NCBI GenBank assembly: GCA_001781435.1
Contig: MFLV01000010.1
Coordinates: 1-37,498 of the forward strand
From: Candidatus Kaiserbacteria bacterium RIFCSPLOWO2_01_FULL_51_21
Lineage (GTDB): Bacteria > Patescibacteriota > Minisyncoccia > Phycocordibacterales > 2-01-FULL-51-21
Direction of reading: 5' to 3'
Length of the DNA stretch: 37,498 nt
Shown: piece after piece, positions 1-37,498 of the stretch
How the letters are laid out: each line of letters begins with the position of its first letter
Numbering within the stretch: position 1 is the stretch's first letter
Translations under genes and position numbers: made by a program
The notes under the pieces: model-generated
The model's input: only the letters and a program-made list of their open reading frames with translations
Database searches by the model: none
Told to the model about the DNA's origin: nothing

Positions 1-1262
1 TTTGTAACAGAGCCGGCAGCCGATTCCGAAAGTTTTGAAGGAATAAGATATTTTCGAAGTGCGCGATTCACCTCGGGAGCGCTCAACGTAAGAATCCGTT
101 CGGGAAAAGTGTCGAGATAGGAAAGCGGTTTATTGTCGGCGATACAATCATGAGCGGCTCGCGCAAACGCTCCCGAACTTGAGAGTCGTACCCGAAAACT
201 CGCTTCAAACCGCTCCCGGTGCCGTCGAACCTCCTCTGCCGTTACACCTTCGCGTGCGATTTTTTGTATTTCTCGGAGTATCGCAGTCCGACCTTTACTA
301 AAGAGACCTGGAGCAAAACTACTCCAGATACGGATGTAGCCATCAGTAGTATGACGAAATCCTGAAAGATAACTATATGCGGCATAGGTAAGCCCCTCAA
401 CCTCACGCACCGTGCTCATGAGCCGCCCAGAAAAGCCGGGTACGCCGAAAATTTGAATCCCAAGAAGGAGCGGTGCGTAATCGGGGTGCTTGTTTCCGAT
501 GCCAGTGGCAATGCCAAGCTCATAGTCAATACTAGCTTTCTCCTTGATTGGCATTGCCACGCGGCGAGCAAAACCGGGTGTCGCTTTAGTAAAGTGCGGC
601 AAGGAAAGGTCCTGTGTGGACAATTTTCTAAAAACTTTTTCGGTAAGAGAAAATAAACGCATCGGAACAATATCGCCCGAAGCTGAGAGAATAAGAGAGC
701 TGCCGTCTAAAATTTTTTCATGCAGAGCACGAAGCGTCTTCACGTCAAGTTTTTCAAGATTTTGCAGTGATGCGGCTGTTTCCTCAGTAAAGTTTGGGTG
801 CCCGCGTTTGAAAAGAAGCTTGGTTAGATTAATCTCTGCTTGTACATGAGTGTCTTGAGCTTCAAGTGCAAGAGCCGCTCGCTCACGCGATTTCAATATC
901 TTCAGTTCCCGGGCCGGAAATGCCGGTTCCGAGAGCGCTTCGGCGATCAAAGTGAGAAATTCTTCAAGGTGGGTTATACGAACATGCCCTGAAAAGTAAA
1001 GTCGGTCGCTTCCCGCTGAAAATAGAAGTGAGGCTCCTATCGCATCAAGCGCAATCTGGAGTTCTTTCTTGTGGCGCTTTATGGTGCCTTCGAGAAGCAT
1101 TGCGGCGTGTACTTTTGCAAGCTCTCCACTGCCTGCAAAAAGCGTCCCACCCAAAATGCTCCCTGCGAGCGACACGTGGCGATGGGAAGAAAACGGCGCT
1201 ACAAGTATACGAGCTCCTGATGCAAGCCTCTTTTCTTTGATGTGTTTCGCGTAGCTAGTCAT
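1..1262 (-). CDS. M16 family peptidase-like protein, probable non-catalytic partner (3' end runs off the window)
   Basis: Manual minus-strand translation from ATG at 1262 (MTSYAKHIKEKRLASGARILVAPFSSHRHVSL...) stays open to the window edge. M16-like sequence (GFSGRLMSTVREVEGLTYAAYSYLSG). No HxxEH motif. Start overlaps the stop of the upstream M16 gene. Not in the ORF track because it is truncated. Confidence 0.8.
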   Translation of the reverse strand, partial: MTSYAKHIKEKRLASGARILVAPFSSHRHVSLAGSILGGTLFAGSGELAKVHAAMLLEGTIKRHKKELQIALDAIGASLLFSAGSDRLYFSGHVRITHLEEFLTLIAEALSEPAFPARELKILKSRERAALALEAQDTHVQAEINLTKLLFKRGHPNFTEETAASLQNLEKLDVKTLRALHEKILDGSSLILSASGDIVPMRLFSLTEKVFRKLSTQDLSLPHFTKATPGFARRVAMPIKEKASIDYELGIATGIGNKHPDYAPLLLGIQIFGVPGFSGRLMSTVREVEGLTYAAYSYLSGFRHTTDGYIRIWSSFAPGLFSKGRTAILREIQKIAREGVTAEEVRRHRERFEASFRVRLSSSGAFARAAHDCIADNKPLSYLDTFPERILTLSAPEVNRALRKYLIPSKLSESAAGSVT

Positions 1263-2538
1263 TTTTTTCTTCAAGAATTCCTGAAGTTTCATTCAAAGAC
1301 CTTAGATATTTTTTGGCAACGCGAAAAACGTCCGCGGGCTTTAGCTTTAGAATCGCCTGCTCAACAGTATAGCCAAGCTGCCAATCCCCTGCCGCAATGG
1401 ACTCTGACACCATACGAATCTCTGAAAACACACCATCGCGCTCCGCGGCAAATTGTGACAGCAGCCGCTCCCGCGCGCGCGCCATTTCGTCGGAAGCCGG
1501 TGCTTTCTTTGTAAAGGTTGCCACTTCTCGTTGCATTGCGGCAATAACGCCCTTGGGTTTAATGCCATGCGCGACATGGGCAGTGAGGGTTAAAACGCCC
1601 GGGTCATGGAGCGCCGGTATCGAGACATTCACATCCGCCGCGAGTCCCCTATCGACAAGTGCCCGGGAGAGACGGCTCGCAAAACCTCCGCCGAGAATTG
1701 CTCCGAGAAGTAGGAGCGCGGGATACTCTTCATTGATACCCTCTGGAATTTTATAGGCAAGCATGACAATAGCCACGCCTAAAGACTTCGTAAGTGTAAC
1801 TCTGTGAGGTCCTTCTTGCGGCGGCTCAACGGTGTTCATGGTAGGAATCGGCTCTGGTGACGTTGAAATTTTTCCAAAATGCTTCAAGACAAGTTGCTTC
1901 ACTTTTGCAAAAGGAACGTCACCAAAGATGGAGAGCGTAGCATTATTCGGCCAATAGAACCTGTTATAAAATTCATGCAGTTTTTCCGCAGTTGCTCGTT
2001 CAATGTCTTCTTTTGTGCCGATGGTCGGTATTTGGTATGGGTGCACCGCAAAGGCAGCGGACATTACTTCTTCGTCAAGAAGTTCAAAGGGGTTGTTGCG
2101 CGAGCGTTCAAATTCGTTGCGCACGACCGGCATCTCGCTTTGTAAGTCGGTTTCGGAAAACAGCGAGTTGCGCATCCTATCGGCTTCAACCGCGAGCGCC
2201 TCCGAGAGACGCTCGCGCGGCAGAAGCTCGAAATAATTGGTGCGATCGAGCCAGGTCGTCGCATTCATGTACGCCCCGAACCATTCAAGATAATTCGTAA
2301 TAGCGTTGCCCTTCGCGGCATTGAAATTCTTCGTGTCCTTAAAAAGCAGGTGCTCCAATAAATGCGTCGAGCCGGTATGCCCTGCTGCTTCATTGCGCGA
2401 GCCGACATGATAGGTAACACACACCGCAACAACCGGGGCTTCCCTATCGGACTTATAAAGAAGCCGCAAGCCGTTTGAGAGGCGATATTCGGTAACACCA
2501 AAAGCCGTGCGAATTTTTGCCAGTTTCTCTTTCTTCAC
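1255..2538 (-). CDS. M16 family zinc peptidase (catalytic subunit)
   Basis: 427 aa; HLLEH (HxxEH) zinc motif in HTGSTHLLEHLLFKDT; typical M16 sequence. Start appears to be GTG. Confidence 0.92.
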   Translation of the reverse strand: MKKEKLAKIRTAFGVTEYRLSNGLRLLYKSDREAPVVAVCVTYHVGSRNEAAGHTGSTHLLEHLLFKDTKNFNAAKGNAITNYLEWFGAYMNATTWLDRTNYFELLPRERLSEALAVEADRMRNSLFSETDLQSEMPVVRNEFERSRNNPFELLDEEVMSAAFAVHPYQIPTIGTKEDIERATAEKLHEFYNRFYWPNNATLSIFGDVPFAKVKQLVLKHFGKISTSPEPIPTMNTVEPPQEGPHRVTLTKSLGVAIVMLAYKIPEGINEEYPALLLLGAILGGGFASRLSRALVDRGLAADVNVSIPALHDPGVLTLTAHVAHGIKPKGVIAAMQREVATFTKKAPASDEMARARERLLSQFAAERDGVFSEIRMVSESIAAGDWQLGYTVEQAILKLKPADVFRVAKKYLRSLNETSGILEEKND

Positions 2539-2564
2539 AGGAGAGGAGAATACCGCATTCCCGC

Positions 2565-3164
2565 TTAGGAGACAAACGACTTTAAAATTTGGAAATCTTT
2601 CTTGAGCGTTTCTTTGAGGGATTGGGTATAAATTGCCGCTGCGGGATGGTACATCGGTACGATGGTAATGTCGCCATAGCCAGCTTTCGCTTGGTACGTT
2701 TTGCCATGAGCGGCACTGATGGGCTCAAGCTCAAAGAGGAGGTCAAATTTCTGCATTATGTAATTCATCGAGTAACGCCCTAAGGTCACAATGACTTTCG
2801 GCTGAATAATCTCGATCTGCCGGTCCAAAAAAGGCCCGTAAATTTCAATTTCGCTCGGCAGGGGGTCGCGATTTTCCGGGGGGCGGTCTTTGACGATATT
2901 CGTAATATAGACGTCTTGGCGCGGAATATCGATTGAAGCGAGCAGGTCGTCCAAAATTTTTCCCGCAGTACCGCAAAAAGGACGCCCCGTCGCCGCTTCA
3001 TTGCGCCCCGGCGCCTCGCCGACAAACATGAAGTGCGCATCATGGCTTCCCTCTCCGATCACCGGATGATTTTTGTGTTCAACGCGGAATGCGTAGATTG
3101 GCGACTCTTTGAGCGCCACCACCTCATCCCGTATCTGCTTCATTTTTTCATGCTTATCTTTCAT
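2565..3164 (-). CDS. Uracil-DNA glycosylase, family 4-like, without Fe-S cysteines
   Basis: FVGEAPGRNEAATGRPFCGTAGKILDDLL and NIVKDRPPENRDPLPSEI motifs; start chosen at MKDKHEKM (ORF extends to 3197). Confidence 0.88.
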   Translation of the reverse strand: MKDKHEKMKQIRDEVVALKESPIYAFRVEHKNHPVIGEGSHDAHFMFVGEAPGRNEAATGRPFCGTAGKILDDLLASIDIPRQDVYITNIVKDRPPENRDPLPSEIEIYGPFLDRQIEIIQPKVIVTLGRYSMNYIMQKFDLLFELEPISAAHGKTYQAKAGYGDITIVPMYHPAAAIYTQSLKETLKKDFQILKSFVS

Positions 3165-3199
3165 TACTGCAGTATTACGATATATCGTAATAATCACTA

Positions 3200-3700
3200 T
3201 TAAAGCTTTTTAACCCCGTGAATAGTATATTCGGAAAAAGATTCTCCTTTCCCGTTGAAATGAAATTCAGCGGTTAGAAAATCGCCCGCAAGGACCTTAG
3301 GAAGCCAGTATTGGTCATCTGACCATGTTTTATCGTATGGAATCGCCTCAAGGTCATGCCACTCGGGCGCCATTTCTTCAGTTTCTTTCGGCTCTCCTCG
3401 CCAGTGGTAGCACAGATACACAAAACAGTGGACATTCCAATCCGGATGCTCGTTGAAGTAAAAAAGAATTTCCGCCGCCTTCACTAGATCTTTTTCTGCG
3501 ACCTCTACTTCCGCTTCCTCCATAACTTCCCGAACTGCCGAAGCGGTAATGGTTTCCCCTTTGTTCACTTTTCCGCCATAGCCATTGAGTTTCCCTGCGC
3601 CAAAGCCGCGTTTTTTCATGCCGAGAAGAATCTCATTCTCTTCCTGGTCGATCAAAAATATAAGCGTGTTTTGGCGCAGACGCTCTCGTTTCTCGGTCAT
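3200..3700 (-). CDS. NUDIX hydrolase (MutT/MTH1-like)
   Basis: NUDIX-box-like GGKVNKGETITASAVREVMEEAEVEV; 166 aa. Confidence 0.9.
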   Translation of the reverse strand: MTEKRERLRQNTLIFLIDQEENEILLGMKKRGFGAGKLNGYGGKVNKGETITASAVREVMEEAEVEVAEKDLVKAAEILFYFNEHPDWNVHCFVYLCYHWRGEPKETEEMAPEWHDLEAIPYDKTWSDDQYWLPKVLAGDFLTAEFHFNGKGESFSEYTIHGVKKL

Positions 3701-3710
3701 GATGCAAGTA

Positions 3711-3775
3711 TACCCCGTGAGATAGAAGTACTTAAAGCAGCATGTTAGGCATGGTATTTAATATCTCACGGGGTA
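3711..3775. repeat. 65-bp miniature inverted-repeat element (family B)
   Basis: 14-bp perfect terminal inverted repeats TACCCCGTGAGATA...TATCTCACGGGGTA; one end also occurs at 7605-7625. Confidence 0.75.
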
Positions 3776-3793
3776 AACGAATCTAAAAATGGT

Positions 3794-3828
3794 AACGCCA
3801 GCGATGTCTTTCAACATCGCTGGCGTTT
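3794..3828 (-). terminator. Stem-loop, probable terminator of the 3834-4268 gene
   Basis: AACGCCAGCGATGT-CTTTCA-ACATCGCTGGCGTT perfect stem just after the stop codon. Confidence 0.6.
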
Positions 3829-3833
3829 AGTTC

Positions 3834-4268
3834 TCAGGCCGTCGCGCGCAACCGCGACTGCCACTCGACGTATCGGACTGGCTCATACCCGGCGGCCCGT
3901 ACCTCCGTAACCAGCGCGATTCCAAAATGCCGGTGGAGATGCTTTTGTGAGCCCCACAGATACTCTTGATCCATGGTAAACATTTCGCCGGGAATCTCGC
4001 ACGCCTCAACAAAGTCGATCGCCTCGAGGGTTGCCCGGTGAAGGAGAACTGCGACGGCGCGCCGGCTGAGCTCGAAGCGGATGGTGTGGTCGTACGAGGC
4101 AACGAGGTGCAACCCGATGTCCTTTTCGCCGCCGCTGTGAGGAACCCGCAGGCAGCTCCCCCGCGAGAGAACGAGTATGCCCTGCTGACCGGCCTCGCTC
4201 CACGTACGAAGCATTTTGCCGCGGTTTTCCGCGACAAACCCTGCGATATCAAATGTTGTCCTTGTCAT
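3834..4268 (-). CDS. Hypothetical protein, 144 aa
   Basis: Complete ORF with strong SD (GGAGGGTGAG) before ATG and a stem-loop after the stop. Confidence 0.65.
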   Translation of the reverse strand: MTRTTFDIAGFVAENRGKMLRTWSEAGQQGILVLSRGSCLRVPHSGGEKDIGLHLVASYDHTIRFELSRRAVAVLLHRATLEAIDFVEACEIPGEMFTMDQEYLWGSQKHLHRHFGIALVTEVRAAGYEPVRYVEWQSRLRATA

Positions 4269-4339
4269 CTCACCCTCCAGTAACTCCTGGCGCCCTGCCT
4301 AGGATCTAAACGACAGTATATCACTCTATAATAAAAAAG

Positions 4340-4963
4340 TCAAGTTTTTCGTTCAATGAGGGGAACGAAGGCAAAACCCTCATGGCGCTTTGTTTCTAGG
4401 GTTCCGTTTCTATTTTTTGTAATCTTCACGATAGCATCGCGAACGGGAACCACCATGACTCCTTCCAAGGCGAGTTGTTCAATAAGCGTCTCGGGAAGTT
4501 TTTCGGCCGCGGCCGAAACGAGAATCCGGTCGAACGGAGCTTCCGAAGCGCGTCCAAGCTCCTCTCCTGCCCGCTCTATGCGGGCTTGCAGAAAATGATA
4601 CTTCCCCAGATTTTTTTGTCCAAACGCAACAAGTTCTGGCACCCGTTCAAGCCCGAGGACGCTCCCCTTCTCGCCAACGACCTCTGCAAGAAGCGCACTC
4701 GTCCAGCCCGAGCCGCATCCGACGTCGAGAATTTTCTGCCCGCGCTTAGGCGCAAGAAGCTCGAGCATGAATGCGACCGTAGTTGGCTGGGAAATGGTCT
4801 GTCCTTGTCCTATCGGAAGCGGATAATCCTCGTACGCTTCGCCTCGGTATTCAGGCAAAATAAAATCCGCCCGGTCAATTTTTTCAAATGCCTCCCGGAT
4901 ACGCGGAGTTTTCAAAACCCGGGTATTCGATTGCAGATGTTCTAGCAGTTGTACCCGATCCAT
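4340..4963 (-). CDS. pcm: Protein-L-isoaspartate O-methyltransferase
   Basis: SAM motif ILDVGCGSGWTSALLAEVVG; GQGQTISQPTTVAFMLELL typical of Pcm. Confidence 0.93.
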   Translation of the reverse strand: MDRVQLLEHLQSNTRVLKTPRIREAFEKIDRADFILPEYRGEAYEDYPLPIGQGQTISQPTTVAFMLELLAPKRGQKILDVGCGSGWTSALLAEVVGEKGSVLGLERVPELVAFGQKNLGKYHFLQARIERAGEELGRASEAPFDRILVSAAAEKLPETLIEQLALEGVMVVPVRDAIVKITKNRNGTLETKRHEGFAFVPLIERKT

Positions 4964-5024
4964 ATCTTAATCTTATGCTCGCAATGAAATTGAAATCATT
5001 TGATATATCAAACGATTCGATATA

Positions 5025-5282
5025 TCAGGATAACGCACTTTCGCGCTGAAGCAGTTTCTTCTTTTGTTTCATACCACCGCGGTTATAGCCGCCAAGACCC
5101 CCGTCGCTACGGATAACGCGGTGGCAGGGAATCTTTGGGTCGTAGTTCGTCTTCAAAATGGCGCCAACCGCTCGCGCCGCGTTGGGATTGTCGGCGCGGG
5201 CGGCAACCTCGCGGTAGCTTAAGGTCTTCCCTTTTGGGATTTTTTTAACGACCGTAAAAACGCGTTCTCGAAACGACTTCAT
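5025..5282 (-). CDS. Methylated-DNA-protein cysteine methyltransferase domain protein (MGMT/Ogt C-terminal domain)
   Basis: VFTVVKKIPKGKTLSYREVAARADNPNAARAVGAIL...IPCHRVIRSDGGLGGY with PCHRV; start at MKSFRERV. Confidence 0.88.
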   Translation of the reverse strand: MKSFRERVFTVVKKIPKGKTLSYREVAARADNPNAARAVGAILKTNYDPKIPCHRVIRSDGGLGGYNRGGMKQKKKLLQRESALS

Positions 5283-5284
5283 AT

Positions 5285-6112
5285 TCAGAAGAGCTTGCCC
5301 GAGCGAACCGCCTCGGCGGCTCGCTCGGGCTTTTTTCCCACGTGGTGTTCCTTTTCCTTTTCCAAAAGGATTTTTCCGGCGGCTTCGCGGTAGCCGCAGT
5401 ATTCGCACTCCGGCGATTTCGCGGGTGGTGTCTCGCTTTCAAGCGCCGCACGGATTTTTTCAAGCGTCGGCACGATCCATTCGTCCGAGCCTTTGTAGGA
5501 AATAAGCATTACATCGAACTCAAGCCGCGCATCGAACGCCTTCCGGTCAGTTCTGCCGTTCACGTACACAAAATAGCCGGTGTCCGAGACCTTGAACCCG
5601 TTTTGTCGGAAGAGCCATTGGTACACTTCGAGCTGCCGCTTGTATCCCTGCTGCCAGCGCCCCTCGAGATTTATCTCCCCTTTTTTGCTCGTCGCTTTAT
5701 AGTCCACGATGATGAGCTCCCCAGAGGGCGCGACCCAGACGTCATCAACGCCGCCGCGCACCAGCAAGTTGGTCGGGGTGTGGTGATACTGGATGCCGCG
5801 GCGAAGCGCATCGCGCCACTGCTCCATGCGCTCATCCCTAAGAGGAATGGCGTCAACACCATACGTCTTCATCAGAGGGTGCGCCGTGCCGTTTGCGCGA
5901 TGGATGTCGAATTCCTTTTTGAGAAGCTCATCGACGGCGTTATTGAGCGTAAAGGCGGGAAATTGGGGACGCGATACGCCAAGCCTCTCTGAAAGATACA
6001 GGCAGCGCGGACAATCGATAAAAAGATCTATTTTTGAGCGGCTGATCTTAAAGGGATCCCTGCTTTTTGGGTCAAATAACTGCTTCCTCCAACCGCTTTT
6101 TCCAAGGGCCAT
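5285..6112 (-). CDS. PD-(D/E)XK nuclease family protein (RecB/Cas4-like fold with Cys cluster)
   Basis: KISRSKIDLFIDCPRCLYLSERLGV, VDDVWVAPSGELIIVDYKATSKKG, YKRQLEVYQWLF, CEYCGYREAAG. Start chosen at MALGKSG. Confidence 0.85.
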   Translation of the reverse strand: MALGKSGWRKQLFDPKSRDPFKISRSKIDLFIDCPRCLYLSERLGVSRPQFPAFTLNNAVDELLKKEFDIHRANGTAHPLMKTYGVDAIPLRDERMEQWRDALRRGIQYHHTPTNLLVRGGVDDVWVAPSGELIIVDYKATSKKGEINLEGRWQQGYKRQLEVYQWLFRQNGFKVSDTGYFVYVNGRTDRKAFDARLEFDVMLISYKGSDEWIVPTLEKIRAALESETPPAKSPECEYCGYREAAGKILLEKEKEHHVGKKPERAAEAVRSGKLF

Positions 6113-6130
6113 GCAAAACATCATAGCATG

Positions 6131-6168
6131 AACCCGCCCCTGATTTCCCAGGAAATCAGGGGCGGGTT
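6131..6168 (-). terminator. Strong stem-loop (18-bp perfect stem)
   Basis: AACCCGCCCCTGATTTCC-CA-GGAAATCAGGGGCGGGTT, downstream of the 6203-6721 stop on the minus strand. Confidence 0.65.
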
Positions 6169-6202
6169 TCCTACTCGGTTGTCAGTTGTCGGCTGTTTGT
6201 TC

Positions 6203-6721
6203 CTATTGCGCCTTGAACATCGCCATGACAAACTTTCCTTCTTCGCTAAGAAGCGGCTTATCGTCATGAAGATCAAAGTCCCCGCCGTTATCAGCATGAA
6301 GCATCACATAGTAGACATTCCCGGCAGTCGTACCGCGGAGGAGTTCAACCTCGCCGGTTACGGTAGTTCCCGATGGGAAACGCTGGGCGCCAAGCACTAA
6401 GCTCGGAGCTCCATTTTGCTCCTCATGCACCACAACCCAGCCGCCTTGCGGCAGTGCCACGTTCGTGACAACAACCTTTTGACCTGCTGGCTGGTCCGCC
6501 GCTTCGACACTCTCGCCGCCCGCTGCCGCTACACCATCCGCCGCGGTACCCGATATGTCGGCAACGCCTTCGCCTTCCGGGGATGCCTGTTCCTCCTGCG
6601 AAGGACTCGCGACTAGTGCGCTCCAGCCGCGCTCAAGCCCGAGCCATGCCCCGCCGCTTCCCACGATGAGCCCTGCTACAAAACTCAGAATCATTTTCTG
6701 CCTACTTGACATACTGTTCAT
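6203..6721 (-). CDS. Membrane-anchored protein with a DUF7282-like domain
   Basis: N-terminal TM anchor, Ser/Gly/Glu-rich linker, C-terminal VVVHEEQNGAPSLVLGAQRFPSGTTVTGEVELLRGTTAGNVYYVMLHADNGG. Family assignment from memory. Confidence 0.65.
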   Translation of the reverse strand: MNSMSSRQKMILSFVAGLIVGSGGAWLGLERGWSALVASPSQEEQASPEGEGVADISGTAADGVAAAGGESVEAADQPAGQKVVVTNVALPQGGWVVVHEEQNGAPSLVLGAQRFPSGTTVTGEVELLRGTTAGNVYYVMLHADNGGDFDLHDDKPLLSEEGKFVMAMFKAQ

Positions 6722-6762
6722 ACCAAAGCATTGCTAAAAATCTTTTAATGCCCCCATTGTAC

Positions 6763-7596
6763 TTAAAGCTGCTTTCGGCACAAGGTACCGGCTTCTGCAA
6801 TCACCGCATCCGCCTTTGCGGAAGAAAAGCCAAGTGAGGAGAGCAAATCATGGCGCTCCAGAAGCGTCTGGCAAAGCACCACCCGCTCGGCAAGGAGGCG
6901 CGCTTTATCTGAATTCGAAAGAGTCGTGAGCGAGGTTATGGGGTGCATACGGGTTTCGGCAATAAGGTCATGTAAATTGCCTTCCTGCGGATAATTCCAA
7001 CCGATAAGTGAAAGTTTTTTGCACTCTCCGTAGGCAATCGCCTGGTGGGTGAATTTTGTATTGGTCACGAGCATTCCTCGGCTCACGCAAAATTGCTGTT
7101 CTCGCTCGCTTCCCGCTTTGAGATCCTCGAACCGTGCCTCGACATAAAGTGCAACTTGCACATCGGTTTTGATAGCAAGCGAATTATGAAATTTCAGTTC
7201 TGCCGCGATGCACTCGCCGGGCCTTTCCGCAATCATATCCACTTCGTGCTCGACGCAACTACCTTTCAGTATTTGGTCAGTATGCACCCGGTAGCCTTTT
7301 ACTTTAAAAATTTCACCAACAAAAGTTTCAAAAGGAAAGCCGGTGGGACCGAAGGCAAGTACTGCCCGGCGCATTGAGTAGCGCGCCGCCGCGGGCCGCG
7401 CTTCTTTGCGCAGTAAATTGAAGGCATGACGGTAAATTTTCCGCGTACTCATGCCGTCAATAAGCTCGCGTTCGATATGCGCGATAATTCTGTCCCGCAC
7501 GTCTTTCGGAGTTCCGGCTTTGCCGAGTGTGAAATGCAGTTTCTCCGGGTCAAACGGTTCCTTTGTTCCGTCTTCCTTGGTGATTGTGATTGCCAT
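6763..7596 (-). CDS. ATP-cone domain fused to a restriction-endonuclease-like domain
   Basis: N-terminal ATP-cone-like ITITKEDGTKEPFDPEKLHFTLGKAG...; then HEVDMIAERPGECIAAELKFHN, fitting a D-(E)xK nuclease core. Start at MAITITKEDG. Confidence 0.78.
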   Translation of the reverse strand: MAITITKEDGTKEPFDPEKLHFTLGKAGTPKDVRDRIIAHIERELIDGMSTRKIYRHAFNLLRKEARPAAARYSMRRAVLAFGPTGFPFETFVGEIFKVKGYRVHTDQILKGSCVEHEVDMIAERPGECIAAELKFHNSLAIKTDVQVALYVEARFEDLKAGSEREQQFCVSRGMLVTNTKFTHQAIAYGECKKLSLIGWNYPQEGNLHDLIAETRMHPITSLTTLSNSDKARLLAERVVLCQTLLERHDLLSSLGFSSAKADAVIAEAGTLCRKQL

Positions 7597-7604
7597 TACC
7601 ACCC

Positions 7605-7625
7605 AGTATACCCCGTGAGATAGAA
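7605..7625 (-). promoter_or_regulatory. Half-copy of the family B element end carrying a TATACT -10 box
   Basis: AGTATACCCCGTGAGATAGAA, 21 nt identical to 3707-3727; both sit 6-8 nt upstream of minus-strand start codons. Confidence 0.6.
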
Positions 7626-7713
7626 CCTGTTTAATAAAGATAAGTATGTAGAAGCAGTGAGGGCCGACCATATTTCAGGTCGGCCCCAGAACTCAGGCGA
7701 TTTGCTCGTTCGT

Positions 7714-8088
7714 TTACTTCATTTGCTTCTTCGACTTCCGCCGCCTACGCCGCTTTGCCTCGTAGCCATGCTTTTCGAGAGCCACCTTCACAGCTTGCAG
7801 GACCTTCGGACCTACGTCGCCGTTCCAGCGATAGCTCTTGGAGTGGATCACTTCGCAGTCATGCCGTTGGACGTGAATGCAAAAAATGCCGTCCACCTTC
7901 GCGATCTCTTCGACGAGCTCGCGTCCAATCGGGGCGAGGTTTTCCAAGTATTTCGTCGAGCCGTCGCGGAGGGGCATTTCGAAACGCTCTCGAAGGGTCT
8001 TCTCCGTGAGTGGAAGACGGAACGCTAGCGTAATGCCCGACCGGCTGTCGTGTGGCAGCGTATAGTAAGGAACGATTTGCATTGACAT
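7714..8088 (-). CDS. Hypothetical protein, 124 aa (weak NifU/Nfu N-terminal-like resemblance)
   Basis: SD-like GCGGGAGAATGTCA upstream, Lys/Arg-rich C-terminus, GC-rich stem-loop downstream at 7661-7686. Confidence 0.6.
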   Translation of the reverse strand: MSMQIVPYYTLPHDSRSGITLAFRLPLTEKTLRERFEMPLRDGSTKYLENLAPIGRELVEEIAKVDGIFCIHVQRHDCEVIHSKSYRWNGDVGPKVLQAVKVALEKHGYEAKRRRRRKSKKQMK

Positions 8089-8177
8089 TCTCCCGCCTGC
8101 TCATCATCAGATTCGTGGTGCAGGCATACCACTCATCCAACATAAATTATACTTATATTGGAATCAATTGTCAAGCA

Positions 8178-9284
8178 CTAAACAATAATTCCCCCGCCAA
8201 GACATTCATCGCCGTCGTAGAGAACAAGCGATTGTCCTGCGGGGATAATACCGAGAGCGTTAGTGAAAGCAACAACCGCATCTGCATTGCTACCGATGCG
8301 AACGCTGCAAGCTAAAAGCCTCTGGCGGTAACGCAGTCGCGCAGTATACCGCTTATTGACGATCGGCGGTGAAAGAGTCCAGCGCGTATCGCGCACGCTT
8401 ACCTCTTTCTCAGCGGTTTTTGGCGTATGGGCGACGGTAAGCGTATTGCTCCCGATATCTTTTGCAACGATATAATAGGGGGATTCGTGGGGGCTTTGCG
8501 CGCGCGTCGAGAAACCATGCCGTTGACCGAGCGTGTAATAGGCGGCGCCGCGATGCTCACCGATCACCTTTCCGGCACTCGTCATCACTTCACCGTGCAC
8601 AGGCGCAATATAATGTGAAAGAAACTCCCGCATATCGAGCTTCCCGATGAAGCAGAGTCCTTGGCTGTCTTTTTTCTGCGCGGTCGGAAGTCCCGCTTTT
8701 TGTGCAATGATACGCACCTTGGGCTTTAGGTACTTGCCAATGGGAAAAAGCGTTCTGGAGAGTTCTTCCTGCCCGAGCGCATAGAGAAAGTAACTTTGGT
8801 CTTTGTTTTTATCAACACCGGCAAGCAGGTGAAATTGAGATTCCTGATTCCTGATTCCTGATTCCTGAATTCTTGCATAGTGTCCGGTCGCGATATAATC
8901 CGCGCCGCGCCGAAGCGCTTCGCGCAGAAATACACCGAACTTGATGTGGCGATTGCACATCACGTCAGGGTTCGGCGTGCGTCCCGCGCGGTACTCCGAA
9001 ATCATATACTCAACGACGTCCCGCTTGTACTCTTCCTCAAAATTCCAAGTCTCGAAGGGAACACCGAGCCGAGCCGCGACGCGCATCGCGTCTTGCCGAT
9101 CTTCTCGCCATGTGCATTCAGTGAGAGGCTTGCCCTGAGCTTCGTCGAAGGGCTGCCAAACTTTCATAAAAACACCAGTGACGTCGTACCCCTCTTTTTG
9201 GAGCAAAAACGCAGCAACCGAAGAATCAACGCCCCCCGACATTGCCACAAAGACTTTTTTCCCTTTTTCAACAGCGTTGTGCAT
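8178..9284 (-). CDS. mnmA: tRNA-specific 2-thiouridylase MnmA
   Basis: VFVAMSGGVDSSVAAFLLQKEGYDVTGVFMKVW (PP-loop), GRTPNPDVMCNRHIKFG, TGHYARI, DKNKDQSYFL, SQGLCFIG. Start at MHNAVEKG; the longer ORF to 9758 is rejected. Confidence 0.96.
   Translation of the reverse strand: MHNAVEKGKKVFVAMSGGVDSSVAAFLLQKEGYDVTGVFMKVWQPFDEAQGKPLTECTWREDRQDAMRVAARLGVPFETWNFEEEYKRDVVEYMISEYRAGRTPNPDVMCNRHIKFGVFLREALRRGADYIATGHYARIQESGIRNQESQFHLLAGVDKNKDQSYFLYALGQEELSRTLFPIGKYLKPKVRIIAQKAGLPTAQKKDSQGLCFIGKLDMREFLSHYIAPVHGEVMTSAGKVIGEHRGAAYYTLGQRHGFSTRAQSPHESPYYIVAKDIGSNTLTVAHTPKTAEKEVSVRDTRWTLSPPIVNKRYTARLRYRQRLLACSVRIGSNADAVVAFTNALGIIPAGQSLVLYDGDECLGGGIIV
8839..8868. repeat. Heptanucleotide tandem repeat (GATTCCT)x4 inside mnmA
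   Basis: Direct reading: GATTCCTGATTCCTGATTCCTGATTCCTGA; encodes ESGIRNQES on the minus strand. Confidence 0.95.
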
Positions 9285-9377
9285 GAGAAAGGTATACCAC
9301 TCTTGACTTCCAGTCGCCAACCCGCACACTGATACTCGGTGAAAAGCATGCTGTCCTTGAAATGGAGGTGATGCAAG

Positions 9378-9725
9378 ATGGACGGTGGTGCGGTACTTAC
9401 GCCGTATGAGGAAGAGTGCTCGGAATCGACCTTGAGTATTGTGGTGCTCAAGGAAATTGGTTCGTTGCTCAACCCGTTTATGCGCGGCGAGGACGGCAAT
9501 CCCGTGCGTACCGGCCCGCTTGGCAAGCACCCGAAGGGGCTTGCCTACCACGCAAAATATTACCTGGTGCGGTATACCGATCCGGTAACGCGTGAAGCGG
9601 GAGAGGCCTGCTGGCTCGTTGTTCTTGACCCAAGGCGTGGACATTGGGTCGGAAAAGCGCTTGAGACCTGGGAACAAGACCGAGAGCACGGCTACTGGGA
9701 GGTACTCAATGATAAGGGAGCGTAG
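9378..9725 (+). CDS. Hypothetical protein, 115 aa
   Basis: Complete plus-strand ORF with strong SD (GGAGGTGAT) upstream of ATG and a stem-loop-forming 3' flank. Confidence 0.6.
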   Translation: MDGGAVLTPYEEECSESTLSIVVLKEIGSLLNPFMRGEDGNPVRTGPLGKHPKGLAYHAKYYLVRYTDPVTREAGEACWLVVLDPRRGHWVGKALETWEQDREHGYWEVLNDKGA

Positions 9726-9784
9726 ACTACCGCGAACTGCCCTGCGCGTTGTCGCCAAAGGCGACTATCGCGTGGGGCGGTTTC

Positions 9785-10792
9785 TTATTGTAGATATTTC
9801 TGTTTGTTCGCCAGATGCTCCTCATAGGTTACTGCGTAACGCATTACCCCACTTTGATCCGTGAGGTAATACAAATACTTGCTCTCAACCGGCGTTGCTG
9901 CGGCAACCATAGCATCGAGCCCGGGGTTGCTAATGGGACCGGGGGGCAGTCCTTTATTTCGATAGGTGTTGTACGGTGAGTCAATCGTCAAATCTTCAAG
10001 CGAGGGCGAATAGGTGTCTTTGCCTTTAATATAGCCAAATACCGCATCAACTTGAAGAAACATCCCAATCTCAATCCGCTTCCATAAAATCCCCGCGATC
10101 ATGCGGCGCACCTCGGTACTTCGCGCTTCGCGCTCTAAAAGAGAAGCCATGGTGACAATGTCCCGTAGAGAGTGTTTGGTGCCGTATATGTCCTTGCGAA
10201 CTCCGACTAACTTTGCTGAAAAGTTGTCTCGGAGCGTCACGACAACCTCCTCGGCTTCCACGGTTGGAAGAAATAAATAGGTGTCAGGAAAAAGATATCC
10301 CTCAAGCGGCGCCGCTTTCGCAAGAAAAACTTTGCGATCGAAAGCGGGAAATTGTTTGTCAGAAAATAAATCAGCAATGTCCCGGGCGGTGGCTCCTTCA
10401 GGAATCGTCACCCGGATGAGTTCAAGGCCGAAATTCCCGGTCATAATCGCTCGGGCAACTCGAAACACGTTTTTCCGAGTATGAAATTGATAGGTTCCCG
10501 CATGCACGCTTCCTTCATCTCCCAAAAGCACTACACTCATGCGAAGTATGAAGGAGTAACGTACTACGTGTTCGCTTTGGAGCTTCGAAACTACTTCAGC
10601 AAGCGTCGCGCCTTTCGGAATGATGATACTTTTCCCCGCTGGAAATGAGGCGGGCGCGCTTGCAAAAATCGCATATAAAAGAAAAACCAAAGTGGTCGCT
10701 AGACCAAAAAAACGCAGCAATTTCGCTTTTCTAAAATCAACATGAGGCCGCAGCCGAAAAAACGATTCCCGGTCTTCGCCAAATAATTTCAT
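9785..10792 (-). CDS. mltG: Endolytic transglycosylase MltG (YceG-like)
   Basis: GKSIIIPKGATLAEVVSKL, PLEGYLFPDTYLF, MASLLEREARSTEVRRMIAGILWKRIEIGMFLQVDAVFGYI, SPYNTYRNKGLPPGPISNPGLDAMVAAATP. Confidence 0.94.
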   Translation of the reverse strand: MKLFGEDRESFFRLRPHVDFRKAKLLRFFGLATTLVFLLYAIFASAPASFPAGKSIIIPKGATLAEVVSKLQSEHVVRYSFILRMSVVLLGDEGSVHAGTYQFHTRKNVFRVARAIMTGNFGLELIRVTIPEGATARDIADLFSDKQFPAFDRKVFLAKAAPLEGYLFPDTYLFLPTVEAEEVVVTLRDNFSAKLVGVRKDIYGTKHSLRDIVTMASLLEREARSTEVRRMIAGILWKRIEIGMFLQVDAVFGYIKGKDTYSPSLEDLTIDSPYNTYRNKGLPPGPISNPGLDAMVAAATPVESKYLYYLTDQSGVMRYAVTYEEHLANKQKYLQ

Positions 10793-10801
10793 ACGGAGAA
10801 G

Positions 10802-12145
10802 TTATATCGGCAAATTTGCCGGCGGCTCCGCACGCTTTGAGGGAATCCGCGGCGCCGTAGGCGTTTTCAAAACCTCACCGGGGAAATGATACAGCGTGGC
10901 AATCTCCTCCGTACTTAAAACAAAACGGGGAGTCTTAAAAGGCTCGTGGAACCACGAGCGGCGCCGGTAGGCTTCGTAGATGCGCCGCCGCTGCCAATTG
11001 CGCATAATGTTGCCAAAATCCTGCCAAGGATAGTCAAAGCCGGCAAGATAGCGAGTGTAACGCAGAGCATTGAAATGTGTCGCATTGAAGGATCGCCAGA
11101 TAGCAAGCATTCCGACCAGAAATATCGCATTGAATTTATCTTTTTCGGAAACATGCAATCCTCGAACGCCGGCGTCCCATGAGAGTTTACCGGCATGCCG
11201 ATGGATCACCTTGATTTGTTCCCTGTCTGCTTCGGTTAAATTGACGCTCGTGTATCCTGTTTCGTCCTCTTCTCCTACGATCTTCCCCGTTACACTTTTC
11301 GTGCGCCGTGCCGCACGTTCAACAATCTTAGTTATTTCCTCCTCGGCTTTTTCTTTCACACCGCGAAGTTTGCTCCACGGCCACCTCCGGTAGCCCCGGT
11401 GTCCTTGGATCAGTATCTGGAGCCAGATATGATTTCCTTTCGATATTGACCCGAGAAATTCAATAACCGCCGAAAGCGGGTCGGTTTTTTCTTCTTCTTT
11501 CGCTCCGGTCTGTTCAAGTCCGTAGTCAATATAGCTCTTGATTGGAAGCGGGTCAGGCCCAGTTAACTTGAAATCACAACCGTAGTATTGGTATGCATTG
11601 AGGTCCAAAGGAATGTATTTTGTATAATCTTCAACCTCGTATACTTCTACGTCCGGGTAATGCGCGTAGAGATGGGATCGAAAAAGCGGCGCATAAAATC
11701 TCCGAGTCCATACATAAAAGTGTACGTCGCCCTCGGTGGAAACCAGTTCGAGTGAAAACCAGGTACGGGTCTTCCCCAGAACACTCCGGTCAATGAAGGT
11801 CGTTTCTCCGAAGGTGACGAACATCGCGGAGAGCACCGCTTCCATCGCAAGCGGCGATTTGCGCTGTTCCCGCGGAATTCGGATTTCAAGCAAGGTCGTC
11901 GGCTGATGCTGATGGTAATGAGCCCGTCGATACCGAACCCACATGCGATAAAAAATTAGGCTGCCAAAAATCGGCAGCCAGACCGGGGAGAGCACGACAA
12001 GGGCCCGTAGCGTCTTCAGCATTCCCTCGGAGGAAAACGCAATGTAGATAATCAAGAGAATAGCCCCAAAGAAACAAGCAAGTCCGGCACTATTTATGCC
12101 GAAGGTCTTGTCGCCGAATTTATGGCCGAAAACCGTGTCTGCCAT
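10802..12145 (-). CDS. Conserved membrane protein (CPR-type, possibly secretion/conjugation-associated)
   Basis: Start at MADTVFGHKF; two N-terminal hydrophobic segments then a large soluble domain. Family unassigned. Confidence 0.75.
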   Translation of the reverse strand: MADTVFGHKFGDKTFGINSAGLACFFGAILLIIYIAFSSEGMLKTLRALVVLSPVWLPIFGSLIFYRMWVRYRRAHYHQHQPTTLLEIRIPREQRKSPLAMEAVLSAMFVTFGETTFIDRSVLGKTRTWFSLELVSTEGDVHFYVWTRRFYAPLFRSHLYAHYPDVEVYEVEDYTKYIPLDLNAYQYYGCDFKLTGPDPLPIKSYIDYGLEQTGAKEEEKTDPLSAVIEFLGSISKGNHIWLQILIQGHRGYRRWPWSKLRGVKEKAEEEITKIVERAARRTKSVTGKIVGEEDETGYTSVNLTEADREQIKVIHRHAGKLSWDAGVRGLHVSEKDKFNAIFLVGMLAIWRSFNATHFNALRYTRYLAGFDYPWQDFGNIMRNWQRRRIYEAYRRRSWFHEPFKTPRFVLSTEEIATLYHFPGEVLKTPTAPRIPSKRAEPPANLPI

Positions 12146-12152
12146 TGTCTCA

Positions 12153-12196
12153 GTATACCCAGCACCACTTTGTATACAAAGTGGTGCTGGGTATAC
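12153..12196. repeat. 44-bp perfect palindrome
   Basis: GTATACCCAGCACCACTTTGTA | TACAAAGTGGTGCTGGGTATAC; 22-nt arms are exact reverse complements. Confidence 0.97.
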
Positions 12197-12265
12197 CCCC
12201 GACGCCACACGCTGTCATAAGTCCGACGATGTCAGAATTGGTGTGGGGTATTCCTTTAAAACAGC

Positions 12266-13291
12266 TCAGGCCAATGTATAGAGCCCGTCAGCAGTGCGTT
12301 TAAAGAGGCGCGAGTCCTGCAAATTGACGACAATGGTGTTGTCTTTCACATACCGCTCTTTGCGAACCCTGTCGATAATTTCATCGCGCGAAAGAGACCC
12401 TTCCTGCTTGAGAATTTGTTTGATGACATCTTTGACGACTCCACTGGTGTAACCCCATTCCTTAAGTGCGTAGAGTCCACGACCGACAAGCACAAACCGT
12501 GAGTCTTTAATGAGTTCATTATGAGTGGTGGCGATATGAGCTTTTTTACCGAAAAGCTTAGTTATGGTGTTTGCGACTTCTGTGAAATGCATAGGCGAGC
12601 CATGGCGTTTGATGACGAGATAAGCATAGTCGCGAATACCCTTCACGCGCACATTGGGGGAACTGACAAGCCCCCATTCGCCTAAGGGGTTCTTGCCAAG
12701 CTCTTTTGAGAGTGAGAGCCAGCGGCTCATAGTCTCATTATTTTTGTACTTCTGGCTTACCTCCTTGATCTCCTTGAGAAAATTTTCAATAATTTCCGGT
12801 TCTGGCATTACTTCCTCGCCATTGAAACAGCCGCAAAGATTCTTAAGCGCCTTATGGACGCTATCCGCAAGCCCTTGATCGATATGCCAGCGATGATGGA
12901 ACGCGTCATCCTCTTTATGTTTTATGAATGTTTCCCCGAGCACCAGAAGAAAGTACACATGATTGCGGGTACTTCCATCCTTCGCCATATGTGAAAGAAA
13001 ATCCTCTTCAAGCACGATACCGCCGCGCTCATCTACCATGCGCCGGAGTTCTTCAAAAGAAGGTTTCGCTTTTGCGTACGCGCTCGACTTTCGAATGCTT
13101 TGCAGGGCGTAATTTTCAATCTGCCGAACACGTTCCCTCGTAATGCCGTATCTTTTCCCGATTGCCTCAAGAGTCATTTTTTCGGGGCTCTCCCCGAGGC
13201 CGTAGCGGGAGGTAATAATGTCGCGCACACGCTCCGGAAGCACCGCGGTAAGCTGTTTGACAACCTGTTTTGGTTTAAGGGTACTCTGCAT
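12266..13291 (-). CDS. Sigma-70 region-4-like HTH fused to a HARE-HTH-type C-terminal region
   Basis: MTLEAIGKRYGITRERVRQIENYALQSIRKS (sigma r4); C-terminal VIKRHGSPMHFTEVANTITKLFGKKAHIATTHNELIKDSRFVLVGRGLYALKEWG (HARE-HTH). No region 2. Possible GTG start at 13336. Confidence 0.82.
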   Translation of the reverse strand: MQSTLKPKQVVKQLTAVLPERVRDIITSRYGLGESPEKMTLEAIGKRYGITRERVRQIENYALQSIRKSSAYAKAKPSFEELRRMVDERGGIVLEEDFLSHMAKDGSTRNHVYFLLVLGETFIKHKEDDAFHHRWHIDQGLADSVHKALKNLCGCFNGEEVMPEPEIIENFLKEIKEVSQKYKNNETMSRWLSLSKELGKNPLGEWGLVSSPNVRVKGIRDYAYLVIKRHGSPMHFTEVANTITKLFGKKAHIATTHNELIKDSRFVLVGRGLYALKEWGYTSGVVKDVIKQILKQEGSLSRDEIIDRVRKERYVKDNTIVVNLQDSRLFKRTADGLYTLA

Positions 13292-13353
13292 GGCGTTATT
13301 GCCTTGTGTTAAATTTTGTACCCTAATATTTATCACCCCCGCTATTTTTTGTC

Positions 13354-13487
13354 AACCCCGTAGTAGATTTTGGCATTGTCTCCCGTTGCAACGGTTAGCG
13401 TAACGCTGGAGAATAAAATATTGCCGAGTATGACTATTCAGATAACCGTTGAGACAAAGCAACGATGCCAAAACTCACTACGGGGTC
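13354..13487. repeat. ~134-bp imperfect inverted-repeat element (family C)
   Basis: Left arm ACCCCGTAGTAGATTTTGGCATTG...CAACGGTTA; right arm (reverse complement) ACCCCGTAGTGAGTTTTGGCATCG...CAACGGTTA; fills the gap between two genes. Confidence 0.7.
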
Positions 13488-13494
13488 AAGGGGA

Positions 13495-16383
13495 CTACAC
13501 CACGAGGTTGAGAAGACGTCCCGGGACGAAAATCGTGCGCTTGACTTCCCCTCCCCCGGTCCATTTTAAAACGGCAGGGAGCTTGAGCGCCAACTCTTTG
13601 AGCTCTTCCTCGGTAGCGTCAGTTGAACTTTCAATTTGCGCCCGCACTTTGCCATTTACCTGCACCACGATAATCGCCGACCGCAGCGTAATCTTCTCCT
13701 CATCAAACGAAGGCCACGGTGCTTTGTGAACCGAGCTTACTTTCCCAAGTCGCTCCCAGAGCTCTTCAGCGATATGGGGAGCAAATGGCGCAAGAAGACG
13801 GATGAGGATACGAAAGGCCTCCTGCGGAGTATCCGGAAGCGTTTCCATTTCATTGAGCAGAATCATGAGCTGAGAGACCGCCGTATTAAATTTCATTTCT
13901 TCGATATCCTCGCTTACTTTTTTGATACTCCGATGCAAAAGGGCTTCAAACGGTTCGGGTAGAGGAGCTTCTTTGACCGAATCCGCAAGTTTCCATACCC
14001 GCTCCAAAAACCGCCGTGAGCCGACGATATTATCCATACTCCAGGCAACCGATTGGTCAAAAGGACCCATGAACATCTCGTATATCCGCAGACTGTCCGC
14101 GCCAAACTGCCCAATGACTTCATCGGGATTTACTACGTTGCCCAGCGACTTTGACATTTTTTGTCCATCGTTTGCGAGCACCACTCCATGAGAGGTGCGC
14201 TTCGCATAGGGTTCTTCTGTCGGGACAAAGCCGATGTCGTAGAGAAACTTGTGCCAGAAACGCGAATACAGAAGGTGAAGCGTGGTGTGTTCCATGCCGC
14301 CGTTGTACCAATCCACGGGGAGCCAGTATTCAAGATTCTCTCTGCTTGCAAATACTTCCGGGTTTGAGGGATTACTGTAGCGCAGAAAATACCAGGAGGA
14401 GCCGGCCCAATTCGGCATCACATCGGTTTCGCGTTTTGCGGGACCATTGCATGTAGGACAGCGCACGTTCACCCACTCTGAAATTGCCGCAAGCGGCGAC
14501 TCTCCGGTATCCGTCGGCTGGTACTTTTCCACAACCGGAAGCTCCACCGGCAGGCTCTCTTCCGGCACGGGCACCCACCCGGGATTCCTAACTTCTCCCT
14601 CGTTCGTACTTCGTAACTCGCCCTTCGTAATTCGTTTCGCGCAGTGTTCGCAGAACACAAGCGGAATAGGCTCACCCCAGTACCGCTGGCGCGAAAACAC
14701 CCAATCCCGCAGTTTGTAGCTTATTTTCTTTACTCCAAATGTTTCGGTAATTTTCTCTTTTGCTTCACTAGCTGATAAGCCGTTAAATTCTCCAGAGTTT
14801 ATTATCTGTTCCGCCTCAGCATACGATACTCCTTCATAGGAATGAGGTTTATGAAGAACAAGTTCAAGTGCAAGACGATTATTTTTAAAATTTACTGCCT
14901 GCAACGCTTCCTCATACGTCATCCATTGAACATTATGTAAAGCATCCTCTTTTGGGGAAATTGGTTTTGGAGACTGTTCGTCAACCTCAAGAAGAACGGG
15001 GTGGTCATAGCGAGCACGCCAGACATTTTTATGCTCGGCAAAAAAATGAGATTCAATCGTAATGGGTGAGACCATAACTGCTTTTCCGCAATAACCTGTT
15101 TCCTCCAGCAATTCCCTTTCAGCTGCTTGTTCTGATGTTTCTCCAGCATCTACGCCACCGATTGGAGCTGATATCCAAGGTTGCTTCTTCCACTTAAGGA
15201 TCAGAATTTTCCCATCTTTGCGTTTGGCTATAGCGGTTACCGTCTCCCGCGCTTCCGCATCAGGACGTCGATTCTCAATCCCAAAAACTGGCTGTATAAC
15301 TTGACGTATCGGCAAATTAAACTTTGTTGCAAATTCAAAGTCGCGCTCGTCGTGTGCCGGCACCGCCATAATGGCTCCCGTGCCGTAATGGACAAGCACA
15401 TAATCGGCGACAAAAATCGGGATCTCCTCCTTCGTCGCCGGATTGATCGCTCTTACCCCTTTGAGCTCCACTCCGGTTTTTTCCTTCCCTTCCGCTGTCC
15501 GCTCAATGTCTGTTTTCTGTTTTGCCTCCTCGATGTATTTTCTGACCTCTTCGTAATTCGTTATTCGTAATTCGTTATTCGCGAGCGCCGGGTGCTCCGG
15601 CGCGAGCACCAGATAGGTTGCCCCATATAGCGTATCCGGCCGCGTGGTAAAGACCTTAATTCGTAATTCGGTATTCGTTATTCGAAATTCTATTTCTGCG
15701 CCTTCGCTTTTCCCAATCCAATTTCTCTGCTGAACTTTGATGCGCTCAGGATAGTTGACGGTGTCAAGGTCGCGGTCGAGCCGGTCGGCGTATTTTGTGA
15801 TGGCGAGCATCCATTGCTCTTTTTCTCGCTTCTCAACCGGTGAACCGCACCGCTCGCATTTCCCTTCTATCACTTCCTCATTCGCTAACCCAATTTTATC
15901 CACTGGACACCAATTAATCGGCATCTTCGCCTTATAGGCGAGGCCGTGTTTGAAAAGCTGAAGAAAAATCCACTGCGTCCATTGATAATACGTCGGGTCG
16001 CTTGTGTTAATCTCCCGATGCCAATCAAAAGAAAAACCGATTCGCTTCATTTGCTCTCGAAAGGTGTCAATGCTTTTCCTCGTGGTTATCTGAGGAGAAG
16101 TACCTGTCTTAATCGCAAAATTTTCTGCAGGCAACCCAAAAGCGTCCCAACCTATTGGGTAGAGCACGTTGTAGCCCTCGGCACGTCTTTTACGCGCAAC
16201 GATATCAAGCGCGGTATAGCTTCGCACATGGCCGGTGTGAAGCCCCTCCCCTGAAGGATAGGGAAATTCTATAAGAATATATTGTTTCGGCTTGTCCGGG
16301 TCCTCCAAAACATCATTCGGACGCTCCTCTTCCCAGCGCAACTGCCACTTCGCTTCGATTCTCTTGTGGTCGTAGTTGGACAT
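13495..16383 (-). CDS. leuS: Leucyl-tRNA synthetase with internal NUDIX domain
   Basis: FPYPSGEGLHTGHVRSYTALDI, TTRPDTLYGATYLVLAPEHP, MAVPAHDERDFEFA, RDWVFSRQRYWGEPIP, KMSKSLGNVVNPDEVI; internal NUDIX box GGVDAGETSEQAAERELLEETGY. Confidence 0.96.
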   Translation of the reverse strand: MSNYDHKRIEAKWQLRWEEERPNDVLEDPDKPKQYILIEFPYPSGEGLHTGHVRSYTALDIVARKRRAEGYNVLYPIGWDAFGLPAENFAIKTGTSPQITTRKSIDTFREQMKRIGFSFDWHREINTSDPTYYQWTQWIFLQLFKHGLAYKAKMPINWCPVDKIGLANEEVIEGKCERCGSPVEKREKEQWMLAITKYADRLDRDLDTVNYPERIKVQQRNWIGKSEGAEIEFRITNTELRIKVFTTRPDTLYGATYLVLAPEHPALANNELRITNYEEVRKYIEEAKQKTDIERTAEGKEKTGVELKGVRAINPATKEEIPIFVADYVLVHYGTGAIMAVPAHDERDFEFATKFNLPIRQVIQPVFGIENRRPDAEARETVTAIAKRKDGKILILKWKKQPWISAPIGGVDAGETSEQAAERELLEETGYCGKAVMVSPITIESHFFAEHKNVWRARYDHPVLLEVDEQSPKPISPKEDALHNVQWMTYEEALQAVNFKNNRLALELVLHKPHSYEGVSYAEAEQIINSGEFNGLSASEAKEKITETFGVKKISYKLRDWVFSRQRYWGEPIPLVFCEHCAKRITKGELRSTNEGEVRNPGWVPVPEESLPVELPVVEKYQPTDTGESPLAAISEWVNVRCPTCNGPAKRETDVMPNWAGSSWYFLRYSNPSNPEVFASRENLEYWLPVDWYNGGMEHTTLHLLYSRFWHKFLYDIGFVPTEEPYAKRTSHGVVLANDGQKMSKSLGNVVNPDEVIGQFGADSLRIYEMFMGPFDQSVAWSMDNIVGSRRFLERVWKLADSVKEAPLPEPFEALLHRSIKKVSEDIEEMKFNTAVSQLMILLNEMETLPDTPQEAFRILIRLLAPFAPHIAEELWERLGKVSSVHKAPWPSFDEEKITLRSAIIVVQVNGKVRAQIESSTDATEEELKELALKLPAVLKWTGGGEVKRTIFVPGRLLNLVV
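14850..15300 (-). other. NUDIX domain insertion inside the LeuRS editing (CP1) region
   Basis: Between FATKFNLPIRQVIQP and GVSYAEAEQIINSGEFNGL the protein reads RETVTAIAKRKDGKILILKWKKQPWISAPIGGVDAGETSEQAAERELLEETGYCGKAVMVSPI... Boundaries approximate. Confidence 0.88.
15550..15585. repeat. Heptanucleotide repeat (ATTCGTA/ATTCGTT) inside leuS
   Basis: TTCGTAATTCGTTATTCGTAATTCGTTATTCG, encoding NELRITNYE; related stretches near 15658-15690 and 14605-14640. Confidence 0.85.
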
Positions 16384-16415
16384 TCATTCCTTCCTTTTAA
16401 ATCACAAAGCCAGTC

Positions 16416-17378
16416 CTATTGGTTCTTAAACGGCGGGTAGCGGTCAGGATCAATCGTGCGCTCGAAACACTCTCTCCCTTCTTTGTGCTGCCAGGAATCT
16501 TGCTCGGGCATCGCTTTACCTCCTTCAATTGATACTGCCGGCACTGCAATGCGCGGCACATAGTAATTCATCCCCTGCCCTTCTTTTGCAAAAGTGGCAC
16601 AGAGTTCAAATGAGAGCAAGCCTGTTGCGCGATACTCATAACTTGTACCGCTCTTAGGGTCACGTGGGATCACGAAGCCGCTAATGGGGTCTTGTAGCTC
16701 TTCAAGGGTGGCCGGTAGACGTTCTTTCTGCTGCCAATAACTCACCACTTGCCATTGGATGCTCTGCAGGTCGCTGACCCGCTGATTGTCAAGCCGCATA
16801 AGTCGAGCGTCCTGTGGTGTGCCAACGATGAAAAACCCAGCGATGATAGAAGCAATGACTACAATGCCTGCGCCAAACCCTACCATACGTGCTTTATCCG
16901 GCTTCTGCTTCCAATAGCCGCGTAGGTCGGCGAGAAAATGCAGAAACACCACGCCGGCAATGAGCAACACCACGAGCACTTTCAGAATAAAGCCCGCGGT
17001 CAATTCCTGTCCGCTTAAAAAGCGGTGCAAGAGTACAATGAGGTCGACGACCATCGAGGCACCCGCAGCAAAGAGCGTGAGAAAGAGCGCCCAGCGCCGG
17101 ATCCAAATGTCATATCGCGTAGGGTCGCTTTGAATGGTGCGGCGAATAAAACGCATGAGTACCAAAAACACCGGCACGAGTACGATAAGCGAAGCCATCT
17201 GGTAGGGCATACCGCCGGCATAGGGGTCGGAGCGGTATTCAAGCACGTTCGGGAACGCGTAGTCGATATAGTTAAACAGAAGCCAAATGAAACTAAAGAC
17301 ACTCGCATAAAGCGATACCATCGCTCCCGCCCAAAGAAAAAAATCCTTCGGGGTAATCTTCTTATTTTGTGGATCCAT
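16416..17378 (-). CDS. DUF5671-like multi-pass membrane protein
   Basis: KITPKDFFLWAGAMVSLYASVFSFIWLLFNYIDYAFP...; four or more hydrophobic helices plus a periplasmic C-terminal domain. Start at MDPQNKK. Confidence 0.78.
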   Translation of the reverse strand: MDPQNKKITPKDFFLWAGAMVSLYASVFSFIWLLFNYIDYAFPNVLEYRSDPYAGGMPYQMASLIVLVPVFLVLMRFIRRTIQSDPTRYDIWIRRWALFLTLFAAGASMVVDLIVLLHRFLSGQELTAGFILKVLVVLLIAGVVFLHFLADLRGYWKQKPDKARMVGFGAGIVVIASIIAGFFIVGTPQDARLMRLDNQRVSDLQSIQWQVVSYWQQKERLPATLEELQDPISGFVIPRDPKSGTSYEYRATGLLSFELCATFAKEGQGMNYYVPRIAVPAVSIEGGKAMPEQDSWQHKEGRECFERTIDPDRYPPFKNQ

Positions 17379-17515
17379 AATGCCAACAATACTACACCAA
17401 AAAGCTAAGAAACTAAAAGGGGCTGGTGATAATTCAGGCAGATTTAGAGATACCTTGACAAATATCAAAAGTTATGTAAATTAATCTTGGCTTTAATGTT
17501 TGTGGGAGAACCGGC

Positions 17516-17806
17516 ATGACACGCGAGGAAATAGCAGGGCTTATCTACTGGGAGAAAATTATCTGGTTGATCGGGCTCATCAACCCGCTCTTCATGCTCC
17601 CGCAGCTATGGCAGATCTGGAAGACGCGAATCGTCGTGGGGCTTTCACTCCCCACGCTCGGAATCCTCATCCTCATTCAGGGAGGATTCGCGGCTCACGG
17701 CTTCTTCATTCGGGACCCCATCATCATGTGGAGCAATTCCGGCGCGACTGCCATGAGTGTCGCGGTGGTGTTCTCCATCATCTACCTTCGCTACCTAAGC
17801 GAGTGA
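17516..17806 (+). CDS. SemiSWEET/PQ-loop family small membrane protein
   Basis: 96 aa, three hydrophobic helices with LPQLWQIWKTRIVVGLSLPTLG. Confidence 0.75.
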   Translation: MTREEIAGLIYWEKIIWLIGLINPLFMLPQLWQIWKTRIVVGLSLPTLGILILIQGGFAAHGFFIRDPIIMWSNSGATAMSVAVVFSIIYLRYLSE

Positions 17807-17827
17807 TGGCGAGTACGAACGGAGACA

Positions 17828-17857
17828 AAATCGGCGCCCTCCCGGGCGCCGATTTTT
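17828..17857 (+). terminator. Intrinsic terminator
   Basis: AAATCGGCGCCC-TCCC-GGGCGCCGATTTTT after the SemiSWEET gene. Confidence 0.85.
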
Positions 17858-18006
17858 AAATTCAACTGCACTCTTATCTTAGATTAAGTATGTTTTTTCT
17901 TCTGTACGAACCCAACCCTTTCCACGCGGCACAGTTTCTTTTCAACATGGTATTGTTTTGATATATCAAAACACTTACCGAGAAACAGGTAACGGGATAA
18001 AAAGGG

Positions 18007-19104
18007 TTAGATCTTAAATTCGATGACGTCGCCGTCTTCCACGACGTATTCCTTCCCTTCTGTCCGCACGGTGCCGCGCTCACGCGCGCTGGCTATGGAA
18101 CCGGCTTCGAGTAGTTTGTCGGCGGCAATAATTTCCGCCCGAATAAATTTATCGCGAAAGTCGGTATGGATTGCCGCGCCTGCTTCTTTTGCGGTTGAGC
18201 CGCGCTTCACCGTCCACGCGCGGGTTTCGTCCTCGCCGGTCGTGAAAAACGTTATGAGGTCGAGTATTTTGTAGCCCGAACGAATGAGCTCGTTGAGTCC
18301 GTCTCCGGCAGTACTTAATTCCTGCCGAAGTGCATGCTTTTCCTCATCAGCGACATCTTTCAATTCGTTTTCAATCGCTGCATCCACAGAAACACGAGGT
18401 GCGTTCGTCTCGGCAAAAAATTCTTCAAGATTCTGGGAGCGTCCATCATTGAGTTCATCAATATTTTGCCCACCCGATTTTTTGTTTAAAACGTAAATGA
18501 TGGGCTTCAGCGTCAAAAGATTAAGACTTTGTATAGCTTCGCGCTCCTCACCGAGAAGCTCGGCTCTTTGCGCAAGTACTCCGGCATCGAGCAATGATTT
18601 AACTTTTTGAAGTGCTGAGAATTCTTCACGCGCGGCTTTATCGCCGCGCTTAGCATCGCGCTCGATGCCGCTCATGCGCTTCATTACGCTCTGAAGATCC
18701 GCGAGCACGAGCTCAAGATTGATGATACCGATGTCGCGCAACGGGTCCGCTTCTCCCTCGACATGCACGATATCAGGGTCATCAAAAAGCCGCACCACTT
18801 CGGCAATTGCGTCCACATCACGGATGTGGGAAAGAAATTCGTTCCCCAACCCTTCCCCCTGCGCTGCTCCTTTTACGAGACCTGCAATATCGACAAATTC
18901 AACAACCGCAGGAATTGTCTTTGCTGAACGGCTCAATCGGGTAAGTTGTTCGAGTCGAGTATCAGGCACCGGGACAATGCCGACTGATGGGTCAATCGTG
19001 CAAAAAGGATAATTCTCCGCCGGCACGGATTTTTTAGTGAGCGCGTTAAACAGCGTCGATTTCCCGACATTCGGTAGTCCTACGATGCCGATTCTTAACT
19101 CCAT
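18007..19104 (-). CDS. ychF: Redox-regulated ATPase YchF
   Basis: IGIVGLPNVGKSTLFNALTKKSVPAENYPFCTIDPSVGIVPVPD; C-terminal TGS-like ARERGTVRTEGKEYVVEDGDVIEFKI. Confidence 0.97.
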   Translation of the reverse strand: MELRIGIVGLPNVGKSTLFNALTKKSVPAENYPFCTIDPSVGIVPVPDTRLEQLTRLSRSAKTIPAVVEFVDIAGLVKGAAQGEGLGNEFLSHIRDVDAIAEVVRLFDDPDIVHVEGEADPLRDIGIINLELVLADLQSVMKRMSGIERDAKRGDKAAREEFSALQKVKSLLDAGVLAQRAELLGEEREAIQSLNLLTLKPIIYVLNKKSGGQNIDELNDGRSQNLEEFFAETNAPRVSVDAAIENELKDVADEEKHALRQELSTAGDGLNELIRSGYKILDLITFFTTGEDETRAWTVKRGSTAKEAGAAIHTDFRDKFIRAEIIAADKLLEAGSIASARERGTVRTEGKEYVVEDGDVIEFKI

Positions 19105-19144
19105 GGAACTTCCACCATAGCAATCTTTTCTAAAAATAAGAAAT

Positions 19145-19169
19145 GCCCCCGGCTGCTACAGCCGGGGGC
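19145..19169 (-). terminator. Intrinsic terminator after purL
   Basis: GCCCCCGGCT-loop-AGCCGGGGGC followed on the minus strand by TTTCTTATTTTT. Confidence 0.8.
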
Positions 19170-19190
19170 GAAAGAACGACACGTGGAGGA

Positions 19191-22100
19191 CTAGCCCCGA
19201 AGGCACCAGTCGTACGCGTTTTGGAACATCTGCAGCCATGGCGAAGCGTTGAGCTCCCGGAACTTTTCCGGCATCCATGGCCACTGCCACTTGAGGAAGC
19301 ACCGCTCCGGGTGGGGCATCATCGCAAGATGCCTGCCATCCGGAGTACACAGAGCCGCCCATCCCTCCGGCGAGCCGTTGGGATTGTACGGATATGTCTC
19401 AGTCGCCTCGCTATCGGGGCCAACGTAGACGAGTGGGATAAGCTCCTGCTTCCGGATTTCATCCGCAACGTGCGGATCCGGAAACAAGAACCGACCTTCG
19501 CCATGCGCAACCCAAATACCGAGCACCGACTCTTCCATACCTTGCAATAATATCGACGGGCTTTTGAGGATTTTCACCCCCACCCATCGAGACTCAAACC
19601 GGCCCGACTGATTGTGCACCAGCCGAGGCTGCAAGGCTTCCGGAATGCCCTGGTACGGCAGCCATCCGATGTTGGCCATCAGCTGGCAACCATTACAGAC
19701 GCCGAGAGAGAATGTTTCCTGCCGATCGTGAAAGCTATCGAACATTGCTTTCACGCGAGGATTGAAGCGGATTGGACCCGCCCAACCTTTTGCACTACCA
19801 AACACATCGGCATATGAGAAACCGCCCGGATTGACAAGCCCTCGGAAATCATCCAAGGAAGTTACCCGTCCATCCAAGAGATCACTCATGGTGATGTCCC
19901 ACGGCTCAAGCCCGGCCGTATAGAGAGCGGCGGCCATCTCCCGATCGCCATTCGTCCCTTCCTCGCGTAGTATCGCCACTTTTGGCTTGTGCGACTGCAC
20001 TGAACGCACAAACAAGGACAACGACTTGGGAACGAACGAGAGTTCGTACTGGATAGTTCTCCCGTCCGCATGGCTTCTGTTTTCGGCTTCAACTGTGTCC
20101 GGATTTGCTTGAAGCCGCTCCAGTCTGGTGCTCGTTGCCTCCCACCATTGCCGGAGCTCCGTGACCTTGCGATCAAGAAGTCGCGTCGTGCTGTTGAGGA
20201 TGCAGAGATTGCCACCCTCTTTGGCGTCGACAGTACCGATCTGATCATAGAACATGCCGTGCTTGTTCATTACGCGGGTGATAGCCCCGCGAGACTTAGG
20301 CGCGAACTCGAACAGCATTCCCGCCTCTTCGCAGAAGAGCTCCGAGAAGGGATCGATACCGCGATTGTAGCGAAGACACGCACCCCGATTACCGGCGATG
20401 CACATTTCCGCGGCGGCCGCGATGAGGCCGCCATCGCTCACATCGTGGTAGGCAGTGATGAGCTCTTTGTCGATAAGCTCTTGCACCGCTTCGAACGCAT
20501 ACCGCAAATATGACACGCCGTTGAGGTCGAGATCCGGCGATTCGTCTCCCACTTGCCCGAGGGCTTGAGCGAGAGCCGAACCACCGAGACGCCGATACGG
20601 GCCACCAAGATTGATGAAACCGAGACAGCCGCCGCCTTTGAGGTCGGGTGTAACGACTTTCGTTATGTCGGGGACCGGAGCGTAGCCTAAGATGGCTAAC
20701 TCTCCGGGCGAGACCACCAAGTCGCTCCCGACCTGGGTCGCCATCGAGAGACTGTCTTTGCCTCCGTCGATGGCGATGCCGAGCCGCAGCATGATGTCCC
20801 GCATCGCGACGGCGGCATCATAGAGGAACACTCCTTCTCCCGGAAGTTTGGCCGCCCACATCCAGTTGGCACGGCACTTCACGTCCGAGAGTCTCGTAAT
20901 ACAAGCACTTGCAAGGTTGGTGAGCATTTCTGCCACCGCCATACGAGCACCCGCAGCGGGAGAGACGAGCATCTTGATAGGTTGCTCGCCAAGCGCAGTT
21001 GCCGCTCCGGTCAAGCCAAAGTAGCCATCCGCTGTAACCGCAACGTCAGCAACTGGTACCTGATTGGGCCCGCAGCATTGCTGCCGCGCGACTAAGCCCG
21101 TGACTGAACGATCAACTTTTCGCACCAGGAATCCTTTCGAGCCGACCTGGGGCAATTTGAAGACCATTTGCAGTGCCTCGTCGACCGTGAGCCCTTCCGG
21201 GACCACGATCGGCTTATGCACTACGCGTGGACTCTCGGATGCAAACCGCTTGCGCGGCATTTCCGAGAGAATGTTCTTGAGCGAGAGATTGACTGGCGTC
21301 GTGTTGTCGGCAGAGTCTTCAACGACAACGTTGCCGTCGCCGGTGATAACGCCCAGTACTTCGCAGTTCACCCGCTCGCGCTGACAGATCGACTCGAACA
21401 TCTCGAAATTCTCCGGCCGCACGAGCAAGCCGTAGCCTTCTTGGTATTCGGCAACCCAAATCTCGAGCACCGACATCGTTTGGTCACCGACGGTGATTTT
21501 GCGGATGTCGACCTTACCGCCTGAGGGCTCCATCAACTCCGTGAGGACATTGCTGGGGCCACCGGCGCCTTGGTCGTGGATGCTTTCGATAAGGTTGCCG
21601 CCGCACATCTCGGCGCACGCCTGGATGACCCGGTTGGCCCGGTTTTCCATCTCGGCGTTGCCGCGCTGTACGGACTTGAAGTCGAGCCCTTCGTCTTGTA
21701 CTCCGTGGATCATACTCGAGGCACTGCCGCCTCCAACGCCAATCCGGAACGCAGGACCACCGATACGAACGACAAGCATTCCCTTCTCTGGGGAGCGCTT
21801 TTGGACATGGTTGTCGAGCACTCGCCCGATACCGGCGGTATAGAGCACCGGCTTGCGGAACTCGCGACGAGCGCCGCTAACCATAAGGCCGAACGATCGG
21901 CAAAACCCTCCGATGAGAGGCTCACCAATCTTGTTGCCGTAGTCCGAGACGCCGTTACTGCCCTCGATGAGAATATCGAGAGGCGACGCATGCCGCGGGC
22001 TTATCTCGCCGCCGATCGTCTCGCCCGGGATATTGAAGTCCCGGATGTGTAGATTGCCCACGCAATAGCCCGAAAGCCCCACGTGAACCAGACCCCCGCG

Positions 22101-23018
22101 ACCAACCGCCCGATTATCGCGTATCCGTCCGCCTGCGCCTGTCTCGGCACCGGGGAAGGGAGCGACGAGTGTCGGATGGTTATGCGTTTCCGCCGTTGCG
22201 GTGATATGTTGTAGCAAGTTTTTTGTGCCAAACGCAGAGGGTTGGCCGGGCATTCTTGGTAGAAATACCTCGACTTCACATCCGCGAATGACGCCGGCGT
22301 TATCATGAAAGGCAATAAGACTGTTGTTCGGGTCGCGCTTCCATGGCTCCTTCACGATATCCATCAAGGTCTCTGGCATAACTTTGCCGTTGATCACTTG
22401 GATGCCGCGGAAAAACCAATGCCGGCTGTGTTCAGAATTGCCGTTGCCGATTTGGAACAACTCGACATCGGTAGGATTCCGCCCTAGACGTTTGAACAGC
22501 TCCGTCCAGTGTGCGATATCCCAGTCGTCCATCCCGAGGCCGAGCTTTGTGTTCGCCTCGCGCAGGGCTTTCTCGTCCTGTTCGAGAACGGGCACGGTGC
22601 GCACCGGCTCGGGCTTAAGTCCTGAGTCGAACGTCGTGAGGCTCGAACCGTAAACCTCTTGGGTCATCGGGTCGAGGATGTGCTGGATAATTTCGTCTGT
22701 ATCTAAGTCGATATCAGGCCAAGTACCGGGCTGGTACCGACTCGATTTCTCGATTCGCCGCACGGGCAACCCCATCGACTGGCAAATTGCGACCGCGCTT
22801 GAGGAGAACGGCGTCTCGACACTAAGTCGAGGACCGATCTCCACCACTTCGGCGTCTTTCAGGCCCGGCTCAACGCTTATGTTGTCGAGCGGATCGGAAA
22901 TGAGCCATTTCAAGAGGTCAAGCTCGTTGGGCGCAAGCGCCCGCTGAAGTTCGACGTAGAAGCATTCCTCGAAGGAATGCTTCTGCCCGCTAGGGCGCCT
23001 ATAAAGTCGCATTAGCAT
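19191..23018 (-). CDS. purL: Phosphoribosylformylglycinamidine synthase, large single-chain type
   Basis: 1275 aa from MLMRLYRRPSG with SD AAGGAG. FGNSEHSRHWFF-like motif, TETHNHPT, GGGSASSM, C-terminal glutaminase (VCNGCQLMANIGW, MPHPERCF). The ORF extension to 23258 overlaps guaA and is rejected. Confidence 0.95.
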   Translation of the reverse strand: MLMRLYRRPSGQKHSFEECFYVELQRALAPNELDLLKWLISDPLDNISVEPGLKDAEVVEIGPRLSVETPFSSSAVAICQSMGLPVRRIEKSSRYQPGTWPDIDLDTDEIIQHILDPMTQEVYGSSLTTFDSGLKPEPVRTVPVLEQDEKALREANTKLGLGMDDWDIAHWTELFKRLGRNPTDVELFQIGNGNSEHSRHWFFRGIQVINGKVMPETLMDIVKEPWKRDPNNSLIAFHDNAGVIRGCEVEVFLPRMPGQPSAFGTKNLLQHITATAETHNHPTLVAPFPGAETGAGGRIRDNRAVGRGGLVHVGLSGYCVGNLHIRDFNIPGETIGGEISPRHASPLDILIEGSNGVSDYGNKIGEPLIGGFCRSFGLMVSGARREFRKPVLYTAGIGRVLDNHVQKRSPEKGMLVVRIGGPAFRIGVGGGSASSMIHGVQDEGLDFKSVQRGNAEMENRANRVIQACAEMCGGNLIESIHDQGAGGPSNVLTELMEPSGGKVDIRKITVGDQTMSVLEIWVAEYQEGYGLLVRPENFEMFESICQRERVNCEVLGVITGDGNVVVEDSADNTTPVNLSLKNILSEMPRKRFASESPRVVHKPIVVPEGLTVDEALQMVFKLPQVGSKGFLVRKVDRSVTGLVARQQCCGPNQVPVADVAVTADGYFGLTGAATALGEQPIKMLVSPAAGARMAVAEMLTNLASACITRLSDVKCRANWMWAAKLPGEGVFLYDAAVAMRDIMLRLGIAIDGGKDSLSMATQVGSDLVVSPGELAILGYAPVPDITKVVTPDLKGGGCLGFINLGGPYRRLGGSALAQALGQVGDESPDLDLNGVSYLRYAFEAVQELIDKELITAYHDVSDGGLIAAAAEMCIAGNRGACLRYNRGIDPFSELFCEEAGMLFEFAPKSRGAITRVMNKHGMFYDQIGTVDAKEGGNLCILNSTTRLLDRKVTELRQWWEATSTRLERLQANPDTVEAENRSHADGRTIQYELSFVPKSLSLFVRSVQSHKPKVAILREEGTNGDREMAAALYTAGLEPWDITMSDLLDGRVTSLDDFRGLVNPGGFSYADVFGSAKGWAGPIRFNPRVKAMFDSFHDRQETFSLGVCNGCQLMANIGWLPYQGIPEALQPRLVHNQSGRFESRWVGVKILKSPSILLQGMEESVLGIWVAHGEGRFLFPDPHVADEIRKQELIPLVYVGPDSEATETYPYNPNGSPEGWAALCTPDGRHLAMMPHPERCFLKWQWPWMPEKFRELNASPWLQMFQNAYDWCLRG

Positions 23019-23151
23019 GACAGCACTCCTTCGTTGTTTGTAGCTACAGATTGTCAAAAAACTCGGCACCACAGAAGGTGCTTCTAGGGCGAATCTACCA
23101 TTATTTCGCCGTATCTGAAAGCTAATTAAAATTAGTTTCTTTGGCAAAAAA

Positions 23152-24690
23152 CTACTCCATCTCCGTCGTTGCCGGGGGCTTCTTGGTAGGGTCGTACCAG
23201 ACTCGCACAATCTCCGGATGGCGTGTGAGTGTTGTCGATATCTCGTCTTCAATCTCATCTGAGAAGTGAATACCCCGAGCCGTCATGAAGTCGATAGTTT
23301 CGACTGCTCGAACGACGATAGCGCCCCCGTAGACGCGGGCATCGCCCTTGACCCCGACGGTGTTTACACCCAAGTAGGCCACGATGAGTTGCGAGAGCCG
23401 ATCATAGACGCCGTGTCGCATGAGAATCTCTCGTACCCGCGCATCCGCGAAGCGGACGATAGCAAGCTTCTCCGGAGTCGCCGGAACCCCAACGACTCGC
23501 AGAAAGAGTCCCGGGCCCGGGAACGGCTGGCGATTTGAAACGCTTTCCGGCAGTCCAACCTCTCTTGCAAGAGCCTGAACTTCGTACTTGAAAAGGCAAT
23601 CGACCGGGTGTAGCTGCAATAAATCGCCCATGTCGAGTCCCACGTTGTGGTGGGACTTAATGAGAGCGCCTCCGGTCGCTCCGGACTCGATACGGTCCGT
23701 GGCAAGCGTGCCTTGAAGCACCGCCGTTGCACCGAAATCTTGGGCCGCCCGCACGAAAAGAGACACATAGACCTTTTTGAAACGACTGCGTTTCTCCTCC
23801 GAGTCGATTACGCCCGCCATCGCACTCTGGAATTCTTGACGAGCGTCCATGACTTTGAGATTCACTCCCGCATCGGCTGCGTGCTTCTTAATCTCATCGA
23901 GCTCTCCTTCGCGGAGCTGTCCTCCGTCGAGAGTAACCGCAAGCAGCCGCTCTTTCAGCACCGGCGCAAGGATTGCCGAGACCGTCGTTGAGTCAACGCC
24001 TCCGCTGAAGCCGAAGATTACCCGTCCGTTTGGAAGTCGAGCCGACACATCTTCCCGAATCGAAGAAATTATCGAGGACGGCATCCAGTCGTTCTCGCAT
24101 CCTGCAAGTCGCAAGAAATTCGTGAGCATTGTCTTGCCGTATGGCGTATGGGTCACTTCGGGATGGAATTGAACGCCCAACATAGCGCCCCTCGCCATTG
24201 CGGCGATAGTTCCGGTATCCGTGTGTCCAAGAATACTGAAGCCTTCAGGAACCGAGATGACGGAATCGCCGTGACTCATCCAAACCCTCTGACGTCTTGG
24301 CGTATCGGCAAAGAAGAGATGGCCTCTCTCATCAAGATTTATTTCCGCTTCGCCGTATTCGCGGTTGCCGAGCACTGCCTTTACTTCACCTCCAAGGCGA
24401 TGTGCCAGCCACTGCATGCCGTAGCAAATGCCAAGGAGAGCAATCGGCTGACCGTCCTGCCGCATGAGGGACAGCACTTCGGCAGGCGGCTGCGGCGCAT
24501 CGCTGTTGTAGACGCTCGATGCCCCGCCGGAGAGAATCACTGCTTTGAGCGGATTTTTCTTGAGCCAGCTCGCGGCGTTTCTGGAATCGAGTATCACCGA
24601 GCGCACCCCAAGCTCCCGCAATGTCCGCTCGATGAGGAGCGTGTATTGGGAGCCAAGTTCGATAATCGCTACATTTGGCAAGGACGCCAT
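23152..24690 (-). CDS. guaA: GMP synthase (glutamine-hydrolysing)
   Basis: VAIIELGSQYTLLIERTLRELGV, LLGICYGMQWLAHRLGG, GFSGGVDSTTVSAIL, QGTLATDRIESG. Confidence 0.96.
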   Translation of the reverse strand: MASLPNVAIIELGSQYTLLIERTLRELGVRSVILDSRNAASWLKKNPLKAVILSGGASSVYNSDAPQPPAEVLSLMRQDGQPIALLGICYGMQWLAHRLGGEVKAVLGNREYGEAEINLDERGHLFFADTPRRQRVWMSHGDSVISVPEGFSILGHTDTGTIAAMARGAMLGVQFHPEVTHTPYGKTMLTNFLRLAGCENDWMPSSIISSIREDVSARLPNGRVIFGFSGGVDSTTVSAILAPVLKERLLAVTLDGGQLREGELDEIKKHAADAGVNLKVMDARQEFQSAMAGVIDSEEKRSRFKKVYVSLFVRAAQDFGATAVLQGTLATDRIESGATGGALIKSHHNVGLDMGDLLQLHPVDCLFKYEVQALAREVGLPESVSNRQPFPGPGLFLRVVGVPATPEKLAIVRFADARVREILMRHGVYDRLSQLIVAYLGVNTVGVKGDARVYGGAIVVRAVETIDFMTARGIHFSDEIEDEISTTLTRHPEIVRVWYDPTKKPPATTEME

Positions 24691-24734
24691 GTGTTTCTCT
24701 GACGATAGCGAAAATTGCCTGAAGACGCAATCAG

Positions 24735-25328
24735 CTATTTTGCCCGTTCTCCAAGCCGGTGCATTTTTAGAAGCCAGCGGCTTTTTTTCCGAGGCGAAAT
24801 ATTTTCGGAAGGGCCGAGAAGCGTAACCTCAACGTCAAAACCGACAAACCATAAGACGCCGCGGGCAATCTCATTCGTATAATCGCCGACAAAAAGCCAG
24901 ATGAAAAATGGACGGGCACCCGAGGTAACGATGACCCGGGCTGTCTTTTTCGCCATCATCCGCTTCCATAAATGCAGACGTCTCCCGATCCCCTCTTTGT
25001 AATAGCGAAAGGAAAAACCGGGAAGCCACATACGGTCAAAAAGTCCTTTGAGAAGCGCCGGCATGGAGCTCCACCAGTTCGGATATAAAATGACAAGGTG
25101 GTCACACCATTTAATGTCTTCCTGCACTCTGATGAGATCCGGCTCAAGTTCTTGGATAACCTTGTAGCCTTTATGGAGAATGGGGTCAAAGTGTAACTCC
25201 CCGATATTGATGCGCCGCACCTCGTGCCCAGCCGCACGCGCTCCTTCTTCATAGGCGTTGGCAATTTCTCCGGTGAGCGTCTCCGTATCAGAATGACCGA
25301 GTAATACCAGAACTTTCTTTTTCTCCAT
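24735..25328 (-). CDS. Flavodoxin-fold NAD(P)H dehydrogenase (quinone) family protein
   Basis: KVLVLLGHSDTETLTGEIANAYEEGARAAGHEVRRINIGEL, LVILYPNWWSSMPALLKGLFDRMWLPGFSFRY. Start at MEKKKVL. Confidence 0.85.
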   Translation of the reverse strand: MEKKKVLVLLGHSDTETLTGEIANAYEEGARAAGHEVRRINIGELHFDPILHKGYKVIQELEPDLIRVQEDIKWCDHLVILYPNWWSSMPALLKGLFDRMWLPGFSFRYYKEGIGRRLHLWKRMMAKKTARVIVTSGARPFFIWLFVGDYTNEIARGVLWFVGFDVEVTLLGPSENISPRKKSRWLLKMHRLGERAK

Positions 25329-25446
25329 CCCGTTAGAGGTAGGACGCGCACCCAAGAGGGCACGTTCCTACTGCAGAGTTAGGTTGAATGTATTCGACCT
25401 TAGTCATAGCAACAGCTGTTCTGGGCTCCGCGACCTCTAACGGGAT
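25327..25446 (-). repeat. Family A inverted-repeat element, copy 1 (120 bp)
   Basis: 14-bp terminal inverted repeats ATCCCGTTAGAGGT/ACCTCTAACGGGAT; internal sequence nearly identical to copies 2 and 3. Confidence 0.93.
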
Positions 25447-25454
25447 TCATGCAC

Positions 25455-25868
25455 TTACGGCGCTACCCTGCCGCGAATCGACTTACTGGCGTAATAGAGC
25501 GCAAAGAAAAAAATAACCGCGATAAGCTGTTGCAGAATAAAAACGATATTCGAGATATCGTGCACGTTCTGATAATGGACAATGGCAATGTATTCAAAAA
25601 AGACAATACCGAGTGCGGAGACCGCCGCATTGGCAAACATGACGCCTATTTGCTTTGGGCTGGTGAGCCCCGCAAGAAGCACCGAGAGAAGAATAACGAT
25701 GACGACCGGGAGCGTCCCCAGAGGCATAAGCTCCGGATGCGAGGGGCTGAATACGAGAACAATCGCTCCGGCGGCAAGCAGGAGCGCCCGCACGATGTCG
25801 CCGTAATAGTGGATCGTTAGGGGCGTCGGCGGCGAGCTTGGTTTTGGTCCGAACATCATGGGATCCAT
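25455..25868 (-). CDS. Hypothetical membrane protein
   Basis: Four hydrophobic helices; start at MDPMMFG six nt after a TATACT box (ORF track start 25886). Confidence 0.65.
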   Translation of the reverse strand: MDPMMFGPKPSSPPTPLTIHYYGDIVRALLLAAGAIVLVFSPSHPELMPLGTLPVVIVILLSVLLAGLTSPKQIGVMFANAAVSALGIVFFEYIAIVHYQNVHDISNIVFILQQLIAVIFFFALYYASKSIRGRVAP

Positions 25869-26040
25869 ATTGAAAGTATACTCCACTCAGAAACCAATGG
25901 AAACAACGGTCTTTGTGCGATGGACCTATGGGAGCCGGTCACAAGTTCGCGCGTGCTCGCGCGCCTCGCGACAGCGCCTCGAAGCCGAACTCCTGCGACC
26001 TGCGACTCCCCACACCCCAAGCTTTGCTTGAGAACCCTAG

Positions 26041-26111
26041 TGGACCTGCGGGGAGTCGCACCCCGGACTCGTCCATGCCATGGACGCGTGTTACTGCTAT
26101 ACCACAGGCCC
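26041..26111 (-). tRNA. tRNA-Ala (anticodon GGC)
   Basis: GGGCCTG...CAGGTCCA acceptor with G3:U70; anticodon stem-loop CGTCC ATGGCAT GGACG; T-arm present. Confidence 0.93.
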
Positions 26112-26114
26112 GCT

Positions 26115-26333
26115 CTACAATTTCTGAATTTCTTTTAAATCGTGGTCGGGCAAATACAAAATCAGAAGTCCTATTATGATTCCGCCAAGGGCAGTCCAAA
26201 TATGACTACCTCCGAGAAATGCCATATCGAATGCATCGAGAACATACCAAATACCTCGCCAGATGAGCACCAGGCCGATAATGATACCCATATTGCGGGT
26301 AAAATAGGAAAGGGTAAGTGTTTCGTTTCTCAT
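26115..26333 (-). CDS. Small two-TM membrane protein between two tRNA-Ala genes
   Basis: 72 aa MRNETLTLSYFTRNMGIIIGLVLIWRGIWYVLDAFDMAFLGGSHIWTALGGIIIGLLILYLPDHDLKEIQKL; stop codon 3 nt before tRNA-Ala(GGC). Confidence 0.7.
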   Translation of the reverse strand: MRNETLTLSYFTRNMGIIIGLVLIWRGIWYVLDAFDMAFLGGSHIWTALGGIIIGLLILYLPDHDLKEIQKL

Positions 26334-26355
26334 GCCTAACTATTGTACTTCTTTT

Positions 26356-26426
26356 TGGACCTAGGCGGAATCGGACCGCCGTTTCGGCAATGCGAATGCC
26401 GTGTTCTGCCACTAAACTATAGGCCC
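26356..26426 (-). tRNA. tRNA-Ala (anticodon CGC)
   Basis: GGGCCTA...TAGGTCCA acceptor with G3:U70; anticodon stem-loop CGGCA TTCGCAT TGCCG. Confidence 0.92.
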
Positions 26427-26551
26427 GAACTGACAATCAACAACTTACAATAACTCTGGGATAGAGTCTACTTGTGTGGGCAAACGACTATTATTTCCCC
26501 ATAGTGTGGGAGTATACTGTTGTTACAAGTGTTACCTGCATGCAATCGCCG

Positions 26552-27568
26552 ATGAAAAGAAATCTCGTTCTTCTTGCTGTAGCTCTTTTGATAGCTTTTG
26601 GTGGCTACACGTATTGGCAGTCAACACAATCGCTCACCAAGCTCACCTATCCGACCGCAATCGGCGCTTCCGCTGAGATCGTTATCAAGATAATGAAGTT
26701 TTACGGCATTGACCGAAAACATGGTCTTGACGTGGAACCAATTGCACTTAATCCAACCGAGCTCGAGCGGCAGGAATTTAGCGGTGAACTTGAGGGGATA
26801 CTCATTATGTCACCATTAAGTGCGGCGCGCCTTACTCTCGAAGGACGCCCGATGAAAATTCTCGCTCCTCTAACGTATATGCCCTATTCGATTGCCGTAC
26901 GTACGGATTCCTCTATCGCTACCCTCTCTGATCTCAAGGGCAAAAAAGTCGGGATATTGCCGAAAGTCGTTGATGCCTATAAATCAATTGCGATAATTTT
27001 CCGGTCAGCCGGCATCGACCCGGATCGCGACCTCTTAAGCGCGTATGGCTCAATTCCGGAAATGATCGCGCTTCTTGCTGAGGGCGAGGTAGATGCCACA
27101 CTTGTTTCCTACCCTGGCGCTGCGGGACTTTTCGCTTCCGGCCAATATGCAAGCATCGCTAAACTTGAAAAGCTTTGGGAGACCAATGAAGGAGGCCTCC
27201 CTCACCCTTTTATCTTTCATACCGTATTTGCAGACTGGTATGAACAACCTCAGAACCGTGATACTGCGAGGCGCTTTTTCGACGCCTATTTTGAAACCAT
27301 TGAACTTATGCGCACACGCCCGGAAGTCATGACCGAAGATACAAACCCGTCCATCAAGGAATACTTGGAGCGAAATAATTTGACTTCTGAGACTGCAAAA
27401 CAAATTGTCCGTAACGAAATGACGGCATTTCTGCCGGTAAATTGGAGCGACCGAGACGTCGTCGCCATCGAGCATCTTTTTGATATTGCGGAGAAATTCG
27501 GTTATCTGCCGCAAAGTGCCCCGAAGGATATTATTGTCTCTCCGTCTGAATTTAAAGCCTCTTTATAG
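26552..27568 (+). CDS. ABC-type substrate-binding protein, NMT1/THI5-like
   Basis: Signal-like N-terminus MKRNLVLLAVALLIAFGGYTYW; LSDLKGKKVGILPKVVDAYKSIAIIFRSAGIDPDRD, LLAEGEVDATLVSYP. Confidence 0.8.
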   Translation: MKRNLVLLAVALLIAFGGYTYWQSTQSLTKLTYPTAIGASAEIVIKIMKFYGIDRKHGLDVEPIALNPTELERQEFSGELEGILIMSPLSAARLTLEGRPMKILAPLTYMPYSIAVRTDSSIATLSDLKGKKVGILPKVVDAYKSIAIIFRSAGIDPDRDLLSAYGSIPEMIALLAEGEVDATLVSYPGAAGLFASGQYASIAKLEKLWETNEGGLPHPFIFHTVFADWYEQPQNRDTARRFFDAYFETIELMRTRPEVMTEDTNPSIKEYLERNNLTSETAKQIVRNEMTAFLPVNWSDRDVVAIEHLFDIAEKFGYLPQSAPKDIIVSPSEFKASL

Positions 27569-27576
27569 AGAAACGT

Positions 27577-28395
27577 ATGGCAAAAAAAATTCTCATTGTT
27601 GAAGACGAGACGACGCTTCTCGACCTTATGCAAACCCATCTCGGAGGTGCGGGATACGATGTCCGAGCGGCTGTGGACGGGGAGGAGGGTCTGAGGCTCA
27701 TAAAAGAGTGGCATCCGGACCTCGTGCTTTTAGATTTTCTTTTGCCCGCAAAAAATGGAATTGAAGTCCTAGAGTCACTCCAGAAAGAAGGCAACAAAAC
27801 GCCGGTTCTTGTCGTCTCTAACTCTGGAAACGAGATGGAGGTTGAGAAGATCCTTGCTCTTGGCGCCCGCGATTACTTGGTAAAAGCAAACTTCACGCCG
27901 GACGAAGTGCTGGCAAAAGTGGAAGAGGTCCTTGGTCTGCCACGCCGCTCTACTCATCGTCGGCAAAAAACTCATGAGGCGCCGCCACCCTCTCCATTAG
28001 AGGGAGGGGAGACTCAATCAAAAACCGATATTGTGCTTATCGAGGACGACCGTTTTCTTCAGGAACTTCTCAAGAAAAAACTTACTTCAGAAAAACTGTC
28101 GGTAAAAACCTCTTACGACGGAGAAGAGGGACTCCGGCTTGTCCGTGAATCACAGCCAACGCTTATTTTGCTCGACCTCCTGCTTCCCGGAATGGACGGG
28201 TTCGAATTCTTGAGCATTGCCAAGCAAGAACCGGCCATCAAAGATATTCCGGTTGTCATACTAAGCAACCTCGGTCAGCGTGAAGAAATCAACCGCGCAA
28301 TGGAACTTGGTGCCGCCGACTTCCTCATCAAATCGAACTTCGCGCCGGACGAAATCTTAAAGAAGGTCAGACCGATGCTCGAAAAAAAATCCTGA
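27577..28395 (+). CDS. Tandem response-regulator receiver (REC-REC) protein without output domain
   Basis: KILIVEDETTLLDLM...LVLLDFLLPAKNGIEVLE...YLVKANF and IVLIEDDRFLQELL...LILLDLLLPGMDGFEFL...FLIKSNF. Confidence 0.92.
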   Translation: MAKKILIVEDETTLLDLMQTHLGGAGYDVRAAVDGEEGLRLIKEWHPDLVLLDFLLPAKNGIEVLESLQKEGNKTPVLVVSNSGNEMEVEKILALGARDYLVKANFTPDEVLAKVEEVLGLPRRSTHRRQKTHEAPPPSPLEGGETQSKTDIVLIEDDRFLQELLKKKLTSEKLSVKTSYDGEEGLRLVRESQPTLILLDLLLPGMDGFEFLSIAKQEPAIKDIPVVILSNLGQREEINRAMELGAADFLIKSNFAPDEILKKVRPMLEKKS

Positions 28396-28400
28396 ACTAA

Positions 28401-28663
28401 TCGGGGCGCCAAAAATCGAACTCGGTCTCACAATTTGTTGCTCACAAATTCCACGGAAGTGCTGAGCACTTCCGATTTATTCCATTTTCGGGGTGGGGAG
28501 AATCGAACTCCCGTCTCACAAATTTCTTATCGAAATTTCCACGGATGTGCGGGGCACATCCGGTTCACTTCATATTCGGGGCGCCGAGAATCGAACTCGG
28601 ATCTTACAATTCGCTGCTCGCGAATTCCACGGAAGCACCCCATGCTTCCGATTCACTCCGCCT
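28401..28663 (-). ncRNA. Tandem array of three tRNA-like units (87/88/88 nt) without acceptor 5' strand, 3' of tRNA-Pro
   Basis: Units 28576-28663, 28488-28575 and 28401-28487 each read: spacer, hairpin 1, CGTGG, hairpin 2, GTRAGA, T-arm with TTCGATT loop, CRCCCCGA. Minus-strand poly-T at 28382-28389 follows. Confidence 0.85.
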
Positions 28664-28734
28664 TCGGGGTGGGGAGAATCGAACTCCCGTCTCACGAACC
28701 CGAATCGTGTATACTGCCGCTGTACTACACCCCG
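28664..28734 (-). tRNA. tRNA-Pro (anticodon CGG)
   Basis: CGGGGTG...CACCCCGA acceptor (C1:G72, typical of tRNA-Pro); anticodon stem-loop CACGA TTCGGGT TCGTG; T-arm GGGAG TTCGATT CTCCC. Confidence 0.93.
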
Positions 28735-28771
28735 AAGCCAGAGTGAATCCCAAATCGTGCCTGCCCCGTTG

Positions 28772-28791
28772 CCTGCCTGCCAGCAGGCAGG
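28772..28791. repeat. REP-like palindrome CCTGCCTGC-CA-GCAGGCAGG
   Basis: Perfect 9-bp arms between the divergent tRNA-Pro and tRNA-Val genes; TATAAT at 28795-28800 precedes tRNA-Val. Confidence 0.75.
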
Positions 28792-28806
28792 TACTATAAT
28801 CGTGCC

Positions 28807-28880
28807 GCGCGCGTAGCTCAGTCGGTTAGAGCGTACGCTTCACACGCGTAAGGTCTCTGGTTCGATCCCAGACGCGCGCA
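28807..28880 (+). tRNA. tRNA-Val (anticodon CAC)
   Basis: GCGCGCG...CGCGCGCA acceptor; D-arm GCTCAGTCGGTTAGAGC; anticodon stem-loop TACGC TTCACAC GCGTA; T-arm TCTGG TTCGATC CCAGA. Confidence 0.96.
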
Positions 28881-28916
28881 AAGCATCCTTACTCTTACAT
28901 AAAATTACAAAAGGTA

Positions 28917-28944
28917 GAAGCGTCGGCCCGAAGGACGACGCTTC
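28917..28944 (-). terminator. Stem-loop terminator
   Basis: GAAGCGTCG...CGACGCTTC followed on the minus strand by TACCTTTTGT. Confidence 0.6.
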
Positions 28945-28967
28945 CGTGAAGAACGGTGGAGGAAACC

Positions 28968-29378
28968 CTAAGGCGACCTCCATGGCATCTCGTACCTTTC
29001 GGCCAGAGTGCCGTTGAACACGCGTTGGAGCTCCCGATCGGCAGCCCGAGCCAAGTCGGTGTTGTCGCGGCTTTCGAAGCACATGACAACTTCGTAGTGC
29101 ACCTGGCGACGCTTGAGGTAAGTGCCGCCAGAGCAATGCGATTCGCCAAGGTCTGCGTGGAGGTTCGTCGTGTCGTCCGGATAGGGCTTAAAGCCGAAAT
29201 ACTGGACGTTCACGCCGGACGCCCGAAGCGCCTCGACAAAGGCCGTGATAGCACCTTCTGCGATCGTTATAGGCCCGCGGCAATCGTGGAGGTCAGTAGA
29301 GATGCGGACTCCTCCGTACTCCACCGTTGGAACAATTCCGGCTGCGCTTTCCGCAACCTCAAGAGCAGGTTTTTCCAT
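28968..29378 (-). CDS. Hypothetical protein
   Basis: MEKPALEVAESAAGIVPTVEYGGVRISTDLHDCRGPITIAEGAITAFVEALRASGVNVQYFGFKPYPDDTTNLHAD...; AAGGGG upstream. Longer start 29426 possible. Confidence 0.6.
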   Translation of the reverse strand: MEKPALEVAESAAGIVPTVEYGGVRISTDLHDCRGPITIAEGAITAFVEALRASGVNVQYFGFKPYPDDTTNLHADLGESHCSGGTYLKRRQVHYEVVMCFESRDNTDLARAADRELQRVFNGTLAERYEMPWRSP

Positions 29379-29547
29379 CTCATGACACCCCTTCTTGTGC
29401 AAGGTCGCGGAAAAGCTCCGCTGCAATTGAGTATAAAACCATCTCGCGAGAATGCAATAGTATTTGACGCCTTGTCAAAGAAAACTGTGTATAACTCACC
29501 GTGGCGTTTTTAGCGCCGCGGGCGGAAAAAACAAAAACTTTTTGCGT

Positions 29548-29784
29548 TTACAAAAGTACGGTGACTTTTTCGCGGGAGACTTCGAGAATCCCTTTTTCGA
29601 CGGAAAAATTTTCTTCGCCTCCTTCAGTGCGAACGGTAATCGTTCCCTGCCGAAGCGGCGTTACAAGTGGCATATGTTTAGCAAGCACGGTGAGCTCCCC
29701 CGCAGAGCCGGGAAGCGTTACCGATTTCGCATCGCCGTGAAAAAGCACGTCAGAGAGCGTCGTGATTGTGAGCGAAAAAGTCAT
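29548..29784 (-). CDS. atpC: ATP synthase F1 epsilon subunit
   Basis: MTFSLTITTLSDVLFHGDAKSVTLPGSAGELTVLAKHMPLVTPLRQGTITVRTEGGEENFSVEKGILEVSREKVTVLL; last gene of the operon. Confidence 0.92.
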   Translation of the reverse strand: MTFSLTITTLSDVLFHGDAKSVTLPGSAGELTVLAKHMPLVTPLRQGTITVRTEGGEENFSVEKGILEVSREKVTVLL

Positions 29785-29818
29785 AGGTTTTTAAATTATT
29801 ACGATATATCGTAATAAA

Positions 29819-32112
<2,294 letters not shown>

Positions 32113-32124
32113 GTTAGTACTGGA

Positions 32125-33672
32125 TTACGCCATCGCTTTAAAAAAGGATTCAATAGCTTGCTTGAGTTCTGTTTCTGTATCTGCCGCCAAATCCCCTGTT
32201 TCAGCAATTTTCTGAAGCACTTTTGCGTGATTGTTCTCAAGATAAGTGAGCAATCGTTTTTCCGTTTCGGAAATTTTGAGAAGTGGTGTTTTGTCGAAAA
32301 AGCCGTTGACGCCCGCGTAGATGGAGGCGACTTGCTGGGCCAAGGGAAGCGGCTCGTATTTATTTTGCGTCAGAAGCGCCGAGAGCCGCTCGCCCTTTTC
32401 GATGCGCTCGCGCGTTTGCGCGTCGAGGTCGCTCGAAAATTGCATAAAAGCTTCGAGTTCGCGGAATTGCGCAAGCTCGAGTTTGATACGGCCGGCGACT
32501 TTTTTCATCGCCTTGGTTTGCGCGGCGGAACCGACACGTGACACCGAGATACCGATGTTTAACGCCGGTTTCATTCCCTTGTTGAAAAGATCGGTGTCGA
32601 GGAAAATCTGGCCATCCGTGATTGAAATAACGTTCGTCGGGATGTAGGCGGAGACGTCGCCCTCCTGTGTCTCAATAATCGGAAGCGCGGTGAGAGATCC
32701 GCCGCCTCGCTCTGGAGAAAGTTTTGCCGCCCGCTCCAGAAGCCGTGAATGGAGATAAAAAATATCGCCCGGATACGCTTCGCGTCCCGGCGGACGGCGC
32801 AGAAGAAGGGAGAGCTGCCGATATGCAACCGCGTGTTTGGAGAGGTCGTCATAAATCACCAAAGCATCCTTTCCTTTTTCCATAAAGTATTCTCCAATGG
32901 TCGCACCGGCGAAGGGAGCGAGAAACTGCAGAGCGGCACTTTCTGCCGCGGAAGCGGTAACGATGATTGAGTATGAAAGCGCTCCGCGTGTTGCAAGTTC
33001 ATGCACCAAGCGAGCCGTCTTTGACTCCTTCTGCCCAATGGCAACATAGATGCAAATAGGGCGTGTGGCTTCCGGTATGGATTTTTGATTGAGAATGGTA
33101 TCGATTGTGATCGTCGTTTTCCCTGTACCGCGGTCTCCGATGATGAGTTCGCGCTGCCCGCGACCTATGGGGATGGTCGCGTCAATTGCCTTGATGCCGG
33201 TCTGGAGCGGCGTATTAACGGGAGCGCGATCAATAACCCCGTAGGCAATACGCTCAAGCGGCCGCTCAACCCCCTCTGCGATGTCCCCTTTTCCGTCCAG
33301 GGGCTCGCCAAGCGCGGAGACAACGCGACCAAGCATCCCATCGGAAACAGGAATTGAAAGCACCCTCCCAAGGCGCTTCACTTTCATTCCTTCGGTGACT
33401 CGGGAGCCTTCGCCTAAAATAACGGCCTTCACCGTCTCTTCCTCGAGATTCAAAAGCATGCCAAAAAGCGTCTCTTTTTGCGCAAGCGCCGATTCCAGAC
33501 TCTTGCCACTCGACTCGTCAAATTGAATCATCTCCATCATGCCTGCCTTCCCAAGCCCTTCAATGGTAGCAACCCCGTCCCCAACAGAAATAACGGTGCC
33601 GACTTCTTCTTCAATCGGCTGTGGCTGAAACGCCTCGAGCTCTTTTTTTATTTTTTCAACAATGGTTTGCAT
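32125..33672 (-). CDS. atpA: ATP synthase F1 alpha subunit
   Basis: GDRGTGKTTITIDTILNQK, IYVAIGQKESKTARLVHELATRGAL, YPGDIFYLHSRLLERAAKLS. Confidence 0.98.
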   Translation of the reverse strand: MQTIVEKIKKELEAFQPQPIEEEVGTVISVGDGVATIEGLGKAGMMEMIQFDESSGKSLESALAQKETLFGMLLNLEEETVKAVILGEGSRVTEGMKVKRLGRVLSIPVSDGMLGRVVSALGEPLDGKGDIAEGVERPLERIAYGVIDRAPVNTPLQTGIKAIDATIPIGRGQRELIIGDRGTGKTTITIDTILNQKSIPEATRPICIYVAIGQKESKTARLVHELATRGALSYSIIVTASAAESAALQFLAPFAGATIGEYFMEKGKDALVIYDDLSKHAVAYRQLSLLLRRPPGREAYPGDIFYLHSRLLERAAKLSPERGGGSLTALPIIETQEGDVSAYIPTNVISITDGQIFLDTDLFNKGMKPALNIGISVSRVGSAAQTKAMKKVAGRIKLELAQFRELEAFMQFSSDLDAQTRERIEKGERLSALLTQNKYEPLPLAQQVASIYAGVNGFFDKTPLLKISETEKRLLTYLENNHAKVLQKIAETGDLAADTETELKQAIESFFKAMA

Positions 33673-33677
33673 CCTGG

Positions 33678-34064
33678 TTACTGCACAAGAATTTTTTGAT
33701 AGAGCTCTCGGAGCGCGCGCTTTCCGCTTGCGTCTATTCGGCGATGTTGTGTTTCAAGCACAAACCCCGAAGCAAGGGTTGGGTCGGCTACCGCGCGCAG
33801 AGTATACTCTTTTGGAAGCATCTCTCCATACTGCTCAAGTATTTCTTTTTGTGAAGCGCCGCTTACCGTTCGCATTGTTACGATACTTGCCCTTTCTCTC
33901 TTTATGAGTTCAAGAGTACATGCGCGCATAATTGCCGGAAGCAATTTCTGATGTCCGCGAAGCCTCAAAACCTCCTTCAAACGCACCAGTATGCCTTTGA
34001 GATCCCTCTCTTCTTTGCCCGCTAAAACCCCCGCGAGTGCTTGTGCATAATAGGTAGGTCTCAT
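33678..34064 (-). CDS. atpH: ATP synthase F1 delta subunit
   Basis: Position between b and alpha; TMRTVSGASQKEILEQY...ADPTLASGFVLETQHRRIDASGKRALRELYQKI. Confidence 0.88.
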   Translation of the reverse strand: MRPTYYAQALAGVLAGKEERDLKGILVRLKEVLRLRGHQKLLPAIMRACTLELIKRERASIVTMRTVSGASQKEILEQYGEMLPKEYTLRAVADPTLASGFVLETQHRRIDASGKRALRELYQKILVQ

Positions 34065-34507
34065 GCTGATTTGCGAATGATTTTTTCCGCCGCCAAAACA
34101 GCAAGACGCGCAATCTCCTCATGGCTTTCCTCGAGCGCTTTCTTTTTAAGAAGGCTCGCTTCGTGCTCGGCGGCGGCAGTAAGGGCGCGATGCTCTTTTT
34201 CTGCCTCTGCGACAATTTCCTCTCTCTGTTTTGCCCCATGCCTCTTTCCTTCCTCGACAAGGGCGTCTGCCTCGCGAATTGCGCGGTTGCGCTTCTCTGC
34301 CGCATCCGACTGCGCTTCCCCTAGCTGTATTTTGGCCGCCTCAGCATTACGCACTCCTTCAGCTATGTTCCCCCGGCGCTCGTCAATGAGTTTGAATACA
34401 GGCTTATAGAGAAAGCGCTTCAGAAGCAAAAGCAAAATGACAAAGTTGACGATTTGAAACGCCAAAAGCCGCCAATCAATGCCGAAGACGCCGATAATCT
34501 GCTCCAT
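34061..34507 (-). CDS. atpF: ATP synthase Fo b subunit
   Basis: N-terminal TM IDWRLLAFQIVNFVILLLLLKRFLYKPVFKLIDERR then a long Ala/Glu-rich helix. Confidence 0.94.
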   Translation of the reverse strand: MEQIIGVFGIDWRLLAFQIVNFVILLLLLKRFLYKPVFKLIDERRGNIAEGVRNAEAAKIQLGEAQSDAAEKRNRAIREADALVEEGKRHGAKQREEIVAEAEKEHRALTAAAEHEASLLKKKALEESHEEIARLAVLAAEKIIRKSA

Positions 34508-34624
34508 CCCGTTAGAGGTAGGACGCGCACCTAAGAGAGCGCGTTCCTACTGCAGAGTTAGGTTGAATGTATTCGACCTTAGTCATAGCGACAAATGTTG
34601 TGGGTCCGCGACCTCTAACGGGAT
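34506..34624 (-). repeat. Family A inverted-repeat element, copy 2 (119 bp), between atpE and atpF
   Basis: Terminal repeats ATCCCGTTAGAGGT/ACCTCTAACGGGAT identical to copies 1 and 3; internal sequence nearly identical to copy 1. Confidence 0.93.
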
Positions 34625-34646
34625 CCATGAGCGCGAAGAAGAAGCC

Positions 34647-34895
<249 letters not shown>

Positions 34896-34917
34896 CTAAT
34901 AAATACTGCGCATGAGG

Positions 34918-35664
34918 TTAGTGCATTTCGGTAACCGCTATCTTGATGAAGAAGAGCGTGAGAAGGGCAAAAATCGCCGCTTGTATCACGCCAACCGCCA
35001 CTTCAAACGCCATGAGCGGCACCGGCAGCACGATCGGGATAAGCGCCGCGAGAAGCCCGAGCATCACTTCCCCCGCAAAAATGTTGCCGAACAGCCGAAA
35101 TGAAAAGGAAAAAAGCCGGGCAATCTCCGAAAAGAGGTCGATGACGCCGATCGCAAACCCGATCGGTGATTTCAGATTAACAAATTTAGAACCGTACTTC
35201 AAGACGCCGAGCACCGCGACCCCGGCAAACTCGATCATGATAAACGCCACGATTGCCAAGGCAAGCGTGAAGTTAAGGTCAGTCGCTGTCGCTCGAAGGA
35301 GCGGCACAAAGACCTCTTTTCCCCCTTCGGCATGATAGAAGCCGACGCTCCCGAATCCCGGCAGGAACGCCAAAAGATTGCCGAAAAGGATGACAATAAA
35401 AATACTTGCGATGAGGGGAAAATAGCGCTTCGCCAAATCGTGACTTTCGAGCACCCCGGCTACATATTCGTAAACGTCGCCGACAACCATTTCCCAAAGC
35501 ATCTGGATACGTCCGGGTATAAGGCGAAGACGCCGTCCCGCTAGAATTGCGGCGCCGGCGACAAGCAAGGAAACGACCACAGTCGTTATGAGTGCGTTTG
35601 TCACGGGAATACCAAAAAATATTCCCAGTGTTTCGGCCTTGAGGACTATGTGAATACCTTCCAT
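34918..35664 (-). CDS. atpB: ATP synthase Fo a subunit
   Basis: LFSEIARLFSFSFRLFGNIFAGEVMLGLLAALIP, VGVIQAAIFALLTLFFIKIAV. Start at MEGIHIVLK. Confidence 0.96.
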   Translation of the reverse strand: MEGIHIVLKAETLGIFFGIPVTNALITTVVVSLLVAGAAILAGRRLRLIPGRIQMLWEMVVGDVYEYVAGVLESHDLAKRYFPLIASIFIVILFGNLLAFLPGFGSVGFYHAEGGKEVFVPLLRATATDLNFTLALAIVAFIMIEFAGVAVLGVLKYGSKFVNLKSPIGFAIGVIDLFSEIARLFSFSFRLFGNIFAGEVMLGLLAALIPIVLPVPLMAFEVAVGVIQAAIFALLTLFFIKIAVTEMH

Positions 35665-35782
35665 CCCGTTAGAGGTAGGACGCGCACCCAAAGAAGCACG
35701 TTCCTACTTATAGAATTAGATTGAATGTATTCGACCTTATTCATAGCGACAGTTGTTGCGGGTCCGCGACCTCTAACGGGAT
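35663..35782 (-). repeat. Family A inverted-repeat element, copy 3 (120 bp), upstream of atpB
   Basis: Same 14-bp terminal inverted repeats; internal sequence diverged but alignable to copies 1 and 2. Confidence 0.92.
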
Positions 35783-35909
35783 CCATCCATACGAATATAC
35801 TATAGCCAGCAAAATTCCGCGACTCTGTATCTAAACGCACAGACTACCCATTGTATAAAGAGAGAAAACGGTTTATATAATAAGAAGAGGCAGAACCAGG
35901 GGACGGCCG

Positions 35910-36086
35910 ATGAAAAAAGACGAGAAGTCTAATGATCCTCTCGTTGAAGAATACCTCGAAGAGTGTAAGCGAGACCGAGAGGCACGCAAGTTCGTCTCTG
36001 ACAAGCAGCAAAAAGAAAAGAAAAGGAGGCGAAAATTGCGTAACAGGTTTCGGAGGTTTCGGAAATTTTTAGCGCCATCTCGATAG
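35910..36086 (+). CDS. Small basic protein, 58 aa
   Basis: Manual translation MKKDEKSNDPLVEEYLEECKRDREARKFVSDKQQKEKKRRRKLRNRFRRFRKFLAPSR; upstream TATAAT with TTGTAT about 17 nt before it; terminator downstream. Below the ORF-track size cutoff. Confidence 0.55.
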   Translation: MKKDEKSNDPLVEEYLEECKRDREARKFVSDKQQKEKKRRRKLRNRFRRFRKFLAPSR

Positions 36087-36092
36087 CAGTGA

Positions 36093-36132
36093 CACCCGGC
36101 TGGAGTAATTTCCGAGCCGGGTGCTTGTTTTT
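36093..36132 (+). terminator. Intrinsic terminator
   Basis: CACCCGGCT...AGCCGGGTG followed by CTTGTTTTTT. Confidence 0.85.
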
Positions 36133-36192
36133 TGGCCCTTTTTAATCTATCCGCTTGCGGCGGGGATAGGACGAGTTGAGTTTTATACGCTC

Positions 36193-36226
36193 AGACCCCT
36201 CTTTGCGAACTTGCAAAGAGGGGTCT
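36193..36226 (-). terminator. Strong stem-loop after the 36250-36588 gene
   Basis: AGACCCCTCTTTGC-GAACTT-GCAAAGAGGGGTCT perfect 14-bp stem. Confidence 0.6.
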
Positions 36227-36249
36227 AAGAACTTAGAGGCTCGTCACGG

Positions 36250-36588
36250 TTAATGTGATTCATGAGCGAGTAAGTTAGGCACAGCGGGAATGGATACGCC
36301 GTCTTGAGTAGTCTTTGACTTCTTGCGCCGGCGGATTGCCAGCTTCTTTTTCGAGTATTCCCCGAAATAGTGCGCGGCAACATTGCCGATGCCGCAGCCG
36401 AGCGCGTAGGCAACCACAATGCCAATGTTGTCTATCTGGTCAATGACCGTGCGGAGCACGTAATACCAGACGAACACGTGGACCATCGTTACTGCCGTAG
36501 AGCCGACGACGCTCTTCTCCTGGACGTATTTTGTCCAAAGAGTAGACAAGACCATTTCCGCCATGCCGATCAAAAAAATAATCAACAT
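36250..36588 (-). CDS. Small membrane protein (DUF5698/UPF0316-like, tentative)
   Basis: 112 aa; hydrophobic segments MLIIFLIGMAEMVLSTLWTKYV, VFVWYYVLRTVIDQIDNIGIVVAYALGCGIGNVAAHYFG; basic tail. Confidence 0.55.
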   Translation of the reverse strand: MLIIFLIGMAEMVLSTLWTKYVQEKSVVGSTAVTMVHVFVWYYVLRTVIDQIDNIGIVVAYALGCGIGNVAAHYFGEYSKKKLAIRRRKKSKTTQDGVSIPAVPNLLAHESH

Positions 36589-36805
36589 GGTTGTGCGTAA
36601 TTAATTCACTTGTAAAAGTTCGACCTACGGGCTACAAGCCCAAACAAAAACAGCACCCGCGCCCCCTTGCGGAGGCAGTATGCTGATTTATTTTTTAATT
36701 ATACCAGATTCTAGCTAGACGTCAAGACCCTGTTCGTGGCGTAATTTTTGGTGTCTGCGGTTGAAATAGCCAAAAACTTTCGGCGCAGTAGAGAGCAAAT
36801 TCAAA

Positions 36806-37402
36806 CTAAAAAGAATTCTTGATGTCTTTTCTTATAGTGACAACGGCCACCACGATGAGAGTGCTTATAAGCAGGGGAAACCACACTTGGGAAAACCACG
36901 GAACCGGAATTAAGAAAAGAACGTCGGGAGTTAACGGTGATGAGGGCCAACGAACTGTTGCCCACAAACCAATGTAGTAGGAGATATCCCAAACAGCGAA
37001 AGTCCAGAGAAATATTGCTAAACGCTCCCGCAAAGATTTAACGGCTACAAGAGCGATGCTAAGCAATATAATCATGGTAGCGGCTTCCCGAAAAAATTCT
37101 ACTGCCAACAAACTCTTAGGCAATTGACTAAGAATTCCAGCCTGCTGGTACATGTCAGCTGAAAGTCTGGCAACGTCAGAAAGCGTGCCGCCATACCCAG
37201 GAAGAAGTCCCACCGCGGCACGAAGGTAAATTACAACTGAAGCTTCAACAAACCCGAAAGCAATTCCAAATAAAGCACAAACAATAAGAACGAACTTTGA
37301 AATGACGAGTCCATCTTTTCGCCAGAAATAATACACGGCGAATGGGATAATAATGAAGAGATTTATCCACCAAGGCTGTGCAAAAAGCTGAAATTCGTTC
37401 AT
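36806..37402 (-). CDS. Hypothetical multi-pass membrane protein
   Basis: 198 aa from MNEFQLFAQPWW; multiple TM segments. The ORF-track extension to 37456 translates tRNA sequence. Confidence 0.7.
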   Translation of the reverse strand: MNEFQLFAQPWWINLFIIIPFAVYYFWRKDGLVISKFVLIVCALFGIAFGFVEASVVIYLRAAVGLLPGYGGTLSDVARLSADMYQQAGILSQLPKSLLAVEFFREAATMIILLSIALVAVKSLRERLAIFLWTFAVWDISYYIGLWATVRWPSSPLTPDVLFLIPVPWFSQVWFPLLISTLIVVAVVTIRKDIKNSF

Positions 37403-37420
37403 GGATTTAATTGTCAATTT

Positions 37421-37492
37421 TGGACCAGCGGGGGATCGAACCCCGGACCTCCTCATTGCAAATGAGGCATTCTACCACTGAACTACTGGCCC
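37421..37492 (-). tRNA. tRNA-Ala (anticodon TGC)
   Basis: GGGCCAG...CTGGTCCA acceptor with G3:U70; anticodon stem-loop CCTCA TTTGCAA TGAGG; T-arm CGGGG TTCGATC CCCCG. Confidence 0.96.
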
Positions 37493-37498
37493 GTTTGC

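Follow-up and report, generated by a model that had tools for sequence, protein, structure and literature searches.

tRNA genes are classic landing sites of bacterial mobile DNA, and the known elements that use them are large and carry an integrase. At tyrT of E. coli the rtT repeats, tandem units of 178 bp, lie 3' of the tRNA, each closing with the tRNA 3' end. tRNA fragments that arise from integration have been described for tRNA-targeted elements (PMC9897764). The locus considered here lies in a window of 37,498 nucleotides, the whole stretch of DNA that was analysed, from Candidatus Kaiserbacteria bacterium RIFCSPLOWO2_01_FULL_51_21. With moderate confidence, the array that trails its tRNA-Pro gene can be regarded as the record of a small mobile hairpin-pair element, denoted E, that targets tRNA loops and was amplified in tandem in the window, a stem around the tRNA, P1, being kept so that the nested tRNA folds.

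On the minus strand a complete tRNA-Pro(CGG) (28735-28663), called by ARAGORN and scored at 61 bits by the Rfam tRNA model, is followed head-to-tail by three units of 87-88 nt, at 28662-28576, 28575-28488 and 28487-28401. Reading of the sequence confirms these units as they were set out in the first-pass annotation, each consisting of hairpin 1 (9 bp), GTGG, hairpin 2 (7 bp), a T-arm with TTCGATT, and CRCCCCGA. The component features of the units are all on the minus strand. In unit 1, folding and pair counts place hairpin 1 at 28630-28650 and hairpin 2, 3' of the GTGG tag, at 28608-28626; pair counts place the corresponding hairpins at 28542-28562 and 28520-28538 in unit 2 and at 28454-28474 and 28432-28450 in unit 3. 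Over the three units 47 of the 48 hairpin pairs are Watson-Crick and the remaining one is G.T. The 3' part of every unit is derived from tRNA-Pro, as had been proposed: unit 1 ends in a displaced tRNA-Pro 3' half (28576-28607), the 32 nt of that in unit 2 (28488-28519) are identical to the inner tRNA, with GTGAGACGGGAGTTCGATTCTCCCCACCCCGA common to both letter for letter, and that in unit 3 (28401-28431) is decaying, with G.U pairs in the T-stem and a 1-nt deletion. Folded singly and compared with shuffled sequences, only unit 2 is clearly more stable (z -3.6), with values of -1.95 for unit 1 and -1.28 for unit 3.

The units are not ordinary tRNAs. ARAGORN calls none of the three as a functional tRNA of type I or type II, its sole call here being the tRNA-Pro, and an Rfam scan of the window at the gathering cut-off gives tRNAs and no other RNA family; type II tRNAs or pseudo-tRNAs were ruled out on these grounds. 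Elsewhere in the window ARAGORN also calls a tRNA-Ala(GGC) at 26040-26111, which falls below the gathering score of the Rfam tRNA model. The plus strand of 28435-28816 holds overlapping antisense ORFs with motifs such as GRIELPS and ENRTPVS that come from the tRNA 3' copies, and these will probably be annotated wrongly as proteins.

Unit 1 makes up the right-hand side of a nested arrangement. This runs from an outer tRNA-Pro 5' half, which breaks off at the anticodon loop, through a 13-nt arm, the complete tRNA-Pro and a complementary arm, the two arms forming P1, to hairpin 1, GTGG, hairpin 2 and the outer 3' half. What had been read as the unit-1 spacer, GGCGGAGTGAATC (28650-28662, minus strand), base-pairs with GATTCACTCTGGC (28737-28749, minus strand), immediately 5' of the tRNA, through 11 Watson-Crick pairs and one G.U. 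This pairing was missed at first, as was a remnant of another tRNA-Pro 5' half, CACGATTTGGG (28749-28759, minus strand), which lies 5' of GATTCACTCTGGC, comprises an anticodon stem and loop and matches positions 27-37 of the inner tRNA; relatives have a full outer 5' half at this place. The region 28760-28576 folds into P1 with the tRNA, hairpin 1, hairpin 2 and the T-arm, with a z of -4.15. A palindrome, CCTGCCTGCTGGCAGGCAGG (28772-28791), is present in the outer 5' half between a D-arm remnant, TATAGTAC, and CACGATTTGGG, and such palindromes apparently lie within tRNA-derived halves in several genomes, further cases being L156 (5226-5252) and L068.

The spacers of units 1-3, GAGTGAATC, AAGTGAACC and GAATAAATC, look homologous by eye and no upstream partner arm was seen by eye for those of units 2 and 3, so that the best reading is of one right-hand module (arm, E and 3' half) amplified in tandem to give the three units. 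Units 2 and 3 are also without any 5' half. That units 2 and 3 arose by nested insertion was rejected on the same two observations, the lack of partner arms and the resemblance of their spacers to that of unit 1. Following the amplification the hairpin stems would appear to have diverged through changes on both sides of their pairs, and the T-arm of unit 3 is decaying.

A BLAST search of relatives with the whole array gave mostly matches to tRNA T-arms, so a covariance model was made without the T-arm. The first model (hairpin 1-GTGG-hairpin 2), built from the three units of the window with loci L006 and L008, found further, independent copies (best E-value 4.5e-13), of which the strong ones adjoin tRNA genes. 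At an E-value <= 0.01 it matched 33 of the 297 genomes of the same order, the weakest of these matches probably being chance. A refined model, built on 17 sequences, matched 28 of 384 genomes sampled across the class, a count that includes some weak matches to coding sequence (L080, L081, L085, L087 and L089) which are chance; in 380 genomes sampled across the phylum (E-value <= 1e-4) its sole match was the window's own genome. E is present in dozens of Paceibacteria (Parcubacteria) genomes and in none outside the class among the genomes sampled, and named records that have the hairpin-2 motif in a tRNA context belong to Parcubacteria, Campbellbacteria and Zambryskibacteria. Two motif matches outside Patescibacteria (L152 and L153), without hairpin 1 and without tRNA context, were taken as chance.

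From these copies E is seen to be ~45 nt in length and to consist of hairpin 1, a GYGG or CCGG tag and hairpin 2, with a third hairpin in front in some copies. In the alignment 95.6% of the cells of its hairpins are paired and 13 of the 16 pairs have two-sided changes, compared with <=57% paired for controls in which the structure was slid along the sequence; the covariation first suggested from the three units alone is thus far above chance once the relatives are included. A search of 12 E loci against Rfam in E-value mode gave no known family beyond tRNA and no intron family, and rtT RNA (RF00391) matched neither these loci in the same mode nor the window at the gathering cut-off. No description of the family was found in the literature, the coverage of searchable papers being partial, and it is apparently undescribed.

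In the relatives the hairpin pair lies inside the loops of outer tRNAs, which argues against the earlier view of the units as free-standing, acceptor-less tRNA-like RNAs with hairpin 1 as the D-arm and hairpin 2 as the anticodon arm. It is found within the anticodon loop of an outer tRNA-Pro that has an acceptor and D-arm of its own 5' of the inner tRNA (L038, L037, L035 and L045) and within the T-loop of 3' copies of Ser, Leu, Gln, Glu, Asp, Lys, Tyr, Val and other tRNAs. No evidence was found in support of the decoy or aminoacylation-mimic roles that the first-pass annotation had listed; another of its options, a structure-driven mobile repeat, accords with the reading preferred here.

The anticodon-loop class is confined to tRNA-Pro, with anticodons CGG, TGG and GGG, and its parts follow one another as set out for unit 1, with GYGG as the tag. 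The outer 5' half ends at position 36/37 (..TTTGGG) and, at most loci, is separated from the inner tRNA-Pro by 12-14 nt, and the outer 3' half starts at about position 40-44. The most complete locus of this class is L038 (fold z -6.28), and two loci, L043 and L082, show double nesting.

Members of the T-loop class start with an intact tRNA. Behind it come a short spacer and a strand, S, that is complementary to the 3' end of this same tRNA; hairpin 1, CCGG and hairpin 2 then lead into a second copy of the tRNA 3' end, which begins at the T-loop. This arrangement occurs 3' of tRNAs of at least eleven types besides Pro (Ser, Leu, Gln, Glu, Gly, Tyr, Lys, Asp, Val, Met and Ile). S forms 89% Watson-Crick pairs with the 3' strand of its own locus and 50% with those of other loci. 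The second 3' copy sometimes carries 20-40 nt of 3' flank, with a 43-nt direct repeat at L109. A second type of module, in which hairpin 1 is followed by CCTTTTGAG..hairpin..CCAAAAGG-GTACTG-hairpin-CTGTAAG, was seen at L049 (962-1040), L052, L054, L056, L047 and L102; it is also found in tRNA T-loops, and at L049 (962-1040) it sits at the 3' end of an apparent rplK whose terminus is recoded. L146 (147-380) looks like the equivalent for the D-loop: upstream of the intact tRNA-Ser lies a copy of its 5' part in which hairpins interrupt the D-loop, and an inverted copy of the D-arm closes it.

Several comparisons bear on whether E moves. An identical 45-nt E is present in the Gln and Leu genes of one genome (G371) and in the Gln gene of another (G468), and similarity between copies of E follows the lineage of the genome (0.77-0.79 within a family, 0.68-0.70 otherwise) and not the type of tRNA. 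Within genus g98 tRNA-Ser(CGA) offers a filled site in G231 and an empty one in G114. In G114 the Cys and Leu tRNAs are 1 nt apart, and G231 has an insertion of ~240 nt between a changed Cys tRNA and an older-type Cys 3' fragment that still abuts Leu. At this locus (L141) the sequence of the intact Cys tRNA is not that of the displaced, older Cys 3' end; the 5' strands of the intact tRNA's acceptor and T-stem fit the new 3' half, as though they had been adjusted once the insertion was in place. E is not restricted to tRNAs: in G503 the hairpin loop of a non-tRNA repeat is occupied by a three-hairpin E, the other copy of the repeat having a plain loop (L113 vs L117). This repeat is roughly 0.3 kb in length with inverted ends CCTGATTTTAT..ATAAAATCAGG, E lying in an internal hairpin loop of the one copy. 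In genus g8 only 2 nt separate Pro from Ala in G007, and in G090 the spacer contains E and a 3' half. Here the inner tRNA-Pro of G090, and not the outer one, resembles the resident gene of its congener, so the difference may be due to a loss in G007, and empty Pro sites could be losses. As judged from the sequences, the identical E in two tRNA genes, the filled and empty sites of congeners and the double nesting together would indicate mobility.

In the proposed explanation E would enter hairpin loops, with a preference for the arms of tRNAs, taking the anticodon loop in tRNA-Pro and the T-loop in many others. Insertion would break one copy of the tRNA, with an intact tRNA left or brought alongside, so that the host survives and the displaced fragment remains. 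For tRNA-Pro the intact tRNA would lie within the element, clamped by the 13-bp stem P1, giving a tRNA nested in a tRNA, and in the window the right-hand module would then have been multiplied to three tandem copies. It would seem most likely that movement takes place as DNA, an enzyme acting in trans recognising E through its hairpins as a folded single strand and inserting it into exposed hairpin loops. P1 and the T-loop cap stem formed by S, the pair counts of which are given below, would presumably be kept as RNA, which would prevent tRNA fragments from misfolding together with the functional tRNA.

It is possible, although this is put forward tentatively, that E represents a new class of hairpin cassette that homes to tRNA loops. 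E would then be a folded recombination site, the unit of tRNA 3' end, cargo and E a cassette able to carry genes and the tRNA the entry site, with the Pro branch forming a stable shell RNA round a working tRNA behind its 13-bp clamp. Protein genes lie between two copies of E at L156, from Zambryskibacteria, where the order over 1953-6305 is tRNA-Ser, 4.2 kb of ORFs, E with an interrupted 3' copy, a gene, and E with an exact 3' copy. The 4.2 kb includes a GIY-YIG gene, the gene for OMP decarboxylase (pyrF) and other ORFs, and the gene between the copies of E has a match to Abi_alpha below the Pfam cutoff. By eye one ORF of the locus is ADP-ribosyltransferase-like and another is a likely pyrE; no tyrosine integrase was seen at L156. 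Genes between successive E sites are found in this one array, most units being gene-free.

A rather unlikely alternative is that P1, hairpin 1, GYGG and hairpin 2 are a functional, inherited RNA module, a cis-acting structure that aids the folding, processing or 3'-end protection of pre-tRNA-Pro and has spread by duplication. On one strand RNA tolerates G.T and not A.C, which at the level of DNA are equivalent. For P1, the arms of which were read by hand, the pairs across loci are 250 Watson-Crick, 21 G.U (G.T), no A.C and 4 other (p about 1e-6), and for S, with one duplicated locus counted once, there are 18 G.T to 3 A.C (p 0.0015). This strand-specific, RNA-like pattern favours the module, as do the persistence of P1 where the hairpins or outer halves have decayed (L011 and L024), the stability of the composite folds (z -4.2 and -6.3) and the conserved synteny. 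The Pro class is common to several families at conserved places, Val-Pro(CGG)-Ala and YraN-Pro(TGG)-protease, from which much of it would be inherited. Pairing of the tRNA flanks (>=10/13) is seen for 16 of 29 Pro tRNAs at E loci and for 10 of 189 other tRNAs, several of which are themselves at E loci or are Pro genes that bear P1. Moreover the hairpins are perfect at loci where the outer tRNA halves are gone (L034 and L046), upkeep that dead insertions would not need and which counts against mobility. In hairpins 1 and 2 there is, however, no excess of G.U, with 15 G.T to 9 A.C, or 10 to 9 when the decayed copy L060 is left out, neither being significant; thus P1 and S look to be constrained as RNA and the hairpins look like palindromes maintained at the level of DNA. 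Since the hairpins would be in the same transcript, their lack of bias also counts against transcription-coupled mutation as the source of the G.T pairs. Further against the module, E is dispensable, 264 of the 297 genomes of the order being without a match, and the same E occurs in the T-loops of many unrelated tRNAs as well as in non-tRNA hairpins.

That E belongs among the REP/REPIN-type miniature elements moved by IS200/IS605-like Y1 (RAYT) transposases, which prefer single-stranded hairpin loops, is improbable. It would account for the tagged hairpins, the single-stranded logic of the target and the compensated palindromes, and Y1 genes are present in 178 of the 297 genomes of the order. 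However, Y1 is about as frequent in strong carriers of E (about two thirds) as overall (about 60%), no E was found near any of 40 Y1 loci, the tag is GYGG/CCGG and not GTAG, and both the low copy number and the restriction to tRNAs are unlike these elements. A link to Y1 was rejected, there being neither association by count nor proximity. Tyrosine recombinases were rejected likewise, most carriers having one by PF00589 counts and non-carriers equally so, and phage carriage was set aside when viral contigs searched with one E hairpin-2 pattern gave no match. These searches gave no mobilising enzyme for E, which counts against its mobility.

Also improbable is a tRNA intron or split tRNA, in which an outer tRNA-Pro(UGG), broken at 37/38, would be spliced after excision of the nested tRNA, the two outer halves being held together by P1. 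The break is at the canonical intron position and the flanks pair over 13 bp. In the outer acceptor stems 82 of 91 pairs are Watson-Crick and 15 of the 21 pairs that differ from the inner stem are changed on both sides, which fits two tRNAs that may each once have been functional. By eye a complete outer anticodon stem is possible in L038; at most loci read (L037, L036 and L040, for example) it cannot form fully because positions 38-40 are lost. The outer halves are, in addition, decayed at many loci, units 2 and 3 lack a 5' half and there is no match to an Rfam intron family.

Ordinary decay, in which template-switch correction of quasi-palindromes would keep the hairpins of tandem partial tRNA duplications perfect without any transposition, would be in keeping with the homologous-looking spacers of the window, the strand-symmetric hairpin mismatches and the frequency of partial tRNA duplications near integration sites (PMC9897764), but it is weakened by the identical E in different tRNA genes, the conservation of the hairpin-2 loop motif CATAA across tRNA types, the empty sites and the exact loop positions, and is highly improbable.

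The reading of E as a mobile hairpin pair can be set beside the known systems. With the tRNA-integrative elements of tyrosine integrases E shares both target loops, the anticodon loop and the T-loop, and its loci likewise show an intact tRNA together with a displaced 3' fragment that starts in one of these loops. In contrast to those elements the unit that contains E is usually gene-free, about 100-200 nt and without an integrase inside, and at its displaced end it has the hairpin pair together with an inverted cap strand; a dedicated integrase was found neither in the element nor, by PF00589 counts, in the genome. E resembles the REP, BIME and REPIN palindromes and their RAYTs (PMC3116915, PMC3733652) in its short tagged hairpins with alternative complementary stem bases. 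Those have a GTAG or CGTC tag beside an imperfect palindrome and flank their own Y1/RAYT gene, whereas E has GTGG, GCGG or CCGG, is absent from the surroundings of the 40 Y1 loci, and lies almost always in tRNA loops with few copies per genome. As in integron cassettes with attC, there is a folded site by a recurring crossover position, with tandem arrays and, at L156, what may correspond to genes between sites; the site of E is, however, in a tRNA gene, most units are gene-free and no integron integrase was seen, tyrosine recombinases being counted through PF00589. The array of the window is like the rtT repeats in being a set of tandem repeats after a tRNA that end in the tRNA 3' end, although rtT has neither a family of hairpin pairs nor nesting and gave no Rfam match here. 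The Pro loci share the 37/38 break and complementary flanks with archaeal split and intron-containing tRNAs (PMC3218864, PMC4090602) and differ from them in having a whole tRNA at the break, a mostly broken outer anticodon stem and a bacterial host; for group I and II introns no Rfam match was obtained in the window or the 12 loci.

Among these systems E stands out as a gene-free hairpin pair of ~45 nt, sited exactly within tRNA loops across a class whose genomes are tiny and reduced, that would have produced nested tRNA genes. It provides a testable case of structure-targeted mobility and of the tolerance of broken copies of essential tRNAs, is possibly a cassette system in organisms whose mobile elements are little known, and accounts for the spurious antisense ORFs and tRNA fragments beside such tRNA genes. 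On this comparison E is filed as a variant of tRNA-targeted, REP-like mobile DNA.
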